Shown here piece by piece: positions 1 through 64,000 of a DNA stretch of 64,000 bases. Source of the DNA: Phycisphaerales bacterium (lineage in GTDB: Bacteria; Planctomycetota; Phycisphaerae; Phycisphaerales; SM1A02); NCBI GenBank assembly GCA_009691915.1, contig SIAD01000001.1, forward strand, positions 372,001-436,000, written 5' to 3'. Position 1 is the stretch's first letter. Every line of letters begins with the position of its first letter. The translations under genes were made by a program, and so were the position numbers. The notes under the pieces were generated by a model. It had not been told where the DNA came from, ran no database searches, and saw nothing but the letters and a program-made list of their open reading frames with translations.

Positions 1-1005
1 GCCGACTTGCCACTGGACTTCCAGGAGACGGGTAATCCGACGCTCGGCCGGGTACTTGAACGCCACAATCCATCGGGGACTCTTCTCGGTGGTCCCGAGC
101 GACTCCTGCTGGGCGAAGTCATTGACGCGGACAACCATCCCGTCGACGCCGAATCCAAGCGACGCGCGCCGCGCGGCAAACGCGTCAACCGTTGCGACCG
201 CGTGGTCGATGGTGTTGCATTCAACCGTATCCGGGTTGACGGGAATTCCCCACGCCTTCAGCTGTCTGAGAAACTCGATGTGCCCGCTCATCGCCGGGCC
301 GCCGTCACAAGCCCCCCGTCCGTGGGCGAGAAAGGCCAGCCCGCGAGCGGCGACGACCGCCGGGTCGAGGCTCTTGAGTGTCCCCGCCGCCGAGTTGCGC
401 GCATTCGCAAAGAGCGGCTGACCTCGCGCCTCGCGCTCGCTGTTGATCCGCTCAAACTGCGAGTTAGACATGTAGATCTCCCCCCGCACCTCGAGGAGAT
501 CCGGTGCTTTGGCGATCGTGGCCCCACGGGAAAGCCGAAGCGGCACCGATCGCATCGCACGGACATTCTCTGTGACGAGATCGCCAGAGGTGCCATCACC
601 TCTCGTCACGGCCGCCACGAGCCGACCCGCTTCGTAGCGGAGGCTGACCGCGACTCCGTCGATCTTGGGGTCCGCGGCCAGCAGGGGCGCCCCGCCGAGT
701 GCCTTCTGACAACGCACGAACCAACTCCGCAGCCCGGCGATGTCATAGGTGTTGTCAATCGACTGCATCGGCCGCATGTGGCGGACCTGCTCGAAGGAGT
801 CGAGAGGTGCACCACCGACACGACGGGTTGGGCTCGTCGGATCGCCGAGCTCCGGATGGGCCGACTCTAGCGCTCCCAAGGCCGCGAGCAACAGGTCGTA
901 CTCGCCGTCGGCCATCAGCGGTTCGGCATCACAGTAGTACGCAGTATTGGCGCGGTCGAGAAGTTCGCGCAGTCGGGCGACCTCCTTCGACGCGCTCAGG
1001 ACCAT
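1..1005 (-). CDS. ligA: NAD-dependent DNA ligase LigA, N-terminal half (runs off the left edge)
   Basis: Reading the minus strand from an ATG at 1005 gives 335 codons without a stop to the window edge. The protein shows the adenylation-domain signature with the nucleotidyl-acceptor lysine in ADPKIDG (about residue 114), followed by RGEIYM, FANARNSAAGTL and GVDGMVVRVND...SPRWIVAFKYPAE, all diagnostic of bacterial NAD+-dependent ligases. LigA seals nicks in replication and repair, using NAD+ to form the enzyme-AMP intermediate. The visible part covers domain Ia and most of the adenylation domain; the OB fold, zinc finger, HhH and BRCT domains would lie outside the window. The gene starts 9 bases after the stop of the upstream hotdog gene, so the two are probably one transcript. 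Confidence 0.95.
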   Translation of the reverse strand, partial: MVLSASKEVARLRELLDRANTAYYCDAEPLMADGEYDLLLAALGALESAHPELGDPTSPTRRVGGAPLDSFEQVRHMRPMQSIDNTYDIAGLRSWFVRCQKALGGAPLLAADPKIDGVAVSLRYEAGRLVAAVTRGDGTSGDLVTENVRAMRSVPLRLSRGATIAKAPDLLEVRGEIYMSNSQFERINSEREARGQPLFANARNSAAGTLKSLDPAVVAARGLAFLAHGRGACDGGPAMSGHIEFLRQLKAWGIPVNPDTVECNTIDHAVATVDAFAARRASLGFGVDGMVVRVNDFAQQESLGTTEKSPRWIVAFKYPAERRITRLLEVQWQVG

Positions 1006-1014
1006 CGGCCGCTG

Positions 1015-1572
1015 TCACCCGCGCGCGAGGCGACGCGCCTTGAGCATGGCCTTCGGAGTGCAGTGGAAGGTCGCCTGGCAGCGACCCACCCGGCGCTGCT
1101 TCCCCGGCGCGATCCCACGCACCTGCTGGATGACTTCGAGCTCGATGTCGATGTTGAATTCGCGACGCGCGGCGATCAATTCGTCAAGGTCATCGCGGCA
1201 GATCACATGGTAGACCGCGGGGCCGACGCACGGTCGGAGAAACCGATAGTTCAGACCCTTGCAGACGACGATGTACTCGCCTCCGCAGCGGGAGAAGAGG
1301 TACATGCCGCCTGCCACCTCGCTGTTGCCAAGGAGCGCCGCGCCGGCCATCGCGTTGTACCAATTGCGGTTGATCCGGCGGAACGGAAGGATCGCCACGA
1401 ACCGATCGGAGCCAAGGCTCTTCATCGTGATCCCCGAACGAAACGCGTAGGGGAGCCAGATGAGCGAACAGACTCGATGCCAGAAGTTGTTCTTGGTCGA
1501 CAGACGAGAGATGTACGCCTCGCACCGCTCGGCGAAAGTCAATTCCATGTGCTCGGATTTGAGTGCGGTCAT
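1015..1572 (-). CDS. hotdog-fold protein (DUF4442 / acyl-CoA thioesterase-like)
   Basis: About 185 residues from the chosen ATG (MTALKSEHMELTF). The central stretch, with an asparagine-rich RINRNWYNAMAGAALLGNSEVAGG and a long beta-strand tail ending in GRCQATFHCTPKAML, matches the DUF4442 branch of the hotdog superfamily, whose members are mostly thioesterase-like enzymes of unproved substrate. The start is uncertain: TTG at 1620 and ATG at 1602 are in frame upstream, and ATG at 1548 downstream. It lies just upstream of ligA on the same strand and diverges from the sugar isomerase-like gene at 1624. Family assignment is by pattern recognition; the substrate cannot be inferred. Confidence 0.7.
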   Translation of the reverse strand: MTALKSEHMELTFAERCEAYISRLSTKNNFWHRVCSLIWLPYAFRSGITMKSLGSDRFVAILPFRRINRNWYNAMAGAALLGNSEVAGGMYLFSRCGGEYIVVCKGLNYRFLRPCVGPAVYHVICRDDLDELIAARREFNIDIELEVIQQVRGIAPGKQRRVGRCQATFHCTPKAMLKARRLARG

Positions 1573-1623
1573 CGGAGGGCTAAGGGCGGCGAATGGTAGC
1601 ATCGGCCATCTGGCGATCAATCC

Positions 1624-2436
1624 ATGGCGAAACTGGGAGTCTGTTCATGGAGCCTCGCGCCGCGGGACCCTCAGGAGATCGCGGCACGCCTCAAGTCGCT
1701 TGGCATTCCGAGGGTTCAACTCGCCTTGGTTCCGTGCATGGAGAGCGCGGCGTGGCGCGGCGGAATCGACTTTCTGCGCGGCGAAGGGATCGAGATCTTG
1801 AGCGGGATGCTCGCCTTCGCTGGCGAGGACTACACGACGCTTGAGTCGATCGCGCGCACCGGCGGAGTGCGCAGCGACCAGCACTGGGCGCGCAACCTTG
1901 ATCGGGCACTTTCGATTGCCGATCTGGCCGAGCAGTCCGGGATTCCGCTTGTGACCTTTCACGGCGGATTCCTCCCGCACGGCCGCGACATCGCCGTGCG
2001 GGCCTCGATGCTCGATCGCTTGCGCACGGTCGCCGACATCTTTGCCGCTCGCGGTGTCGCCATCGCCCTCGAGACCGGGCAGGAGTCTGCCGCGACCCTG
2101 CTGGCGGCGCTTGAAGAACTCGACCGTCCAGGCGTCGGCGTCAACTTTGACCCAGCGAACATGATCCTCTATGGCATGGGAGATCCCGTCGAAGCGATTG
2201 AGCAACTGGCTCCGCGACTGCGACAGGTGCACATCAAGGATGCGTGCGCGACCGAAGTGCCAGGCCGCTGGGGCACCGAGGTTCCGGTCGGAGAGGGTCA
2301 GGTGCGCTGGCGGGAGTTCCTCGCCCTAGCGCTCGGCGTCGATCTCGTCATCGAGCGCGAATCCGGTTCAGGCTGCAACCAGGACCTCGTGCGCGCGCGC
2401 GATCTCGTCCGTGGCCTCGTCCCTACAATCGCGTAG
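1624..2436 (+). CDS. sugar phosphate isomerase/epimerase-like TIM-barrel protein
   Basis: The 270-residue protein has the AP-endonuclease-2/xylose-isomerase-like TIM-barrel pattern: N-terminal GVCSWSL, a metal-ligand type sequence ALETGQES, NFDPANMILYG, VHIKDA and a final ERESGSG. In this family the acidic and histidine residues in these motifs bind a divalent metal used for isomerisation or epimerisation of sugars or hydroxy acids. The exact substrate cannot be told from sequence. It heads a plus-strand group; the next gene begins 2 bases after its stop. A TAGCAT hexamer at 1596-1601 is a possible -10 element, leaving a leader of about 15 bases. Confidence 0.85.
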   Translation: MAKLGVCSWSLAPRDPQEIAARLKSLGIPRVQLALVPCMESAAWRGGIDFLRGEGIEILSGMLAFAGEDYTTLESIARTGGVRSDQHWARNLDRALSIADLAEQSGIPLVTFHGGFLPHGRDIAVRASMLDRLRTVADIFAARGVAIALETGQESAATLLAALEELDRPGVGVNFDPANMILYGMGDPVEAIEQLAPRLRQVHIKDACATEVPGRWGTEVPVGEGQVRWREFLALALGVDLVIERESGSGCNQDLVRARDLVRGLVPTIA

Positions 2437-2438
2437 AG

Positions 2439-2726
2439 ATGCCGACCTACCTGTACTGCGTGGTCACCCCCGACGGCGCGGACGCCGAGCAGTTCGAGGT
2501 GTTCCAGTCCATCCACGAACCCGCGCTTTCGAAGCATCCGGAGACGGGCCTCCCAGTGCGGCGCCTGCCGGTTGCGAGCCAGATGCAACTTGGGAGCGAT
2601 GGGCAACGCCTCTCCAACAAGAATCTTGATCGCCTCGGGTTCACCAAGTATGAACGAGCCGGGGACGGAGTATGGGAGAAGAAGGCGGGTCATGGTCCAC
2701 CAAGCATCAAGCGCGACGATGACTAG
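2439..2726 (+). CDS. FmdB-like small protein with degenerate zinc ribbon
   Basis: The 95-residue product starts at ATG 2439, two bases after the preceding stop. The first residues (MPTY, then QFEVFQS and PVRRL) follow the FmdB putative regulatory family, in which two CxxC pairs bind zinc. Here the pairs are gone: only one Cys (residue 7) is left and the usual CPECGG is replaced by HPETG. The C-terminal half (RLSNKNLDRLGFTKYERAGDG) is not part of the classical ribbon. I infer a planctomycete-type variant that keeps the fold but not the metal site. It ends inside the start region of the membrane protein gene, with an 8-base overlap. Confidence 0.75.
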   Translation: MPTYLYCVVTPDGADAEQFEVFQSIHEPALSKHPETGLPVRRLPVASQMQLGSDGQRLSNKNLDRLGFTKYERAGDGVWEKKAGHGPPSIKRDDD

Positions 2727-3795
2727 CCGCGACGCTGGCTCGACCGCGCTCTGGGGGCTTTTCTGCAGCGCCAGCTGGACATGGTGCATCGGGATGTTCC
2801 TCCCCTTCGTGCTTCTCAGGCAGTACGGGTGGGCGGGGTTCCTGATGTTCGCGATCCCCAATGTCATGGGGTGCGCAGCGTTCGGCTATGTCCTTGACCG
2901 CGATCGCGCCCGAGCACTTCGGGCTCGGCTTGGGCCGCTTCCCCGAGCATTCTCGATTGTCACTATCGCCTATCAGGCCTACTTCGCGGGTTGGATGCTG
3001 CCGGAGGTGTGGCTCGTCGGGGTCATCGGTGTAGGAGTCGCAGTCGGCGCGATGCTGGCGTCACGCTCGATGCTCGCGCTGGCGGGGTTGGTCTCCGTCG
3101 TGACGGCGGCGTGCATCCTCTCTGAGTGCCCCCCCAGCCTTCAGGCCCTCGACACGGCGGGATCCTTGCCGTCCACCGACCTCTTCGCACTGGGTGGAGT
3201 CATCGCGCTCGGATTCATTGCGTGCCCGTATCTCGACCTCACCTTCCATCGTGCGCTCGAGGAGTCACCGAGCCGCCATGCGTTCGGTGTCTTCGGTGTC
3301 GCGTTCGCGCTGATGCTTTTCGGGGTCGCGTCTCTATGGGACGGCACCCTCGAGGGCCCTCGACTCACGCTGGCGCTCGAGGTTCTATGGGCGGTGCAAC
3401 TCTCATTCACGATCGCCGCGCATGCCCGGGAACTTCTTCGGTCGCAGAGCGCCTCGTCGCGCTCAACCGCGATCGCCATCGCGGCGATCGCTGCGGCGGC
3501 CGCGCTCGGAATCGCCATGCGCACCTGGGACTTCCCCGTCCTCGGGTCGGGTGAAGGCGTGTACCTGCGATTCCTCGCGTTCTATGGGCTTGTATTCCCG
3601 TTTCTCCTTGTCTTGCGGCTACGGCGAGTACGGCAATGGCTCGTCTGGACGACGATTCTTGCAAGTCTCCCGTTTTACGAGCTCGGATTCATCAGGCACC
3701 AGCCGTTCTGGCTGCTCGTTCCGGTCGGCTTGCTTTGTGTCCTCTGGATGGCACCATTGGACAACCCATCGAGGAAGGATCGCTTCGACGCATGA
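2719..3795 (+). CDS. polytopic membrane protein of unknown function
   Basis: From ATG 2719 (overlapping the FmdB-like stop) the product is 358 residues, nearly all hydrophobic, with about ten predicted membrane segments. It begins with WTWCIGMFLPFVLLRQYG and AIPNVMGCAAFGYVL, a motif that loosely recalls the N-terminal helices of sodium:solute symporters, but the protein is too short and too divergent for a transporter call. An alternative in-frame ATG at 2692 exists. The stop overlaps the DUF1800 start as ATGA at 3792, so it is probably translated as part of the same operon, possibly placing a membrane component beside the DUF1800/DUF1501 pair. Confidence 0.75.
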   Translation: MTSRDAGSTALWGLFCSASWTWCIGMFLPFVLLRQYGWAGFLMFAIPNVMGCAAFGYVLDRDRARALRARLGPLPRAFSIVTIAYQAYFAGWMLPEVWLVGVIGVGVAVGAMLASRSMLALAGLVSVVTAACILSECPPSLQALDTAGSLPSTDLFALGGVIALGFIACPYLDLTFHRALEESPSRHAFGVFGVAFALMLFGVASLWDGTLEGPRLTLALEVLWAVQLSFTIAAHARELLRSQSASSRSTAIAIAAIAAAAALGIAMRTWDFPVLGSGEGVYLRFLAFYGLVFPFLLVLRLRRVRQWLVWTTILASLPFYELGFIRHQPFWLLVPVGLLCVLWMAPLDNPSRKDRFDA

Positions 3796-5285
3796 CCAAT
3801 CTTTCGATGAGCCCACTGGACAGGTCGAGGTTCGACGAAGCGGCCGCGCGGCATCTTCTCAATCGTGCCGCCTTCGGGGGGACTTCCAGACAGATTGAGA
3901 GGCTCGCCTCGATGGGACTCAACGATGCGGTCGACTACCTCCTCAACTACGAGGGAGTCCCGGAGCTGGCGATCTCGGAGAGCGAGTTCGACCGGGACAT
4001 CCGCAAGCCGCCCACCACCGCCGAGCGGGAGATGGCGCAGCTGGCCCGCCGCAACAATGACGAGGCCATGCTCGAACAGGTCCAGAAACTCCGCAACGAG
4101 CGGGACGGGAAGGACCGCGAGCAGGCCAGGGAAATCCAGAAGTGGTGGCTGAAGCGACTCATCGAGAGCGGGCGGCCTCTTGAAGAGAAGATGACCCTCT
4201 TCTGGCACGGCCACTTTGCGACTGGGTACAGGACGATCGAGGACAGCTATCACATGTTCCTCCAGAACCAGCTCTTCCGAAGCCACGCCACCGGAAACTT
4301 TGCCGATCTCGTCCTCAGGATCCTGCGGGACTGCGCGATGCTCAAGTACCTCGACAACGACGAGAGCCGAAGGGGGCGCCCCAATGAGAACCTCGCCCGC
4401 GAGTTGATGGAACTATTCGTGCTAGGCGAGGGGAACGCCTACACCGAAGAGGACATCAAGGCCGGGGCGCGGGCACTGACTGGATACACATTCGACGACG
4501 ACTCGTTCCGCTTCAACGAGAGCGGACACGACGACGACCCCAAGACGATTCTCGGACAGACCGGAGCCTGGGACGGCGACGACTTCGCGAGGATCATTCT
4601 CTCGCGCAAGGAGTGCTCCGAGTTCATCTGCGGGAAGCTCTATCGATTCTTCGTCAACGACTCGCCAGGTATGCCCTCGAAGCAGGTTGGTCCCGTGGTC
4701 AAGGCACTTGCAGCGGAGTTGCGCAAGCAGCAGTACGAACTCAAGCCCGTGCTTCGCATGCTCTTTAGAAGCCAGCACTTTTACGACACCGCGAACCGGG
4801 GTTCGGCGATAAAGAGCCCTGTTCAACTGACCGTGCAGACGATCCGCGAGCTGGGAGTACCCCCGCGCGATCTCTCTACGCTCAACTCGGCAACCGACCT
4901 CATGGGGCAGAGCCTCTTTATGCCCCCGAGTGTCAAGGGATGGGAGTGCGGCCGTTCGTGGATCAACACGAGCACCCTCTTCGTGCGCCAGAATTTGGCG
5001 GTCTATCTCATCACCGGCAAGCGGCCCGATGCCTTTGACTGGGATGAGAGTCTCGCCGAGTGGCCGACCGCGGAACTTGAGGCCGCCATCGCCAAGCGCA
5101 CAGGTAGCGACGCCTCCAAAGAGTCCGACGCGCTCCTTGACCTCGTCCTCGCGGTCGATGCGTCGCCAGCTAGGCGTGCTCAGTTCACCGCATTCACCAG
5201 TACCCTCGGCGGCACACTCAAGGGTCAGCGCCTCGTGAGTGCGCTCTGTCTGGCGACCGCGCTGCCCGAGTACCAGCTCTGCTGA
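3792..5285 (+). CDS. DUF1800 family protein
   Basis: The 497-residue protein begins MTNLSMSPLDRSRFDEAAARHLLNRAAFG; the HLLNRAAFGG element, the RPLEEKMTLFWHGHFAT block, NENLARELMELFVLGEG, ALTGYTF, and VKGWECGRSWINTSTL are typical DUF1800 motifs. The family is nearly always paired with DUF1501, as it is here, and is abundant in Planctomycetota; its role is unknown, although an extracytoplasmic or cell-surface function is usually assumed for the pair. No signal peptide is visible in this copy. The start overlaps the upstream stop by ATGA; the next gene follows after 14 bases. Confidence 0.93.
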   Translation: MTNLSMSPLDRSRFDEAAARHLLNRAAFGGTSRQIERLASMGLNDAVDYLLNYEGVPELAISESEFDRDIRKPPTTAEREMAQLARRNNDEAMLEQVQKLRNERDGKDREQAREIQKWWLKRLIESGRPLEEKMTLFWHGHFATGYRTIEDSYHMFLQNQLFRSHATGNFADLVLRILRDCAMLKYLDNDESRRGRPNENLARELMELFVLGEGNAYTEEDIKAGARALTGYTFDDDSFRFNESGHDDDPKTILGQTGAWDGDDFARIILSRKECSEFICGKLYRFFVNDSPGMPSKQVGPVVKALAAELRKQQYELKPVLRMLFRSQHFYDTANRGSAIKSPVQLTVQTIRELGVPPRDLSTLNSATDLMGQSLFMPPSVKGWECGRSWINTSTLFVRQNLAVYLITGKRPDAFDWDESLAEWPTAELEAAIAKRTGSDASKESDALLDLVLAVDASPARRAQFTAFTSTLGGTLKGQRLVSALCLATALPEYQLC

Positions 5286-5299
5286 ATTCTGGAGACACC

Positions 5300-6583
5300 A
5301 TGGACCCAACGACGCCATTTTCGCGCAGAATCTTCCTCCAGCAGGGAGTGACGCTTGCGTCGCTCGTCTCGACGATCCCGTGGTTCCTCCAGCACTCCGC
5401 TCTGGGCATGCTCAGTGCGGACTCCCGGGTCTCGAGTCAGGCCGGAGTTCCCGAAGACCGCATCCTCGTCGTCGTGCAGTTGAGCGGTGGTAATGACGGC
5501 CTCAATACGGTCATCCCGTACGGCAGCGACGACTACTACCGCGCGCGCACGCAACTTGGAATCGCGGCGCCGGGCAAGGAGAACGGCGCGCTGGAACTGG
5601 ACCGCACGATCGGCATCGGTCTCCACCCGAACCTCAACGGGTTCAAGGACTTGTATGACGACGGACGGCTCGCAGTGGTCCAGGGCACCGGCTATCCAAA
5701 TCCCAATCGGTCGCACTTTGCGTCCATGGATATCTGGCACACTGCGAATCGCTCCGGTCGCGGCGACGGTTGGATCGGTCGTTATGTCGACTGCACCTGC
5801 AAGGGATCGCCGGCGGCCGACGCTGAAGTTGCGATCGGACGGTCGGCCCCGCTGGCGATGATCGGCACCTTTGCTAAGCCCGTTGCCTTCGAGGACGCAC
5901 GACTCTTCCAGTGGATGGGGAAGGATCTACCCCCCCACTCGATGGCGGCGCCATACGACCAGATGAATCGAGCCGGTGCGCTCGATGGGGTGGAGCCGGG
6001 ATCGCAGGCCGCGTTCCTGATGAGGACGGCTCTCGACGCGCAGCTCTCGAGCGATCGAATCCGCGCGGCGATCGCGAGGACGCCGCTGGTTCCGTACCCC
6101 GGCACCCGACTTGCTACCCAGATGCGATCGATCGGTGCGATGATCCGTGATGGACTGAAGACTCGCGTGTACTACGCCTCGCAGACCGGATACGACACCC
6201 ACAGCAATCAGGCTGGTTCGCATGGCAATCTCATGCGCGAACTGTCCGAGGCAGTCTCGGCGTTCCAGGCGGATCTGAAGGCGCAGGGCAATGACACACG
6301 GGTCGTCACGATGGTGTTCAGCGAGTTCGGCCGTCGCGTCCGCCAGAATGCGTCGGGTGGCACCGACCACGGAACGGCCGCACCCATGTTCGTCGTGGGT
6401 TCCCCCATCAAGGGCGGGCTTCACGGCGCGCATCCGTCGATGACCGACCTTGACAATGGTGACCTCAAGTTCACGACTGATTTCCGCTCGGTGTACGCCA
6501 CGATTCTCGACAAGTGGATGGGTGCGCCGAGCAACGCGATTCTGGGCGGGTCGTACCCAAACCTCAAGTTCATTCGGGGATAG
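5300..6583 (+). CDS. DUF1501 family protein with Tat-type signal
   Basis: The 427-residue protein opens with a twin-arginine signal (SRRIFLQQG followed by a hydrophobic run), so export by the Tat pathway in folded form is likely. Its body has RILVVVQLSGGNDGLNTVIPY near the start, later HFASMDIWHTAN, and TMVFSEFGRRVRQNASGGTDHGTAAPMFVVG, the alkaline-phosphatase-superfamily-like signature of DUF1501. The pairing with DUF1800 and the same order are seen across planctomycetes; the enzymatic function is not established. A GGAG Shine-Dalgarno lies just before the ATG, and it is the last gene of the plus-strand group. Confidence 0.93.
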   Translation: MDPTTPFSRRIFLQQGVTLASLVSTIPWFLQHSALGMLSADSRVSSQAGVPEDRILVVVQLSGGNDGLNTVIPYGSDDYYRARTQLGIAAPGKENGALELDRTIGIGLHPNLNGFKDLYDDGRLAVVQGTGYPNPNRSHFASMDIWHTANRSGRGDGWIGRYVDCTCKGSPAADAEVAIGRSAPLAMIGTFAKPVAFEDARLFQWMGKDLPPHSMAAPYDQMNRAGALDGVEPGSQAAFLMRTALDAQLSSDRIRAAIARTPLVPYPGTRLATQMRSIGAMIRDGLKTRVYYASQTGYDTHSNQAGSHGNLMRELSEAVSAFQADLKAQGNDTRVVTMVFSEFGRRVRQNASGGTDHGTAAPMFVVGSPIKGGLHGAHPSMTDLDNGDLKFTTDFRSVYATILDKWMGAPSNAILGGSYPNLKFIRG

Positions 6584-6633
6584 CAGAACTCCACCCACGG
6601 CTCTGGCGCGGCACGGAACGCCCCCCACGACTC

Positions 6634-8655
6634 CTACAAGGTCGCATTCCACTCGAGTCCGTCCGGGCCCTCGATGCGCATGCCTTCGGGAAGTGCCTCG
6701 AGGAATAGTCGGCCGTACTTCTTGCGAACGATGCGCGAATCGAGGACCACGACGCGACCGGTATCGGTGCTTGAGCGCACCAGCCTCCCGAATCCCTGAC
6801 GGAATCGAATGATCGCCCGCGGCAGCGAATCCTCCATGAATGAATTGCCGCCGCGCGCGTCGATGCGCTCGTGTCGTGCCTGAGTGAGAGGCGCGTCGGG
6901 AGGCTCGAACGGAAGGCGTGTGATGATGACATTGCGAAGAGCTCGCCCGCGAACATCGATCCCCTGCCAGAAGCTCGCCACCCCGAAGAGGACGCTGCGT
7001 TCATCTTCTCGGAAACGCCTCAGAAGGACCGAGTTGGCCCCACCGCGCCCCTGCACATGAACTGGATGGCCGCGCGCGGCAAGTCCGGACGCGGTCGCGG
7101 CGGCCAGTTCTTCCAGCGCTTGCTTGCTTGTGCACAGGACGAATGCTCCGCCATCGGTCGCTTCGATGTGATGAAGGACTCTCTTGGCGATCGCCGCGGT
7201 CGCTCCTTCGTCGCGTGGATCCGGAAGGTCCGCCTCGAGGTAGACGCGCACCTGCCGCGCGTAGTCGAACGGACTTCCAAGAACCAGCGTGGTGGCATCA
7301 GCGAGCCCGTAGGTCGAGGCGGCCATGCGACAGTCATCCCGCGATGCGGCAAGCGTCCCAGATGTGAGAACGACCGAGATGTCCTGACTGTAGAGATGCT
7401 TCTGCAGGAGCGGCCCGACCTCGATCGCCGCGGCCGCCAAGGACAATTCGGGGCGGGATGAGGACCCACGGCCCTTGCGGCTGCCCGACTCCACCCAGTA
7501 CACGCATCCGGGGATTGACTGCGCGATCACGGCGGCGCAGTCATTGGCGTACCCCGTGGTCCGTTGCGCGTAGGCGTTGACTTCGAAGCCGTCGGCCTCG
7601 TCGGCGGCTCGCTCCCGGACCAGTTGCAGGAGTGTTCCGAGCGCGCGCAGCGGGCCGCTTAGGCAGTCTTCGACGATACCGGGCTCGCGGACCCGCACCT
7701 CGCTGTCACCGCGTTGAGACTGCCTCCACCGGTAGAGAGACCCGAAGAAGTGGGATGCCGCGTTGCGACACACTTCGACCGCCTGGAGTGCTGAGAGGAG
7801 CGTCTCATCTCCTCCCTCCTTCATGGGAATGCTTTGGAGTACGCCTCGGTGCGTCGTGGCGTTCCAGAGGGAGCGCAACATGTGCCCTATGGCGGCCTCG
7901 CTCAATCGAGCGCCGAAGTGATCTGCGGCGACCTCCTCCACCGAGTGCGCCTCGTCGAGGATCACATGACCGTAGGCGGGCAGGAATCCGCGCGCACCCG
8001 AGGCGCGAAGGGCGAGGTCGCTGAAGAAGAGCGCGTGATTGCAGATGAGAAGTTGCGCCCCCTCCATCCGTCGCCTCGCCGTCTGAAAGAAACACTCGTT
8101 GTAGGTGGGGCACTTGCGGCCCATGCAGTTGCCCGCATCCGACCCGACCTGCTCCCAGACCGCGGCAGGTGGATGGACCGGCAGCGACGCGGTAGTCCCG
8201 TCGCGTGTGCTGTGCGCCCACTGGTCAAGCTGCTCGAGCGCGTGCCGTTCCGTGTCGCCGCCGAAGAGCCGATCCTGCCGACTCGTGGCGAGTTTGAGCC
8301 TTCTCAGCGAGACATAGTTGCTCCGCCCCTTGACGAGGACGGCGGTGAACTCGTCGGGAATCACTGCATTGAGCAGCGGGATGTCGCTGTCGATCAATTG
8401 CTCCTGCAGGGGGATCGTGTTTGTGCAGATGACCACCCGCTGCTGGTGCTCGACGACTTGGCGGATCGCTGGAATGAGATACGCGAAGCTCTTGCCGACA
8501 CCCGTACCAGCCTCGACGATGAGCCTCCCCCGCCGCTCAAGGCAGGCATCGACTGCGCAGGCCATCTCGATCTGCTGCGGGCGAACCTCGAACCCCGGCA
8601 GCCGACGGGCAATCGGCCCCGCATCGGAAAGCATCACCTCCGCCGCGAGAGTCAT
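6634..8655 (-). CDS. dinG: DinG/XPD-family ATP-dependent DNA helicase
   Basis: The 673-residue protein has a Walker A (EAGTGVGKS, about residue 49), DEAH box in VILDEAHSVEE, and helicase C-terminal motifs including FGVASFWQGIDVRG and QGFGRLVRSSTDTGRVVVLDSR. Three cysteines with DinG spacing (C-x4-C-x5-C in CMGRKCPTYNEC) follow the position of the iron-sulfur domain, but the first ligand position, normally a Cys in a Y-x-C-x-R-x-L context, is Ser (NYVSLRRL, about residue 116). DinG helicases unwind 5'-3' structures such as R-loops and D-loops. ATG 8655 is chosen over the in-frame TTG at 8658 because a TAGACT -10 lies 6 bases before it. Confidence 0.92.
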   Translation of the reverse strand: MTLAAEVMLSDAGPIARRLPGFEVRPQQIEMACAVDACLERRGRLIVEAGTGVGKSFAYLIPAIRQVVEHQQRVVICTNTIPLQEQLIDSDIPLLNAVIPDEFTAVLVKGRSNYVSLRRLKLATSRQDRLFGGDTERHALEQLDQWAHSTRDGTTASLPVHPPAAVWEQVGSDAGNCMGRKCPTYNECFFQTARRRMEGAQLLICNHALFFSDLALRASGARGFLPAYGHVILDEAHSVEEVAADHFGARLSEAAIGHMLRSLWNATTHRGVLQSIPMKEGGDETLLSALQAVEVCRNAASHFFGSLYRWRQSQRGDSEVRVREPGIVEDCLSGPLRALGTLLQLVRERAADEADGFEVNAYAQRTTGYANDCAAVIAQSIPGCVYWVESGSRKGRGSSSRPELSLAAAAIEVGPLLQKHLYSQDISVVLTSGTLAASRDDCRMAASTYGLADATTLVLGSPFDYARQVRVYLEADLPDPRDEGATAAIAKRVLHHIEATDGGAFVLCTSKQALEELAAATASGLAARGHPVHVQGRGGANSVLLRRFREDERSVLFGVASFWQGIDVRGRALRNVIITRLPFEPPDAPLTQARHERIDARGGNSFMEDSLPRAIIRFRQGFGRLVRSSTDTGRVVVLDSRIVRKKYGRLFLEALPEGMRIEGPDGLEWNATL

Positions 8656-8661
8656 CAACGA

Positions 8662-8667
8662 AGTCTA
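8662..8667 (-). promoter_or_regulatory. -10 element of the dinG-like gene (leaderless type)
   Basis: TAGACT on the minus strand ends 6 bases before the ATG at 8655, with no Shine-Dalgarno. Transcription would start at or next to the A of the ATG. Confidence 0.6.
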
Positions 8668-8682
8668 CGGCCGAGGAGGCAA

Positions 8683-8710
8683 TTGACCGAGGAACTCGAT
8701 GGTCTAGCCT
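8683..8710 (+). promoter_or_regulatory. promoter of the ChaN-like gene, -35 and -10
   Basis: TTGACC (8683-8688), 16-base spacer, TAGCCT (8705-8710), then 6 bases to the ATG at 8717. This is the best sigma70-type example in the window and predicts a leaderless mRNA. It lies in the 61-base space shared with the divergent dinG-like promoter. Confidence 0.7.
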
Positions 8711-8716
8711 CGACGG

Positions 8717-9667
8717 ATGCGCACGATTGGTTCATTGATCCTCGCGGGAACCCTGTGCGGGTGCGCGGCGAGCTCGGCGAAAATCGACCCCGCGCGGGCG
8801 ATCGCGCAGGCGCCGCACCCGAGTGCGCTCAGCATCTTTGACGGCGCGACGGGGTCGCCACTTGACTGGCGCCAAGTCCTCGATCAGGTGGCGCACGCGG
8901 ACGCGGTCTTTGTCGGTGAAACGCACGACGACGCGACGGCTCACGCGCTCGAACACGCCCTCGTCGATGCGTTCCTCGCCTCGCACCCGTCTGCGGCCGT
9001 GAGCATCGAATTCCTCGAACGCGATGACCAGGCGGCGACCGACCAGTACCTCCGGGGCGAGTCGGAACTCGACGCGTTCATCGAGGCAACGAAGAGTCGC
9101 CACTGGGCGGGGACTGACACCTGGATCCCGTGGTATCAGCCGATGATCGACTCCGCGAAGAGGAGCAAGGCCCGGGTTATCGCCGCCAATGCCCCCCGCA
9201 GGTATGTTTCGAAGGCGCGGACCGAGGGGTATGAGGCGCTCACTGCTCTCCCACCCGACGAGCGCGCGCTATTCGAAGTCGACGAGTCAATCTCCCGCGA
9301 TGGCGACTGGGAGCGGCTCAAAGCGCTCGTCATTGAGATGCGCGCGGATGGCTCAGGGCACGGGGACTCGCCGTCCGATTCCCCCATAGATGAAGAGATC
9401 GACCAGTTCCACCGTGCGCAGCGCGTCTGGGACCGCACGATGGGGCTGAGCGCGGCACGGGCCTATGCCGGGGGAGCGAGGATCATCCATGTCGAAGGGG
9501 CGTTTCACATCGGCACGCGCCTCGGAACGGTCGCGCAGTTTGCCGCGGCCACCCCCGGCGCGAAGATCCTGGTCATCGATCTCGTTCCCAGCAACCTCAG
9601 GACGCGCGCCCCTGCGACTGGTCCGAGCGCGGACATCGTCGTCCACACAAAGCTCCCCGCTCCGTAA
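8717..9667 (+). CDS. ChaN-family (haem-binding uptake, Tiki-like) lipoprotein
   Basis: The 316-residue protein starts with a lipoprotein signal whose lipobox is LCGC (Cys at about residue 16). The mature part shows ADAVFVGETHDDATAH with the GE-x-H-D metal/haem-type motif, SIEFLERDDQ, and a late IIHVEGAFHIGTRLG, the pattern of ChaN/PDUF399 proteins related to Tiki and TraB enzymes. Campylobacter ChaN binds haem and is linked to iron uptake; other members resemble metalloproteases. Which applies here is not decidable. It is monocistronic, divergent from the helicase gene, and converges on the STAS gene. Confidence 0.85.
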   Translation: MRTIGSLILAGTLCGCAASSAKIDPARAIAQAPHPSALSIFDGATGSPLDWRQVLDQVAHADAVFVGETHDDATAHALEHALVDAFLASHPSAAVSIEFLERDDQAATDQYLRGESELDAFIEATKSRHWAGTDTWIPWYQPMIDSAKRSKARVIAANAPRRYVSKARTEGYEALTALPPDERALFEVDESISRDGDWERLKALVIEMRADGSGHGDSPSDSPIDEEIDQFHRAQRVWDRTMGLSAARAYAGGARIIHVEGAFHIGTRLGTVAQFAAATPGAKILVIDLVPSNLRTRAPATGPSADIVVHTKLPAP

Positions 9668-9692
9668 GTCGACTCCCCATTCACCGAGGGCT

Positions 9693-10079
9693 TCAGAGCC
9701 CAACCATCTTGTTCAACGCATCACGACTCTCAGCGATGCCGAAGAGCTTCTCGATCTTCATCATCGCCAGAAGCGCACGGAGATCCTTGTTCGCCCCGTA
9801 CAGGATGGGCTTGGCCCCCAACGCCGCCGCACCGTTGCGGCAGTTGATGCAGGAGCCGATTCCCATCGAGGACATGAACTGCACCCCAGAGAGGTCAAGG
9901 ACCATGTACTTGACGGCCTTACCCAACGACTTGAGGTAGGGATCGATGTCGGCGTTCATGATCGGCGCTTCGCGTTGGCCAATGTTTGGCCCCTGCGGCT
10001 TGACGATCAGGATCGACCCGTCCCATGTGAACTCAACATGGGTGGTCTTCTTGATGGTTGGTTCTTGCTGGCTGCTCAT
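9693..10079 (-). CDS. STAS-domain protein (anti-sigma factor antagonist type)
   Basis: The 128-residue product contains a single STAS domain: a beta strand ILIVKPQGPNIG, then YMVLDLSGVQFMSSMGIGSCINC with the conserved D-L-S-G and the serine pair where SpoIIAA-type antagonists are phosphorylated, and KPILYGANKDLRALLAMMKIEKLFGI. Such proteins act by partner switching with an anti-sigma factor kinase. No kinase or phosphatase lies beside it in this window. The start ATG 10079 is followed directly by a polar N-terminus; a TAGACT at 10102-10107 (minus strand) would give a leader of about 15 bases, so this gene is not leaderless. Confidence 0.85.
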   Translation of the reverse strand: MSSQQEPTIKKTTHVEFTWDGSILIVKPQGPNIGQREAPIMNADIDPYLKSLGKAVKYMVLDLSGVQFMSSMGIGSCINCRNGAAALGAKPILYGANKDLRALLAMMKIEKLFGIAESRDALNKMVGL

Positions 10080-10126
10080 CGTGGGTCGATCGAAGTTCCG
10101 GAGTCTAGCGGCTTGGGTCCCCGTCG

Positions 10127-10648
10127 TCAGTCGCCGGACGAGACCCACTTGGGATCGACGAGCGCTAGGAGCTCGGCGGATGACCCGAGAAAGTGGTCGG
10201 TTTCGACAATCGATTGAGGGTCGCGGATGGAAAGCACGGCAACCGCACCCTTGTTCATGACGACACCCGGTCCATGACAGCCGGTGAGTTCGCTCACGAG
10301 CTCGCTGAGCATCGGCTCATGACCGACGATCGCCAACGACTGCTCTGTGCGTTCGGAAAGCAGGCGGCGGACTTCGGCCATCGACGCATCGCTCGAGCAC
10401 TCGAGCCAGTTGGCGCGCACGGGTGCGGGCCACTTCGCCTCGCGCTCGAGAATCTCCGCTGTCTCCCACGCGCGGACATACCCGCTGGCGAGGACGGCCT
10501 CGGGAGCGTCGTACCGCTTGGCGATGACCGCCGCCAGCGCCGCGAACCTGCGCGCCCCTCCCCTAGTCAGAGGGCGCTGAGAGTCGTCATCCCACTCTCG
10601 TGTGTCGCGCTCATGCGCCTTGGCGTGTCTGATGACAAAGAGGAGCAT
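10127..10648 (-). CDS. sixA: phosphohistidine phosphatase SixA-like (histidine phosphatase superfamily)
   Basis: The 173-residue protein has the RHG-type catalytic motif at its N-terminus (FVIRHAKA), the SGYVRAWETAEIL block, and the second catalytic histidine in LAIVGHEPMLSELV. SixA dephosphorylates phosphohistidine on HPt domains or phosphotransfer proteins. The size and absence of extra domains fit SixA rather than a phosphoglycerate mutase. GTG at 10651 is an alternative start; ATG 10648 lies 8 bases from the minus-strand TACCGT at 10657-10662. It is divergent from hutI with only 25 bases between the two starts. Confidence 0.85.
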   Translation of the reverse strand: MLLFVIRHAKAHERDTREWDDDSQRPLTRGGARRFAALAAVIAKRYDAPEAVLASGYVRAWETAEILEREAKWPAPVRANWLECSSDASMAEVRRLLSERTEQSLAIVGHEPMLSELVSELTGCHGPGVVMNKGAVAVLSIRDPQSIVETDHFLGSSAELLALVDPKWVSSGD

Positions 10649-10656
10649 CACCCGCT

Positions 10657-10666
10657 ACGGTACCGT
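10657..10666. promoter_or_regulatory. palindromic shared -10 for divergent sixA and hutI
   Basis: ACGGTACCGT is a perfect 10-base palindrome that contains TACCGT on both strands (plus 10661-10666, minus 10662-10657). The plus copy ends 7 bases before the hutI GTG, the minus copy 8 bases before the sixA ATG. Both genes would therefore use overlapping -10 elements and give leaderless transcripts. Confidence 0.55.
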
Positions 10667-10673
10667 GCGAGGC

Positions 10674-11918
10674 GTGGCGGACTTCCTTCTCGTCAATGCC
10701 AGGATCGTGTCGCTCCGGCAGCAGGACAGCGCCGGGCCGCGCCGTGGAGCTGCGCTCCTCGATCTTGGGGTGATTGAGCGAGGGTTCATCCGAGTGAGCG
10801 GCTCGACGATTGCCGAGCTCGGCGAGGGAGATCCGCCGGATGGGCTTCACACCCGCGTGATCGATGCGCGCGGCCGTGTTGTGACTCCAGGGTTCGTCGA
10901 CTGCCACACCCACGCCTGCTTTGAGGGGGAGCGGCTCGACGAGTGGGAGATGAAGGTTGCTGGGCGTTCATACCTCGACATCCAAGCAAGCGGCGGCGGC
11001 ATCATGGCCTCTGTCATGAGCGTTCGGGGCGCGACCACTGAGTCGCTCACTCAAGGGGTTCTGCGGCGCACGCGCGAGATGGCGCAGTACGGCACGACGA
11101 CCGTCGAAGTCAAGTCGGGATACGGTCTCGACACCACGACGGAACTCAGGATGCTCGACGCCATCACCGCGGCCGCTCTTGAGAGCCCCCTCAGAATCCT
11201 GCCGACTTTTCTCGGGGCCCATGCCAAGGTCTTGGGTGACGACGGATTCGTCGAGCGCACGATCGAAGAGACCCTTCCCCGAGTCGCCTCAGCGTTTCCT
11301 GGACTTTCAGCCGATGCCTACTGTGAGACTGGAGCGTGGAGCGTCGAGGAGTGCGTTGGCTATTTCACGAAGGCCAAGTCGCTGGGGTTGGGAGTGCGTG
11401 TCCACACCGACCAGTTCAACTCACTGGGAATGATCCCCCGTGCGATCGAGCTCGGTGCTTCAAGCGTCGATCACCTAGAAGCGGCCACGGACGAGGATCT
11501 CGCACGCGTCGCCCGAAGCTCGACGATCGCGGTCGGTCTTCCGGCCGCCTCGTTCTGCCTCGCAACGCCTTGCCTGCGCGCTCGAGCGTTCGTCGACATG
11601 GGCGGGGCGCTCGCGCTTGCGACAAATGCGAATCCGGGCAGTGCCCCCGTGCGTGCCATGCCTCTCATCATCGCCTTCGCAGTGCGCGAGATGCGGATGC
11701 TTCCGGCGGAGGCGCTCGTCGCCTCGACCTGGAACGCTGCGTGTGCGCTCAAGCGAGAGTCCGAGTGCGGCTCACTCGAGAGAGGCAAGTCTGCGGATCT
11801 CGTCCTCTGGCCGCATACCGATGAGCGAGCCATCGGCTATGAGATTGCGGGCGCCCTGCCGCTTCTCGTGATGGCGCGCGGGAACGCCGTTGTCCTCGAC
11901 GAAACTGGCATCCGCTAG
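10674..11918 (+). CDS. hutI: imidazolonepropionase HutI
   Basis: The 414-residue enzyme hydrolyses 4-imidazolone-5-propanoate to N-formimidoyl-glutamate, the third step of histidine degradation. It shows the amidohydrolase metal motif VVTPGFVDCHTHACFEGERLDEWEMKVAGRSYLDI, the later GTTTVEVKSGYGLD and PTFLGAHA, VHTDQFN, and a C-terminal NPGSAPVRAMPLIIA. GTG 10674 is chosen because upstream in-frame codons would overlap sixA and because a TACCGT lies 7 bases before it. No hutH, hutU or hutG is present in the window, so the pathway genes are dispersed. Its TAG stop is part of the map -10 hexamer. Confidence 0.95.
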   Translation: MADFLLVNARIVSLRQQDSAGPRRGAALLDLGVIERGFIRVSGSTIAELGEGDPPDGLHTRVIDARGRVVTPGFVDCHTHACFEGERLDEWEMKVAGRSYLDIQASGGGIMASVMSVRGATTESLTQGVLRRTREMAQYGTTTVEVKSGYGLDTTTELRMLDAITAAALESPLRILPTFLGAHAKVLGDDGFVERTIEETLPRVASAFPGLSADAYCETGAWSVEECVGYFTKAKSLGLGVRVHTDQFNSLGMIPRAIELGASSVDHLEAATDEDLARVARSSTIAVGLPAASFCLATPCLRARAFVDMGGALALATNANPGSAPVRAMPLIIAFAVREMRMLPAEALVASTWNAACALKRESECGSLERGKSADLVLWPHTDERAIGYEIAGALPLLVMARGNAVVLDETGIR

Positions 11919-11921
11919 GCT
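11916..11921 (+). promoter_or_regulatory. -10 element of map, overlapping the hutI stop codon
   Basis: TAGGCT, whose first three bases are the hutI stop codon, ends 8 bases before the map ATG at 11930. No Shine-Dalgarno is seen. Confidence 0.5.
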
Positions 11922-11929
11922 CGTCTGCA

Positions 11930-12736
11930 ATGCCTACGACGCGCGAAGTGGAACTGGCTGCGAGCGCGGCTCAATGCGTCATCGCAACCCATCGCGCGTT
12001 GTCGGAGTTTCTGCGCGAAGGGCAGACTCTCGCCGAGATCGACGCCTTCGTGGGGAAAACCATCGGGTCACTTGACTGCACCTCCTGTTTCCTCGGCTAC
12101 CGAACCCGCGGGCATCCCCCATTTCCGAGCCACGCCTGCCTCAGCGTCAACAGTTGCGTCGTCCACGGGACCCACCTCATGAACGAGACACCGATCACCG
12201 AGGGGGATCTCATCTCCATCGACATCGGCGTGCGCCATCAGGGCTGGATTGGCGACGCGGCGTGGACATACCTCGTCAAGTCGGGGGACGATCTCTCGAA
12301 GGCACTCATGCGCTCGGGCACTGAGAGCCTCCGTCGTGGTGTCGCGGCCATGATGCCGGGGCGACCACTGATCGACTGGGCGCGCGCGGTGCAGCAGTGC
12401 GTCGAGGTCGAGCACAAGTTTCACTTGGTGCGGGGACTTGGAGGGCACGGATACGGCACCTCGCTGCATGCGGCGCCATTTGTGTCCAATGTCGTTCCCA
12501 GTTATCCGGGAGAGTGGAGCGAGGCCTGGAAGGTGTTCAAGCCGGGAATGCTGATTGCGGTCGAGCCGATGATCGCGGTCTCGACTACGGAGATCGTTTC
12601 GGAGGGTTCGGCGTGGCCGATCTACACGGCGGACGGGTCGCTCAGCGTCCACTACGAGGCCGATGTCCTCATTACTGAAGATGGACCGCGCAACCTGACG
12701 GAAGGACTCTTCACGCTCCCCGAAATCGTCGGCTAG
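11930..12736 (+). CDS. map: methionine aminopeptidase, type I
   Basis: The 268-residue enzyme removes the N-terminal methionine from nascent proteins. The five metal ligands are visible: Asp in SIDIGV, Asp in IGDAAWT, His in GLGGHGYG, Glu in AVEPM and Glu in VHYEADVL, along with the substrate-side His in FPSHACLSVN. Length and lack of an insert fit the bacterial type I enzyme. It lies between hutI and serA on the same strand with short spacers, each with its own TANNNT hexamer, so independent leaderless transcription is possible in addition to read-through. Confidence 0.95.
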   Translation: MPTTREVELAASAAQCVIATHRALSEFLREGQTLAEIDAFVGKTIGSLDCTSCFLGYRTRGHPPFPSHACLSVNSCVVHGTHLMNETPITEGDLISIDIGVRHQGWIGDAAWTYLVKSGDDLSKALMRSGTESLRRGVAAMMPGRPLIDWARAVQQCVEVEHKFHLVRGLGGHGYGTSLHAAPFVSNVVPSYPGEWSEAWKVFKPGMLIAVEPMIAVSTTEIVSEGSAWPIYTADGSLSVHYEADVLITEDGPRNLTEGLFTLPEIVG

Positions 12737-12755
12737 GGGCGATTTCCGTGGACGC

Positions 12756-12761
12756 TACGCT
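12756..12761 (+). promoter_or_regulatory. -10 element of serA (leaderless type)
   Basis: TACGCT ends 6 bases before the serA ATG at 12768; no Shine-Dalgarno is visible in the spacer. Confidence 0.55.
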
Positions 12762-12767
12762 CTGCAC

Positions 12768-13985
12768 ATGCCGACGCGCCCGATCGCGCTGCTTCTTGAA
12801 TCGATCCATCCGTGCGCCGACGGAATCCTCTTGGAGGCTGGATTCACGGTCAAGCGCCACGCGGGATCTCTCGCTGGCGATGCGCTTCACTCGGCGCTCG
12901 CGGGTGTAACCGTAGTCGGGATCCGGTCGAGAACCGACCTCCCCTGCGCCGCATTCGAGAGGAGCACCACACTCGTCGGAGTGGGTTGTTTCTGTATCGG
13001 GACGAATCAAGTCGATCTCGCCTCCGCGGAGACTTCTGGCTGCGCGGTCTTCAATTCCCCCTTCAGCAATACCCGTAGCGTTGCGGAGCTGACCGTTGCG
13101 GAGGCGGTCTGCCTCTTCCGCAGGCTGTTCGAGAAGTCCGCTCAGCTCCACGCGGGCCATTGGGACAAGAGTGCCGCCAACGCCCATGAGGCGCGCGGAC
13201 GCACGCTCGGAGTCGTCGGATACGGTCACATCGGCAGCCAAGTGAGCGTCCTCGCCGAAGCGCTGGGGATGCGTGTGATCTTTCATGACATTGCGCGCAA
13301 GCTGCCCATGGGGAACGCGCAGCCGCGACCATCGCTCGACGCGCTCCTTGAGGAGTCCGACTGCGTCACGCTCCATGTCCCGGAAACGCCGCAGACACGG
13401 GGGATGATCGGTTCGCGCGAAATCGCTCGCATGAAAAAGGGGGCGATGCTCATCAACAATGCCCGGGGATCGATCGTCGATCTCACCGCGCTTGGTGCGG
13501 CACTCTCCTCCGGACACCTCGGCGGCGCGGCCATCGATGTGTTCCCGACTGAACCGTCCGCCTCGGGAGAGGTGTTCGCGTCAGTCCTCCAGTCCTGTCC
13601 TTCGGCCATCCTCACCCCACATATCGGGGGCTCGACGGAAGAGGCGCAGGAGACGATTGCCTTGGAAGTCGCCGAGAAGCTCGCCCGATTCTGGGACCGC
13701 GGCTCGACGGAAACAAGCGTGAACATTCCGCAGGTCGATCTTCCGGTGCTGCGCGAAGGGCAGTTGCGGATTCTTCATGTCCACCGCAATGTCCCGGGCG
13801 TGCTGGGAACAATGCACACGCTCTTGGCACAGGCGGGGATCAACATCAACGCCGAGTACCTCCAGTCGAACCCGCGCACGAGCTATGTGATTCTCGATGT
13901 CGAGGCGTTCGACGACCACCGTCTCCTCGACGGAATCGCCGCCATGCCGGCGACAATCCGCATGCGCTGCGTGAAGGGGAACTAG
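12768..13985 (+). CDS. serA: D-3-phosphoglycerate dehydrogenase with ACT domain
   Basis: The 405-residue protein matches the Escherichia coli SerA size class. It has the catalytic/NAD-binding core (GYGHIGSQVSVLAEALGMRVIFHD), the catalytic Arg in INNARGSIVD, and the active-site His in TPHIGGSTEEAQ, followed by a C-terminal ACT domain (about residues 328-405, LRILHVHRNVPGVLGTMHTLLAQAGININ) that typically gives feedback inhibition by serine. It converts 3-phosphoglycerate to 3-phosphohydroxypyruvate, the first step of serine synthesis. Its TAG stop is part of the -10 hexamer of the next gene. Confidence 0.93.
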   Translation: MPTRPIALLLESIHPCADGILLEAGFTVKRHAGSLAGDALHSALAGVTVVGIRSRTDLPCAAFERSTTLVGVGCFCIGTNQVDLASAETSGCAVFNSPFSNTRSVAELTVAEAVCLFRRLFEKSAQLHAGHWDKSAANAHEARGRTLGVVGYGHIGSQVSVLAEALGMRVIFHDIARKLPMGNAQPRPSLDALLEESDCVTLHVPETPQTRGMIGSREIARMKKGAMLINNARGSIVDLTALGAALSSGHLGGAAIDVFPTEPSASGEVFASVLQSCPSAILTPHIGGSTEEAQETIALEVAEKLARFWDRGSTETSVNIPQVDLPVLREGQLRILHVHRNVPGVLGTMHTLLAQAGININAEYLQSNPRTSYVILDVEAFDDHRLLDGIAAMPATIRMRCVKGN

Positions 13986-13988
13986 GAT
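13983..13988 (+). promoter_or_regulatory. -10 element of the prolyl oligopeptidase gene, overlapping the serA stop codon
   Basis: TAGGAT starts with the serA stop codon and ends 6 bases before the ATG at 13995. Confidence 0.5.
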
Positions 13989-13994
13989 CGATCC

Positions 13995-16166
13995 ATGCGC
14001 TTTCATGCCGCCATCTCCGCGTCTGCCCTGCTCGCCGTCGCGTGCCTTGCCGTCCCATGCCGCGGGGATCCGCCCGTCACCCCCGCCCGTGCGGTCACCG
14101 ACACCCTTCACGGCGAGGCGATTGTCGACGAGTACCGGTGGCTCGAGGCACTCGAGAAGGACTCGCCGGAAGTCGCCGCCTGGACCACCCTCCAGATTGA
14201 CCGCACGAAATCGCTTCTGGGCTCGCTCCCCTGCCACTCGAAACTCGTCTCCGACCTCGGTCCGCTGATGTCGATTGGTTCGATCGGCCTGCCCAAGCGC
14301 GAGGGTGGACTCGCCTTCTGGACTCAGCGCGACGGCGCCCAGAATCAGCCGGTGCTCTATGTCGGGGCCGACCCCTCGCTCAGCGGCCTCGGCGACGCGG
14401 CGGCTCCCGCTGGACCCGACCGCACACAGAAACGCACGCTCCTCGATGTGAACGCCCTTGATGCCAAGGGGCTCACGAGTCTCGACTGGTGGCAGCCATC
14501 ACACGACGGTTCGCGCGTCGCCTTCGGCACCTCAAAGTCGGGAAGCGAGATGAGCGTGCTCTGCGTCCTCGAAGTTGCCAGCGGACGATGGCTCGCCGAC
14601 GAAATCTCCGGCAAGGTGTCATTTGATGGGTGGAGTCCCGAGGGTAATGCCTTCGTCTATTCGAAGCTCTCTGACCCCAAGGATCCCTACTCGCGGGAGA
14701 TCCGCTGGCACTTGATCGGCACCCACACTCGGCATGACCCGCTCATCGAACGGCAGACTGACCCGAGCGAGATTCCCGGTGCCGCCCTCTCGCGCGACGG
14801 TCGCTGGCTCTTCATCGTCAAGAGCCGTGGATGGCAGGCGAGCGACCTCTTCGTAGCGGACTTTGAGCGATGGCAGCGGCTCGGTATGCCAGGCATGGGT
14901 CTCGCCTTCGCCACGATCGCCAAGGGGCTCGACGGAAACTTTTTTCCTGTTGCCACGCATGGCAGCACGATGTTCATGCAGACCTCGTTCGAAGCCCCCA
15001 AGGGGCGCGTCGTCGCCGTCGACCTCCACTCCCCCGGTTGCGACTCATGGCGCACCGTGATCCCCGCGAGAGTCGACGCGGTGCTCGAGTCGGTCGCCGA
15101 CGCTGACGGACTCCTGGTCGCGACCTACTCCAAGGATGTCACGACCCGCATCGAGTCCTTCACTCTTGATGGGCGCAGCCGCGGCGAGATCGCGCTCCCC
15201 GGGCTTGGCAGTGCGGCGGTCGCAATCGACGAGACCCGTCGCGACGGATTCTTCAGCTACACGAGTTTCAATGAACCGCGGTCGATCTACACCGTGAACT
15301 TCGAGTCCGGCACCACCGCGCTGTGGGCCCGTCCCGAACTCCCCATCGATCCGTCACTGGTCGAAGTGCAGCAGGTCTTTGTCGCCAGCAAGGACGGAAC
15401 ACGAGTTCCGATGTTCGTCATCCACAAGAAGGGGCTCGCGCTCTCCGGCCAGGTGCCGACGATCCTCTACGGCTACGGCGGATTCAATGTGTCGCTCGAC
15501 CCCGCCTTCGACCCGACCAACTGGCCGTGGTACGAGGCGGGCGGCGTCTACGCGGTCGCCAATCTGCGTGGCGGAAGCGAGTACGGCGAAGAGTGGCACA
15601 AGGCGGGGATGCTCGGCCGCAAACAGAATGTGTTCGACGACTTCTATGCGTGCGCCCAGTGGCTCATCGATCACAAGGTGACCGACTCCGCCCATCTGGC
15701 GATCGAGGGTGGATCGAACGGTGGTCTCCTGACCGGCGTGGCCGTCACCCAACGCCCCGATCTCTTCTGCGCTGCGATCAGCGCGGTGCCGCTTCTTGAC
15801 ATGCTGCGATTCCACGACTTCCTCATCGCCAAGTACTGGGTCCCCGAGTACGGTTCCAGTGCCGACAAGGAGCAGTTCGCGTGGCTGCGCCGGTACAGCC
15901 CCTACCACCATGTCGTCAAGGGAACGAAGTATCCAGCGGTCCTCTTCACCGCGGGAGAGAATGACTCGCGCGTCCATCCGCTGCACGCTCGAAAGATGGT
16001 GGCACGCATGCAGGCGCTCTCGGCCAACGATGACGCGACCGATCCAATTCTGCTCTGGGTTGACCGCGATGCCGGCCATGGCCAGGGGAAACCGCTCGCG
16101 AAGAGGATCGAGGAGCAGGCGGACCAACTCGCTTTCTTCATGTGGCAGACGGGGCTGTGCAGGTAG
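13995..16166 (+). CDS. prolyl oligopeptidase (S9A), exported
   Basis: The 723-residue enzyme has an N-terminal signal peptide (hydrophobic SASALLAVACLAVPC) followed by the S9 opening DTLHGEAIVDEYRWLE, a beta-propeller, and a C-terminal alpha/beta-hydrolase domain. The catalytic Ser sits in EGGSNGG (about residue 574), the Asp in GENDSRVHP, and the His in DAGHGQGK. It cleaves short peptides after proline. The Cys at about residue 23 could be a lipoprotein anchor but the lipobox is poor, so periplasmic location is the safer reading. It converges on uvrD. Confidence 0.93.
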   Translation: MRFHAAISASALLAVACLAVPCRGDPPVTPARAVTDTLHGEAIVDEYRWLEALEKDSPEVAAWTTLQIDRTKSLLGSLPCHSKLVSDLGPLMSIGSIGLPKREGGLAFWTQRDGAQNQPVLYVGADPSLSGLGDAAAPAGPDRTQKRTLLDVNALDAKGLTSLDWWQPSHDGSRVAFGTSKSGSEMSVLCVLEVASGRWLADEISGKVSFDGWSPEGNAFVYSKLSDPKDPYSREIRWHLIGTHTRHDPLIERQTDPSEIPGAALSRDGRWLFIVKSRGWQASDLFVADFERWQRLGMPGMGLAFATIAKGLDGNFFPVATHGSTMFMQTSFEAPKGRVVAVDLHSPGCDSWRTVIPARVDAVLESVADADGLLVATYSKDVTTRIESFTLDGRSRGEIALPGLGSAAVAIDETRRDGFFSYTSFNEPRSIYTVNFESGTTALWARPELPIDPSLVEVQQVFVASKDGTRVPMFVIHKKGLALSGQVPTILYGYGGFNVSLDPAFDPTNWPWYEAGGVYAVANLRGGSEYGEEWHKAGMLGRKQNVFDDFYACAQWLIDHKVTDSAHLAIEGGSNGGLLTGVAVTQRPDLFCAAISAVPLLDMLRFHDFLIAKYWVPEYGSSADKEQFAWLRRYSPYHHVVKGTKYPAVLFTAGENDSRVHPLHARKMVARMQALSANDDATDPILLWVDRDAGHGQGKPLAKRIEEQADQLAFFMWQTGLCR

Positions 16167-16177
16167 CGCGGAGTCAA

Positions 16178-16190
16178 CGGCCTAGGGCCG
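16178..16190. terminator. short hairpin between convergent genes
   Basis: CGGCC-TAG-GGCCG is a 5-bp stem with a 3-base loop between the prolyl oligopeptidase and uvrD stops. There is no T-tract on either side, so this is only a weak candidate. Confidence 0.25.
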
Positions 16191-16212
16191 AGTCACACGG
16201 GCCGCCCGATAG

Positions 16213-18426
16213 TCAGGCCGGCGCAATGATCTCGAGTTTCGCAAACTCGGGATAGAGCGTGCGGACTCCTGCGGTCCGAAAGCGGACCAGGAGCGCCCGC
16301 CTCCCTTCCAGCGACTCGACTCGGCCGATGCCGAATTGTGCGCTGCGGACGGTCATGCCGACAACAAATGGATGCGCACGCCGCCCCGGCGCCTCGTCGT
16401 ACTCGATACGGTGCTCTTCGGCCAGCTCATCGAGATGCGCTGGTGGCAGTTCGCGCAGGAATGTGCTTGCGATCGTGCTCATTCGAAGCCCTTGCATCGC
16501 TCGTGAGGCAGCGGCGGTCAGGTGCAAGGCCCGTTTGCAGCGGGTGATTCCCACGAAGAGCAACCGGCGTTCTTCCTCGAGGCCCGCGGGCGACCTCGCC
16601 GCCCTGGTGTGTGGCAGCAACCCCTCTTCGATCCCGACGATGGCAACCGTGTCGTACTCAAGGCCCTTGGAGGCGTGCAAGGACATGAGTGTGACCGCGC
16701 CTCGTTCGGGATCGATGGCGTCGGCATCCGCCACCAGCGCAACCGACTCGAGAAACCCGCGCAGCGCATCGCCGAGCGTCGCGTCGGGGGAATCGGGGCT
16801 GAGCTCGGGAAGTTCGTACTGCGCCGCAGCGTTTGCCACCTCCTGCACATTCGCACGACGATCTTCCGCATCTTCGTCATCACTGCCGAGCGCGGCCGCC
16901 GCGCGTTCGAGCCCCGCCTCGGCGACGAGCCGCGCCACGAACGCTCCCAGATTGGATGCAGGCTTCACCGCCAGTTCGCTGCGGAACCGGGCGATGACGG
17001 TCAGGAGGCCGTCGATGGACTTCACGGTCCGCTTGGCGATCCCGCAAGTGTGAGCGCCAGCCATCGCCTCGGCCAGCGAACAGAGCCGCGTCGTAGCCAG
17101 CGAGTGGAGTTTTTCCATCGAGGTCGCCCCGATGCCGCGGTGGGGGACATTCACGATTCGCGCGAGTGCCGTGTCGTCGAGGGGATTGGCAATCGTTCTG
17201 AGGTACGCGAGCGTGTCGCGAACTTCACGGCGGTCGAAGAAGGCGGTGCCGCGGGCGATCACATAGGGAATCGCCTTCTGGCGGAGCGCGTCTTCGAGGT
17301 TTCGACTGAGCGCATTCATCCGGTAGAGGATGGCCATCTCCTTCCAGGGAACCCCCAAGTCGCGCGACCGTTCGAGCTCGGCGACGACATGCTTCGCTTC
17401 CGCTATCTCCTCGGACAATCTCGCAAATCTGGGGCGGATCCCTTCGCCGAGATTTGTCGAGAGATCCTTGTGCCGCCGCTGAGTGTTGTGGCGGATGAGC
17501 GCGTCCGCAAGCGCGACGATGTGGCCTGTGGAGCGGAAGTTCTCCCCTAGCGCGATGACCGTGGCGCCAGGGTAGTGCTCCTCGAACTCGAGAATGTTGG
17601 AGATGTCCGCCCCGCGCCACGCGTAGATCGACTGGTCCGGGTCGCCGACCACGCAGATCGTCTTGTGCTCGCAGGCGATGGCATGCGCCACCGTGAACTG
17701 CGCGTGGTTGGTGTCCTGATACTCATCGACGAGGACCTCCGTGAAACGGCGCTGGAGCTCCGTGCGCACCGCGGGGTCGTTCCGGAGCATGCGCGCGCAG
17801 CGCAGCAGCAGGTCGTCGAAATCAAGAGCATTCTGGCGGACGAGACTCCGCTCGTAGTGCACATAGACCTTGGCGATGACCCGCTCCCGGAAATCGCGGG
17901 TTGACTCGGTGTAGTCCGCCGCCGTGAGGAGGCGGTTCTTCGCCTCAGAGATAGCGGACGCGATGCCGGCGACGGGCCACTGTGATCGCTCGAGTCCAAT
18001 CTCCTTCATTGCCCGCTTCAGCGCGCTGTGCGAATCGTCGGAATCGAAGATCGTGAAGTCGGGTCGCAGTGCCGTGCCACCGAGGGCCGCCGCAGGCGAC
18101 TCCGCCCCGTAGCGTCTCAGTAAGCCCGCAGAGAATGAGTGAAATGTGCTGACCACGAGCCCTCGGCGACCAGGGACCCCCTCGTCCACGAGCGAGTCCA
18201 CACGCGCCTTCATCTCGCGCGCGGCCTTGTTCGTGAATGTCAGCGCGAGAATGTGCCACGCGGGAACTCCCTGCGCGATCCGGTGGCAGATCCTCCGCGT
18301 GATCACCCGCGTTTTCCCCGAGCCCGGCCCCGCGAGAACGAGCAGCGGCCCTCCCTCGTGAGTGACCGCGAGCGATTGCGACTGGGTCAATCCATCGAGC
18401 CAGGGTCGCGTCACATCCATGGTCAC
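16213..18426 (-). CDS. uvrD: UvrD/PcrA-type DNA helicase
   Basis: The 737-residue superfamily 1 helicase has the Q-type start LTQSQSLAVTH, Walker A LAGPGSGKT, DEYQDTN box, GDPDQSIYAWRGA, the FRSTGHI motif, LMSLHASKGLEYD and GITRCKRALHLTAA. The C-terminus (GMTVRSAQFGIGRVESLEGRRALLVRF) is the tudor-like element by which PcrA contacts RNA polymerase. It acts in nucleotide excision repair, mismatch repair and removal of stalled polymerase. GTG 18426 is chosen because TAGACT lies 7 bases before it; ATG 18420 is two codons downstream and in frame. Confidence 0.93.
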   Translation of the reverse strand: MTMDVTRPWLDGLTQSQSLAVTHEGGPLLVLAGPGSGKTRVITRRICHRIAQGVPAWHILALTFTNKAAREMKARVDSLVDEGVPGRRGLVVSTFHSFSAGLLRRYGAESPAAALGGTALRPDFTIFDSDDSHSALKRAMKEIGLERSQWPVAGIASAISEAKNRLLTAADYTESTRDFRERVIAKVYVHYERSLVRQNALDFDDLLLRCARMLRNDPAVRTELQRRFTEVLVDEYQDTNHAQFTVAHAIACEHKTICVVGDPDQSIYAWRGADISNILEFEEHYPGATVIALGENFRSTGHIVALADALIRHNTQRRHKDLSTNLGEGIRPRFARLSEEIAEAKHVVAELERSRDLGVPWKEMAILYRMNALSRNLEDALRQKAIPYVIARGTAFFDRREVRDTLAYLRTIANPLDDTALARIVNVPHRGIGATSMEKLHSLATTRLCSLAEAMAGAHTCGIAKRTVKSIDGLLTVIARFRSELAVKPASNLGAFVARLVAEAGLERAAAALGSDDEDAEDRRANVQEVANAAAQYELPELSPDSPDATLGDALRGFLESVALVADADAIDPERGAVTLMSLHASKGLEYDTVAIVGIEEGLLPHTRAARSPAGLEEERRLLFVGITRCKRALHLTAAASRAMQGLRMSTIASTFLRELPPAHLDELAEEHRIEYDEAPGRRAHPFVVGMTVRSAQFGIGRVESLEGRRALLVRFRTAGVRTLYPEFAKLEIIAPA

Positions 18427-18433
18427 TGTTGCG

Positions 18434-18439
18434 AGTCTA
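18434..18439 (-). promoter_or_regulatory. -10 element of uvrD (leaderless type)
   Basis: Minus-strand TAGACT ends 7 bases before the GTG at 18426. Confidence 0.5.
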
Positions 18440-18716
18440 GGGACCATTCCGACACCCTCCGACAATGCCTGCACAGGCGCAGCGCTACGACCGTGGACTG
18501 CGGAACCCCTGCAAGCTATTGGCGTGCATACCGTTGCCACCAGGAAGGCGCCAATTCCGGAGGTTACCCACATATTGTGATCTCCACTCTTGTCACCACT
18601 AGATGTTGGGGTATCGTGAAGCCCGCGTCGGTGGGGCATTGGGTTTCACCAACGCATGTGTGGGTCGTCTGGCTGGGTCATGTGGGCCTTTCCAGACCGT
18701 GTGTGAGGAGTACCCG
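18440..18716. other. intergenic region between divergent uvrD and dcd
   Basis: About 280 bases without a convincing gene. The last part, TGTGTGAGGAGTACCCG before the ATG at 18717, carries a GAGGAG Shine-Dalgarno, so dcd has a true 5' leader, in contrast to uvrD. No long inverted repeat is evident. Confidence 0.5.
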
Positions 18717-19304
18717 ATGGGCATTCTGTGTGACACGCAGATTCGAGAACTCGTCGGAATCGAGCCATTCGAAGAGAGCCGGAAGCGCCAAGGAGTGATC
18801 TCCTTCGGAGTATCCAGCTACGGCTACGACGTTCGAGTCGGCACGAGATTCAAGATCTTCACCAATGCGACCTCAGGCGGAGTAGCCGTCGTCGATCCCA
18901 AGGCGTTCTCCAGCGATCTCTTCATCTCCATCGACACGACTCAGACAGGCCGCGACCATGTCGTGATTCCTCCTAACTCCTTCGCCCTCGCCGAGACCGT
19001 CGAGATCTTCACGGTGCCACGCGATGTTCTGGCGATCTGTGTCGGTAAGTCGACCTACGCCCGATGCGGAATCATCGTGAATGTCACACCGCTCGAACCG
19101 GAGTGGCGCGGCAAGGTCACAATCGAGATCTCAAACACCACGCCGCTGCCCGCCAAGATCTACGCCAACGAGGGAATCGCCCAGATGATCTTCCTCAAGG
19201 CCGACAAAGTCTGCTCCACCAGTTACGCCGACAAGGGTGGCAAGTATCAGAACCAGCTAGGTCTCACACTCCCCCGAGTCGACGGCTTCTCCCACTCCAC
19301 CTGA
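18717..19304 (+). CDS. dcd: dCTP deaminase
   Basis: The 195-residue enzyme deaminates dCTP to dUTP for dTTP synthesis. It has the trimeric dUTPase/Dcd fold signature with [52 protein letters not shown]; within this the Arg, Ser and Glu residues are the substrate-contacting positions of the family. The ATG at 18717 follows a strong GAGGAG Shine-Dalgarno. It sits directly before the ribonucleotide reductase gene, so two steps of deoxynucleotide supply are adjacent. Confidence 0.93.
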
Positions 19305-19320
19305 ACCCTCCCCCGCACTC

Positions 19321-19344
19321 GAGGGCGTCCTCCGCGCCGCCCTC
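19321..19344 (+). terminator. GC-rich hairpin after dcd
   Basis: GAGGGCG (19321-19327) pairs with CGCCCTC (19338-19344) around a 10-base loop. No T-tract follows, so it may be a weak terminator or only a barrier between dcd and nrdJ. Confidence 0.35.
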
Positions 19345-19406
19345 CGCACTGTCACGCCTGTTTGCTTTCCGTTCACTCCCGACCAAGATCCCGCAGGACG
19401 CTCCCA

Positions 19407-22400
19407 ATGAAGATTGCCCGACGATTCACTCGACCAGACACGGATGTCTATTCAACCTTCGAGTGGTCGACTCGCTCCAGCAAGATCCGAAACCCGGACG
19501 GCAGTGTTGTCTTCGCCATGGATGACGCTCAGGTCCCCAAGGAGTGGAGCCAGCTCGCCACCGACATCGTCGTGAGCAAGTACTTCCGCAAGGCTGGAAT
19601 TCCGCAGATTTCTGCTGACGGCTCCTCGACTACAGGCCCGGAGCGAAGCGTGCGCCAAGTGGTCCACCGGCTCGCGGGATGCTGGCGACACTGGGGAGAG
19701 ACCCACGGCTACTTCGATGCGACCGAGGATGCACAGGCGTTCTATGACGAGATCGCGCACATGCTTCTCAGCCAGATGGCCGCACCCAACAGTCCCCAGT
19801 GGTTCAACACCGGGCTCGCGTGGGCTTACTCGATCAACGGACCTGCGCAGGGTCACTGGATCGCCGATCATCAGACGGGCGATGTGCGCCTCGCCCCCGA
19901 TTCCTATACCCACCCCCAGCCACATGCCTGCTTCATCCAGGCGGTCCGCGACGACCTTGTCAATGAAGGGGGCATCATGGATCTCTGGACGCGCGAGGCG
20001 CGTCTGTTCAAGTACGGCTCGGGGACCGGCACGAACTTCTCCTCGCTGCGCGGAAATGACGAGCCACTCTCCGGCGGCGGAAAGAGTTCGGGGCTGATGA
20101 GTTTCCTTCGGATCGGTGACCGAGCGGCCGGTGCAATCAAGTCCGGCGGCACCACTCGGCGCGCGGCGAAGATGTGTTGTCTCGACATCGACCATCCGGA
20201 TATCGAGGTGTTCATCAACTGGAAGGTCCGAGAGGAGCTCAAGGTTGCCGCGCTCGTCGAAGGGATGAAGAACCTCTCTCCGGAGCAGCGTGCGCTGGCT
20301 CAGCGGCTGGGTCTCGCTCTCGATTACGACTTCAACGGCGAGGCGTACTACACGGTTAGCGGACAGAATTCGAACAATTCGGTTCGACTCTCCGATGCCT
20401 TCATGGACACGGTCAACTCCGATGGCCCGTGGACGCTCTATCGGCGGATCGACGGTGAACCGGCGAAGTCCCTGCCGGCGCGCGATCTGTGGAGCCAGAT
20501 CACCGAGGCGGCATGGCACTGCGCGGATCCCGGCATTCAGTACGACTCGACCATCAATGCCTGGCACACCTGTCCCGCGGGCGGACGCATCAATGCCAGC
20601 AATCCGTGTAGTGAGTACATGTTCCTCGACAACACGGCGTGCAATCTGGCGTCGATCAATCTGCTCAAGTTCTATGACTCGAGAGCACGCGAGTTTGATC
20701 TCGAGGGATACGAGCATGCGATCCACCTCTGGACAATCGTGCTGGAGATCTCGGTGCTCATGGCGGCTTTCCCGTCACGGGAGATTGCGGAACTCTCATG
20801 GCGGTATCGCACACTTGGCCTCGGCTACGCCAACCTCGGCGCGATGTTGATGCAGGCGGGCACTCCCTACGACAGCGACGAGGGTCGAGCCCTGTGCGGT
20901 GTCATCTCGGCCATTCTCACCGGCCGCTCCTATGCGACGAGCGCACTCCTTGCCTCCGAGCACGGGGCGTTTGAAGGATTCGACGAAAACCAGGAACACA
21001 TGCTGCGCGTGATCCGCAACCACCGCCGCGCGGCGCATGGTGTGGCGCGTGCAAACGACGAGTACGAGGGACTCCACAAGCGCCCCGTTCCAATCCGCCA
21101 TGACCTCTTTACCCAGGGGAAGGTCAACATAGCAAACGCCGGCGCGATGCTCACACGCGCAACCTCCTGCTGGGACGAAGCACTCGCACTGGGCGAAGCC
21201 TACGGCTACCGAAACGCGCAGGTATCGGTGATCGCACCGACCGGAACGATCGGTCTTCTCATGGACTGCGACACAACCGGCGTCGAGCCCGACTTTGCCC
21301 TGGCAAAGTTCAAGAAGCTCGCCGGAGGCGGCTACTTCAAGATCGCCAATCAGTCACTGCGTCCGGCACTCGCCGCGCTTGGCTACCCGCCGAGCGAGAC
21401 CGACGCCATCGTCACCTATGTGATGGGAACACTGAGTCTGGATACTCCCGTCCCGGGGGGCGATGGCACGGAGATCCCTACTCTGCGCACGCTCCGCAGC
21501 GAGTTGGTAGACAAGGGATTCACCGGCGAAGATCTTGTAAAGATCGAGAACGCGCTGCCCACGGTGTTTGAACTCGGGTTCGCGTTCACCGCGTGGACGA
21601 TCCCCGACGGGATTCTCGCCTCGTTGGGCCTCGACGCCGAGAAGGCGCGTACCGACGCGAAGTTCAACGGACTCCGGACGCTCGGCTTCTCGCGAGCGCA
21701 GGTCGAGACCCTCAATCGGATCATCTGCGGAACCCAGACGGTCGAGGGAGCTCCGCACCTCAAGGACGAACACCTGAGCGTCTTTGATTGTGCCAATCGA
21801 TGCGGGATCATCGGTCAGCGGTTCATCCGCCCCGAGGGACACATCCACATGATGGCCGCCGCGCAGCCCTTCATCTCCGGCGCGATTTCCAAGACCATCA
21901 ACCTCCCCCATGAGGCGACAGTCGAGGAGATCGGTGCCTGCTACCAGCTCTCATGGGAACTAGCCCTGAAAGCCAACGCCCTCTACCGGGACGGGTGCAA
22001 GTTGAGCCAGCCGCTGTCGACGAAGGTCGATGCGTCAGACCACGCGGAACCAGAGGACCTCGAAGGCACCGAAGCCGCCAAGGTGGTCGAACCTCAACTC
22101 ACGGCGCCGGTGGTCGCACTCGTCGAAACCGTGACGAGAACCGTGGAGATCGAGCGGGTGGTCGAGCGCATTGTCGAACGGATCATCGAACGGCCGATGC
22201 GTCGGCGACTCCTTGATACGAGGGCGTCGATCACGCACAAGTTCAATGTGGGTGGCCATGAGGGCTATCTCATCGTCGGTCTCTACGAAGACGACCGCCC
22301 CGGCGAACTATTCATCACGATGGCCAAGGAGGGATCGACCATCGGCGGACTCATGGACTCGCTGGGAACAGCCATCAGCGTCGCGCTTCAGTATGGGGTG

Positions 22401-22934
22401 CCGGTCGAGAGCCTGGTCAACAAGTTTGCGCATCAACGATTCGAACCGATGGGAATGACGACCAACAGCGACATTCCCTTTGCCAAGAGCCTCGTCGACT
22501 ACATCTTTCGCTGGCTGGGGATGCAGTTCATCGACGGCTATCGGGAGGCGAACTCGCCCAAACGAGTCGCCTCTATCTCTGGGGACGACACTTCCGCTCC
22601 GACCGCCACCCACGCCCCGGAGAAACCGGTGTGGAACGGTCCACGATTCTCCTCGGACATCGCGCGGTCGATGCCTCGGGTTACACCGAGTCAGGCGGCC
22701 GCACCCTCTGCACCCATCAGTCCGATGGCCGACCTGACTTCGCACTTCGGACCCATCATTGCTGAGCGCGGCGAGCTTCGCCGTGACGGCATGGTGATGC
22801 CAAGCGCCCAGGACCAGGCCAACGCTCAGATGATGGGTGACGCTCCGCCCTGCGATGTGTGCGGCGCGATCACCGTTCGCAATGGAACCTGCTACCGCTG
22901 CTGGAACTGCGGGCACAGCATGGGATGCAGCTGA
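19407..22934 (+). CDS. nrdJ: class II (adenosylcobalamin-dependent) ribonucleotide reductase with TSCPD domain
   Basis: The 1175-residue protein reduces ribonucleoside di- or triphosphates with a B12-generated thiyl radical. It shows HACFIQAV, the loop INASNPCSEYMFLDNTACNLASINL with active-site Cys, PTGTIGLLMDCDTTGVEPDFALAK and the finger-loop region. After the catalytic domain there is a charged linker with repeated VER/IVER units (about residues 907-927), a TSCPD domain (about 930-1040) and a C-terminal zinc/redox tail CDVCGAITVRNGTCYRC...CGHSMGC. ATG 19407 is used; there is no clear Shine-Dalgarno and no cobalamin riboswitch signature in the 100 bases upstream. Confidence 0.95.
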   Translation: MKIARRFTRPDTDVYSTFEWSTRSSKIRNPDGSVVFAMDDAQVPKEWSQLATDIVVSKYFRKAGIPQISADGSSTTGPERSVRQVVHRLAGCWRHWGETHGYFDATEDAQAFYDEIAHMLLSQMAAPNSPQWFNTGLAWAYSINGPAQGHWIADHQTGDVRLAPDSYTHPQPHACFIQAVRDDLVNEGGIMDLWTREARLFKYGSGTGTNFSSLRGNDEPLSGGGKSSGLMSFLRIGDRAAGAIKSGGTTRRAAKMCCLDIDHPDIEVFINWKVREELKVAALVEGMKNLSPEQRALAQRLGLALDYDFNGEAYYTVSGQNSNNSVRLSDAFMDTVNSDGPWTLYRRIDGEPAKSLPARDLWSQITEAAWHCADPGIQYDSTINAWHTCPAGGRINASNPCSEYMFLDNTACNLASINLLKFYDSRAREFDLEGYEHAIHLWTIVLEISVLMAAFPSREIAELSWRYRTLGLGYANLGAMLMQAGTPYDSDEGRALCGVISAILTGRSYATSALLASEHGAFEGFDENQEHMLRVIRNHRRAAHGVARANDEYEGLHKRPVPIRHDLFTQGKVNIANAGAMLTRATSCWDEALALGEAYGYRNAQVSVIAPTGTIGLLMDCDTTGVEPDFALAKFKKLAGGGYFKIANQSLRPALAALGYPPSETDAIVTYVMGTLSLDTPVPGGDGTEIPTLRTLRSELVDKGFTGEDLVKIENALPTVFELGFAFTAWTIPDGILASLGLDAEKARTDAKFNGLRTLGFSRAQVETLNRIICGTQTVEGAPHLKDEHLSVFDCANRCGIIGQRFIRPEGHIHMMAAAQPFISGAISKTINLPHEATVEEIGACYQLSWELALKANALYRDGCKLSQPLSTKVDASDHAEPEDLEGTEAAKVVEPQLTAPVVALVETVTRTVEIERVVERIVERIIERPMRRRLLDTRASITHKFNVGGHEGYLIVGLYEDDRPGELFITMAKEGSTIGGLMDSLGTAISVALQYGVPVESLVNKFAHQRFEPMGMTTNSDIPFAKSLVDYIFRWLGMQFIDGYREANSPKRVASISGDDTSAPTATHAPEKPVWNGPRFSSDIARSMPRVTPSQAAAPSAPISPMADLTSHFGPIIAERGELRRDGMVMPSAQDQANAQMMGDAPPCDVCGAITVRNGTCYRCWNCGHSMGCS

Positions 22935-22958
22935 CCAATGAACAATGAACACAACAAC

Positions 22959-22999
22959 GCACCCGAGGCATCGCACTACTCCGACGGTGCCTCGGGTGC
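22959..22999 (+). terminator. 12-bp hairpin just after nrdJ
   Basis: GCACCCGAGGCA (22959-22970) is perfectly complementary to TGCCTCGGGTGC (22988-22999), with a 17-base loop, beginning 24 bases after the nrdJ stop. There is no T-tract, so it may be an mRNA 3' end stabiliser or the first helix of the structured region that follows. Confidence 0.55.
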
Positions 23000-23000
23000 A

Positions 23001-23202
23001 CCAGATATCGCAGTGGATCAGGCCCTGGGAGAATGGTGCGGTAGGCGAGTGAACGGATTTTCCTTGCACTGGCTGGATACGCACGGAAACGGTGAATTCC
23101 AGCCCCCTGCCGGCGGGGAGAACCCGGCTGATCCAGGGTGACCGACACCCAGGGCTGACCACTGCGAAGTGTTGCGAGGTTCAGGACGGACCTCGAGAGA
23201 TT
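23001..23202 (+). ncRNA. candidate structured RNA between nrdJ and the Dabb lipoprotein gene
   Basis: This 340-base gene-free region holds a closing helix between 23009-23029 and 23148-23166 (19 base pairs with two single-base bulges). Inside it are GGCTGGA/TCCAGCC (23071-23077 with 23098-23104), GCCGG/CCGGC (23109-23113 with 23124-23128) and GGGTG/CACCC (23136-23140 with 23146-23150). An alternative helix, GGATCAG (23015-23021) with CTGATCC (23128-23134), competes with the closing helix. A Rho-independent terminator follows at 23203. It may be an independent small RNA or a riboswitch-like leader of the next gene. I do not recognise 6S, SRP, tmRNA, RNase P or a known riboswitch. Confidence 0.5.
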
Positions 23203-23242
23203 GCCCCCGCCGAAGCGACTGCCTGCCTCGGCGGGGGCTTTT
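23203..23242 (+). terminator. Rho-independent terminator
   Basis: GCCCCCGCCGA (23203-23213) pairs with TCGGCGGGGGC (23228-23238), an 11-bp perfect stem with a 14-base loop, followed at once by TTTT. It ends 33 bases before the Dabb gene and closes the structured region. Confidence 0.85.
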
Positions 23243-23262
23243 CATTGCGCGACGCCAAGGCG

Positions 23263-23268
23263 TAGGCT
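23263..23268 (+). promoter_or_regulatory. -10 element of the Dabb lipoprotein gene (leaderless type)
   Basis: TAGGCT ends 7 bases before the ATG at 23276 and lies downstream of the terminator, so the gene can be expressed independently of the RNA before it. Confidence 0.5.
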
Positions 23269-23275
23269 CGCCGCC

Positions 23276-23638
23276 ATGAGAACCGTGTTGCAAGTCATCG
23301 TGATCACCGCCCTAAGCGCGTGCAGTGCGACACCCACGCCTTCGTCGATCCATCATGTGGTCTTCCTCAAGCTCAAGGATCCTGGGGAGATCGCCGCGCT
23401 CGAACGGTCCTGCAACGAGCTTCTCGTGCCCATTCCAGGAGTCATCGAATACGCCTCCGGACGGCCCGTCGACACCGGTCGCGCCGCGGTCGAACGCGAC
23501 TACGACATAGCGATCCTCGTCGTCTTTCCCACCGCCGCCGAGTATCAGGCCTACCTCGTCCATCCAAATCACGACGCGCTCGTGAAGGAATGGAAGCCGC
23601 GCTTCGCCTCGATGCGAATCTACGACTTCAGTCCCTAG
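23276..23638 (+). CDS. Dabb (stress-responsive A/B barrel) domain lipoprotein
   Basis: The 120-residue product has a short signal with a Cys in a lipobox-like context (ALSAC, about residue 15), then HHVVFLKLKDPGEIAALERSC and a final DYDIAILVVFPTAAEYQAYLVHPNHDALVKEW, which is the Dabb ferredoxin-like barrel pattern. Members are small dimeric proteins of uncertain function; a membrane-anchored form is common in planctomycetes. The stop overlaps the fbp stop by four bases (CTAG) in tail-to-tail arrangement. Confidence 0.85.
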   Translation: MRTVLQVIVITALSACSATPTPSSIHHVVFLKLKDPGEIAALERSCNELLVPIPGVIEYASGRPVDTGRAAVERDYDIAILVVFPTAAEYQAYLVHPNHDALVKEWKPRFASMRIYDFSP

Positions 23639-24642
23639 TGCGCCGACCCATCCTTGGCGAGGTGCGACAGCACGGCATCGACTTCATCGGAACTCCCGAG
23701 AACGAGCGGCACCCGTTGGTGGAGTTTGCGGGGGTTGATATCCATCGTCGGGGTACTGCCCGAGATCGCCTTGCCTCCGGCCTGCTCGAAGATCATCGCC
23801 ATTGGATTGGCCTCATAGAGGAGCCGCAGCTTGCCTTCGGGATGCGTGATGGTCGGCGGGTAGAGGAAGACACCCCCGTTGAGAAGGATGCGGTGGGCAT
23901 CCGCGCACAGGCTCCCGATGTAGCGCGACGAGTATCCGTTGGTATGCGCCCACGCGAGATACGACTGATACCCGCAGGGGAACGAGGCTGTGTACGCCTC
24001 GTTGACCGAGTAGACCTTTCGCGCCTTGGGGATCCGCAGCCCGCGCTTCACTAGGAGGAACGACCCGATGAACGGGTCAAGTTCGAAGAGGTCGACGCCC
24101 GTACCGGTCGTGATCACGAACGCCGTTGAGGGTCCATAGAGGATGTATCCAGCGGCGACTTGTCGTCGCCCGGGCTGACAGACCGTCCCTTCAGCGCTCT
24201 CAATCTGCGGATCGTTGCGGAGGATCGTGAAGATGGTGCCGACCGCCCCGTTGGTGTCAAGTGTGCTCGACCCGTCGAGGGGATCGAAGAGGACACAGTA
24301 CTTGCCGCCATCGACCCCGCGCCGCAGAATCGTCGGCTGGTCATCCTCCTCGCTGGCGAGCACCGCAATCGACGCACGGGTTCCCAAGCAGCGCATGAGA
24401 ATCTCGTTGGCGATCACATCCATGCGCTGTTGCGATTCCCCCTGCACATTCGTGGCACCCTGGTCGCCTAGCACTCCTTCGAGCCGGGCACGCCGGACCT
24501 GATGGGCGATGGCTTTGCCGGCCAGGGAAATGGCGCTGACGATCCAGGAGAAGTCTCCGGAGGCGCCGGGATGGTGGGTCTCCTCGGCGAGGATGTGGCT
24601 CTGGAGCGAGCACAGATTGCTGGTGGATCTCTCGGTGTCCAT
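23635..24642 (-). CDS. fbp: class I fructose-1,6-bisphosphatase
   Basis: The 335-residue enzyme dephosphorylates fructose 1,6-bisphosphate in gluconeogenesis and related pathways. It has the metal-binding acidic residues in ASEEDDQP and the active-site signature CVLFDPLDGSSTLDTN, followed by VGTIFTILR, SRYIGSLCADAHRILLNGGVFLYP, and KLRLLYEANPMAMIFEQAGGKAI. In most class I enzymes the signature reads SSNID; here it is SSTLD, a conservative variant. No -10 hexamer lies at the leaderless distance. It is downstream of the PDZ gene with a strong hairpin between them. Confidence 0.93.
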   Translation of the reverse strand: MDTERSTSNLCSLQSHILAEETHHPGASGDFSWIVSAISLAGKAIAHQVRRARLEGVLGDQGATNVQGESQQRMDVIANEILMRCLGTRASIAVLASEEDDQPTILRRGVDGGKYCVLFDPLDGSSTLDTNGAVGTIFTILRNDPQIESAEGTVCQPGRRQVAAGYILYGPSTAFVITTGTGVDLFELDPFIGSFLLVKRGLRIPKARKVYSVNEAYTASFPCGYQSYLAWAHTNGYSSRYIGSLCADAHRILLNGGVFLYPPTITHPEGKLRLLYEANPMAMIFEQAGGKAISGSTPTMDINPRKLHQRVPLVLGSSDEVDAVLSHLAKDGSAH

Positions 24643-24700
24643 GGTGGCGGCTCAATGCGGCATTGAACCAGAAACACCGATGGCAGTCCGCCAACAACAA

Positions 24701-24739
24701 CCGCCGCCTCGGCAGGATTTCTCCTGATCGAGGCGGCGG
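24701..24739 (-). terminator. strong hairpin downstream of the PDZ gene
   Basis: CCGCCGCCTCG (24701-24711) pairs with CGAGGCGGCGG (24729-24739) and CAGGA/TCCTG stack inside around a TTTC loop, 16 pairs in total. On the minus strand it is followed by TTGTTGTTGG, a weak T-rich tail. It would end PDZ transcription before fbp. Confidence 0.6.
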
Positions 24740-24755
24740 AATCATGCGCTGTCAG

Positions 24756-24775
24756 ATGCGGGGCGTACCCCGCAT
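24756..24775 (-). terminator. second hairpin downstream of the PDZ gene
   Basis: ATGCGGGG (24756-24763) and CCCCGCAT (24768-24775) form an 8-bp stem with a CGTA loop, flanked on both sides by GTCAG direct repeats. It starts 11 bases after the PDZ stop on the minus strand. No T-tract; it could be an mRNA-stabilising element. Confidence 0.45.
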
Positions 24776-24786
24776 GTCAGGCGAGA

Positions 24787-25758
24787 TCAGAGTGTCTCGC
24801 ATCCATTGAAGTTCCCGCAGGGCTGCGCAAACTTCGGGGAATACGCGTGGCAGTACTCGGGGGTTGATCCCTGAGCAAACGCGCTCTTCGAGCCCTTGAA
24901 CTGGCCCTGCCACGGCGAGGGGTACTTCGCCGTCGAGATCCAGTCCTTGACCAGCTGCGCGACCTGGGCCAGCGTCAGGCTGGTCAGGCTGTTCAGGCCG
25001 TTCATGGAACCGATCCCGTAGCTGCCGGCAGCCATCGTGGCGTTGCCGTAGTTGAACGACTGCGTGGTCGGGGTCGCGATCATTTCGATCGAAACGACTG
25101 TGCCCGAGCGCAGGACGCTCAGCCGAAGGGTCTCACCGGCCACGAGGCTGGTCATGATCGCGTGGACATTCTTCGCGGTGGCGGGGACGCCGTTCACCGC
25201 GAGGATGATGTCATTCACGAAGAGACCACTCTCGCACGCCGCGAGACCTGGAACCACTGCGGTCACGAGGGCCGCGCAAGACGAATCGACTTTGACCGCA
25301 TGGGCCACGGCTGTCGGCACATTTGTGACGACGAATCCGAACATCCCACGAGGAGCGCCAGCCTTTGCCGCGAATGCGACTGGGGTCTGGACGCGGTCGA
25401 TCACATGCCGATCGACATCGAGGACGGTGATGACACCGTCGATGCCGAGAATGCACTGATCGCTCGAGATCGGAAGGCCGTTGAGGGTGATGGCCGGAGC
25501 CGAACCCTGCACGCCGACGATTTCGAGGTCGAGAATCTCACGCTTCTCCTGCGCGGGGGTGCCGTCGCATGACGGGCATGCGCGCTGGAGGCGCTTCGTG
25601 ATGCGGTACTCGCCATTGGCATCGAGCTGGACAGTCAGCGAGGTCGTGTGGACCGTGCCGATGCCATTCTGGGTGCTGCAGGTGTTGATCGCGTTGATGG
25701 AACCGAGAACATTGACAGGCGCGCAAATTGCGCCGAGGTTGTTGAGTGATGTGAACAT
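24787..25758 (-). CDS. PDZ-domain protein of unknown function
   Basis: The 323-residue product starts MFTSLNNLGAICAPVN and has no recognisable signal peptide. A CxxC (ACPSC) occurs near residue 62. Residues around 205-265 form a PDZ domain (GLAACESGLFVNDIILAVNGVPATAKNVHAIMTSLVAGETLRLSVLRSGTVVSIEM). The C-terminal part, rich in Gly, Asn, Ser and Thr with two further Cys, matches nothing I recognise. ATG 25758 is chosen because AAAGGA lies 6 bases before it; ATG 25812 is in frame but would run through the leader hairpin. Hairpins flank the gene on both sides, pointing to mRNA-level control. Confidence 0.7.
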   Translation of the reverse strand: MFTSLNNLGAICAPVNVLGSINAINTCSTQNGIGTVHTTSLTVQLDANGEYRITKRLQRACPSCDGTPAQEKREILDLEIVGVQGSAPAITLNGLPISSDQCILGIDGVITVLDVDRHVIDRVQTPVAFAAKAGAPRGMFGFVVTNVPTAVAHAVKVDSSCAALVTAVVPGLAACESGLFVNDIILAVNGVPATAKNVHAIMTSLVAGETLRLSVLRSGTVVSIEMIATPTTQSFNYGNATMAAGSYGIGSMNGLNSLTSLTLAQVAQLVKDWISTAKYPSPWQGQFKGSKSAFAQGSTPEYCHAYSPKFAQPCGNFNGCETL

Positions 25759-25776
25759 GACGAATCCTTTGCTATG

Positions 25777-25878
25777 AAAAAGACCGCCGCCTTGAACGGG
25801 CGCGACGGTCATCTTTGCTGTTGTTGAGGCCGCACAGTGCGGTCTCGATGGTGGTGATACGCCCCCCGACTGGGGGCG
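25777..25878 (-). promoter_or_regulatory. hairpin-rich leader ending in a terminator-like stem (attenuator candidate)
   Basis: On the minus strand three stems follow each other: CGCCCCC/GGGGGCG (25872-25878 with 25860-25866), a 9-bp stem with loop CTG (25838-25846 with 25826-25834), and GACCG...CGGTC (25806-25810 with 25782-25786, with further GCC/GGC pairing inside) followed directly by TTTTT (25781-25777). The T-run is 18 bases before the PDZ gene start codon and just before its Shine-Dalgarno, the classical position for transcription attenuation. No known riboswitch consensus is recognised. Confidence 0.5.
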
Positions 25879-25889
25879 GTTCATCGCAG

Positions 25890-25895
25890 TAGGAT
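25890..25895 (+). promoter_or_regulatory. possible -10 of the thiolase gene
   Basis: TAGGAT lies 36 bases before the TTG start at 25932. With the GGAG before that codon it predicts a leadered transcript. Confidence 0.4.
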
Positions 25896-25931
25896 CCCCC
25901 CTCCACCCCCTGAAAACGAAGGAGAACCGCC

Positions 25932-27107
25932 TTGCCAACCCCCGTCATCCTCTCAGCCCGGCGAACACCCATCGGAAAGTTTCAGGGTTCCCTGGCCCGC
26001 ATCGCCAGCCCGCAGTTGGGCGCCTACGCCATCGCCGCGGCGCTGGCCGACTCCGCCGTGGCGCCAGGGGACATCGACGAGTGCATCATGGGGTGCGTCT
26101 TGCAGGCGGGAGTCGGACAGAATCCCGCTCGCCAGGCGGGCCTTCGTGCCGGGCTCCCCGACACACTCAGCGCGGTCACTGTCAACAAGGTCTGCGGCTC
26201 CGGACTCCAGGCCGTGATGATGGCCGCGCAGTCGATCCGCGCCGGCGACAACCGGTTCGTCGTTGCCGGCGGGTTTGAGAACATGGATCTGGCGCCACAT
26301 CTCGCCGCGGTGCGCGGGGGTGTGCGGTTTGGGAAGTTCGAGGCGCTCGATCACATGGAACACGACGGCCTCCGGTGCGCCTTTGAGAATTGGGGGATGG
26401 GGATGGCTGCTGAGCACATCGCCTCCACACATGGCGTCTCGCGCCTCGAACAGGACGAGGCGAGTGTGCGCAGCCACCAGCGGGCGGCACACGCCACGAA
26501 GGAGGGGTGGTACAGGGCAGAGATCGTGCCCCTCTCGGCCGAGCAGATCAAGCAGAAGGCGGGGCTTGAAGTCGACGAGGGAATCCGCGCCGACTCGACC
26601 ATCGAAGGGCTCGGCAAGCTGAAGGCATCGTTCAAGAGCGACGGGACCGTCACGGCGGCAAACGCTAGCCAGATCTCCTCGGGGGCGGCCGCCCTTGTTG
26701 TCGCGTCCGACAGCGCGGCCACATCCGTTGGTGCAAAGCCGCTGGCGCGGATCGTGGGATCCAACACAGTCGGTGTCGCGCCGAAGGATCTGTTCTTCGC
26801 ACCAGGCCTAGGGATCGAGAAGATCCTCAAGGATCATGGGCTCACCATTGCGGACATCGATCTCTTCGAAGTCAATGAGGCATTCGCCGCGCAGGTCTGT
26901 TGCAATGCGAAGTACCTCGATATCCCGTGGGATCGACTCAATGTCGGTGGCGGTGGGATCGCGCTGGGCCACCCCATCGGTGCCAGCGGTGCGCGCATCC
27001 TCTGCACGCTGGTGCATCACCTCATGCGTACGGGCGGGCGGCGCGGAATCTGCAGTCTCTGTCTTGGCGGCGGCAACGCGGTGACCATGCTGATCGAACG
27101 CGCCTGA
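25932..27107 (+). CDS. acetyl-CoA C-acetyltransferase (thiolase)
   Basis: The 391-residue enzyme condenses two acetyl-CoA to acetoacetyl-CoA or does the reverse cleavage. The nucleophilic Cys is in NKVCGSGLQAV (about residue 88), the family motif NEAFAAQ is near residue 317, the His is in GGGIALGHPIGASGAR and the second Cys in CLGGGNAV. The start is TTG, read from the typical opening MPTPVILSARRTPIGKF and preceded by a GGAG Shine-Dalgarno. No beta-ketoacyl reductase or polyhydroxyalkanoate gene is beside it, so its pathway (PHA, mevalonate or fatty acid oxidation) cannot be told. Confidence 0.93.
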   Translation: MPTPVILSARRTPIGKFQGSLARIASPQLGAYAIAAALADSAVAPGDIDECIMGCVLQAGVGQNPARQAGLRAGLPDTLSAVTVNKVCGSGLQAVMMAAQSIRAGDNRFVVAGGFENMDLAPHLAAVRGGVRFGKFEALDHMEHDGLRCAFENWGMGMAAEHIASTHGVSRLEQDEASVRSHQRAAHATKEGWYRAEIVPLSAEQIKQKAGLEVDEGIRADSTIEGLGKLKASFKSDGTVTAANASQISSGAAALVVASDSAATSVGAKPLARIVGSNTVGVAPKDLFFAPGLGIEKILKDHGLTIADIDLFEVNEAFAAQVCCNAKYLDIPWDRLNVGGGGIALGHPIGASGARILCTLVHHLMRTGGRRGICSLCLGGGNAVTMLIERA

Positions 27108-27139
27108 GCCACGAAGCCCCCAAGCCGCTCAGCCCCCCG

Positions 27140-27517
27140 TCACTCGCCCGAGTCTGGTTCGATGCTCGCTGCCTGACCCGCGAGCTTCTTCTGCGCGTAG
27201 CGGCGGACCCAAGTCTCCCAACTCTTGCCTTGGGCGGTGTCGCGGCCGCTGAACTCCAGAGAGTCAATCTCCGAATAGGCGATGGTCACTCGTATCTCGC
27301 TAGTCGCGGTGAGAATCCTCACGCTCGAGTCAGCGAGCGATGAGCCAAGCCTCCGGTCGAAGAGGTACCCATCAACTCTCCTCCCCGCCTTGGTCGTAAT
27401 CGTGACATCGCCCCGATAGGAAAACGCCTCATCGAGGGCAGAGCGCAACTGGGACTCGTCGGTCCCGTGGAAGATCGACCCCTGGCTTGGTGTAGTCGCT
27501 GCGGCCGGCTCGGTCAC
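27140..27517 (-). CDS. conserved small protein of unknown function
   Basis: The 125-residue product starts at a GTG that overlaps the stop of the upstream gene as GTGA, which supports it being real and translationally coupled. It has an Sm-like or SH3-like beta pattern (YRGDVTITTKAGRRVDGYLFDRR and IRVTIAYSEIDSLEFSGRDTAQGKSWETWVRRYAQKK), which I do not assign to a named family. It converges on the thiolase gene. Confidence 0.6.
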   Translation of the reverse strand: MTEPAAATTPSQGSIFHGTDESQLRSALDEAFSYRGDVTITTKAGRRVDGYLFDRRLGSSLADSSVRILTATSEIRVTIAYSEIDSLEFSGRDTAQGKSWETWVRRYAQKKLAGQAASIEPDSGE

Positions 27518-27816
27518 GCGGAGTCCCGGGAGGCGGCCGTCGCGCTGCCGTCCTCGATCTGACGGATGAGTTCGGCGATCTCCAGGGCCGCCCGATCAAG
27601 ACTTGAGTGGCCGGTCACTGCCTCAAGGGCATCAACCCTGCCCTGAGCAGCCGCATGCTCGGCGACTTCGCGCGCGCCCTGCCGTAGCGCCGATTCGACT
27701 GCGCGCGCGGCGCAGAGAAGTTCCTTGACCGTGGTGATGTCGGACTGCGATTGAGCCGTTCGCCCCCGTTGTGGAACTTCCGCCACTGATCCAGCCAAAC
27801 CCCTCGAGTGAGTCAT
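27514..27816 (-). CDS. small helical protein of unknown function
   Basis: The 100-residue product from ATG 27816 is predicted mainly alpha-helical (VKELLCAARAVESALRQGAREVAEHAAAQGRVDALEAV) with heptad-like spacing that suggests a coiled coil. It is coupled by GTGA to the small gene downstream. A longer in-frame reading extends into the galE region on the opposite strand but lies antisense to it and is not supported. Divergent from galE with about 60 bases between starts. Confidence 0.5.
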   Translation of the reverse strand: MTHSRGLAGSVAEVPQRGRTAQSQSDITTVKELLCAARAVESALRQGAREVAEHAAAQGRVDALEAVTGHSSLDRAALEIAELIRQIEDGSATAASRDSA

Positions 27817-27864
27817 TGTGGCATTCTCGCAGAGCCATCGGTCGCGCGCAAGGGTGTTGGGGCG

Positions 27865-27870
27865 TACCTT
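27865..27870 (+). promoter_or_regulatory. -10 element of galE (leaderless type)
   Basis: TACCTT ends 6 bases before the GTG at 27877. The hexamer is used here to choose between that GTG and upstream in-frame codons. Confidence 0.5.
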
Positions 27871-27876
27871 CGAGTC

Positions 27877-28941
27877 GTGGCCGTTTCCACCAAAAAACAG
27901 GTCCTCGTGACGGGTGGGGCGGGCTACATCGGCTCGCACATGACGCTGTGGCTGGCGCGCGCGGGGTTTGCGGTGACAGTCATCGATGACCTCTCGGTAG
28001 GTCACGAGGAGGCGATCCGTCGGGTGCGCCGCGCGTGCCCGGAGGCCGAGGTCGAATTCGTCGAGTGCACTGTGCAGGACACTGATGCCGTCGCCGTGCT
28101 GCTCAAGGGGCGCGGGATCGACGCGGTGATCCATGCTGCGGGGCTCGCTTGTGTAGGGGAGTCGATGGACCGTCCACTCGACTACTGGATGGTCAATCTC
28201 GGGGGAACGCTCTCGCTGCTCGAGGCGATGCGCCGATCGGGATCGTCGCGGCTCGTTTTCAGTTCCACCTGCGCGACCTACGGAACGCCAGGGAGCGCAG
28301 ACATCCCGATCACGGAGAAGTGCGTTCAACTGCCGATCAATCCCTACGGAGCGTCGAAGCTCGCCTGCGAACGGGCGATCTCGGACTTCCACGCGGGTCA
28401 GGCGAGGCGCGGGATTCCCTTCTCATTCGCGTCGCTCAGGTACTTCAATGTGATCGGGTGCGACCCCGACGGTGTGATTGGCGAGGATCACCGACCCGAG
28501 ACACACCTCGTGCCGTCGTGCCTGCGGGCAGCGCTCGAGTTTCGCGGGCCGGTCGTCATCATGGGAGTTGCGCACGCCACTCCCGATGGCAGCTGCGTGC
28601 GCGACTATCTCGATGTCAACGATCTCTGCGAAGCGCACCACGCGGCCTTGGCAGCGCTCGAGGGCCCACGGGTGCTGGCCTCTGGGACTGCCCTTCACTT
28701 CAATGTCGGTACTGGGGCCGGGCACTCGGTGCGCGAAGTGATCGCGTGTTGCGAACGAGTGTGCGGGCGGTCGATCCCAATCGAGATCGGGCCGTCGCGC
28801 GAGGGAGATCCGCCGATGCTTGTCGCCGACCCATCACTCATCCACCGCACTGTCGGGTGGAAGGCGGGCTCCGTGTCGCTTGAAGAGTCGATTGCCCGTG
28901 CGTGGCGGTGGCTAAGAGCGAATCCGCGCGGATATGGCTGA
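27877..28941 (+). CDS. galE: UDP-glucose 4-epimerase
   Basis: The 354-residue NAD-dependent epimerase of the extended SDR family has the nucleotide motif VTGGAGYIGSHM near its start, SSTCATYG with the catalytic Ser/Thr region, and the catalytic pair in NPYGASKLACE (YxxxK). It interconverts UDP-glucose and UDP-galactose for cell-surface glycan synthesis. GTG 27877 places the Rossmann motif about 10 residues from the N-terminus, as expected for the family. It converges on the PagL-like gene. Confidence 0.92.
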   Translation: MAVSTKKQVLVTGGAGYIGSHMTLWLARAGFAVTVIDDLSVGHEEAIRRVRRACPEAEVEFVECTVQDTDAVAVLLKGRGIDAVIHAAGLACVGESMDRPLDYWMVNLGGTLSLLEAMRRSGSSRLVFSSTCATYGTPGSADIPITEKCVQLPINPYGASKLACERAISDFHAGQARRGIPFSFASLRYFNVIGCDPDGVIGEDHRPETHLVPSCLRAALEFRGPVVIMGVAHATPDGSCVRDYLDVNDLCEAHHAALAALEGPRVLASGTALHFNVGTGAGHSVREVIACCERVCGRSIPIEIGPSREGDPPMLVADPSLIHRTVGWKAGSVSLEESIARAWRWLRANPRGYG

Positions 28942-28956
28942 GTAGCGGCTCGGGGG

Positions 28957-29577
28957 CTAGAACGGAAAACTGACCATGACATACGCCATCACGCTGTTGC
29001 GCCCCGGGTTGGTCTCTCCGAGATTGGCGTTAGAGATGTGGTACCAGCGCGCCCCGACCATCAGGCGGGCATCCGGGGAGATGTCGAAGGAGACGCCGCC
29101 GCCTGCCTGCGGAGTGAAATTGAAACTTGTTCCCGTCGCCGGGGTTGGCGCCGTTGTGGCGATCAGCCCGCTGCCGAGATCCCCGTAGAGAGACCAGGTC
29201 CGCTCCGCGATGAAGTGCCAGCGAAACAGCAAGGTCGCTGCACCGCCCCACACATCGCCGCCTGACTGCGCGATGAAATCACCTTCGACCTCGAGGTCAA
29301 CCGAGAGGTTTTCGACGACGAACCAACTCACTCCTCCCCCGAACTCGTACTGACTGTCTCCTTCAAGATCACTCATGTACGCGCCGAGGATCTGCCAACG
29401 CCATGATCCCTCGGCTCCGAACTTCGGTTTGGCAATTGTTGGCTCTGCGAGCTGCGCAGGACTCTCCTGAGCGGCCGTCACGAGTTGGAGCGGGTCGATT
29501 GCTTCAGCGGTGCTTGTTACGACGGCGGGGAGCAGAATCACCCACCACCAACTCACGCCGCGCTGCTGGTCGCCCAT
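28957..29577 (-). CDS. PagL-like lipid A 3-O-deacylase (acyloxyacyl hydrolase) outer membrane protein
   Basis: The 206-residue product has an N-terminal hydrophobic signal segment and then alternating beta strands ending in aromatic VMVSFPF, an outer-membrane barrel terminus. Near the end, WYHISNANLGETNPG matches the PagL catalytic H-x-S-N-A element, in which His and Ser are active-site residues. PagL removes the 3-O-acyl chain of lipid A at the cell surface. ATG 29577 is preferred over GTG 29580 since TACTCT lies 6 bases before it. A promoter and terminator lie upstream (see the small RNA candidate). Confidence 0.75.
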   Translation of the reverse strand: MGDQQRGVSWWWVILLPAVVTSTAEAIDPLQLVTAAQESPAQLAEPTIAKPKFGAEGSWRWQILGAYMSDLEGDSQYEFGGGVSWFVVENLSVDLEVEGDFIAQSGGDVWGGAATLLFRWHFIAERTWSLYGDLGSGLIATTAPTPATGTSFNFTPQAGGGVSFDISPDARLMVGARWYHISNANLGETNPGRNSVMAYVMVSFPF

Positions 29578-29583
29578 CACGCG

Positions 29584-29589
29584 AGAGTA
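29584..29589 (-). promoter_or_regulatory. -10 element of the PagL-like gene (leaderless type)
   Basis: Minus-strand TACTCT ends 6 bases before the ATG at 29577, downstream of the terminator at 29599-29638. Confidence 0.5.
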
Positions 29590-29598
29590 CTAGTCAAG

Positions 29599-29638
29599 AA
29601 AAATCGCCGTCCGATCGCTCCGACACGATCGAACGGCG
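29599..29638 (-). terminator. Rho-independent terminator upstream of the PagL-like gene
   Basis: On the minus strand ACGCCG-type pairing between 29633-29638 and 29605-29610, continued by CGATCG/CGATCG (29626-29631 with 29612-29617) across one mismatch, gives a 13-position stem with an 8-base loop, followed after one base by TTTTT (29603-29599). Confidence 0.75.
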
Positions 29639-29681
29639 TTGATTACGACTTCCATGGGAAGCCGCAAAGAAGGCTTAGGGG
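29599..29681 (-). ncRNA. candidate small RNA or attenuated leader, about 80 nt
   Basis: A minus-strand promoter-like pair (29688-29717) would start RNA near 29681, and a good terminator ends it at 29599. The unit has no open reading frame worth noting. It lies between the PEGA lipoprotein gene and the PagL-like gene, both on the same strand. It may be an independent small RNA or the leader of the PagL-like gene, ended by attenuation in most rounds. Confidence 0.45.
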
Positions 29682-29687
29682 GTAAAA

Positions 29688-29717
29688 ACAGTATCTTCGC
29701 CGAGCCTTCCCAGTCAA
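29688..29717 (-). promoter_or_regulatory. sigma70-type promoter, minus strand
   Basis: TTGACT (29717-29712), 18-base spacer, TACTGT (29693-29688). A shifted GATACT at 16-base spacing is also possible. It is the closest match to a full -35/-10 promoter in a region with no gene start nearby. Confidence 0.5.
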
Positions 29718-29824
29718 TGGCGGGACTGCACTTTTTTCTGTAGACCCAACGGGTTGCTGTCGAATGACTTACGCCCTAGTGCGCCAGCGCCAGAGGTCGC
29801 TGAAGATCAGTTCGACACCGAGCC

Positions 29825-30388
29825 CTAGGGCGAGTTCCCAGGAGTGTTTTCCGGGCGCTCCGTTGGTGGCACGGGAACCTCCAACGAGCCCTTGGGGGGT
29901 ATGGCACCTTCTCCGACAGGTTCGCCAGTCGATGGCGTCGGCGGAGCCCCTCGCGCAGGCGCCTTCGAGTCGCTCCTCGGCGGCTCATCGCCCCGAACTG
30001 TCCCCTGCATCTGTCGAGCCCGCACCAGCAGGTCGGCTGGGGACAGGTCGGCAGGCTGAAGCGTGAAGTTCCACTCGACTCGGCTCTCAAGATCCAGGGG
30101 CGCGAGCTCTGCGATCAGGTCAGCACCGATGAAGTCCCACACCGGTGCAGTTGCGGTCCCCGAGCCAACCACGGTCTCGTAACCGTCGAGTTTGATCCGC
30201 ACATCGTATTCGCCGTAGTAAAGAAACTGGACTTCGCAGGGCGTACGCCCGACCTCGCGGTCATTGACATAGACCAGTGCGTCCGCAGGCGTCGAGGCGA
30301 TGGCGATGGTCCGCCGCACACATCCACCCAGCGATGCGCACACGCCGATGGCGAGCGCGAGCACCGCCAGCTGCCAGCGTCGATTCAT
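29825..30388 (-). CDS. PEGA-domain lipoprotein
   Basis: The 187-residue protein has a lipoprotein signal with lipobox LGGC (about residue 23), followed by a PEGA-type beta domain (RTIAIASTPADALVYVNDREVGRTPCEVQFLYYGEYDVRIKLDGYE), and a proline-rich, low-complexity C-terminus after about residue 130. PEGA domains are small extracellular modules of surface proteins. ATG 30388 is divergent from lptB with 34 bases between starts, and each has its own -10 hexamer. Confidence 0.88.
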   Translation of the reverse strand: MNRRWQLAVLALAIGVCASLGGCVRRTIAIASTPADALVYVNDREVGRTPCEVQFLYYGEYDVRIKLDGYETVVGSGTATAPVWDFIGADLIAELAPLDLESRVEWNFTLQPADLSPADLLVRARQMQGTVRGDEPPRSDSKAPARGAPPTPSTGEPVGEGAIPPKGSLEVPVPPTERPENTPGNSP

Positions 30389-30395
30389 GGACGCG

Positions 30396-30401
30396 ATGGT
30401 A
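30396..30401 (-). promoter_or_regulatory. -10 element of the PEGA lipoprotein gene (leaderless type)
   Basis: Minus-strand TACCAT ends 7 bases before the ATG at 30388. Confidence 0.5.
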
Positions 30402-30410
30402 GCGCCCCCC

Positions 30411-30416
30411 TACACT
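30411..30416 (+). promoter_or_regulatory. -10 element of lptB (leaderless type)
   Basis: TACACT ends 6 bases before the GTG at 30423, ten bases from the divergent element of the PEGA gene. Confidence 0.55.
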
Positions 30417-30422
30417 CGCTGT

Positions 30423-31157
30423 GTGCCGCTCCTCGAGACCGTCGGTCTGGTGAAGAGCTACAACGGCCGCCGCGTGGTGGACCAGGTCTCCTTTCGGGTC
30501 GACGAGGGGGAAGTGATCGGGTTGCTCGGACGCAACGGGGCCGGAAAGACGACGAGCTTCCGCATGACCATCGGGATGATCACTCCCGAAGCGGGGCATG
30601 TTCACTTCGACGGAAAGGATGTAACGGCGCTGCCGATGTACCTACATGCGAGGGCTGGCATGGGCTACCTCTCGCAGGAGCCGAGCGTCTTCCAGCGGCT
30701 TAGCGTCGAGGACAACCTGATGGCGATACTGGAGACGAGGTCGCTCACTCGAGCGGCGCAGCGCGACGAGTGTGATCGACTGCTCGAACAGTTCGGCCTG
30801 ATCCACAAGCGGCGTGAGCAGGCGAGAACCTGCTCGGGAGGCGAGAGGCGGAGGCTTGAGATTGCAAGGGCACTCGTGACCAAGCCGAGGCTCATCCTCC
30901 TCGATGAGCCGTTCGCTGCGGTCGACCCCCACACCGTCGAAGACCTTCAGGGAGAAGTCCGTGCGCTGGCCCGCAATGGCATCGGGATTCTCGTCACGGA
31001 TCACAATGTCCAGCAGACTCTGCGGATCTGCACCCGTGCCTACATCCTCCACGAGGGGAGAAACCTGCGCGAGGGGGATCCCAAGGAGATCATCAACGAC
31101 CCTGCGGTGCGCGAGGCGTACCTCGCTTCGACCTTCCGCGGCGACGAATTCGGCTGA
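30423..31157 (+). CDS. lptB: LPS export ABC transporter ATP-binding protein LptB
   Basis: The 244-residue ATPase powers the LptB2FG complex, which extracts lipopolysaccharide from the inner membrane. It has Walker A GRNGAGKTT, the Q-loop region MGYLSQEPSVFQRLSVEDNL (typical of LptB), the signature CSGGERRRLEIARAL, Walker B LILLDEPFAAVDP and the switch His in ILVTDHNVQQTL. GTG 30423 is chosen by the position of the -10 hexamer and by family length. The partner genes lptF and lptG are found at 47.8-50.6 kb. Confidence 0.93.
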   Translation: MPLLETVGLVKSYNGRRVVDQVSFRVDEGEVIGLLGRNGAGKTTSFRMTIGMITPEAGHVHFDGKDVTALPMYLHARAGMGYLSQEPSVFQRLSVEDNLMAILETRSLTRAAQRDECDRLLEQFGLIHKRREQARTCSGGERRRLEIARALVTKPRLILLDEPFAAVDPHTVEDLQGEVRALARNGIGILVTDHNVQQTLRICTRAYILHEGRNLREGDPKEIINDPAVREAYLASTFRGDEFG

Positions 31158-31172
31158 CGCGCGCCGAGAGGC

Positions 31173-32447
31173 TCAGCCTGTGGGCGCGCCCTCAACCACT
31201 ACCTTCAGCCGCGCGACCCTTGTCAACGACGCGCAGTCGATCGTGAAGTGCGCACCGCAGGCGAAGAACCGCTCGCCCTCCGCAGGAACTCTTCCGAAGT
31301 GCGACAGCGCAAGACCAGCCGCGGTGTCGAAGTCCGCGTCAAGCGGCAGATCAAGCCCCGTGACTTCCGCGAGCTCGGAGAGCGGAACTCGACCGTCGAT
31401 AGTCCATCCCGAGGTTGCATCGCCCGTGATCGGTGCCGGGGTGTCAGAGGTCGGTTCATGCTCGTCGTAAATCTCTCCGACGATCTCTTCGAGCACATCT
31501 TCGATCGTCACCAGACCAGCCGTCCCGCCGAATTCGTCGACCACCATTGCCATATGCACTTCGCTGTGCTGGAAGTCCCGCAGAAGTGCGCTGACGCGCT
31601 TGGTCTCGGGGACGCGCAGCGGATGCCTCAGGAGCGGGGCGAGCTTGAACTGCCCCGGGTCAGTCCCGAGGTAGGCGACGAGGTCCTTGACATAAAGCAC
31701 CCCAAGCGCGTCGTCGAGGCTCCCCTTGTAGACGGGAATGCGCGAGTGTCCGGCGTGAGAAATGACCCGGCGGATCGCCGCTAGGTCGTCCGTGTATTCG
31801 ATCCCCTCGATCTGGGTGCGCGGGGTCATCACCTCGGACACGACCGTATCACTGAACTCGACCGCGTTGCGCAGGAGTTGCGCGGCGTGGCGGTCGAGGC
31901 CGCCCGCGCGCGCGCTGTCCTCGATCGTGTTGAGCAGTTCCCGCTCCGCCTCCTCTGCGGTCGGCAGTGCCCCCAGAAGCCGACATGCGGCCGCATCGAC
32001 CGCCGACCCGAGCCACAAGACAGGCCTTGTCACCAGGTAAAACACCCTGAGCATCGGCAGCGTTGCGACCACGAGGGCGGGACCGCGATGCCGCGCGACC
32101 GCACCTGCAATGACGCTGGTGGCAAGCCATACCAGCGCGGCCGAGATGCAGATCGCGATCGCCAGCTCCTGCCAGATCAGCGGCGAAGGGCCATGGCGTT
32201 CGTCGTGAACGATGAGAAGCATCGTGAGCACACATGAGAGCCGCCCGACTGTCCGGAAAATCGCGACCGCGTGCTCGATGGAGTCCCGCCGCTCATCGAG
32301 CCAGGGGGCACTCGCGCTCCGGCCGCGAAGACGCAACTTTTCTTCGATCGCGGACTGGCTGGCCTGCATCAGGGACATGCTGACTGCCGAGAGAAACGCC
32401 GTGACCGCCAGCAGCGAGACAAAGACCAGGATCAGGACGGGCGTCAC
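31173..32447 (-). CDS. CorC/HlyC-type CNNM-CBS membrane protein
   Basis: The 424-residue protein has an N-terminal CNNM/DUF21 membrane domain with about three or four segments (residues 1-150), a linker with VMTPRTQIEGIEY, two CBS domains and a C-terminal CorC_HlyC domain (WTIDGRVPLSELAEVTGLDLPLD...FDTAAGLALSHFGRVPAEGE). Related proteins are Mg2+/Co2+ exporters. The start overlaps the ybeY stop by ATGA at 32444-32447; the ybeY-corC arrangement is conserved in many bacteria. Confidence 0.88.
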   Translation of the reverse strand: MTPVLILVFVSLLAVTAFLSAVSMSLMQASQSAIEEKLRLRGRSASAPWLDERRDSIEHAVAIFRTVGRLSCVLTMLLIVHDERHGPSPLIWQELAIAICISAALVWLATSVIAGAVARHRGPALVVATLPMLRVFYLVTRPVLWLGSAVDAAACRLLGALPTAEEAERELLNTIEDSARAGGLDRHAAQLLRNAVEFSDTVVSEVMTPRTQIEGIEYTDDLAAIRRVISHAGHSRIPVYKGSLDDALGVLYVKDLVAYLGTDPGQFKLAPLLRHPLRVPETKRVSALLRDFQHSEVHMAMVVDEFGGTAGLVTIEDVLEEIVGEIYDEHEPTSDTPAPITGDATSGWTIDGRVPLSELAEVTGLDLPLDADFDTAAGLALSHFGRVPAEGERFFACGAHFTIDCASLTRVARLKVVVEGAPTG

Positions 32448-32920
32448 GGGGCGTTCCTGCGCTCAGAGTAGACCGGCCCGACGCCGATGGCGACAAGGAT
32501 CCGGTCCTCTTCCGCATGAATGCGGGCGTGCGACGCCTCCTCGTGATCATTGAATCCCGCGGCGTGAAGGAGGCCATGCAGGGCGTATAGGAGTATCTCG
32601 TTCATCGGCGGGTGGCCGAACTCCTTCGCCCGGCGAGCGGCTTCGTCGCAGGAGATGGCGATATCCACTTCGATGGGGCTTGGCGCCACGCTCCACACGA
32701 ATGTGAGAACATCGGTGGTTCCCGCGACCTTCGAGTGGCGTTCGTGAAGGACGGTCATCTCGGGGTCGTGGACGATGCGGAAGGAGGCACGGGCGAACTG
32801 CGCGGGATGCCCCTCAACGGTTGTCAACAGCGGAATCATCCGCGCGACGGCACCTAGGAACGCCCCTTCGTCGATCGGCGACGCGGACACGACCTCGATG
32901 GTCGCGGGAGTCGTGCTCAC
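32444..32920 (-). CDS. ybeY: endoribonuclease YbeY
   Basis: The 158-residue metalloprotein processes 16S rRNA 3' ends and takes part in ribosome quality control. The three-His zinc motif appears as HGLLHAAGFNDH, followed by a conserved acidic stretch. GTG 32920 overlaps the nuoF stop (GTGA), and the stop overlaps the CorC-like start (ATGA), so it is coupled on both sides. Confidence 0.9.
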   Translation of the reverse strand: MSTTPATIEVVSASPIDEGAFLGAVARMIPLLTTVEGHPAQFARASFRIVHDPEMTVLHERHSKVAGTTDVLTFVWSVAPSPIEVDIAISCDEAARRAKEFGHPPMNEILLYALHGLLHAAGFNDHEEASHARIHAEEDRILVAIGVGPVYSERRNAP

Positions 32921-34263
32921 CGTGCCGCGACATGCAGGGGAACGAAGGTGGGTTTGACGCGCCGTTCGAACTCGGAACGGAATTTCGACACGATCGTGCG
33001 CACGATCCAGTTGGTCCCGTCGGCGAGACCGCAGATCGTGGTCCCCTCGGAGAGGCCCATGGACGAGGCGACTTCGACCAGAAGGTCGAGATCCGAAGTC
33101 GTTGCATCCCCCTGCTCAATGCGCAAGAGCAACTTGTACACCCACCCCGAACCCTCGCGGCAGGGAGTGCACTGACCGCACGACTCGTTCATGAAGAACC
33201 GTGCGCAGTTGCGGGCGACCGCGACCATGTCCGTGTCCTCGTCGAAGATCGTGGGGCACGCCGTTCCGAGCCCGAGCACATCGCATGCACGGCCGATGTC
33301 GAAGTCCATCGCCGCGTCGAACTGATCGGTACCGAGCACACCCATCGAGACACCGCCGGCAATCGCCCCCTTGAACCGCTTGCCGCCGCGCATCCCGCCA
33401 CACCAGTCATCGACAAGTGAGCGCAGCGTGGTCCCCAGCGGCACCTCGAAGACGCCGGGGCGGACGACATGTCCGGACACTCCCATCAGCTTCGGACCCC
33501 AGGAGGGCATCCCGCCGAAACGGCTCTCGACGCCGATCGACTTCCACCACGCGGTGCCGCGTTCAATGATGGGAGGAACCGCCGCGAGTGTCTCGACATT
33601 GTTCACGATGGTCGGGCGCCCGAAGAGTCCCTTGACCGCCGGGAACGGAGGTTTGACGCGGGGCCATCCGCGCTTTCCTTCGAGGGCTTCGAGCAGCCCC
33701 GTCTCCTCGCCGCAGATGTACGCGCCAGCACTTCGGTGAAGGTGGCACTCCACGGCGAACTTCGACTTGCCGCGCATGAGTCCCTGCATTCCGAAGATCC
33801 CCGCGGCATACGCCTCCTGAATCGCGCGTTCGAGCACACGGGCCTGATGGTGATACTCGCCACGGATGAAGAAGTACGCAACATCGAGCTGGCACGCGTG
33901 GCAGGCGATGGCGATTCCCTCGAGCACGAGGTGCGGATCGAAGTCGACTAGCAGTCGGTCCTTGAATGTCCCCGGCTCGGCCTCGTCGCAGTTGACACAG
34001 AGGTAGCGGGATCCCACTCCGTCGACCGTGGGAAGGAAAGACCACTTGAGTCCGGCGGGAAATCCTGCACCGCCTCGGCCTCGGAGCACGGCGTCCTTGA
34101 CAAGCGCGATGACCTGCGTTGGCTCCATGTCGAGCGCGCTCTCGAGCGCCTTGTACCCGCCAGTCGCGACATACTCCTGATAGGTCACGACATGACGGAG
34201 GCTCGTGTCACCATGGGGGTAACAGGGAATTCGTTTCGTTAGGACGGGTTCGGGAAGCGTCAT
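32917..34263 (-). CDS. nuoF: NADH-quinone oxidoreductase subunit F
   Basis: The 448-residue subunit carries the FMN and NADH site and one 4Fe-4S cluster of complex I. It has GRGGAGFPAGLKWSF (NADH/FMN glycine-rich loop), CVNCDEAEPGTFKDR, ICGEETGLLEALEGKRGWPRVKPPFPA and the cluster motif ESCGQCTPCREGSGW plus a later Cys. The start overlaps the stop of the small gene upstream as ATGA. Confidence 0.95.
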   Translation of the reverse strand: MTLPEPVLTKRIPCYPHGDTSLRHVVTYQEYVATGGYKALESALDMEPTQVIALVKDAVLRGRGGAGFPAGLKWSFLPTVDGVGSRYLCVNCDEAEPGTFKDRLLVDFDPHLVLEGIAIACHACQLDVAYFFIRGEYHHQARVLERAIQEAYAAGIFGMQGLMRGKSKFAVECHLHRSAGAYICGEETGLLEALEGKRGWPRVKPPFPAVKGLFGRPTIVNNVETLAAVPPIIERGTAWWKSIGVESRFGGMPSWGPKLMGVSGHVVRPGVFEVPLGTTLRSLVDDWCGGMRGGKRFKGAIAGGVSMGVLGTDQFDAAMDFDIGRACDVLGLGTACPTIFDEDTDMVAVARNCARFFMNESCGQCTPCREGSGWVYKLLLRIEQGDATTSDLDLLVEVASSMGLSEGTTICGLADGTNWIVRTIVSKFRSEFERRVKPTFVPLHVAAR

Positions 34264-34517
34264 GTCGTGGGATCGGCGTGGGGAACTGTGGTGGTTGGAT
34301 CTCCGACGATCTGGTCGACAACGATCCGGCGGTAGGTGATTCCGTCCACTGTGGCCTCGCGTACCGATGCCCCCACCGTGCGTCCGGGCATCGACGCTTC
34401 AGGTCCGCGGACGGTCGTCGCATCAGAACGAGACCCACGCACCGCAGAGAGGATGTGCCCGACACACTGCCCTAGTGATCGGGCAATCCCGACTTCGCTC
34501 GCGGAGGGGTCAGCCAT
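34260..34517 (-). CDS. small protein of unknown function between nuoE and nuoF
   Basis: The 85-residue product overlaps nuoE by 8 bases at its start and nuoF by 4 at its end (ATGA), so the coupling argues that it is expressed. It has no recognised domain: an N-terminal helix (SASEVGIARSLGQCVGHILSAV) and a beta-like tail (VREATVDGITYRRIVVDQIVG). I cannot relate it to a known complex I subunit. Confidence 0.5.
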   Translation of the reverse strand: MADPSASEVGIARSLGQCVGHILSAVRGSRSDATTVRGPEASMPGRTVGASVREATVDGITYRRIVVDQIVGDPTTTVPHADPTT

Positions 34518-35073
34518 GGGCTGTCTTTCCTGAGGCAGCGTCCATCGACTTCACCGCCTCATCAATGAGACGGTCGACCTTTTCTGCAGTTAGGTTCTCA
34601 TGAAGCGTGTCGTTGAACAACGCCACCGGCGCGGTGTCGCACGACCCCAGACACTCCATCGTGAGGAGTGTGAACTTCCCATCGTCGGTGGTCTCGTGCG
34701 GTTCGATCCCGAGCCGTTCCCGTACCCGGTCGAGGATCGTCTGGTGACCGCAGATCTCACAGGCGAATGTGTGGCAGACTCCGATGACGCACTTCCCCAA
34801 GCGCTCGGTGGTGTACTCCTCATAGAAGGAGACGGTGTCGAGGACGGCTGAGGGTGGAATCTTTAGAAATCTAGCGATCTCGATCATCGCCTGATAGGGG
34901 ACATGGCGGTAGGCGTGCTGCACATCGTGCAGGATCGGCATGAGTGCCCCGTGCCTCGTGGCGTAGCGCGGTATTACGACGCGCTCCCATCCCTCGAGCA
35001 TCTCCTTGGTGCAGTAGGGCTCGGCTCGGGTGGGCACTTTCGCAGTGCCCGATGACTTCGTCTTCCAGGACAT
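34510..35073 (-). CDS. nuoE: NADH-quinone oxidoreductase subunit E
   Basis: The 187-residue 2Fe-2S subunit shows the thioredoxin-like fold with cluster ligands in VCHTFAC (C-x4-C) and MECLGSC (C-x3-C). The start ATG 35073 gives the family length; longer in-frame readings run antisense into nuoD territory and are not supported. It lies 19 bases after the nuoD stop. Confidence 0.92.
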   Translation of the reverse strand: MSWKTKSSGTAKVPTRAEPYCTKEMLEGWERVVIPRYATRHGALMPILHDVQHAYRHVPYQAMIEIARFLKIPPSAVLDTVSFYEEYTTERLGKCVIGVCHTFACEICGHQTILDRVRERLGIEPHETTDDGKFTLLTMECLGSCDTAPVALFNDTLHENLTAEKVDRLIDEAVKSMDAASGKTAHG

Positions 35074-35092
35074 CGTGTTCTTCGGGGCTTTG

Positions 35093-36382
35093 CTAGCGGT
35101 CCAATTCCGCCGCGATGATGTTGAGGGATCCGAGCACCGCGACAGCGTCGGCGAGTTGGTGGCCCTCGATGAGCTTGGGAAAGAGTTGGAAGTTGTAGAA
35201 AATCGGCGGCCGAACCCGCACTCGCCATGGACAGCGGGTGGCGTCGGCGACGATGTGGTAGCCGAGTTCGCCGTTGGGCCCCTCGATCGCGCCATATGAC
35301 TCACCCACCGGTGTGCGGAATCCGCGGTTGTGCATGATGAGTTCGAATTGCTGAATCGTCCCCTCGATCGAGCCGTAGACATCACCCTTGGCGGGCAGCG
35401 TTTCCTTGCCGTTGCGTGATGAGTTGATCGATCCCTTGGGGATCGCGTCGATCAATTGCCGGATGATCGCAATCGACTGCCGAATCTCTTCCAGCCGTAC
35501 GAGGTACCGCCCAAGGCAATCCCCGGTCGTGGCAACGGGCACCGTGAACGAGACCGGCTCGGCTCCTTCCCCATCCCAGTTGGCAGCGAAGCAGAGGTAG
35601 GGATCATCCTTGCGAACATCGCGGCGGACACCTGAGGCTCGCGCGATCGGCCCGGTCGCTCCCCAGGCGATCGCGTCGGAGGCTGAGATCGCCCCGACTC
35701 CCTCAAGACGGTCCACGAAGATTCGATTGCGATTGAGGAGCGTCTCGATGTCCTTGACGGCTGTGGCCAGACGGACATTGATCAGGTCCTTGACCATGCG
35801 AATGAAGACTTCGTCGTCGGGGAGATCGCGCCACGCCCCCCCCACGCGCGTCCAGTCTGGATGGAAGCGCTGCCCCGAGACATACTCGATGATGTCGTAG
35901 ATCCGCTCGCGCTCGTTGAACCCGTAGAGGAACCCGGTGAATGCGCCAAGGTCGAGCCCCGCGGCGCCGACGCAGAGGAGGTGGTTCTGAATGCGCCCGA
36001 GTTCCCCCATGATCGTGCGGATCGCGCGGCAGCGCGGAGTCAGCTCGACCTCCATCAGTACCTCGACCGCGTGGTGCCAGGCGATGTCATTGACGATCGG
36101 CGAGGCGTAGTCCATCCGGCTGATCGTGCAGACATACTGGTTGTAGTCGTGGTGTTCTCCCAGCTTCTCAAAGCCGGAGTGGAGATAGCCGATGTGCGGC
36201 GTTACGCGGGCGATCCGCTCTCCGTCGAGTTCGAGCACCAACCGCAGCGTCGTGTGGGTCGCCGGATGCTGCGGTCCGAAGTTCAGGACCCAGCGATCCG
36301 GCGCGTGCACATGGTCCTTGAGATACTCGGTGGTCTCGATGTCTAGCCCGTACGCCTCGTCGGGCTGCAAAGTGAACGGCAT
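35093..36382 (-). CDS. nuoD: NADH-quinone oxidoreductase subunit D
   Basis: The 429-residue 49-kDa subunit forms part of the quinone site. Visible motifs are NFGPQHPATHTTLRL near the N-terminus, PHIGYLHSGFEKLGE and a late LGSLNIIAAELDR ending, which is the classical C-terminal signature. ATG 36382 is preferred; TATACT at 36392-36397 (minus strand) lies 9 bases before it. No nuoC, nuoG, nuoH-N or other complex I genes are in this window. Confidence 0.94.
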   Translation of the reverse strand: MPFTLQPDEAYGLDIETTEYLKDHVHAPDRWVLNFGPQHPATHTTLRLVLELDGERIARVTPHIGYLHSGFEKLGEHHDYNQYVCTISRMDYASPIVNDIAWHHAVEVLMEVELTPRCRAIRTIMGELGRIQNHLLCVGAAGLDLGAFTGFLYGFNERERIYDIIEYVSGQRFHPDWTRVGGAWRDLPDDEVFIRMVKDLINVRLATAVKDIETLLNRNRIFVDRLEGVGAISASDAIAWGATGPIARASGVRRDVRKDDPYLCFAANWDGEGAEPVSFTVPVATTGDCLGRYLVRLEEIRQSIAIIRQLIDAIPKGSINSSRNGKETLPAKGDVYGSIEGTIQQFELIMHNRGFRTPVGESYGAIEGPNGELGYHIVADATRCPWRVRVRPPIFYNFQLFPKLIEGHQLADAVAVLGSLNIIAAELDR

Positions 36383-36391
36383 GGCTGTGCG

Positions 36392-36397
36392 AGTATA
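36392..36397 (-). promoter_or_regulatory. -10 element of the nuoD operon
   Basis: TATACT on the minus strand lies 9 bases before the nuoD ATG, a slightly longer distance than in the leaderless group. It would start the nuoDE-unknown-nuoF-ybeY-corC transcript. Confidence 0.5.
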
Positions 36398-36401
36398 GGA
36401 A

Positions 36402-38123
36402 CTACCCGCGGAACATGGCCCCCATGCGCTTGCCAAGCATGCTGCTGACCGCGACGAGCGTCGCGCCCAGCAGCAGCATCGCCCAGGTTCCCATGGCACT
36501 CGCGATCGCGGGTCCGTCACCGAGCCGGTCGTAGAGCGTGTAGATCGCCTTGGTCACGGGGAAGTCCCCCTCGCGCTGCGCCAGCAGCAGCGAGTCGGAC
36601 ACTTCGAGCATCGAGAAGCTGAACGCCAGCAGCGCCCCCGCCATCACATTGGCCATCACCAGCGGAACAACGATTTTGCGGACGATACGCAACGGCTTTG
36701 CGCCAGCACTTGCCGCGGCCTCCTCGAGGTCGACTGGAGTCTGCTCAAGTCCGGCGACTGTCGCGCGGACGACATAGGGGAGCCGACGCATGGCGTAGGC
36801 GGCGATGAGGAAGGGGAACGGATTGGGATCCGCCCCCATGATGTTGCCGGCGAAGGCGAGCGGTCCCCCCTGCGCGAATGGCCAGGAGAGGCTCATCGAG
36901 ATGTAGCCGAACGCCAACACCAGCCCCGGAACCGCAATCGGCAGCATGACGAGAACATCGAGGAGCCACCGACCGGGAAGCGTCGTTCGTACGAGAATGC
37001 GGGCGGCCGCGATGCCGATGAGGACATCGATAAGGACGGCGCTGCCGGCGAGCACCAGTGAGTTCCTGATCGCACCCGCCGCCAGCGGATGCTGCAGTGC
37101 GTTCGTGAAGTTCTCGATGGTGAAGCTCTGGGGGAGGATCGTGTCGTACCAACCCCCGGGAAGGCTGATCGCTGAGAGGATCACGCCGATGTGCGGGATG
37201 CATGCCAGAAAGCAGACTCCCCCTAGGAGCGCCCACGCCAGAGTCGTCTCGACGCCGGAGAGTGGTCGCTCCACACGCCTCACGGATGCTTTCGTCGATG
37301 CACTCCCACGCGATCGACCCAGCGTGAACTTCCCCAGCAGATACACCCCCGTCGCGATGACAAACATCACGAGCGTGAGCGCGTAGGGTTGCCGAGACGA
37401 CTCGATCTCCTTTAGTCCGTCGAATATCTGCACGCTCGTGACGGTGCGGAACTGGAACATCAGTGGAGTTCCCAACTCCGTGAAGCTCCACACAAACACG
37501 ATCGTCGCACCGGCAAAGAACCCCGGCCGAATGAGAGGCAGCGTCACCCGCCGAAAGCGCTGCCACGGGCTGGCGCCGAGATTTCGCGCGGCCTCGTCGA
37601 GCGCGGGGTCAATGTTGCTAAGGGAGGCCGCCAGATTCAGCCACAGGATTGGGTAGAGGTGCAGTGCCTCCAGCACGATGATGGCGGACATTCCCCCCTC
37701 GGCGAAGAGTTCGAGCGGTTCGTCCAGCACGCCAAGAGCGAGGAGGATCGCATTGAACGATCCTGTCCTTCCCACGATCGCTTCCATCCCGATCGCTCCG
37801 ACGAATGGCGGAAGGATGAGCGGGGCGAGGAGGAGCACGCTGAACAGACCCTTTCCGAAGAAGGCGCAACGGGAAGTAAGCATCGCGGCCGGGATGGCGA
37901 TGGCCGAGGCCACGGCCGTCGTGAATGTGGCGATGATCAGCGAGTTCGCCAGTCCACGACGCAGTTGCGGATCCCGAAAGACATCGATCACATGGAAGAG
38001 CGTCCATCCCTCGGCATCATGGACGGCCCCGTGGATCGACTGCCAGACGGGGACGACCAGGAACACCGCCACGAACGCCAGGATCCCCGCGTAGCACAGG
38101 ACATCAATGCCGCGGGTCTTCAC
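36402..38123 (-). CDS. fused iron(III)-type ABC transporter permease (two permease domains)
   Basis: The 573-residue membrane protein has two BPD_transp_1 permease domains in tandem, each with an EAA loop that docks the ATPase: EAARNLGASPWQRFRRVTLPLIRPGFFAG (about residues 185-213) and EEAAASAGAKPLRIVRKIVVPLVMANVMAG (about residues 478-507). This architecture is typical of FbpB/SfuB-type Fe3+ and some thiamine or putrescine importers. No ATP-binding or substrate-binding protein lies nearby. The start is GTG 38123 and it precedes nuoD by 19 bases on the same strand. Confidence 0.88.
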   Translation of the reverse strand: MKTRGIDVLCYAGILAFVAVFLVVPVWQSIHGAVHDAEGWTLFHVIDVFRDPQLRRGLANSLIIATFTTAVASAIAIPAAMLTSRCAFFGKGLFSVLLLAPLILPPFVGAIGMEAIVGRTGSFNAILLALGVLDEPLELFAEGGMSAIIVLEALHLYPILWLNLAASLSNIDPALDEAARNLGASPWQRFRRVTLPLIRPGFFAGATIVFVWSFTELGTPLMFQFRTVTSVQIFDGLKEIESSRQPYALTLVMFVIATGVYLLGKFTLGRSRGSASTKASVRRVERPLSGVETTLAWALLGGVCFLACIPHIGVILSAISLPGGWYDTILPQSFTIENFTNALQHPLAAGAIRNSLVLAGSAVLIDVLIGIAAARILVRTTLPGRWLLDVLVMLPIAVPGLVLAFGYISMSLSWPFAQGGPLAFAGNIMGADPNPFPFLIAAYAMRRLPYVVRATVAGLEQTPVDLEEAAASAGAKPLRIVRKIVVPLVMANVMAGALLAFSFSMLEVSDSLLLAQREGDFPVTKAIYTLYDRLGDGPAIASAMGTWAMLLLGATLVAVSSMLGKRMGAMFRG

Positions 38124-38164
38124 GCGATGCGCAGACTAGCGGAGCGATCCCCAAGGCGAAGTCG

Positions 38165-39775
38165 TCAGGCGGTCCACCCCGAGAGAACATAGGTCAGGTC
38201 GATGCCGTCGACGATGCCGTCGGCGTTGATGTCTCCGGCTCCGGTTCCCAGCCAGTTGCTCAGGATGACCGTCATGTCAAGCCCGTCGACGACGCCGTCC
38301 TGATTGAGATCGGCGATGGAAAAACTCGGAGCGGGCATGTGCCAGGCGATCGAGAACGGCGGGAGACCGACCATCGACCCGGTTCGCTTGACCTCGATCA
38401 TGTAGTCGCCCGGGGCGAGGCCCTTGACATACAGGTGCTCGACATTGTCGACCGGCGAGCGGCTGGCGACATTGCCTTGCGTGTAGTGGATGGCCCCCGC
38501 CTCTCCTTCGAGGGGCTCCAGCGTGATGCCGTCGGCACCCACTCGGAAGAGCGTGAGGTCGATGTTGGCAACTGTCGGCACCGAAACGGAGTTCGTCTGG
38601 GTCCGATGCCAAGACGCGACGACCGAGAGTTCGGAGACCGTCTGCACGACCCGGAACTTCCAGTACCTCGTGGCAGCCACCGCGATCTGCTCGAAGTCCC
38701 ACCCTGCCGGTGGAACCAGAGTCGTGGCTGCAGCCGAAGTCGCCGCGCCGTTGTGCTCGGCGCCTGTGAGAATCTGATGGCCGCGGTCGATGTTTACGAC
38801 ATCGACTCCATAGGTTGTGTCGAGCGGCTTGACGGTCACTCCCCGAAGGGGCCCGCTGGTCTGTGGGTTGTTTGTCCATCCTGCGCGATGGGTCGCCCCG
38901 GCCATCAGCGCGGCCTTGATGACAACGGTCTCGTCCGCATTGGGATTGAGCGAGACGCTCGGATGAGTTGCGGCGGTCTCAAACAGCAGTGCGGCGCACG
39001 CACCGACGACGGGGGTTGCCCAACTCGTGGCAGTGCCGGGAGCGACGATCTCGGGCTTCTGCCGTCCCGGCCCGTCGCCTGCTGCGGGAACATCTCCATG
39101 CGAATGTCCTCCACTAGTGAGGCCCACCGAGAGGCCGTGATAGCCCATCGCCATCAGCGGATAGGTCACACTTGTCGCGCCGTTGTTGCATCCGACCGTG
39201 TAGATCGTGTCATCACGATTCATGGCGAAGTCGGCGCGCCTCAGGATTTCGAGATCGACCGCATTCGGCGTCGGTCCCCCACTCGTGCCGCCAATCCACG
39301 AATTGTTGTAGATCTTGAGCGCCGTCGATGGGGGTGTCAACGGTGCCACCGTCGAACCGGCCCCGTAGCGCAGATTCGAATTGATGAAGCTGCTCGCCTC
39401 CCAGAGGTAGATGAGGGTGACCCCTCGTGCCACGCTTGTCGTGTTCCCGTAGAGCTGCTGGGCGACGAATGTCGCGTGACTGCTGACCTGCGGCGCTCCG
39501 CTCTGCGCTGAAAAAGTCTTTCCGACAAACTCGGCGTTGACCTGGTCCGGCCCGTAGTAGGCCGGGTTCGCGGCGTTGGTACTGGCTTCGACCTGACCGA
39601 TTCGGATCCCGGCACCGGTCGGAACACCTGTTCCACCGAGCCGAGCCACCAGCGCGTCGTAGCCAATCTCGTCCGCAACAGCTGGAGAGACAATGGCGCA
39701 CGCGATGCCCGCGATGGAGGCGATAGCGCTCGTGGAAGATAGCGACAGGTATTTCCGGCTCAAGGCAGACCTCAC
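38165..39775 (-). CDS. secreted subtilase-like protein with degenerate triad and dockerin-like C-terminus
   Basis: The 536-residue product begins with a signal peptide (hydrophobic to about residue 34). The peptidase-like core has GAGIRIGQVEAS where the catalytic Asp would be (Glu here), VSSHATFVAQQLYG where HGTHVA is usual (His kept), and GTATSWATPVVGACAALL with the Ser retained. The C-terminal 60 residues hold two dockerin-like repeats (DLNQDGVVDGLDMTVILSNW and DINADGIVDGIDLTYVLSGW), the terminal domain seen in many secreted Phycisphaerae proteins. Start GTG 39775. Confidence 0.75.
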   Translation of the reverse strand: MRSALSRKYLSLSSTSAIASIAGIACAIVSPAVADEIGYDALVARLGGTGVPTGAGIRIGQVEASTNAANPAYYGPDQVNAEFVGKTFSAQSGAPQVSSHATFVAQQLYGNTTSVARGVTLIYLWEASSFINSNLRYGAGSTVAPLTPPSTALKIYNNSWIGGTSGGPTPNAVDLEILRRADFAMNRDDTIYTVGCNNGATSVTYPLMAMGYHGLSVGLTSGGHSHGDVPAAGDGPGRQKPEIVAPGTATSWATPVVGACAALLFETAATHPSVSLNPNADETVVIKAALMAGATHRAGWTNNPQTSGPLRGVTVKPLDTTYGVDVVNIDRGHQILTGAEHNGAATSAAATTLVPPAGWDFEQIAVAATRYWKFRVVQTVSELSVVASWHRTQTNSVSVPTVANIDLTLFRVGADGITLEPLEGEAGAIHYTQGNVASRSPVDNVEHLYVKGLAPGDYMIEVKRTGSMVGLPPFSIAWHMPAPSFSIADLNQDGVVDGLDMTVILSNWLGTGAGDINADGIVDGIDLTYVLSGWTA

Positions 39776-39780
39776 TCCCT

Positions 39781-39790
39781 ACCCTAGCAT
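39781..39790. promoter_or_regulatory. overlapping divergent -10 elements of the subtilase-like and dehydrogenase genes
   Basis: Minus-strand TAGGGT (39786-39781) ends 5 bases before the GTG at 39775, and plus-strand TAGCAT (39785-39790) ends 8 bases before the TTG at 39799. They overlap by two bases around a CTAG. Confidence 0.4.
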
Positions 39791-39798
39791 CCGAGTCC

Positions 39799-40779
39799 TT
39801 GAATTCAAGCCCGGCAAGAGATTTGTCCAGCCTAGGACCCGTCATTTTGGTCCCTGAGACTCTGTCACGCGAACCGTTGGCGTGGCTGAAGGCAAGGGCG
39901 AGGGTGGTCGAGGCAGAGAGCGGGTCCCCCGAGTTTGCCGCCGCAATGTCCGTCGCCCAGGGACTCGCGGTGCGGACCTACACGAGGGTCGATCGCGGGC
40001 TTCTGGACGCTCTCCCAAAACTCCGAGTCGTCGGGCGCGCCGGAGTCGGGCTCGACAACATCGATCTCGAGGCGTGCGCGCACCGTCGAATCCAGGTCGT
40101 CCATACACCGGACGCCAACACACAGGCGGTCGTCGAGTATGTCACGAGCCTCCTATGCTGGTCTTACCGCAGCGTTGAGTTCCTCGATGGTCCCCTCGAA
40201 CTACCGGCGTGGGAGGCCGTGCGATCGACCCATGTTGCTCCGAGGCAAATGGACGAACTGACTCTCGGTGTTCTGGGCGTCGGACGAGTCGGCACGCGCT
40301 TCGCGGCTGTGGCTCGGGCCATCGGACTTCGGGTTCTTTGCAATGACATCGACGAGGCGGCGAGGGCGAGGGCGCCGGGCGCGGAGTGGGTCAGCGCCGA
40401 CCAACTTTTTCGCGACTCGGATGCCATCACCCTGCACATCGACGGCCGGCCTTCCAACCACGGCGTTGTGAACCGAGACCTCCTCTCAGTGATGCGCTCC
40501 GATGCGCTCTTCATCAACACGAGCCGGGGGATGGTCGTAGACCATGAGTCTCTCGCACGGCACCTGCGCGCGAATCCTCGTTCACGGGCGATCCTCGATG
40601 TTCATGATCCGGAGCCATTCACCGCGACAAATCCACTGCTGGGACTTCCCAACGCCCATCTGGCAGCGCATCTCGCAAGCCGCACCCGCACAGCGATGAC
40701 AAACATGAGTTGGGTGGTGCGCGACCTGATCGCAGTGCTGGAAGGGCGCACCCCCGAGTTCCCGGCGTCACCGCGCTGA
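39799..40779 (+). CDS. D-isomer-specific 2-hydroxyacid dehydrogenase
   Basis: The 326-residue enzyme has the NAD-binding Rossmann loop LGVLGVGRVGTRFAAVARAIGLRVLCND, the catalytic Arg in INTSRGMVVDHESL, the Glu in DVHDPEP and the His in LAAHLASRT. It resembles phosphoglycerate dehydrogenase cores but lacks an ACT domain, unlike serA in this window, so the substrate is unknown. The start is TTG 39799, used because it sits 8 bases after a TAGCAT; an upstream start is not available without crossing the divergent gene. Confidence 0.88.
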   Translation: MNSSPARDLSSLGPVILVPETLSREPLAWLKARARVVEAESGSPEFAAAMSVAQGLAVRTYTRVDRGLLDALPKLRVVGRAGVGLDNIDLEACAHRRIQVVHTPDANTQAVVEYVTSLLCWSYRSVEFLDGPLELPAWEAVRSTHVAPRQMDELTLGVLGVGRVGTRFAAVARAIGLRVLCNDIDEAARARAPGAEWVSADQLFRDSDAITLHIDGRPSNHGVVNRDLLSVMRSDALFINTSRGMVVDHESLARHLRANPRSRAILDVHDPEPFTATNPLLGLPNAHLAAHLASRTRTAMTNMSWVVRDLIAVLEGRTPEFPASPR

Positions 40780-40782
40780 CGG

Positions 40783-41958
40783 CTAGGCGAACGAGGACGG
40801 GCCAGCCGTTGCGAACTCGGAGTCCTTGGCCGTAGCCCCCTCGCCAAAACCCAGCTGCACGAGGTGAGCGCGTGGGCCGTGCGCGACTTTCGCACTCTCC
40901 CTAAGCGCGTCCTTGGCGCGCGGACTCGCGTAGGTCGAGAAGATCATCGCCCTGATCGTCGCGACGAGTCCCCCGACCCCGGAGAATGTGTAGTCGACCG
41001 CGGTCGGTTCATGCCCGCAGTGCACCATGCAATTCTGGCACTTTGAGTTGCCCGACGCAAGGCCGTACTGCTCCCACGGAGTGAGGTCCATCAGTTCCTT
41101 GAAGGTGTCGAAATACCCCTCATTGAGGAGATAGCAGGGCTTCTGCCAACCGAAGAGGTTGTAGGTTGGGTTCCCCCACGGCGTGCACTCGAAGGAGCGC
41201 TTGCCCATGAGGAACTCAAGAAAGAGCGCGGACTGGTTGAACCGCCAGCGCCGGCGACCCTCATTTCGGTTGGAGAGAACCATCTCGAAGAGTTCGTGAG
41301 TTTTCTGTCGTCTCAGGAAACTCTTCTGATCGGGCGCCTTGTCGTAGGCGTACCCCGGGCTCACCATCATTCCCTCAACCCCAAGATCCATCATCTGATC
41401 GAAGAACTCTCGCACCGCAACAGGGTCTGCCCCCTCAAAGAGCGTGGTATTGGTGGTCACACGGAATCCCCGTTTGACGGCGAGCGTGATCCCGGCGACT
41501 GCCTTCTGAAAAGTCCCCTCGCGGCAGACGGCGAAGTCGTGGTGCTCCTCGATCCCGTCCATGTGAACGCTGAAGGTGAGGTACTTGCTCGGTTCGAACC
41601 AACCCTCCTCTAACTTCTCTTTGAGGAGGAGGGCGTTGGTGCAGAGGTAGATGTACTTGCGACGCTTGACCAGTTGCCGGACGATCTCAGGCATGTCCGG
41701 ATGGAGCAGAGGCTCCCCGCCCGGGATCGACACCATCGGCGCACCGCACTCATCAACCGCACGCATGCACTCCTCGACGCTCAGATGCCGCTTGAGAATG
41801 TGGGCCGGATACTGGATCTTCCCGCACCCCGCACAGGCGAGATTGCACCTCAAGAGGGGTTCCAGCATCAAGACGAGGGGGTAGCGGCGACGCCCACGGA
41901 CCTTTTGTCCGATGACATAGGTCGCCACGGTAAACATCTGGCTGATTGGTACGGGCAT
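40783..41958 (-). CDS. hpnH: adenosyl-hopene transferase HpnH (radical SAM)
   Basis: The 391-residue radical SAM protein adds a 5'-deoxyadenosyl group to diploptene in bacteriohopanepolyol synthesis. The SAM cluster motif is CNLACAGC (Cx3Cx2C) at about residues 38-45, followed by SIPGGEPLLHP, FSVHMDGIEEHHD and the C-terminal CxNC-rich segment CQNCMVHCGHEPTAV typical of HpnH. A GAAGGA Shine-Dalgarno precedes the ATG, so the gene has a leader. No other hopanoid gene (shc, hpnG) is in the window. Confidence 0.9.
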   Translation of the reverse strand: MPVPISQMFTVATYVIGQKVRGRRRYPLVLMLEPLLRCNLACAGCGKIQYPAHILKRHLSVEECMRAVDECGAPMVSIPGGEPLLHPDMPEIVRQLVKRRKYIYLCTNALLLKEKLEEGWFEPSKYLTFSVHMDGIEEHHDFAVCREGTFQKAVAGITLAVKRGFRVTTNTTLFEGADPVAVREFFDQMMDLGVEGMMVSPGYAYDKAPDQKSFLRRQKTHELFEMVLSNRNEGRRRWRFNQSALFLEFLMGKRSFECTPWGNPTYNLFGWQKPCYLLNEGYFDTFKELMDLTPWEQYGLASGNSKCQNCMVHCGHEPTAVDYTFSGVGGLVATIRAMIFSTYASPRAKDALRESAKVAHGPRAHLVQLGFGEGATAKDSEFATAGPSSFA

Positions 41959-41959
41959 A

Positions 41960-42166
41960 TTCCTTCGAACTCAGGCTGAAGTCTGATCGTAGCAGCGGCG
42001 TGCATGGGTGCGAAGCATCAGCCGCGATCGTCAGGGAGCCACTGACGGCCCTCGTCGCGCACTCGGTCCTATCGCTGGCGAGGGCGACGGCCCTTGGCTC
42101 GGGAATCACGGCGTGGGAAGAGACGCGCCGCAAGGTGGATCGCACGCCACCAACTCGCCGCTCGGG
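41960..42166. other. intergenic region between divergent hpnH and the sigma factor gene
   Basis: About 200 bases without a gene. It holds GCCCTCG and CGAGGGC in inverted order (near 42047-42086), which could form a 7-bp stem, and the sigma factor -10 at its right end. No clear -35 or known regulatory RNA is seen. Confidence 0.35.
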
Positions 42167-42172
42167 TAGCCT
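42167..42172 (+). promoter_or_regulatory. -10 element of the ECF sigma factor gene (leaderless type)
   Basis: TAGCCT ends 7 bases before the ATG at 42180. Confidence 0.55.
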
Positions 42173-42179
42173 CAATTCG

Positions 42180-42839
42180 ATGCCTTCGTCACGAGCCGAC
42201 GACGCTCGAACCGACGAGTCCCTGCTTGAAGCGCACCTCGGGGGAGATCCGGGCGCACTTGAGTCGCTGATTCGTCGCTATCGGAACGAACTGCATGGAT
42301 TTCTGACGCGATTTCTTGGCTCCTCCGCGGCCGCCGACGATGTCTTTCAGGAGACCTTTCTTCAGGTGCATCTGGCGGGAGCGACCTTCGACGCCACGAG
42401 ATCCTTCAAGCCTTGGCTCTTCACGATCGCCGCCAACAAGGCGCGCGACTTCCACCGCAAGCGCAAGCGGCGCGCGATGGCGAGTCTCGAAGCTCCGCTG
42501 GGAGGAAGCAGCGAGTCGGGGAGCCTTGTCGATCTGCTGCCCTCAGACCAACCCGCGCCGTCGGCGTCGAGCGAACGAGCGGACCAGCAGGTCGAGGTCA
42601 AGCGCGCGCTCGACGCCCTGCCCCATCATCAGCGCGAGATCATCCTTCTGGGATATTTCCAGCGGCTCAGTTACCAGCAGATTGCGGAGATGCTCGACAT
42701 CCCGCTCGGGACCGTCAAGAGCCGAATGCACGCGGCCGTCGCCCTCTTCTCGCAGCGCTGGGGAGACGCGCACAGCGAGGAAGGGGCGCCGTCCGCCTCG
42801 CAACGACAGAGCAACAAGGGCGCAACGAGGAATCCATGA
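42180..42839 (+). CDS. ECF-type RNA polymerase sigma factor
   Basis: The 219-residue protein has sigma region 2 (LESLIRRYRNELHGFLTRFLGSSAAADDVFQETFLQVH, about residues 27-65) and region 4 (ALDALPHHQREIILLGYFQRLSYQQIAEMLDIPLGTVKSRMHAAVALF, about 141-188), separated by a basic and then acidic linker. It is preceded by its own -10 hexamer. The stop overlaps the start of the next gene by ATGA, the usual arrangement for a sigma factor and its anti-sigma partner. The regulon cannot be inferred. Confidence 0.92.
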   Translation: MPSSRADDARTDESLLEAHLGGDPGALESLIRRYRNELHGFLTRFLGSSAAADDVFQETFLQVHLAGATFDATRSFKPWLFTIAANKARDFHRKRKRRAMASLEAPLGGSSESGSLVDLLPSDQPAPSASSERADQQVEVKRALDALPHHQREIILLGYFQRLSYQQIAEMLDIPLGTVKSRMHAAVALFSQRWGDAHSEEGAPSASQRQSNKGATRNP

Positions 42840-43768
42840 ATCAATCCGAGACACACGACATTCATCCTGACGACGCCGAGGCCCTTGACTTCCTCGTTGA
42901 GAGCGGCTTCGATTCGGCATCGATTGAGCGCATGCCGGAGCGGCTGAGGCCGAGGGCACGGCGGCTCCTTGAGTCGCTCAGGAGGATCGACTCCTATCCC
43001 GCTTCAGCCCCGTCCGACACGCTGATCGATGCGACTCTGGCGATCGTTGCTCAGGAGGAGCACCGACGCTCGCAACGCTTCCGCCTCGATGGTCGATCCG
43101 GACGGCGATGGAATCTTCCCAACGCAGTCGCGGTAGCGGCAGTCTTCCTCGTCGGCATCGGAGTCCTGTATCCGGTCGCCAATGAAGTGCGCTCGACGAA
43201 TTCACAAGCGATGTGCGCGAGCGGCCTACGGGGACTTGGAGGCGGGTTCTCCGCCTACGCCGCCGACCACATGGGATCGATGCCGCAGATGGCATCGCTC
43301 GCTGGACCTCTCCTCGGCGGCCCGGGGGCGACGAAAGTCGACTCGGGAATCCTGGCCAACGCGCGGCACCTCGAGATGCTCGCGAGCGGCGGGTACTGCG
43401 ATGCCGGCTGCACGAAGTGCAACGGCGCCCGCGCGCTGTCGTACCGGGTGCCGATGCATGCGCGACACACCCAATTGGCATCGCTGCCGCGAAGCCCGAT
43501 CGCCGGAGACTCAAACCCGGTTCAGCCGCTGATTCAGCGTGGGGGCACACTGCTCAGCGCCGACATGCGAAGTCAGAACCACGGTCAGCGAGGGCAGAAT
43601 CTTCTGTACTCAGACGGCAGTACGGCGTGGACAATCAGTCCGGTGATCCGCGCAGGATCGGGAGGACCGGAGGACAACATTTGGGTAATCCAGGGTCGCC
43701 GAGATGGTTCTTCCGTTGACTTCAGTCAGCCCTCCGGCGAACTCTGGGATATTTTCCTGGCCAACTGA
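42836..43768 (+). CDS. membrane partner of the ECF sigma factor with H-x-DG prepilin-like domain
   Basis: The 310-residue product has a cytoplasmic N-terminal helical region (1-92), one membrane helix (about 95-116) and a large exported part. The overlap with the sigma gene implies an anti-sigma role. The outer part has ADHMGSMPQM and, near its end, NHGQRGQNLLYSDGST, which resembles the planctomycete H-x9-DG motif of DUF1559/prepilin-like proteins, though with ten residues between His and Asp. No RsrA zinc motif is seen, so the contact to the sigma factor must lie in the helical N-terminus. Confidence 0.65.
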   Translation: MNQSETHDIHPDDAEALDFLVESGFDSASIERMPERLRPRARRLLESLRRIDSYPASAPSDTLIDATLAIVAQEEHRRSQRFRLDGRSGRRWNLPNAVAVAAVFLVGIGVLYPVANEVRSTNSQAMCASGLRGLGGGFSAYAADHMGSMPQMASLAGPLLGGPGATKVDSGILANARHLEMLASGGYCDAGCTKCNGARALSYRVPMHARHTQLASLPRSPIAGDSNPVQPLIQRGGTLLSADMRSQNHGQRGQNLLYSDGSTAWTISPVIRAGSGGPEDNIWVIQGRRDGSSVDFSQPSGELWDIFLAN

Positions 43769-43780
43769 CCGACCATTGGC

Positions 43781-43809
43781 TTGCGCAGGCCCTGCCGGGG
43801 ATGTAGCCT
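43781..43809 (+). promoter_or_regulatory. promoter of rpmI-rplT
   Basis: TTGCGC (43781-43786), 17-base spacer, TAGCCT (43804-43809). It predicts a start near 43816 and a leader of about 19 bases with GAAGGA before the ATG at 43835. Confidence 0.6.
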
Positions 43810-43834
43810 TCGCCCCCCACCCGAGAAGGATGTC

Positions 43835-44101
43835 ATGCCCAAGCAGAAGACCCACAAAGGCCTCGCCAAGCGAGTCAAGGTGACCAAGACCGGCAAAGTC
43901 CGGTTCTACTCTCCAAACAGCCGCCACCTCAAGAGCAACAAGCGTGGCATCACGGTGCAGTCCTATCGGAAGGGTCGTTTCGCTCGAAGCGGCGACACAA
44001 AGATGTACGGCAAGCTCCTCCATCGCGGACTGCTCTCGCAGCAGCAGCATGAGGCGCTCCGCTCGGCAGATGCCGAGACCACTCCAGCCGCAAAGGGCTG
44101 A
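43835..44101 (+). CDS. rpmI: ribosomal protein bL35, long form
   Basis: The 88-residue product begins MPKQKTHKGLAKRVKVTKTGKVRF, the bL35 signature, and continues with a normal core, but carries a C-terminal extension of about 20 residues (QQQHEALRSADAETTPAAKG) beyond the usual 64-66. The canonical neighbour infC is absent here; the operon starts with rpmI. The leader has a GAAGGA Shine-Dalgarno. Confidence 0.93.
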   Translation: MPKQKTHKGLAKRVKVTKTGKVRFYSPNSRHLKSNKRGITVQSYRKGRFARSGDTKMYGKLLHRGLLSQQQHEALRSADAETTPAAKG

Positions 44102-44117
44102 TTCACGCACTGCTCGT

Positions 44118-44176
44118 CGGGCCTGAAAGCCCGTCCTAGTCGGACGGCCCCGCCGAGCGATCCCCGCCACACGGGG
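44118..44176 (+). promoter_or_regulatory. stem-loop cluster between rpmI and rplT
   Basis: Three stems are visible: CGGGC/GCCCG (44118-44122 with 44129-44133), CCGTCC/GGACGG (44131-44136 with 44142-44147) and TCCCCG/CGGGGA (44161-44166 with 44172-44177). The first two share bases 44131-44133 and cannot form together, as expected of a switch. The rplT Shine-Dalgarno (AAGGAG) follows. L20 autoregulation by binding mRNA is known in other bacteria. Confidence 0.45.
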
Positions 44177-44192
44177 AGTCAAGGAGTCTCAC

Positions 44193-44564
44193 ATGGCACG
44201 CGCACGCAAAGGCGCCGCACGAACGCAAGCCCGCCGCAAACTGCTCCGCGAAGCGCGCGGCTACTTCGGCACAAAGAGCCGTCTCAAGCAGCAGGCCAAG
44301 GTCGCGCTCATGCGCGCGGGCCGCAACGCCTGGGCCCATCGCCGCCTTCGTCGGCGCGACTTCCGCAGTCTCTGGATCACTCGCATCACGGCGGCGTGCC
44401 GCATGCGGGGAATCCGCTACAGCCAGCTCATTCCCGCGCTGAGTTCTGCCGGCATCCTGCTCAATCGCAAGATGCTCAGTGAGATCGCCATCCACGATCC
44501 CGCCACCTTTGACGCTCTGGCCGCCCGAGTGTCGGGGGCTACGCCCGTATCGGCGTCTGCATGA
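44193..44564 (+). CDS. rplT: ribosomal protein bL20
   Basis: The 123-residue protein binds 23S rRNA early in large-subunit assembly. The basic N-terminus MARARKGAARTQARRKLLREARGYFG and the conserved AGRNAWAHRRLRRRDFRSLWITRI block are diagnostic. It is preceded by AAGGAG; the stop overlaps the next start by ATGA. Confidence 0.95.
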   Translation: MARARKGAARTQARRKLLREARGYFGTKSRLKQQAKVALMRAGRNAWAHRRLRRRDFRSLWITRITAACRMRGIRYSQLIPALSSAGILLNRKMLSEIAIHDPATFDALAARVSGATPVSASA

Positions 44565-46810
44565 CCCAACGCCTCCGTCGCGACCGCGCCTGCCACGAGC
44601 ACGCCGACGCGACTGGGAGTAGGCGACCTCGCAGTGTGTCGCATACATCGCCGCGCGGGATGGCGCTGGTCGTTTCCAAGAGCCGGCTCGGATGGCTTCT
44701 GGCGTCTGGACTCACTTTGGCGTGGGTCTTTCTCGGAGGCCGCCTGACCCTCGACGAGATTCCGCGCGGGTCGATTGCGATCATCAGGTGTGTGGGTCAT
44801 TCGATGGGACCGCTGGCGTGGATGCTGAGCGCGTTCGGCTTCGGTCTCGCCCTTGTGCGCGGCCTCGGCCTTTCGCGTGCGCTTGGGATCTCCGCCATTC
44901 CACATTCCGTCACCCTCGCCATCGGATGCGCGTTGATGCTTCTCATCGATGTCATCGCGGGAACCATGGGAGTGTTCGGCATTGGTGGCGGACAGCTTCC
45001 GGCGGCCGCGCTGATCGTCGTCGGATTCATCGGACTGTGGCGGAACTTCGAAGCGCCATGGCTTGCTCGCGCAAGTCCGGAACCGCGTGCGCCATCGTCG
45101 GCCCCGTGGCTCGCATGGACGATGGCGCCAGCTATCGCGGCACTCCTGCTCGCGGCGACAAGCGCCCCTGGATGGCTCTGGTCGACCGAGTTCGGGGGCT
45201 ACGACGCACTCTCCTATCACCTTCAACTCCCTCGAGAGTGGCTCGCGCGTGGGGCGATTGCCACACTCGACTACAACGCCTACTCGTCGTTCCCGTCATT
45301 CATGGAGGCGGCCTACCTCCACATAATGGCACTGCGCGGCTCAGCGCACGGAGCGGCACTCGATGCGCAGATTCTCCACTCGCTGATGGCTCTCGCGGCG
45401 GCATCGATGACAGGGACGCTTGCGGCATCGATAGTCACCCGCAGTCGCCGCGGAGTTGGCGAAGATCGCACGCGGGACGAGCCGACGCCGTCGACCGTGG
45501 CGTGGTGCGCGGCGGCCATCTTTCTCGGAACGCCATGGGTGATCGTGACAGGCTCGCTGGCCTACAACGAGATGCCGATGGCGCTCATGCTGGGCGCACT
45601 CCTCTGGCTTGCTCTAGGCAGCGCGACCGCCGACCTGCAAAGGCTGCGTGTGTGGGCGGCGTTCGCGCTCCTTGGAGCGGCTGCGATCGGCGCAAAGCTC
45701 TCGGCGGCGGTTCTCGTCGTCGCTCCGGCGGGAGTGCTCTTAGGCCTTTGCGTGTTGCGGGTTCCGACTGCCACAGGTAACCCGCGAACACCGTTGGCGC
45801 GCTGCACGAGATTGACGCTCCTGGCCATCGCGGCCTTTCTCTTGATCGCGCTCCTTCTCGCCCCGTGGTGGATCCGCGGAGCGCTAGCCAACGGAAGCCC
45901 GTTCTTTCCGCTGTTTGGAGATGGCGGTCTCTCTCCTGAGCGCGCGGCGGTCTTCCATGAGGCCCACGGACCCGGACCGATGTCATCGTGGTGGGCGGCA
46001 CTTCGCGATCAGTACCTCTTGGCCGGAATTGTCGGAGAGGGACCTCTTGGCGAACCGTGGCGACCGTTCTGGTCGGTGCTTCCATGGATCGGAGGCGCGT
46101 GTGGACTCTTGCTGATCGCGTCGAAACCAACTCGCACACCTGCGGCAATGCTCCTGCTCCTCGTTGGTCTGCAAGTCATCGCCTGGCTCCTCCTGACCCA
46201 TGCCAAGGGGCGCTTTCTTCTTCCGACTGCAGTGCCACTCGCGGTCCTCCCTGCTCTCGTGCTCGGATCTCTCGCTCGACAACGGTTGCTCGGCAAGGCG
46301 GCACTCGCAGCCCTCCTCGCGCTCTGGTCGCTTCAGGGGTTTCTGTGCTTTGCAAGCGACGGCCCGACCATCGACGGAAAGGGATCCCCGGCCGCGGGGA
46401 TCGGGCTCGAAGTCGTCCTCATGGGAGAGGTCCGTGACACGGGTTTGCCCAGCGAACTGGCACGGCTGCCTTCGGGGTCCAGAGTTGCAACGCTCGGAGC
46501 CGCGGCGGTCTTCTGGTGGCCGATGATTCCCGGATACTCAACCGTCTGGAACCAAGGGCCGGTCACGCGGGCGATCCATCAGGGAGAGGGAGACGGTGTG
46601 GCATCGGTCGCGGCGCTGCGACGGGAGGGATGGACTCATGTCATCATTGATCGCACGATGCTCGCGGTCTGGCAGCGCTCCGCGTGGCTCGATCCCCAAT
46701 TGACTCCGGCACGGGTCGACTCCCTCGCCTCGGCACTCACCCCAATTGGGCGCTACGGCTCGGTTGAGCTCTACGCTGTGTCCTCGCCAGAGAAAGTGGA
46801 TCTCCCGTGA
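44561..46810 (+). CDS. large polytopic membrane protein, GT-C glycosyltransferase-like
   Basis: The 749-residue product has more than ten membrane segments. Near residues 205-245 the sequence TEFGGYDALSYHLQLPREWLARG, with an acidic residue in the first outer loop, resembles the catalytic loop of GT-C enzymes such as ArnT and PMT that transfer sugars from polyprenyl phosphate. A soluble C-terminal domain follows (after about residue 600). Start ATG 44561 overlaps the rplT stop; ATG 44660 is another option. The gene is coupled to a PpiC lipoprotein by GTGA, which suggests a role in envelope biogenesis, but the acceptor is unknown. Confidence 0.65.
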   Translation: MTQRLRRDRACHEHADATGSRRPRSVSHTSPRGMALVVSKSRLGWLLASGLTLAWVFLGGRLTLDEIPRGSIAIIRCVGHSMGPLAWMLSAFGFGLALVRGLGLSRALGISAIPHSVTLAIGCALMLLIDVIAGTMGVFGIGGGQLPAAALIVVGFIGLWRNFEAPWLARASPEPRAPSSAPWLAWTMAPAIAALLLAATSAPGWLWSTEFGGYDALSYHLQLPREWLARGAIATLDYNAYSSFPSFMEAAYLHIMALRGSAHGAALDAQILHSLMALAAASMTGTLAASIVTRSRRGVGEDRTRDEPTPSTVAWCAAAIFLGTPWVIVTGSLAYNEMPMALMLGALLWLALGSATADLQRLRVWAAFALLGAAAIGAKLSAAVLVVAPAGVLLGLCVLRVPTATGNPRTPLARCTRLTLLAIAAFLLIALLLAPWWIRGALANGSPFFPLFGDGGLSPERAAVFHEAHGPGPMSSWWAALRDQYLLAGIVGEGPLGEPWRPFWSVLPWIGGACGLLLIASKPTRTPAAMLLLLVGLQVIAWLLLTHAKGRFLLPTAVPLAVLPALVLGSLARQRLLGKAALAALLALWSLQGFLCFASDGPTIDGKGSPAAGIGLEVVLMGEVRDTGLPSELARLPSGSRVATLGAAAVFWWPMIPGYSTVWNQGPVTRAIHQGEGDGVASVAALRREGWTHVIIDRTMLAVWQRSAWLDPQLTPARVDSLASALTPIGRYGSVELYAVSSPEKVDLP

Positions 46811-47805
46811 ACGCCACGAACGACTCCTGCAACTCCGTACGGTGGATCCCCTGCGTACTGCTGGCGTTGCTGGCGGCGTGTGCAGGCACGAATCACCCGA
46901 ACCATGTGGGAACCAGGCCCCCGACTTCCGTCGCGACTTCGGCGGACCGCGCTGATCAGAAGACCCCACAACGACCGGCGGCGATCTACGAAGGGACTTC
47001 GATCTCGCGGGAGGATCTCAGGCCACGCCTCATGGAGATGTCCGGCGGTCAGATCCTCGATGAACTCATACTCGAACATGAACTGGCGCAGGCGCTCGCG
47101 GCGCACGCCATCGTGATCAGCCCCGCGGCGATTCACGCCGAGGAGGAAACTGCGCTCGAGGCACTCTCGGCGGACCCCTCACGACGAGAGCAACTGCTTC
47201 ACTCGCTGCGGGCGGCGCAGGGACTCGGGCCGACTCGGTGGCAAGCGCTGCTTTTTCGCAATGCGGCGCTGCGGGCGCTGGCGCGAGAGGCGAGCGAGAT
47301 CTCCGAGGAGAACATCAGGCAGGCGTACGACTCGTTGCACGGCCCGAGGCGTTCCTGTCGCCTGATCGTGGTCGCGGACCTCGCTGCGGCCGAGAGGGTG
47401 CAAGCGCGGCTCGATTCGGGAGAGAGTTTCTCGGAGGTGGCAGCGATGGCATCGACCGACTCCAGTGCTTCTCGCGGCGGACTTCTCGCGCCGATTGCGC
47501 GTCTCGATCCCTCCTACCCGCCAGCCGTTCGTGAGATGCTCTTCGCTCTGGCTCCTGGGGGTCGCTCCGAGTTTCTTCTTCTTGAGAACGGCTACGCCAT
47601 CATCGAGATGCGCTCGGAAGTTGCCGGCAATGGGGCCGACCCTGCGACAGTTCGCGCCGAGTGCGAGAGGGTGGCGCGGCGCGCGCAGGAACGGGTGGAG
47701 ATGGACCGTATCGCGCGCGGACTTCTGCGCGGCGTGAACGCGACCATCTTCGACCGCAGCCTTGACGAGTCGTGGAAGCGGCAGCTTGAGTCGCACCGCG
47801 AGTGA
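46807..47805 (+). CDS. PpiC-type peptidyl-prolyl isomerase lipoprotein
   Basis: The 332-residue protein has a signal with a lipobox LAACAG (Cys at about residue 22) and a single parvulin domain: RRSCRLIVVADLAAAERVQARLDSGESFSEVAAMASTDSSASRGGLLAPIARL, with the characteristic ending FALAPGGRSEFLLLENGYAIIEM. A SurA-like N-terminal helical region precedes it. It would assist folding of exported proteins. GTG 46807 overlaps the previous stop. Confidence 0.85.
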   Translation: MNATNDSCNSVRWIPCVLLALLAACAGTNHPNHVGTRPPTSVATSADRADQKTPQRPAAIYEGTSISREDLRPRLMEMSGGQILDELILEHELAQALAAHAIVISPAAIHAEEETALEALSADPSRREQLLHSLRAAQGLGPTRWQALLFRNAALRALAREASEISEENIRQAYDSLHGPRRSCRLIVVADLAAAERVQARLDSGESFSEVAAMASTDSSASRGGLLAPIARLDPSYPPAVREMLFALAPGGRSEFLLLENGYAIIEMRSEVAGNGADPATVRAECERVARRAQERVEMDRIARGLLRGVNATIFDRSLDESWKRQLESHRE

Positions 47806-47818
47806 TCGCCTCCACGCG

Positions 47819-47843
47819 CTAGTGCGTGGGACCAGCGCACTAG
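47819..47843. terminator. bidirectional hairpin that includes the lptG stop codon
   Basis: CTAGTGCG (47819-47826) and CGCACTAG (47836-47843) form a perfect 8-bp stem with a 9-base loop between two convergent genes; the lptG stop (minus strand, 47842-47840) is inside the stem. CCACGC/GCGTGG (47813-47818? with 47824-47829) is an alternative that shares bases and competes. No T-tract. Confidence 0.4.
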
Positions 47844-48979
47844 GACTTCATAGACGCGAAGCGCCACGCCGCCAGCGGCAAGAGGCAGGCGACCGGCAGG
47901 ATGACGCCGACCGTCGGCGGGATTCGCTCCAGAGGAACCGCAAGGAGCACCATCGAGGACAGAAGCAAAGGCAACCCGACCGCAGCGCACCGGACACTCT
48001 GGGCCAGGAGGTTGGCGGGCTCACGGAGCGCGAAGAACGGAATCGAGATCACCAACATGCAGGTGGCGACCGCCAGCGCACTGAAGCGGCCGACCGCAAA
48101 GCGCCGCAGCGCGCCAGGCTCAACCGCGCTCCCCTCTGCGAGCTCGGCGATTTCCCTAAGCGAGAGCATCTGCGCATAGAGGGCGTGATGGCGAAGCTGA
48201 AGTGTTCGCGGGTCGAGGTCGGATTCGAGCGTCTCGACCGGCGTATCGACAAAGACTGGAGTTCGCTCGCCGCTGGGATCGCCGCCGGGACGCTGCGGTA
48301 CTCCGCCTCGGCCCCCTGTGAGCACCCACACGCCGCGCTCCTCATCCCATGAAGCCTTCGACGCCTCGATCCGGCGGGCGACCGAGCCGTCCGGGGTGCG
48401 CTCGACGACATACACCCCGAAGAGCGATTTCGTAGCGGGGTCGTAGCGCGCCGCGTGAATGAGCCGTCCACTCGAGTCCGTCGCCAGCGGGATTCCCCAG
48501 GTCCTAGCGACGCCGTTCTGTAAGTCCGAATGGTCAACGAGCAGCCGTTCGGCAAGGCGGGGAATCACGAACTCCTGGTTGGCGACCTGCAGGACGCAGA
48601 GGAGGAGCATCCCGGCAATGATCGGTGCCACGTTTCTGCGTAGTGAGAGTCCAGAGGCAAGCAGCGCCGTGAACTCGCGGTTGCGGTGCATGGCCGACGC
48701 CGTGAACCCCATCGCTCCCATGGCGACCAGCGGCATCATGTACTGATAGAACTGAAAGACTCTCGGACCATGGAACGAGAGGATCAGCGCAAGGACCTCG
48801 AAGGTCGATGCTCCGGACGACTTCGGGTCCTTCGCCTGGGCCATGCGGCTGGAGGCATCGACGAACTTGTCCCACTGGATGATGATGTCGATGGAGATCG
48901 CAAAGACGAACAGCAGGCAGAAGAGGAGGGCGAAATTCCCTAGGAATCGCAGGAAAATGTGGCGGTCGATGATTCGCAT
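47840..48979 (-). CDS. lptG: LPS export permease LptG
   Basis: The 379-residue permease has six predicted membrane segments in two groups of three with a beta-jellyroll-like periplasmic region between them, and opens MRIIDRHIFLRFLGNFALLFCLL. The first group ends with FTALLASGLSLRRNVAPI, the coupling-helix element of LptF/LptG that touches LptB. ATG 48979 is chosen over an upstream in-frame start because it lies just after the lptF stop with a 14-base spacer. With LptF and LptB it forms the inner-membrane LPS extractor. Confidence 0.85.
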   Translation of the reverse strand: MRIIDRHIFLRFLGNFALLFCLLFVFAISIDIIIQWDKFVDASSRMAQAKDPKSSGASTFEVLALILSFHGPRVFQFYQYMMPLVAMGAMGFTASAMHRNREFTALLASGLSLRRNVAPIIAGMLLLCVLQVANQEFVIPRLAERLLVDHSDLQNGVARTWGIPLATDSSGRLIHAARYDPATKSLFGVYVVERTPDGSVARRIEASKASWDEERGVWVLTGGRGGVPQRPGGDPSGERTPVFVDTPVETLESDLDPRTLQLRHHALYAQMLSLREIAELAEGSAVEPGALRRFAVGRFSALAVATCMLVISIPFFALREPANLLAQSVRCAAVGLPLLLSSMVLLAVPLERIPPTVGVILPVACLLPLAAWRFASMKS

Positions 48980-48993
48980 GGAGCCTCGTGGAG

Positions 48994-50625
48994 CTAGTGA
49001 CGCGCCATCCGCCTCCATGAGAACCACACCCACGCAAGAAGCAGCGCGTTGCCCGCCCACATGACCGCAACCCCTGATGCCAGCCGATGGCTCTTGATGA
49101 TCGACTGCCCGGAAGTGATCAGGAGGACATCCACGATTCCGGGAAGGAAGGCGAGGATGTAGATAGTCAGCGGAAGACTGCTCCGGCGCCAGATCGCCAG
49201 AACCCCGCCGAGAAGGAGCAGCAGAAACACCCCCGTCGGTTGGGCGAATCGCATGAAGACATGCGACAGGGCCTCATCGCGGACATTGCGCGTGACCACC
49301 GCGATCTCATCTACGAATCCCTGAGCGCGCTTGGCATGCGAGCTCAGCGGAGGCACGGTGGCTGAGGCAATCGCGCGCGCGCGTTCCAGAAGCGACGGTT
49401 CCGCGCTGGGATCGAGCGCAGGAACCGTGAGCGCGACGACGCGGGGCGGCCAGGGGACGATCCTCTCATCCGAGGCGCGCGGATCGTGCGCCTCCGCCGC
49501 ATCGAGAACGAGATCCAGCCTGTCCGATGCCGTTGACCCCTGAGTGACTTGAGTCTCCACCAGCGACGCGCCTTTGGCGACGGCCTCTCGCACCACACCC
49601 GACGCGTCCGACTCGACGACCGTGAGTCGTTTGGCGGGTGGTAGCGGAATCAGCCCCCGTCCGCCGACCATTGCGTCGCGCACGACATAGGTCCGCGAGG
49701 CCTCGGTGCTGACAAGCGTGGCGTGGCCGGTCGCCTCGAGCTGCCGCGCGAGACGGTCGATGGCGAATGCCCCTGAGAGCGCCGCTTCCATGCGCGTTCG
49801 AGTGAGCTCAACTGCCGCACTTGCCCCGGGATCGCGCACTGCCCGCAACAGTTCCTCGGCGCCGAAGTAGTTGGGACTGCGCGCCCAGGAGCGGTCGATC
49901 ACCGTCGGCATCGGCTCGGCGAGGGGGAGGAACGCAACCGCTGAGTCACCCGGACGAAGCACCGTCGCGTCCTTGAACGCGACCTTCACCAGCAGCTCGG
50001 ACTCAGTCATGTAGAGATCCGCGGAGCCGGCTTTGGCGACGAACTCAGTCTCGAGTTGTCCTGCGGAGTTGACTTCGATCGCGACGACTCCCTCCATGCG
50101 GATCCGCTGGTGGATCCCCGAGCCTGGAGCTTCATCGAGGCCGATGCGATCCGCGGAAATGAAGAAATTGCCCGCCCGAAAGGCCTCGCCGGAACGCACC
50201 GTGCTGACGAAGACCTGCGCGGCATCCTCGGTGATCACGACATACATGCGTTCGAGGAGGCGTGGGATCGCCGTCTGCACCAGCACGAACATGATCACGG
50301 TGAGTGCCACCCCCAGTACCGCGTGCGGCAGGAGAATCGTCCGGTATGAGAGGCCAGACGACACCATCGCCTGAATCTCGTTGTCCGAGGCGAATCGGTG
50401 GGTCACAAGCGTCGCCGCAAACCCCGCGGCGAACGGGAGCGCGTACTGGAGCATCGGCACCATCGCAAGCAGGATGTACTTGAGCGTTCCACCCGGCCCG
50501 AGCAGATTCTGGCTCAGCGGCTTGATCACCGCGCCAAATGCAATCACCACGACGATGACAATTGTCGTGAGCACCAGTACCTTCAGAAGCTCAGCGAGGA
50601 TGTGTCGGTGAAGGATCCAGGGCAC
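48994..50625 (-). CDS. lptF: LPS export permease LptF, with long periplasmic insert
   Basis: The 543-residue protein is longer than the approximately 370-residue norm. It has the LptF/G architecture: N-terminal membrane group (residues 8-125, with YALPFAAGFAATLVTHRFASDNEIQAMVSSGLSYRTI, containing the coupling helix), a periplasmic region of about 300 residues with extra sequence, and a C-terminal membrane group. GTG 50625 is used. Located between the NtrC-like gene and lptG, with spacers of 9 and 14 bases. Confidence 0.85.
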   Translation of the reverse strand: MPWILHRHILAELLKVLVLTTIVIVVVIAFGAVIKPLSQNLLGPGGTLKYILLAMVPMLQYALPFAAGFAATLVTHRFASDNEIQAMVSSGLSYRTILLPHAVLGVALTVIMFVLVQTAIPRLLERMYVVITEDAAQVFVSTVRSGEAFRAGNFFISADRIGLDEAPGSGIHQRIRMEGVVAIEVNSAGQLETEFVAKAGSADLYMTESELLVKVAFKDATVLRPGDSAVAFLPLAEPMPTVIDRSWARSPNYFGAEELLRAVRDPGASAAVELTRTRMEAALSGAFAIDRLARQLEATGHATLVSTEASRTYVVRDAMVGGRGLIPLPPAKRLTVVESDASGVVREAVAKGASLVETQVTQGSTASDRLDLVLDAAEAHDPRASDERIVPWPPRVVALTVPALDPSAEPSLLERARAIASATVPPLSSHAKRAQGFVDEIAVVTRNVRDEALSHVFMRFAQPTGVFLLLLLGGVLAIWRRSSLPLTIYILAFLPGIVDVLLITSGQSIIKSHRLASGVAVMWAGNALLLAWVWFSWRRMARH

Positions 50626-50634
50626 GGCGAGGCC

Positions 50635-52014
50635 TCAGCGAAGCCCGTAGTCCTTGAGCTTCCGGTAGAGGGTGCGCTCGCCGATGCCCAGCATCTGCGC
50701 GGCGCGTTCGCGGTTCCCCTCCGCCATCGCCAGTGTCTGGCGAATCGCTTCCTTCTCCAACCGCTCGAGGCCGATCCCCGCCAGACTGCGACGGGTCGAT
50801 CCATTGTCGTCGCTGTCGGAGGAACGGATTTCGTCGGGAATATCTGACAGGTCGATCGAGGGTCCAGTCGCCGCCACAACCATGCGGTGGACGAGATTGA
50901 TGAGTTCGCGGACATTTCCCGGCCAGTCGTAAGACACCAGCCGCATCATCGCCGGCTCCGTGATCTGAGGGATGGCGCGGTCAAGCTCCCGCGCAAACTT
51001 TCCGGCGGCATGCCTGACTAGGAGCGGAATGTCCTCGCGCCGATCCCGTAGGGGCGGAATGTGGATCTCCACTCCCTTGAGCCTGTAGAAGAGATCTTCC
51101 CGGAATGCCCCCTTGGCAATCATCCCCTTGAGGTCGCGGTTGGTGGCGCTGATGAACCGCACATCGACGCGCTTGGCATCATTGGATCCGAGACGGACGA
51201 TCTCCCCCTTCTCCAGGACTCGCAGAAGTTTTGGCTGCATCCCCAGCGGCGTGTCGCCGATCTCGTCGAGAAAGACGCTGCCCCGATCGGCGTACTCGAA
51301 CACTCCCTCGCGGTCCTTGTCGGCGCCGGTGTACGCCCCCCGGACATGCCCGAAGAGTTGGTCCTCGAGGAGGCTCTCCGCCTGCCCGGCGGCGTTGAAC
51401 GGGACGAATCGCCGCTCCTTGCGCTTCGAATGGATATGCAGCGCGCTGGCGACGAGTTCCTTACCCGTCCCGCTCTCCCCGGACACCAGCACCGGGATGT
51501 TGCTCGGCGCGACCTGCCGGATCGAGGCGATCACCTGCCGGATCGCCGCAGAATCCCCGATGATCCCCTCGAATCCATACGCCGCCTGAACCTGTCCGCG
51601 TAGTGCCTGGTTCTGGTGCTTGAGTAGGACCGACTCCGCCGCCCGCTGGACGAGGTTGCGGAACACCACGAGGTCGAGAGGTTTGACGATGAAGTCGTAC
51701 GCCCCCGTCCGCAGTGCTTCCTTGGCCGTAGGGATGTCACCGTGAGCGGTCACCATTATCGTCGCCGTGTCGGGCTGGGTCCGTGCGACCAACTGCAGAA
51801 TCTCCATTCCGCTGCGGGATGACTCCATCACGAGGTCGGTGACGACGACATCGAAGTTCCCGTGCTCGAGCTCCTCTTCCGCCGCCTTCTGGCTCTTCAC
51901 GATCGTGCAGACATGGCCCGGCTTGGACAGCGCATCGGCCATCGTCTCGGCGTGCTCGGGTTCATCGTCGACGATGAGCACTTGGGCTCGTAGTCCTTCC
52001 GTGTCGAGCGGCAT
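50635..52014 (-). CDS. NtrC-family sigma54-dependent response regulator
   Basis: The 459-residue protein has a receiver domain (LIVDDEPEHAETMADAL, phospho-acceptor Asp in VVVTDLVMESSRSG), a central AAA+ domain with Walker A VSGESGTGKE, the sigma54 contact loop GAYTGA (usually GAFTGA), Walker B GSVFLDEIGD and the FRxDLYYRL-type FREDLFYRLKGV, and a C-terminal Fis-type helix-turn-helix (GNRERAAQMLGIGERTLYRKL). No sensor kinase lies beside it. ATG 52014 is supported by TACACT 6 bases before. It heads an operon with lptF and lptG. Confidence 0.92.
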   Translation of the reverse strand: MPLDTEGLRAQVLIVDDEPEHAETMADALSKPGHVCTIVKSQKAAEEELEHGNFDVVVTDLVMESSRSGMEILQLVARTQPDTATIMVTAHGDIPTAKEALRTGAYDFIVKPLDLVVFRNLVQRAAESVLLKHQNQALRGQVQAAYGFEGIIGDSAAIRQVIASIRQVAPSNIPVLVSGESGTGKELVASALHIHSKRKERRFVPFNAAGQAESLLEDQLFGHVRGAYTGADKDREGVFEYADRGSVFLDEIGDTPLGMQPKLLRVLEKGEIVRLGSNDAKRVDVRFISATNRDLKGMIAKGAFREDLFYRLKGVEIHIPPLRDRREDIPLLVRHAAGKFARELDRAIPQITEPAMMRLVSYDWPGNVRELINLVHRMVVAATGPSIDLSDIPDEIRSSDSDDNGSTRRSLAGIGLERLEKEAIRQTLAMAEGNRERAAQMLGIGERTLYRKLKDYGLR

Positions 52015-52020
52015 TCCCGC

Positions 52021-52026
52021 AGTGTA
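52021..52026 (-). promoter_or_regulatory. -10 element of the ntrC-like gene (leaderless type)
   Basis: Minus-strand TACACT ends 6 bases before the ATG at 52014. Confidence 0.55.
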
Positions 52027-52077
52027 GAGGGGAGAGTTGGGGCGGAGATTGCAAAGCCCGCCCATTGGGAATGCCGA

Positions 52078-52083
52078 TAAAGT
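52078..52083 (+). promoter_or_regulatory. possible -10 element of murC
   Basis: TAAAGT lies 9 bases before the murC ATG at 52093. The distance is a little longer than the leaderless group. Confidence 0.4.
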
Positions 52084-52092
52084 GAACCACCT

Positions 52093-53595
52093 ATGAGCAC
52101 GCGCATGGATGCGACCGTCTGGTCTGGGCGTCATGTCCACTTCGTCGGAATCGGGGGATGCGGAATGAGCGGACTCGCGCTCATGGTGCGCGCGCGAGGG
52201 GCATCGGTCACCGGCAGCGATCAGAGCCAGAGTGAAGTGACTGACTTGCTCACTGCCTCGGGGATCAGCGTGGCAATCGGCACTTCTGCCGACTCGATTG
52301 CCACGGGGACCGACCTCGTGGTAGCGAGTGCCGCAGTCCAGGGCGACCATCCGGAAGTGGCTCGGGCGCAGGCAATGGGCATTGAGACGATCTCATACGC
52401 CGAGGCGCTCGGACGCTCGCAGGAGGGGCGAACGGCGGTGTCTGTCGCAGGAACACACGGGAAGAGCACGACCGCGGCGCTTCTGGCCCACATACTTGTA
52501 GAGAGCGGGCTTGATCCCTCGGTGATCGTCGGGGCCACCTGCCCCCAACTCGGCGGCGGAACGAGAACCGGAGCGGCGATCATCCCGTTGGGCACGCTCA
52601 AGGGGAACCCAGGGATCTTCGTGGCCGAGGCCTGCGAGTTCAACCGCTCGTTCCACTGCCACCGGCCGACGATCGCCCTCATCAACAATGTCGAGGAGGA
52701 CCACCTCGATGTCTACAAGTCACTCGACGAGATCGTGAAGGCCTTCCGCGTCTTCGCCGGGCTGCTCCCAGCGGCCGAGTCGGGCGGACGACTGCTCATC
52801 GCCCACGAGGGGGCGCACCGCCGCGCCGTCGCCAGCGGATTGGTGTGCGCCGTCTCGACATTCGGCTGGTCCCCGAGCGCCGAGTACCGGATCGATTATG
52901 ACCCCGCGACCAACGCGACGAGCGTCTGGCACGCGGGGAAAGAGTTGCTGTCATGGCGATCACGCCTTGTCGGCGAACACAATGCCCTCAATGCTTCGGC
53001 AGCAGGGATCCTGGCCCTGTGGCTTGGTGCCGAGCGCGCGCAGGTCGAAGCAGCGATTGCGTCCTTCGCCGGAGTCGATAGGCGGATGCAGTTCCTTGGT
53101 GAGTGCGTGGCACCCAGTGGCGCTCGCGTCCGGCTCTACGACGACTATGGCCATCATCCAACCGAGTGTGAGCGCACGCTCGCCGCGTTGCGTGCAGCGG
53201 AGAACCCGAGTCGCCTGATCTGCGTCTTCCAGCCCCACCAGCACAGCCGCACGAGGTTCCTGCTCGAGCAGTTCGCGCAATGCTTTTCTAAAGCAGACCT
53301 CGTCATCGTGGCACCCATCTACTTCGTCCGTGACAGCGAAGTGGAGCGCACGCTCGTGTGTGCGGCGGATCTCGCAAGACGGCTCGTCGAGGGTGGAACG
53401 GATGCCCGCGCAATCGACACCTTCGAGGCAATCGGCGAATTCCTGAACGCTCAGGTGCGTGACGGAGATCTGATCGTCGTGATGGGTGCTGGCCCAGTCT
53501 GGAAGGTCGCTCACGCCTTCGCGGCATCGACCCGCGGCGAGTGTGAACCACAGATCCGTCAGCAACGCGCCTCCGCCAGTGCGAGCATCGCGTGA
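52093..53595 (+). CDS. murC: UDP-N-acetylmuramate-L-alanine ligase
   Basis: The 500-residue ligase adds L-alanine to UDP-MurNAc. It has the N-terminal HFVGIGGCGMSGLALM, ATP loop SVAGTHGKSTTAALL, EACEFNRSFHCHRPTIALINNVEEDHLD, LVGEHNALNASAAGILALWLGA and, in the C-terminal domain, DDYGHHPTEC and FQPHQHSRT. It starts a muramoyl precursor operon with murB, ddl and ftsQ. Confidence 0.95.
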   Translation: MSTRMDATVWSGRHVHFVGIGGCGMSGLALMVRARGASVTGSDQSQSEVTDLLTASGISVAIGTSADSIATGTDLVVASAAVQGDHPEVARAQAMGIETISYAEALGRSQEGRTAVSVAGTHGKSTTAALLAHILVESGLDPSVIVGATCPQLGGGTRTGAAIIPLGTLKGNPGIFVAEACEFNRSFHCHRPTIALINNVEEDHLDVYKSLDEIVKAFRVFAGLLPAAESGGRLLIAHEGAHRRAVASGLVCAVSTFGWSPSAEYRIDYDPATNATSVWHAGKELLSWRSRLVGEHNALNASAAGILALWLGAERAQVEAAIASFAGVDRRMQFLGECVAPSGARVRLYDDYGHHPTECERTLAALRAAENPSRLICVFQPHQHSRTRFLLEQFAQCFSKADLVIVAPIYFVRDSEVERTLVCAADLARRLVEGGTDARAIDTFEAIGEFLNAQVRDGDLIVVMGAGPVWKVAHAFAASTRGECEPQIRQQRASASASIA

Positions 53596-53599
53596 TCCG

Positions 53600-54553
53600 A
53601 TGAAGGGTGCACTCGCCGCGCGGCCGAGCCTTGTGAGCGACCTCGACATGCGAGTTGAACTCGCCGCGCCGCTGGGTCCGCTGACCTGGTTCCGCGTCGG
53701 CGGCTGCGCAGACGCACTCGTCTCGCCGCGCACCGAAGAGGCACTCGCCACTCTGGTGCGTCGCTGCCACGACTCCGGCATCGCGTGCCGAGTCCTCGGG
53801 TCGGGAGCGAATCTGCTCGTCGATGACGACGGCATCGATGGGGTCGTCATCAGGCTCGACGAGCCATGCTTCCGCCGCGCCGACTTCGCCAATGCGACTG
53901 GCGACGGCGTCGTTCGCGTCGGCGCAGGAACCGATCTCATGGCGCTTGTGCAGCAGTCCGCCCGTGAAGGATTTGACGGACTGGCGCAGCTGGCTGGGAT
54001 CCCTGCCACACTCGGCGGCGCGATCACCATGAATGCTGGTGGCGCGTATGGGGACACGGCTCAGGCGGTCCACGAAATCGGCCACCTCGGGATGGATGGC
54101 GTCGTGCGGACGATCACCGCCAAGCACGCCGGATTCGCCTACCGCCACACGGCGATTCCCGCGGGCGTCGTGCTCTTTGCAGACCTCGCGCTGACCCGGG
54201 GAGATCCTGCCGCCATCAGAGAGCGCGTAAAGACCATCTTCAGTTACAAGAAATCCACCCAGCCGATGGCGGACCGCTCGGCGGGGTGCATGTTCAAGAA
54301 TCCCGTCGACCCTGCCACAGGAAGTCGGCGCAGCGCCGGACACCTGATCGATCAGGCTGGGCTCAAGGGAACGGCCGTCGGCGGCGCCTATGTGAGCCAG
54401 ATTCACGGCAATTTTATAGCTCTTACCGAAGGCGGATGCACTTCCGATGTGCTCGCGCTGGCGGCTCGGGTACAACTGCGGGTCCTCGAATTCTCGGGGA
54501 TCCACCTCGAGCGCGAGGTGGTCGTATGGTCCAAACGAGGTGAAGTGCCATGA
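53600..54553 (+). CDS. murB: UDP-N-acetylmuramate dehydrogenase
   Basis: The 317-residue flavoenzyme reduces enolpyruvyl-UDP-GlcNAc to UDP-MurNAc. It shows TWFRVGGCADALVSP (FAD site), LGSGANLLVDDDGIDGVVIRLD, AGIPATLGGAITMNAGGAYGDTAQAV, and the type-I like SAGCMFKNPVDPATGSRRSAGHLIDQAGLKG with the active-site Ser. Start ATG 53600 is 4 bases after murC. Confidence 0.94.
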   Translation: MKGALAARPSLVSDLDMRVELAAPLGPLTWFRVGGCADALVSPRTEEALATLVRRCHDSGIACRVLGSGANLLVDDDGIDGVVIRLDEPCFRRADFANATGDGVVRVGAGTDLMALVQQSAREGFDGLAQLAGIPATLGGAITMNAGGAYGDTAQAVHEIGHLGMDGVVRTITAKHAGFAYRHTAIPAGVVLFADLALTRGDPAAIRERVKTIFSYKKSTQPMADRSAGCMFKNPVDPATGSRRSAGHLIDQAGLKGTAVGGAYVSQIHGNFIALTEGGCTSDVLALAARVQLRVLEFSGIHLEREVVVWSKRGEVP

Positions 54554-55509
54554 GCGATGTGAGTGTCCTTGTCCTGATGGGCGGCCCCGATGCCGAGCGC
54601 GAGATCAGCCTGCGATCGGGGGCAATGGTCGCCGCCGCGCTCCGGGAGATCGGCGGGTTCACAGTGCACGAGCAGGTGATCGATCGCGTGACCGCGAGTG
54701 AACTCGGAACCATGCCGGGGGATGTGATCTTTCCCGTGCTGCACGGCCCCTTCGGCGAAGGTGGTCCTCTGCAGGATGCGATGGAGGCCGATGGCCGTCC
54801 CTATGTTGGCAGCAGACCGCGCGCGGCGCGCGTGTCGATGGACAAGATCGCCTCGAAACTCTTTGCGCGGGCGGCGGGAATCCGAACCCCACCGGCGCGG
54901 GTCCTCACGGCCGGGGAGCCGTGCGACCTGCCCCTGCCGCTCGTTGTAAAGCCGGTAGACGATGGGTCGAGCGTCGGTGTGCGCCGCTGCTTCACCGAGG
55001 AGCAGGTCGCGGCGGCCCGATCCGAACTCGAACCAAGATTCCCGCGGCTCATGGCCGAGCGACTCATAACGGGCCGTGAGATCACCGCCGGTGTCGTCGA
55101 ACGCGAACTCCTGCCGCTGATCGAAGTCGTCTCCGCCGGTGAGTTTTTCGACTACGACGCCAAGTATGAACGCAGCGACACGCAGTACATCCTCGACCCC
55201 GAGCTTCCCGACGCGGTCAAGGAGGAGATCGCTCATGCCTCACGCATGCTGTACGAACGGATCGGCTGTCGTGACCTTGCTCGACTCGATTTCATGGTCG
55301 ACTCGGACGGAGCGTGGTTCCTTGAGATCAATTCGATGCCTGGTCTGACCGATCACTCGCTCGTCCCCAAGGCGGCCGCACACGCCGGACTCGCCTTCCC
55401 GGATATGTGCGCGCGTCTCACCAGACGCTCCATCGCGAGGATGAAGGGAACGCACCGCCGCGGTGCCAAGGCTGCGACCGCACCGATTGCGGGAGAAGAC
55501 TCGCTGTGA
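54550..55509 (+). CDS. ddl: D-alanine-D-alanine ligase
   Basis: The 319-residue ATP-grasp ligase has LVLMGGPDAEREISLRSG, PVLHGPFGEGGPLQDAMEADGRPYVGS, LVVKPVDDGSSVGVRRC, and FLEINSMPGLTDHSLVPKAAAHAG. It joins two D-Ala molecules for the pentapeptide. ATG 54550 overlaps murB by ATGA; its stop overlaps ftsQ. Confidence 0.94.
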   Translation: MSDVSVLVLMGGPDAEREISLRSGAMVAAALREIGGFTVHEQVIDRVTASELGTMPGDVIFPVLHGPFGEGGPLQDAMEADGRPYVGSRPRAARVSMDKIASKLFARAAGIRTPPARVLTAGEPCDLPLPLVVKPVDDGSSVGVRRCFTEEQVAAARSELEPRFPRLMAERLITGREITAGVVERELLPLIEVVSAGEFFDYDAKYERSDTQYILDPELPDAVKEEIAHASRMLYERIGCRDLARLDFMVDSDGAWFLEINSMPGLTDHSLVPKAAAHAGLAFPDMCARLTRRSIARMKGTHRRGAKAATAPIAGEDSL

Positions 55510-56309
55510 ACTTCGTCCGTACACCCGCGGCGGCGTGGGTTCTCGCCCTGGGGACGCTGCTCACTCTGACGATCATCGCGTTCGGATGGTCGGTTCCCGC
55601 ACTTCGCTCGAGTGCCTCCGCAGGGTCGCACGAGCGCATGGAAGCGTCATTCGTCGGTACCCCCCGCTGGATGACACCCTCCGACCTCGCTCCCATCCAG
55701 GAGGTCGCCCTTCGTGAGGCTGGGCCATCGGCGTACGACCGCGCCGGACTCGAACGAGCCCGCGCGGCTCTTGAGGCGAGCGGATGGTTTGACTCCGTCG
55801 CGCAGGTGCGCCGAACCAGTTCTTCGAAGATTGAGATCGATGGAACTTTCGCCGAGCCAACCGCGCTCGTCGCCGACCGCGACGGCGATCACCTTGTTGA
55901 CTCGCGCGGACGGCTGATGCCCCGCTCCTACGCCTTTGGCACGGCTCCGGCCATCACCCGGATCACCGGAGTCTTCCTAAAGCGCCCATCGCGACCCGGC
56001 GAAATGTGGCCCGGTGCGGATCTCTTGGCGGGGCTGGAGATGGCGAAGCTCGTGGCCTCTCAACGCTGGCGAGCTCAGATCGCCTCCATAGATGTCAGCT
56101 CCTTCCGCGAGTTTCAGACGATCTCACTCACTACCACCGGCGGATGTCGTCTCAACTGGGGTCGGGCACCCGGCGCAGAAGCTGCAGCTGAGGTCCCGGC
56201 ATCACAGAAACTCCGTTACATCGATCTCCTGCAGAGTCAGCATGGTCGGCTTGATGCCGCCGGGCCGCACTCGATCGATCTCTCGGTCGACTATGTCGGC
56301 AGCCGTTGA
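55506..56309 (+). CDS. ftsQ: FtsQ-like cell division protein
   Basis: The 267-residue product starts at GTG 55506, overlapping the ddl stop. It has one membrane helix (about residues 9-28), then a POTRA-like region (REAGPSAYDRAGLERARAALEASGWFDSVAQVRRTSSSKIEIDGTFAEPTALV) and a beta-rich domain with LVADRDGDHLVDSRGRLMP. Sequence identity to FtsQ is low; the call rests on topology, POTRA pattern and position after murC-murB-ddl. Confidence 0.65.
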   Translation: MNFVRTPAAAWVLALGTLLTLTIIAFGWSVPALRSSASAGSHERMEASFVGTPRWMTPSDLAPIQEVALREAGPSAYDRAGLERARAALEASGWFDSVAQVRRTSSSKIEIDGTFAEPTALVADRDGDHLVDSRGRLMPRSYAFGTAPAITRITGVFLKRPSRPGEMWPGADLLAGLEMAKLVASQRWRAQIASIDVSSFREFQTISLTTTGGCRLNWGRAPGAEAAAEVPASQKLRYIDLLQSQHGRLDAAGPHSIDLSVDYVGSR

Positions 56310-56955
56310 ACCGCCACGCCTCCTCGTGATCGCTGCGGGGGTCTGGTTCGTAGGCGCGCTCGCGCTAGCACTGGGGGCTCGACTTCCGGACTCGACCGCC
56401 ATGGCGAGCCTCTTCCCTTCCGTACGGCTCTGCCTGATTGCATGCGCCGCAGGAGTGCTCGTCGGCTGGCCGTTGCTGCGGCTCAGCCTGCCATCTCCCG
56501 CACGGCCAGTAGCCACGATGGTGATGGATCTCACGACCATCCTGTTCCTGTTTCAGGCGGTGCTCTGGCCGATGCGACTGGCAACTCCGTGGTCAATCGA
56601 GCGGACTCTTCTCATTGATCTCGTGGTCGGGTCATCGGGAGTGGCAGTCGGCGGTCTTGTCGCGCTCGGATCGGCGCGCGCCTCTTCGTGGTGGCGCGCT
56701 CTCGCCATGGCCGCCTGCCTCGCACTTGCCTCGGGGCTCTTTGTGCAGTTTGGCCTCCCCGGCGGAGTCCCGGAGTTGCTCGCGTCAATGGACTCAAGGG
56801 CATCGATGCCCATCGAGGGGGAGTGGGCCTCGTGCTTCACCCAGGTCCTCGCGGCCGCAGCCGTCATCGTGGGAGCATCGCTTGCCTCGGTGGTTCTTGG
56901 CTCCGGCGTCGCCCAGCGGCGCGCGACTCTTGCCCGTGACCGCGCCGTGGGATAA
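56293..56955 (+). CDS. small polytopic membrane protein of unknown function
   Basis: The 220-residue product from ATG 56293 overlaps the ftsQ stop by 17 bases and has six predicted hydrophobic segments (LLVIAAGVWFVGALALALGA, VRLCLIACAAGVLVGWPLL, LTTILFLFQAVLWPM and others). It matches no family I recognise. It is in the division/greA neighbourhood, so an envelope role is possible. Confidence 0.5.
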   Translation: MSAAVEPPRLLVIAAGVWFVGALALALGARLPDSTAMASLFPSVRLCLIACAAGVLVGWPLLRLSLPSPARPVATMVMDLTTILFLFQAVLWPMRLATPWSIERTLLIDLVVGSSGVAVGGLVALGSARASSWWRALAMAACLALASGLFVQFGLPGGVPELLASMDSRASMPIEGEWASCFTQVLAAAAVIVGASLASVVLGSGVAQRRATLARDRAVG

Positions 56956-56958
56956 TCT
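56953..56958 (+). promoter_or_regulatory. possible -10 element of greA
   Basis: TAATCT lies 12 bases before the greA ATG, with a GGAG between them, so the mRNA would have a short leader of about five or six bases. Confidence 0.35.
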
Positions 56959-56970
56959 CGCCGGAGTCTC

Positions 56971-57438
56971 ATGGAATTCGTCACTGCGGCCGACAAGACC
57001 CGCCTCGAGAAACAGCTCGCCGAGTACCACGCGCTCGACAAGGTGTTGACGGTGCGAATCGCCGAAGCCCGCGCTCAGGGGGATCTGCGCGAAAACGCCG
57101 ACTACCACGCCGCACGCGAGGACAAGTCGATGAACAACTCCCGCATCAAGGATCTGGAGGAGCGGCTCCGGTCGATTCAGGTGGTCAACCAGACGGAGTT
57201 GCCTACGGACATGGTCTTCCTCGGCGCAACCGTGCGCACCAGGGAGGAGGGATCGGGACGCGTCGAGCTGTACAAGATCGTCTCCAGCCTCTCTGAGGAA
57301 GGAGAGTTCGAGTACCGCGAAGTCACAAGCACCAGCCCGATTGGCCAAGCCCTGATGAAGGTCCGGGTCGGTATGACCGTGCGCGTCGACCTACCCCGTG
57401 GCGAACGACGGCTGACGGTCGTCGAGATCGTAGTCTGA
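56971..57438 (+). CDS. greA: transcription elongation factor GreA
   Basis: The 155-residue protein has the N-terminal coiled coil that enters the RNA polymerase secondary channel, with acidic DLRENADYHAAREDKSMNNSRIKDLEERL at its tip, and a C-terminal FKBP-like domain (TVRTREEGSGRVELYKIVSSLSEEGEFEYREVTSTSPIGQALM). It stimulates RNA cleavage in backtracked complexes. Confidence 0.95.
   Translation: MEFVTAADKTRLEKQLAEYHALDKVLTVRIAEARAQGDLRENADYHAAREDKSMNNSRIKDLEERLRSIQVVNQTELPTDMVFLGATVRTREEGSGRVELYKIVSSLSEEGEFEYREVTSTSPIGQALMKVRVGMTVRVDLPRGERRLTVVEIVV
57431..57436 (+). promoter_or_regulatory. -10 element of the cardiolipin synthase gene
   Basis: TAGTCT, inside the last codons of greA, ends 6 bases before the GTG at 57443. 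Confidence 0.5.
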
Positions 57439-57442
57439 CTCT

Positions 57443-58960
57443 GTGACGCTACTTATCACCATGGCTACTGGGTCCTCCCTCAGTCCGGAGACTCTCTTCT
57501 GGTGGGCGGTGCTCGGAGGTGGGGCAAGTTGGGGCCTATGGGGCATGCTCGTCGAACTTGTCGTCCGGCTCCTGCTCGCCTGCGCCATTGTCATTCGCAA
57601 GGGCTCTCGGCCCGCGGTGGCGACGGCGTGGATCTTCGTCGTGCTCGCATTTCCGCTCATCGGAGTCATTGCGTACCTCCTCGTAGGGGAGTCCCACCTT
57701 GGGGCTCGTCGGCGACGGCTCCATAAGGAGATCGTGGCCGCATTTGACAAACCTCAATACCACCGTCACGACGATCCGAGGGCGCACGAGATGGCGTTGG
57801 ATCCGTCGGACATGCAGGTCGCCACTATCGCCGGGAGAATCAGCCATTCTGTACAGCTGGCGGGGAACCAGGCGCGACTCCTGGGCGATGCCACGAGGTC
57901 GGCCGACGCGATGATCTCGGACATCGCCCTCGCAAAGTCTTCTGTCCACATGACGACCTACATCTGGCTCGATGACCGGATCGGCGAAGCCTTCGCGCAG
58001 GCCCTCATGGACGCAGTCTCGCGAGGCGTCGCCTGCCGAGTCCTGGTTGATGACCATGGCTCGGCGCGTTTCCTTCGCTCCCGGCAGTGCCGACAGATGC
58101 GCGCGCGCGGAGTGCGGGTCGTCGCCGCCCTACCGACCCACTACCTGCGCGCACTGTTCCACCGGATCGATGTCCGTAACCACCGCAAGCTGATGGTGGT
58201 TGATGGCCACATCGGATGGCTCGGCAGCATGAACATCGCGGCGGCAGAGTTCGCGATCCAACCAAGGTTCGCTCCCTGGGTCGACTGCATGGTGCGCCTC
58301 GACGGCCCCGTTGCGCGCGAACTCCAGCTTCTGTTCGCCGAAGACTGGTACCTCGACACCAGCGAGTCGTTGGAGCCGCTACTCAGGGAACAGCCGACCT
58401 TTCACAGCGACGGCGTCTGCGCGCAGATCCTCGCGTCGGGGCCCAATTACGACAACGACGCAGTGCGGCGGCTCCTGCTGGCCGCGATCCAGGTCGCCCG
58501 CACGGAAATCGTCCTCACGACCCCGTACTTCGTCCCGGACATGGACATGATCAGCGCGATCTGCGTGGCGGCGCAGCGAGGGGTCGGGGTCCGTGTCGTT
58601 GTGCCGCGGCGCAACAACAGCCGACTGGTCGCCTTGGCAAGTCGAGGTCGTTACGAGACGCTCCTCAGGGCGGGGGTGTCGATCCACGAGTACACACGGG
58701 GACTGCTCCACGCCAAGACGATCACCGTCGATGGTCAATTTGCGATCGTCACTTCGAGCAACCTCGATCGACGGAGCTTCGACATCAATTTCGAGTGCAG
58801 CGCCATCCTCTACAACGATGCATTCACCAGCGAGGTCCGACGGCTCCAGCAGTCGTACATAGACGCCAGTGTGAGCGTTTCGCTGGACGCGTGGACGGAC
58901 CTGCCAATCTTGACTCGATTCAAGCTCAATGTCGCGGCGCTGATTTCGCCGTTGATCTAG
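57443..58960 (+). CDS. cls: cardiolipin synthase (phospholipase D family)
   Basis: The 505-residue enzyme joins two phosphatidylglycerol molecules. It has two N-terminal membrane helices (residues about 20-70, with the VATAWIFVVLAFPLIGVIAYLLVG pattern of cardiolipin synthases) and two HKD motifs: NHRKLMVVDGHIGWLGSMN (about residue 250) and LLHAKTITVDGQFAIVTSSN (about residue 428). The start is GTG 57443 by the -10 position; ATG 57461 is also in frame. Its stop overlaps the convergent gene by CTAG. Confidence 0.92.
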   Translation: MTLLITMATGSSLSPETLFWWAVLGGGASWGLWGMLVELVVRLLLACAIVIRKGSRPAVATAWIFVVLAFPLIGVIAYLLVGESHLGARRRRLHKEIVAAFDKPQYHRHDDPRAHEMALDPSDMQVATIAGRISHSVQLAGNQARLLGDATRSADAMISDIALAKSSVHMTTYIWLDDRIGEAFAQALMDAVSRGVACRVLVDDHGSARFLRSRQCRQMRARGVRVVAALPTHYLRALFHRIDVRNHRKLMVVDGHIGWLGSMNIAAAEFAIQPRFAPWVDCMVRLDGPVARELQLLFAEDWYLDTSESLEPLLREQPTFHSDGVCAQILASGPNYDNDAVRRLLLAAIQVARTEIVLTTPYFVPDMDMISAICVAAQRGVGVRVVVPRRNNSRLVALASRGRYETLLRAGVSIHEYTRGLLHAKTITVDGQFAIVTSSNLDRRSFDINFECSAILYNDAFTSEVRRLQQSYIDASVSVSLDAWTDLPILTRFKLNVAALISPLI

Positions 58961-60636
58961 CCGCCGCTATTGATCGCCGCTGGGAGGCGGCGAATCCGCA
59001 TGGCGCGCCCGCGCGTGGCCGTTTCAGTCGTCGTTTCGCCATCGGGCCATGTGACGGTGATTGAAATGGGCGGGTCCACTTCCGCCGCTGGTGCCCCGAT
59101 GCCAAAGTGCGCGACGGACGACTGATTTGACTGAAACGGCCCACCGCCATGAACCCATCGCGTTTGGACGCGACCATCGCAAGTCAGTTCGATCCGCGCC
59201 CCGACGCCGCGACGATTTCCGGCTGTCTTCAAATCGTCAAGGGACACTTCCACCCAGTCGTCTATTGCGTCGTGCCTATTGGCGAGAACCTGGACGGACT
59301 CGTTGAGGCCGGTGACGACTGCATCGATGTCGCCATCATGATCAAGGTCGGCGAACACGGCGCTCCGATCGCGCCGAGGCTGGCTGAGCCATGGTTGCGA
59401 CTCGTCCGCGACGGTCACGAACCGAGCGCCGTCGCGGCGCATCAGCAGCTTTGGCTGCCGATACTCGCTGTTCATCCTCTCAGCGGTGGCCTCGGGATAG
59501 ACATGGCCGTTGACGACAAAGAGATCTTCGTCCGCGTCGTGGTCGAGGTCCGCAAAGGCAGCGGCCCATCCGCAGAAGGAGCGCGAGGGGACACCGACCC
59601 CATAGCGCGAGGAAGCATCATCGAAGAACCCCGGCTTGCCGGACGCAAAGAGTGTGTTCGTGTCATCACTGAAGACCGTGACGAGCACATCGGGGCGTCG
59701 ATCGGCGTTGACATCGCCGAGTGCGAGCCCCATCGAAGCCTGAGATGCCCCATCGATTGTGGCGGCACATCCCGCGCGCTGTCCGATCTCGCGGAACTTG
59801 AGTCCCCCCATGTTCTCGAGAAGAAAGTTTGGCATCGAGTCGTTCCCGACGAAGAGGTCGACTCGACCATCCCCAGTGAAGTCCGCGGCCAGTGCGTTGA
59901 GGCCGAAACTCGCAGTGGCCGTGCGGATACCTGACACCTCGCTCACATCCGTGAACAGTCCGCCATCGTTGCGATGAAGTCGGTCCGGCTGGGGCACGAG
60001 ACCCCGGGGACCGCCGATCACCCCAATCCCACGGAAATGGGCCACGGGAACGGGATGCAACGGATCGAACTCCAGGTAGTTCGTCACATACAGGTCGAGG
60101 TCGCCATCACCATCGAAGTCAGCAAGTGCCGCACTCGTTGAGAAGTCCCGATCGCGACCGAATCCCGCCTGCTCAGTCGCATCGACAAACCTTCCGTCTC
60201 CAAGGCCGCGATAGAACCGATCCGGTCCGAGGCACGCGACATAGAGATCGTCGAATCCGTCCGAGTCGACATCGCCGACGGCGGATCCGAAACTCCATGC
60301 ATGATGGTCGAGGCCGCTCGCCGCCGTGGCATCTCGGAACTTCATCGATCCGAGGTTTTCATACAGCCGCGCACCAGGCCCGCAGTTCGGACCGGCGAGT
60401 GTCGCGCCGTTGGGGAAGAAGAGATCGAAGTCGCCATCTTGGTCAGAGTCGATGAGCGCGACCCCCCCGCCCTTCACTTCGACGATCTGGGTGCTCGGAT
60501 CGACACCAGAGGTCGAAGTGAAATCGATCCCGCTCGAGGCGGTCACATCCTCGAATCGAATGGGCGGCGGATCGCCCGCGACCCCGGGCGAGACGAGCAG
60601 GACCATCGCCCGCGCAGAGGCAAGAGTCGCAGACAT
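58957..60636 (-). CDS. CRTAC1/ASPIC-UnbV FG-GAP repeat protein, secreted
   Basis: The 559-residue product has an N-terminal signal segment (MVLLVSPGVAG, about residues 10-20), seven or so FG-GAP calcium-binding repeats such as DSDQDGDFDLFFPN, DVDSDGFDDLYVA, DFDGDGDLDLYVTN and DLDHDADEDLFVVN, and a C-terminal ASPIC/UnbV domain (NRRGVGARIELTCDG...ITVTWPDGETTTETATRGRAMRIRR). The family is common in planctomycetes and often follows a TPR lipoprotein, as here. The start overlaps the TPR stop as TGATG. Confidence 0.9.
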   Translation of the reverse strand: MSATLASARAMVLLVSPGVAGDPPPIRFEDVTASSGIDFTSTSGVDPSTQIVEVKGGGVALIDSDQDGDFDLFFPNGATLAGPNCGPGARLYENLGSMKFRDATAASGLDHHAWSFGSAVGDVDSDGFDDLYVACLGPDRFYRGLGDGRFVDATEQAGFGRDRDFSTSAALADFDGDGDLDLYVTNYLEFDPLHPVPVAHFRGIGVIGGPRGLVPQPDRLHRNDGGLFTDVSEVSGIRTATASFGLNALAADFTGDGRVDLFVGNDSMPNFLLENMGGLKFREIGQRAGCAATIDGASQASMGLALGDVNADRRPDVLVTVFSDDTNTLFASGKPGFFDDASSRYGVGVPSRSFCGWAAAFADLDHDADEDLFVVNGHVYPEATAERMNSEYRQPKLLMRRDGARFVTVADESQPWLSQPRRDRSAVFADLDHDGDIDAVVTGLNESVQVLANRHDAIDDWVEVSLDDLKTAGNRRGVGARIELTCDGRVQTRWVHGGGPFQSNQSSVAHFGIGAPAAEVDPPISITVTWPDGETTTETATRGRAMRIRRLPAAINSGG

Positions 60637-61451
60637 CACGGCACGGCATCCTCCGGAACGCGCCCCGTCCGCTTCAATGCCGCCTGTTGCTTCTCGCGGG
60701 CCGCCTCGGCGTCGGCTGGGCGTTCCTTCAGTTCATAGACGCGCGCGAGTTTCCCCCAGACCTCGTAATGATCGGACCAGAGCTGCGACGCCTCCTCGTA
60801 GAGCGCGAGCGCATCCTCGACCTTGTCGAGCCGAAGCGCGCAGTCACCAAGCCGTGCTAGCGACTTGGATCGGTCCCGTGCCCCCTCTGGTGTACCCGGC
60901 AGCAGTTCGAGCGATCGCTCCAGTGCCTGTTGTGCGTCGGCGATCCGGTCCTCGTCGATTGCGATCACACCGAGCCCGAAGTATGAATCGGCGGCGGACG
61001 GAACATGGCCGACGTGCGACTGGAACGCTCGCTTGGCCGCGTCGAGATCCCCGAGGTAATAGCAACTCCACCCGAGGAAGTGATCGACCTGTACCCGGTC
61101 GGCGAACTCCTGCCGACTCGCGAGGCTCTCATCTAGCAGCGGTCTCGCCTGCGCGTACCGCTTCTGTTTGAGGACCGCAACGCCCAGAAGGAACTTGGCC
61201 CGTGCGCAGTCAGGAGCCTCACGGAGGATGGCGCGCAAGACGATTTCGGCATCGAGAAACTGCCCGGATCGCAGCAGCCTCGCGGCAACCGGTAGATTGG
61301 GGTGACCAACGACGGCCGTCACCACTTGGTCGGACGCGATTGCCGAAGTAACCTCTGCGTTGGGTGCAGATGCACCAGTTCCTCCGCACCCCAGACCCGT
61401 CACCGCCAGCGCCAGGAGGGCGACCGTTAAGATCGGTCTGTAAACGAGCAT
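60636..61451 (-). CDS. TPR-repeat lipoprotein
   Basis: The 271-residue product has a lipoprotein signal with lipobox VTGLGC (Cys at about residue 20) and several tetratricopeptide repeats: PDCARAKFLLGVAVLKQKRYAQARPLL, DHFLGWSCYYLGDLDAAKRAFQ, and AALYEEASQ-type units to the end. ATG 61451 is supported by TAGGAT 7 bases before. It is followed by the UnbV-type gene on the same strand, and the pair may act together at the cell surface. Confidence 0.85.
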   Translation of the reverse strand: MLVYRPILTVALLALAVTGLGCGGTGASAPNAEVTSAIASDQVVTAVVGHPNLPVAARLLRSGQFLDAEIVLRAILREAPDCARAKFLLGVAVLKQKRYAQARPLLDESLASRQEFADRVQVDHFLGWSCYYLGDLDAAKRAFQSHVGHVPSAADSYFGLGVIAIDEDRIADAQQALERSLELLPGTPEGARDRSKSLARLGDCALRLDKVEDALALYEEASQLWSDHYEVWGKLARVYELKERPADAEAAREKQQAALKRTGRVPEDAVP

Positions 61452-61458
61452 CCGGAGG

Positions 61459-61464
61459 ATCCTA
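61459..61464 (-). promoter_or_regulatory. -10 element of the TPR lipoprotein gene (leaderless type)
   Basis: Minus-strand TAGGAT ends 7 bases before the ATG at 61451. Confidence 0.55.
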
Positions 61465-61584
61465 TTGTGCGAATCCAACTGGAAAGCCTCACTTTCAGGG
61501 CTATAGTTGTGTGAGTGGTCCCCGAATCGTGGACAGACTGAAACTCCATTCGGATAAGACCGATATTCTCGACTTGATCGCACC

Positions 61585-63243
61585 ATGAACGGACTCGCGC
61601 ACCACTCTATCGCCATACTCGTCGTCGCGGCCCTCACCCCGACGGTTGTCGCTCAGACCCCCTCGCTCCAGCCGCGAATGGGAGCAAAGTTGGATGGTCT
61701 GACTGCGGATCAAGTAGAGCGCTTTGCGATCGGCAAGGAGTTGTTCAGCCGCCCCATCACGATCGAGGAGGGGCTCGGGCCGATCATGAACAAGACCAAC
61801 TGCGGGTCTTGCCATGCCAATCCGCCAGGCGGATGGGGAGCGATCTCGGTGACGAGATTCGGCATCGAGAAGAAGGGCACCTTTTACCTCTATCCGGGCG
61901 AGACGCAGTCCTTGGCTCAGGCGCTCGCAAACAGTTCATTCTGCGCCGAAGTCGTGCCACCCGGTGCGACCGTGGTCCGGACACGGTTCACGAACAGTTC
62001 CATGGCATTCGGCCTCGTCGAGGCGATCCCCGATGCGCAGATCTCGGCCAACGCCGACGACGCCGACGCGAACGAAGATGGGATCAGCGGCCGGGTTCAC
62101 TGGGTGACGCCGCTTGAGACCCCGGGCGGTCCCTTGCGCGCCGGGCGCTTTGGTTGGAAGGCGCAAGTAGCCACCGTCCTCACATTCTCGGGTGACGCTT
62201 CACGCAACGAGATGGGGTTCACGAACCGTCTCTCAAGTGCAGAGAATCCACCCAATGGAGACTTCGCCCGCCTAGTTAGTTGTGACACCGTCGCGGACCC
62301 AGAGGATGTGGCGGATGCCCAGGGGTTCCACTTCATCGACCGGGTGACAGACTTCCAGCGCTTTCTCGCACCGCCTCCACAGACCCCCAAGTCCGGGATG
62401 GCTGGCGAAGTTCTGTTTGACCAGATCGGCTGCACAAAGTGCCATATTGCCCAGTTCACGACCTCGATTGACCCCTCTTTGGAAGATGCCATCCGCGGGG
62501 TGACCATTCGCCCCTACTGCGACTTCCTCCTGCATGACATGGGACTCCTCGCTGACGGCATCAGTGATGGTGCGGCTACCGAAGCGGAGATGCGGACCCC
62601 GACCCTCTGGGGAGTTCGCCGCCGGGATCCGATGCTGCACAATGGCGCGGCGGGCGGTGGTTCATTCCCAAGTCGCGTCGCTATCGCGATCGCGGCGCAT
62701 GGACCCTACGGAGAGGCCGCCGCGAGCGCCGCTGCCTTCGCAGCCCTGTCCAGCGATGGCCAGAGCGCGCTGATTGCATTCCTCAATTCGCTCGGTCGCG
62801 CCGAGTTTGACTTGAGCGGCGACAATCTCGTCGACTTCGTCGACTTCCTGGCTTTGAGGCAGTGTCTCGCCCAAGTTGTAACCAACCCCGACGACGGCTG
62901 CGCCGTTGCGGATCTCAATCAGGACTCGCTCGTCAACGCCGCAGATGTCGACGGGTTCATCGCGGCCTATGAAGGGACCCACAACGACTGCAATCGCAAC
63001 GGTGTTCCTGACCTCAAGGACATCGCCTTGGGCACGAGCACTGATTCTAACGATGACGGGGTCCCCGACGACTGCCTCGCCTGTCACGCGGACCTCGACG
63101 GCAGCGGATTCGTTGACGCCCTCGACCTCACTCCAGTGCTCTCGGGCTGGGGACTCCCAGGTGCGGGTGACATTGACGGAAGTGGTGCCGCAGATGCCTT
63201 GGACCTTGCCATTGTTCTAGCCGCGTGGGGCGACTGCCCCTGA
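61585..63243 (+). CDS. secreted di-haem oxidoreductase-like protein (DUF1111) with dockerin-like C-terminus
   Basis: The 552-residue protein has a signal peptide (to about residue 22, VVAQT), two CxxCH haem-binding motifs (CGSCH near residue 73 and CTKCH near residue 290), and the DUF1111 segment NGRVHWVTPLETPGGPLRAGRFGWKAQVATVLTFSGDASRNEMGFTN. After about residue 405 it carries EF-hand-like/dockerin-like repeats, ending in DIDGSGAADALDLAIVLAAWGDCP. DUF1111 proteins are di-haem electron-transfer or peroxidase relatives. Likely periplasmic or surface-attached. Confidence 0.85.
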   Translation: MNGLAHHSIAILVVAALTPTVVAQTPSLQPRMGAKLDGLTADQVERFAIGKELFSRPITIEEGLGPIMNKTNCGSCHANPPGGWGAISVTRFGIEKKGTFYLYPGETQSLAQALANSSFCAEVVPPGATVVRTRFTNSSMAFGLVEAIPDAQISANADDADANEDGISGRVHWVTPLETPGGPLRAGRFGWKAQVATVLTFSGDASRNEMGFTNRLSSAENPPNGDFARLVSCDTVADPEDVADAQGFHFIDRVTDFQRFLAPPPQTPKSGMAGEVLFDQIGCTKCHIAQFTTSIDPSLEDAIRGVTIRPYCDFLLHDMGLLADGISDGAATEAEMRTPTLWGVRRRDPMLHNGAAGGGSFPSRVAIAIAAHGPYGEAAASAAAFAALSSDGQSALIAFLNSLGRAEFDLSGDNLVDFVDFLALRQCLAQVVTNPDDGCAVADLNQDSLVNAADVDGFIAAYEGTHNDCNRNGVPDLKDIALGTSTDSNDDGVPDDCLACHADLDGSGFVDALDLTPVLSGWGLPGAGDIDGSGAADALDLAIVLAAWGDCP

Positions 63244-63292
63244 CCGAACCAAGACACTCCCCACGAACCCCATGACTACGATGACCGCATCT

Positions 63293-64000
63293 ATGCGAAC
63301 CGGACTCCCCATCGTCGCCTCACTCCTCTTTGCCACCAGCGCGTCGGCGCAGTGGGTGACCTACGCGAACCAGACTTCGACGCGACTTGTCGCGTCGGCA
63401 ACCCTCACGGGGCAGGACAACATCGAGAAGGACTTCGCCTTCGCGGACTTCGATCATGACGGTGATACCGACCTCGTCGTGATGCGGAAGTTCCCGGGAT
63501 CGATCCAGTCCACATGCACTGGATGCGGATTATTCCGTGATCTAATCCTCATGAACGAGAACGGTGTGTTGACCGATCGGACGAGCCTCTACGGCACCGC
63601 CACCGACGCGGCCGGCAGCCAGGGGATGATGGACGAAGCCAACGACCGCGATGTCGAAGCCTTTGATGTCAACAACGACGGGTGGGTGGATCTAATCACG
63701 GCGACCACCATGTCCGACACCGTCAATGCGATGCTTGGTCAGCCGCGCATCTACCGCAACCTCGGCGCCAACGCCTCCGGCCAGTGGCAGGGATTCAAGT
63801 TCGAGGATGCGCGCATCCCGCAGCTCTTTGCCAAGAACGGCACCACCGCGAACCCGCGATTCTGCGACCTTGCGGTGGCCGACTTCAACGGCGACGGATT
63901 CGTCGACCTCTACTTCGTCGATTACGACACTCCGGAGACGAGTGGCACGATCTGCATCGACCTGAACAACGACGGCGACACCTCCGACACGGGCGAGTGT
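63293..64000 (+). CDS. secreted FG-GAP/VCBS-type repeat protein, N-terminal part (runs off the right edge)
   Basis: An open frame of 236 codons without a stop to the window end starts at ATG 63293 with a clear signal peptide (MRTGLPIVASLLFATSASAQ). Then come calcium-type repeats DFDHDGDTDLVVM, DVNNDGWVDLITA, DFNGDGFVDLYFVD. In-frame ATGs at 63272 and 63281 are alternatives. It follows the DUF1111 gene by 49 bases and may share its transcript; TACGAT at 63277-63282 is 10 bases before the ATG. Confidence 0.8.
   Translation, partial: MRTGLPIVASLLFATSASAQWVTYANQTSTRLVASATLTGQDNIEKDFAFADFDHDGDTDLVVMRKFPGSIQSTCTGCGLFRDLILMNENGVLTDRTSLYGTATDAAGSQGMMDEANDRDVEAFDVNNDGWVDLITATTMSDTVNAMLGQPRIYRNLGANASGQWQGFKFEDARIPQLFAKNGTTANPRFCDLAVADFNGDGFVDLYFVDYDTPETSGTICIDLNNDGDTSDTGEC

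What the first reader, a model, noticed from the sequence alone, without database searches (positions are those of the whole stretch)
22959..23242. Large structured RNA candidate between nrdJ and a Dabb lipoprotein gene
The only gene-free stretch over 300 bases holds a 12-bp hairpin, then a 19-bp closing helix (23009-23029 with 23148-23166), at least three inner stems, an alternative helix that breaks the closing helix (23015-23021 with 23128-23134), and an 11-bp stem with TTTT. The competing helices resemble a riboswitch or a regulatory RNA. It may be an independent RNA or an attenuated leader. I could not match it to 6S, SRP, tmRNA, RNase P or cobalamin riboswitch consensus.
Basis: seen in the sequence. 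Interest (0 to 1): 0.65.

Follow-up and report, generated by a model that had tools for sequence, protein, structure and literature searches.

The report
CsrA-binding RNA downstream of nrdJ
Just after a gene for making DNA building blocks, this planctomycete carries a folded non-coding RNA whose hairpin loops look built to hold the global regulator CsrA, a kind of RNA control known so far mainly from gamma-proteobacteria.

Summary
Window 22959-23242 encodes a non-coding RNA ending in an intrinsic terminator; it is more stable than 200 of 200 shuffles (z -10.7) and covaries (33 of 70 pairs with double changes in 18 same-genus sequences). No Rfam match. A model search found it in 62 of 301 genomes of the order; it lies directly 3' of nrdJ in 18 of 18 genus and 45 of 46 other loci (one starts too near its contig end). 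Of 62 columns invariant in the genus, 10 stay invariant in 46 distant homologues; eight are A.GGA in two hairpin loops (A-N-GGA, N free), the CsrA/RsmA consensus, 28-32 nt apart. nrdJ-downstream regions that the DNA or model search had missed also carry A-N-GGA loops (rank 1 of 256 loop patterns; 1.28 per region against 0.10 in control windows). The genus keeps a CsrA (18 of 19) but no FliW (0 of 19). Best reading: a CsrA-binding, probably CsrA-sequestering RNA from the nrdJ 3' UTR. Binding, processing and function are inferred; there are no expression data. Riboswitch or attenuated leader: not supported.

The parts
19362..22934 (+). nrdJ, class II B12-dependent ribonucleotide reductase; constant upstream neighbour
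   Evidence: PF08471 and PF02867; upstream, same strand, in 18/18 genus and 45/46 distant loci
22959..22999 (+). 5' hairpin; loop holds the conserved CUCCGA (22979-22984)
   Evidence: 12 of 13 pairs with double changes; CTCCGA within 260 nt of the nrdJ stop in 16/18 genus, 32/45 distant and 15/29 search-missed regions
23008..23167 (+). core domain closed by helix P1 (23008-23024 with 23152-23167)
   Evidence: 9 of 16 P1 pairs with double changes
23039..23144 (+). P2 (CGGU 23039-23042 with ACCG 23141-23144), closing the junction of P3-P6
   Evidence: 93% of cells paired, no double changes
23045..23067 (+). P3 hairpin presenting the first CsrA-type site
   Evidence: 97.6% of cells paired in the genus; 91.5% in 46 diverse sequences
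23053..23057 (+). site 1, A-N-GGA (ACGGA here) in the P3 loop
   Evidence: A, G, G, A invariant in 64 of 64; N = U45 C12 A7
23071..23104 (+). P4 hairpin presenting the second CsrA-type site
   Evidence: 6 of 7 outer pairs with double changes over 46 sequences
23083..23087 (+). site 2, A-N-GGA (ACGGA here) in the P4 loop
   Evidence: A, G, G, A invariant in 64 of 64; N = C42 U11 A9 G2
23105..23118 (+). P5 (CCCU/GGGG)
   Evidence: 100% paired but nearly invariant in the genus; degenerate in many distant homologues, by eye
23123..23138 (+). P6 (CCC/GGG), weakly supported
   Evidence: 90.7% paired, no double changes
23175..23195 (+). 3' hairpin with loop AGGAC (23183-23187): possible third CsrA-type site, A(-)GGA class
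   Evidence: 6 of 9 pairs with double changes; loop AGGAC in 17 of 18 genus sequences, AGGAU in L005; also in L086, absent from most distant ones
23203..23242 (+). intrinsic terminator of the transcript
   Evidence: helix conserved, 4 of 13 pairs with double changes

Best explanation
The element is a non-coding RNA of the Csr/Rsm kind. It is transcribed with, or just after, nrdJ and ends at its own intrinsic terminator. A branched, covarying scaffold holds two hairpins (P3, P4) whose loops begin with A-N-GGA about 30 nt apart, and in this genus a third hairpin with an AGGA loop. A CsrA dimer is expected to clamp the P3 and P4 loops, so the RNA would titrate CsrA from its mRNA targets and couple CsrA activity to nrdJ transcription. 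Shown: sequence and structure conservation, synteny, invariance and enrichment of A-N-GGA loops, presence of a CsrA and absence of FliW in the genus. Inferred: CsrA binding, sequestration as the function, and origin from the nrdJ 3' UTR.
For: Of 62 columns invariant in 18 genus sequences only 10 are invariant in 46 distant ones; 8 of the 10 are the A.GGA letters of the two loops (hypergeometric P 1.3e-8 if columns were independent). N takes three or four bases. GGA-GGA spacing is 28-32 nt in 64 of 64. In 29 nrdJ-downstream regions from genomes that an earlier search had missed, A-N-GGA with GGA in a hairpin loop is 1.41 per 300 nt against 0.08 in shuffles, rank 1 of 256 xNyzw loop patterns, and 1.28 per region against 0.10 in 750 control windows of the same loci, many of them coding; some hold 5-8 A-N-GGA in 300 nt. 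CsrA (PF02599) in 59 of 61 relatives and 18 of 19 of the genus; the CsrA of this genome matches solved CsrA-family chains over residues 1-62 of 69 with the VHR segment kept. FliW in 0 of 19 genus genomes, 39 of 61 overall; all 22 genomes without FliW also lack the high-scoring CsrA type, and the RNA was found in 21 of those 22. Passages of PMC4005645 and PMC7652899: the A and GGA of ANGGAN are contacted by RsmE, N is variable, a hexaloop on a stem binds best. For the 3' UTR origin: no sigma-70-like promoter, no conserved block between the nrdJ stop and the 5' hairpin, no extra synonymous constraint at the nrdJ end, core 51-514 nt after the stop in 63 of 63 measured.
Against: No expression, binding or processing data. 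The genus RNA has only two A-N-GGA loops plus one AGGA loop, fewer than CsrB (recalled). In single-sequence minimum-energy folds the genus set ranks A-N-GGA only 6th of 256 and 1 of 18 has two or more such loops; in the genus the P4 loop can form an extra C-G pair beside GGA. Loops of 8-9 nt should bind less tightly than a hexaloop (PMC4005645). Four of six f2 genomes have at most one A-N-GGA there and none in a loop; f6 has loop sites in 0 of 5 and f5 in 2 of 6, although these families keep a CsrA. The third site is mostly absent outside the genus. Selection by the model favours motif-bearing homologues; the search-missed set only partly removes this (8 of those 30 loci still gave a model match up to E 1, one of them strong).
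Confidence: 0.68

Rival explanations
1. The RNA is a cis element of the nrdJ mRNA: CsrA (or another GGA-loop binder) on the 3' UTR controls nrdJ mRNA stability, with no titration of CsrA.
For: Constant linkage to nrdJ; A-N-GGA also between nrdJ and its terminator in several f5 genomes, in short tails.
Against: Several loop sites and an elaborate scaffold look more like a sponge; regions with five or more A-N-GGA in 300 nt exist. Not excluded.
Confidence: 0.17
2. An independent sRNA gene with its own promoter inside the end of nrdJ, acting through CsrA (a version of the best explanation that differs only in how the RNA is made; the odds overlap).
For: Self-contained fold with terminator and a strong 5' hairpin.
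Against: No promoter-like site at sigma-70 level and no reduced synonymous change at the nrdJ end; planctomycete promoters may differ, so weak.
Confidence: 0.25
3. A riboswitch or attenuated leader of the Dabb lipoprotein gene.
For: The alternative helix exists in this one sequence.
Against: The alternative helix is not conserved; no Rfam match; the Dabb gene is found in only 7 of 18 and 15 of 46 loci held; a terminator separates them.
Confidence: 0.03
4. A structured RNA whose A-N-GGA loops serve another protein or a tertiary contact, for example a base-pairing sRNA whose conserved CUCCGA 5' loop targets mRNA.
For: The CUCCGA loop on a covarying stem is unexplained by CsrA.
Against: A fixed A.GGA with free N in loops is the CsrA signature, and it is the top loop pattern also in the search-missed regions, some with a different scaffold.
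Confidence: 0.12

Closest known systems
CsrB/CsrC and RsmX/Y/Z sRNAs (Gammaproteobacteria)
   Same: Non-coding, terminator-ended, several A(N)GGA motifs in hairpin loops, CsrA in the same cell
   Different: No Rfam match; a compact multibranch scaffold with two invariant sites instead of many repeats; in the nrdJ 3' region; another phylum
TwoAYGGAY (RF01731) and Bacillaceae-1 (RF01690), predicted CsrA-binding RNAs outside Gammaproteobacteria (PMC4333381, passages read)
   Different: No match in cmscan; other phyla; here N is not restricted to Y and the synteny is fixed
RsmU of Xanthomonas (PMC7694677, abstract and passages read)
   Same: RsmA-binding RNA with GGA motifs made from an mRNA 3' UTR
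   Different: Parent gene predicted to encode ComEA; suggested there to be limited to one genus; experimentally shown; its function did not depend on the predicted GGA motifs
FliW-CsrA control (Bacillus, Campylobacter; PMC7652899, PMC4894983, passages read)
   Same: The other known way of restraining CsrA
   Different: A protein antagonist; FliW was not found in this genus (0 of 19)

Membership tests
Csr/Rsm-type CsrA-sequestering sRNA (functional class) | Non-coding transcript with intrinsic terminator | tested here: met
   No conserved frame; conserved terminator. Transcription itself not shown.
Csr/Rsm-type CsrA-sequestering sRNA (functional class) | Several A(N)GGA motifs in hairpin loops | tested here: met
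   Two invariant A-N-GGA loops in 64 of 64 plus one AGGA loop in the genus; enrichment. Weaker in single-sequence folds of the genus.
Csr/Rsm-type CsrA-sequestering sRNA (functional class) | CsrA encoded in the same genome | tested here: met
   G000:C6:19342-19506, PF02599
Csr/Rsm-type CsrA-sequestering sRNA (functional class) | Binds CsrA and relieves its targets | not testable with these tools
   Needs gel shifts, reporter tests or RIP-seq
CsrB, CsrC, RsmY, RsmZ, TwoAYGGAY as Rfam families | Match to the covariance model | tested here: not met
   No match of any Rfam family up to E 5 over 22700-23500; only tRNAs in 12 related loci up to E 1
Riboswitch (cobalamin or other) | Known aptamer, conserved switching helix, upstream of the controlled gene | tested here: not met
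   no aptamer; the proposed switch helix is not conserved; conserved neighbour is upstream
6S RNA | Match to RF00013 | tested here: not met
   No match in the window or the genome
3'-UTR-derived sRNA | Directly downstream of an ORF, same strand, ending at a terminator | tested here: met
   Core 51-514 nt after the nrdJ stop in 63 of 63 measured loci; a TTTT within 200 nt after the core in 56 of 63
3'-UTR-derived sRNA | Released by processing of the mRNA | not testable with these tools
   Needs 5' end mapping

The most novel reading that the evidence does not exclude
A planctomycete branch of RNA control of CsrA, embedded in the 3' UTR of the ribonucleotide reductase mRNA, that ties global post-transcriptional regulation to DNA precursor synthesis and is the only candidate CsrA antagonist in lineages that have lost FliW.
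Probability: 0.42. Interest if true: 0.78.

Novelty: new variant of a known kind. Interest (0 to 1): 0.64.

Why it matters
How CsrA is controlled outside Gammaproteobacteria is open: a 2014 paper states that CsrA-sequestering sRNAs had been identified only there (PMC4333381), and a 2015 paper suggests that Planctomycetes may use FliW (PMC4682653; passages read). Here is a conserved RNA with the CsrA signature in planctomycetes that keep a CsrA and lack FliW. It offers a small, defined binding test and a possible link between ribonucleotide reductase expression and the Csr system.

Tried and rejected
Coding region: rejected (indels not in threes, frames not conserved). 6S, RNase P, SRP: rejected; tmRNA only by cmscan and ARAGORN on the window, not searched in the genome. 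RNase P-like letters (AGAACCCGGCU) in this sequence are not conserved in all relatives. Riboswitch switch helix: rejected. A pairing partner for the CUCCGA loop (the P4 5' strand or the GGUCGG of the core) was examined by eye and fits only some sequences; left open. Co-occurrence of the RNA with the divergent CsrA type is suggestive (21 of 22 genomes without FliW), but most f2 and f6 genomes have that CsrA and no loop sites after nrdJ, so a strict dependence is not claimed. Weak model-R2 matches outside the family (E 0.001-0.01: G070, G691, G935) were only re-listed and are not counted as homologues.

Literature limits: 10 of 10 paper searches used. 'nrdJ' with 'CsrA' gave 0 papers. 'CsrA', 'Planctomycetes' and 'sRNA' gave 6, of which I saw passages of 3. 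'CsrA' with 'Planctomycetota' gave 4, judged off topic from the listing and not opened. The library holds open-licence papers only. I therefore say only that these searches showed no report of such an RNA in Planctomycetota.

Full report
What is there. Between nrdJ (stop at 22934; PF08471/PF02867) and a Dabb-domain gene (ATG at 23276; PF07876) lies a gap of 341 bases. The reported helices are present. The + strand of 22959-23242 folds with z -10.7 against 200 dinucleotide shuffles, the minus strand with z -7.3. The only terminator-like sites on the + strand of 22600-23400 are two overlapping readings of the hairpin at 23203-23242. Rfam has no match at gathering scores over the window or up to E 5 over 22700-23500.

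Homologues in the genus. A DNA search of 61 genomes (60 relatives and the window's own) matched 21. Eighteen are of the window's genus g1, itself included, out of 19 genus genomes in the set. Of the three others, the short matches in G043 and G055 cover only the terminator end of the query and were dropped; the short match in G020 lies inside what the model later found as a true homologue (G020:C1:27417-27561, L085). The genus genome without a match, G007, shows only a weak NrdJ-like fragment, so its nrdJ locus appears to be missing from the assembly. All 18 lie directly after nrdJ. Aligned, they give eight helices in the structure tested: 95.1% of cells paired, 33 of 70 pairs with double changes, none of 500 shuffles as high, and slid versions far below. 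The structure came from RNAalifold on the same sequences, so the count of paired cells leans towards it. The 5' hairpin (12 of 13 pairs with double changes), P1 (9 of 16) and the 3' hairpin (6 of 9) carry most covariation; P2, P3, P5 and P6 rest on conservation, with no double changes in the genus.

Not a protein. Core lengths differ by non-multiples of three, and the three frames are open through the core in 1, 5 and 7 of 18.

Distant homologues. A covariance model of the core (R1) matched 62 of 301 genomes drawn from the order at E 0.01 or better, all in the window's family, in 18 of 147 genera, one place per genome. Sixteen of the 62 are of the genus; with two more genus genomes this gives 64 sequences, 18 genus and 46 other. 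nrdJ lies upstream on the same strand in 45 of the 46 others; in the exception, L080, the core begins 198 nt from the start of the contig. The core begins 59-133 nt after the nrdJ stop in the genus and 51-514 nt after it in the 45 others. The Dabb gene is found in 7 of 18 and 15 of 46 loci, not always adjacent, and some loci are short. A second model of the P2-P4 part (R2; on its 46 sequences 69 cells with double changes against 22.9 in shuffles) matched 27 of 397 genomes of the class and 12 of 392 of the phylum; outside the family only three weak matches (E 0.001-0.01) were listed. A pattern scan of named genomes gave 26 stretches, all metagenome-assembled or uncultured and labelled as planctomycetes or, in three cases, 'uncultured bacterium'.

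The key result. Sixty-two columns are invariant in the 18 genus sequences; 10 remain invariant in the 46 others. Eight of these are the A, G, G, A of an A-N-GGA motif in the P3 loop (23053-23057) and in the P4 loop (23083-23087). The N is free: U45 C12 A7 and C42 U11 A9 G2. The two GGA are 28-32 nt apart in 64 of 64. This is the consensus bound by CsrA/RsmA/RsmE: passages of PMC4005645 and PMC7652899 describe an ANGGAX loop on a stem with contacted A and GGA and variable N. PMC4333381 notes that such motifs generally occur in pairs because CsrA is a dimer. In the genus a third hairpin has the loop AGGAC (17 of 18; AGGAU in L005), like the A(-)GGA class of RsmZ stem-loops in PMC4005645.

A test on regions that searches had missed. 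I fetched NrdJ matches in 30 genomes: 20 listed as without a match, and 10 missed by the DNA search. Twenty-nine gave a true nrdJ end (G007 did not); 23 are of the family, 6 of other families. In the 300 nt after the stop, A-N-GGA with GGA in a hairpin loop occurs 1.41 times against 0.08 in shuffles (1.16 against 0.07 in 45 distant hits, 1.22 against 0.09 in the genus). Among 256 xNyzw patterns in hairpin loops, A-N-GGA ranks first in the missed set and in the distant hits, and sixth in the genus. Control windows from the same loci, both strands, many of them coding, plus the reverse strand of the regions, have 0.099 per window (750 windows), against 1.28, 1.00 and 0.83; two or more such loops occur in 10 of 750 controls, 12 of 29, 14 of 45 and 1 of 18. 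Eight of the 30 loci still gave an R1 match up to E 1, one of them strong (L154, 42 bits), and R2 later matched several, so these are diverged homologues rather than unrelated sequences.

Other families. Loop sites after nrdJ are found in 6 of 6 f4, 1 of 1 f3, 2 of 6 f2, 2 of 6 f5 and 0 of 5 f6 genomes, against 20 of 24 missed family genomes, 33 of 45 distant hits and 16 of 18 of the genus. The letters GGCRAGHGRANGGA follow nrdJ within 600 nt in 42 of 87 f1, 6 of 6 f4, 1 of 1 f3, 2 of 6 f2, 0 of 6 f5 and 0 of 5 f6. Several f5 genomes have repeated ACGGA in a short tail.

The protein side. CsrA is found in 59 of 61 relatives, 18 of 19 in the genus. In the genus it is a single, divergent type; in this genome it is 69 aa and matches solved CsrA-family chains over residues 1-62, with the VHR segment kept. 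Most other relatives have in addition a high-scoring CsrA, which in G020, for example, lies beside fliW. FliW is found in 39 of 61 but in 0 of 19 of the genus. All 22 genomes without FliW (the genus and G019, G023, G035) lack the high-scoring CsrA, and the RNA was found in 21 of the 22. So this RNA is kept where FliW is gone.

How it probably works. nrdJ transcription runs to the terminator at 23242; the 3' part folds into a stable scaffold that shows two, in the genus perhaps three, GGA loops; CsrA dimers bind and are kept from their mRNA targets. Steps shown: fold, synteny, loop invariance and enrichment, presence of CsrA. Steps inferred: transcription from the nrdJ promoter, processing, CsrA binding, titration. 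The absence of a conserved block in the spacer, of a sigma-70-like promoter and of extra synonymous constraint at the nrdJ end favour the 3' UTR origin but do not prove it. A precedent is RsmU of Xanthomonas, processed from a 3' UTR and binding RsmA, although its function did not depend on its predicted GGA motifs (PMC7694677, abstract and passages).

Against it. No transcript or binding data. Few sites in the genus RNA, loops of 8-9 nt rather than 6, a possible extra C-G pair in the genus P4 loop, and a weak showing of the sites in minimum-energy folds of the genus. Families with CsrA but mostly without loop sites exist (f2, f5, f6). The conserved CUCCGA loop of the 5' hairpin is unexplained.

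Compared with what is known. It works, on this reading, like CsrB/RsmZ RNAs; it matches no Rfam family. TwoAYGGAY and Bacillaceae-1 are earlier predictions of CsrA RNAs outside Gammaproteobacteria (PMC4333381, passages). My searches showed no report for Planctomycetota (open-licence papers only).

Noticed in passing
22979-22984 and homologues: The 5' hairpin has a strongly covarying stem but a conserved loop CUCCGA, also in many distant homologues; possibly an antisense seed for GGAG-type ribosome binding sites or a tertiary contact.
   Followed up: partly
G000:C6:19342-19506 (L131) and relatives: The genus lacks FliW and has only one, divergent CsrA, while most relatives have a high-scoring CsrA as well (in G020 beside fliW); all 22 FliW-less genomes of 61 lack the high-scoring CsrA.
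   Followed up: partly
L207, L210, L211, L212 (family f5), first 150 nt after nrdJ: Short nrdJ tails with repeated ACGGA between the stop and the terminator, perhaps a reduced form of the same RNA.
   Followed up: no
L013, between nrdJ and the RNA: Tandem repeats of a 10-base unit (CGTCATTGCA) in the spacer; L005, L006 and L008 have a smaller duplication.
   Followed up: no
18603-22934: A dCTP deaminase-like gene (PF22769) directly precedes nrdJ, so the RNA follows a nucleotide metabolism gene pair.
   Followed up: no
L090, L092, L093, L094, L095, downstream of the RNA: The terminator stretch looks partly duplicated in tandem after the RNA.
   Followed up: no
G000 whole genome: No 6S RNA found with RF00013, so 6S of this lineage is absent, diverged or in an assembly gap.
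   Followed up: no
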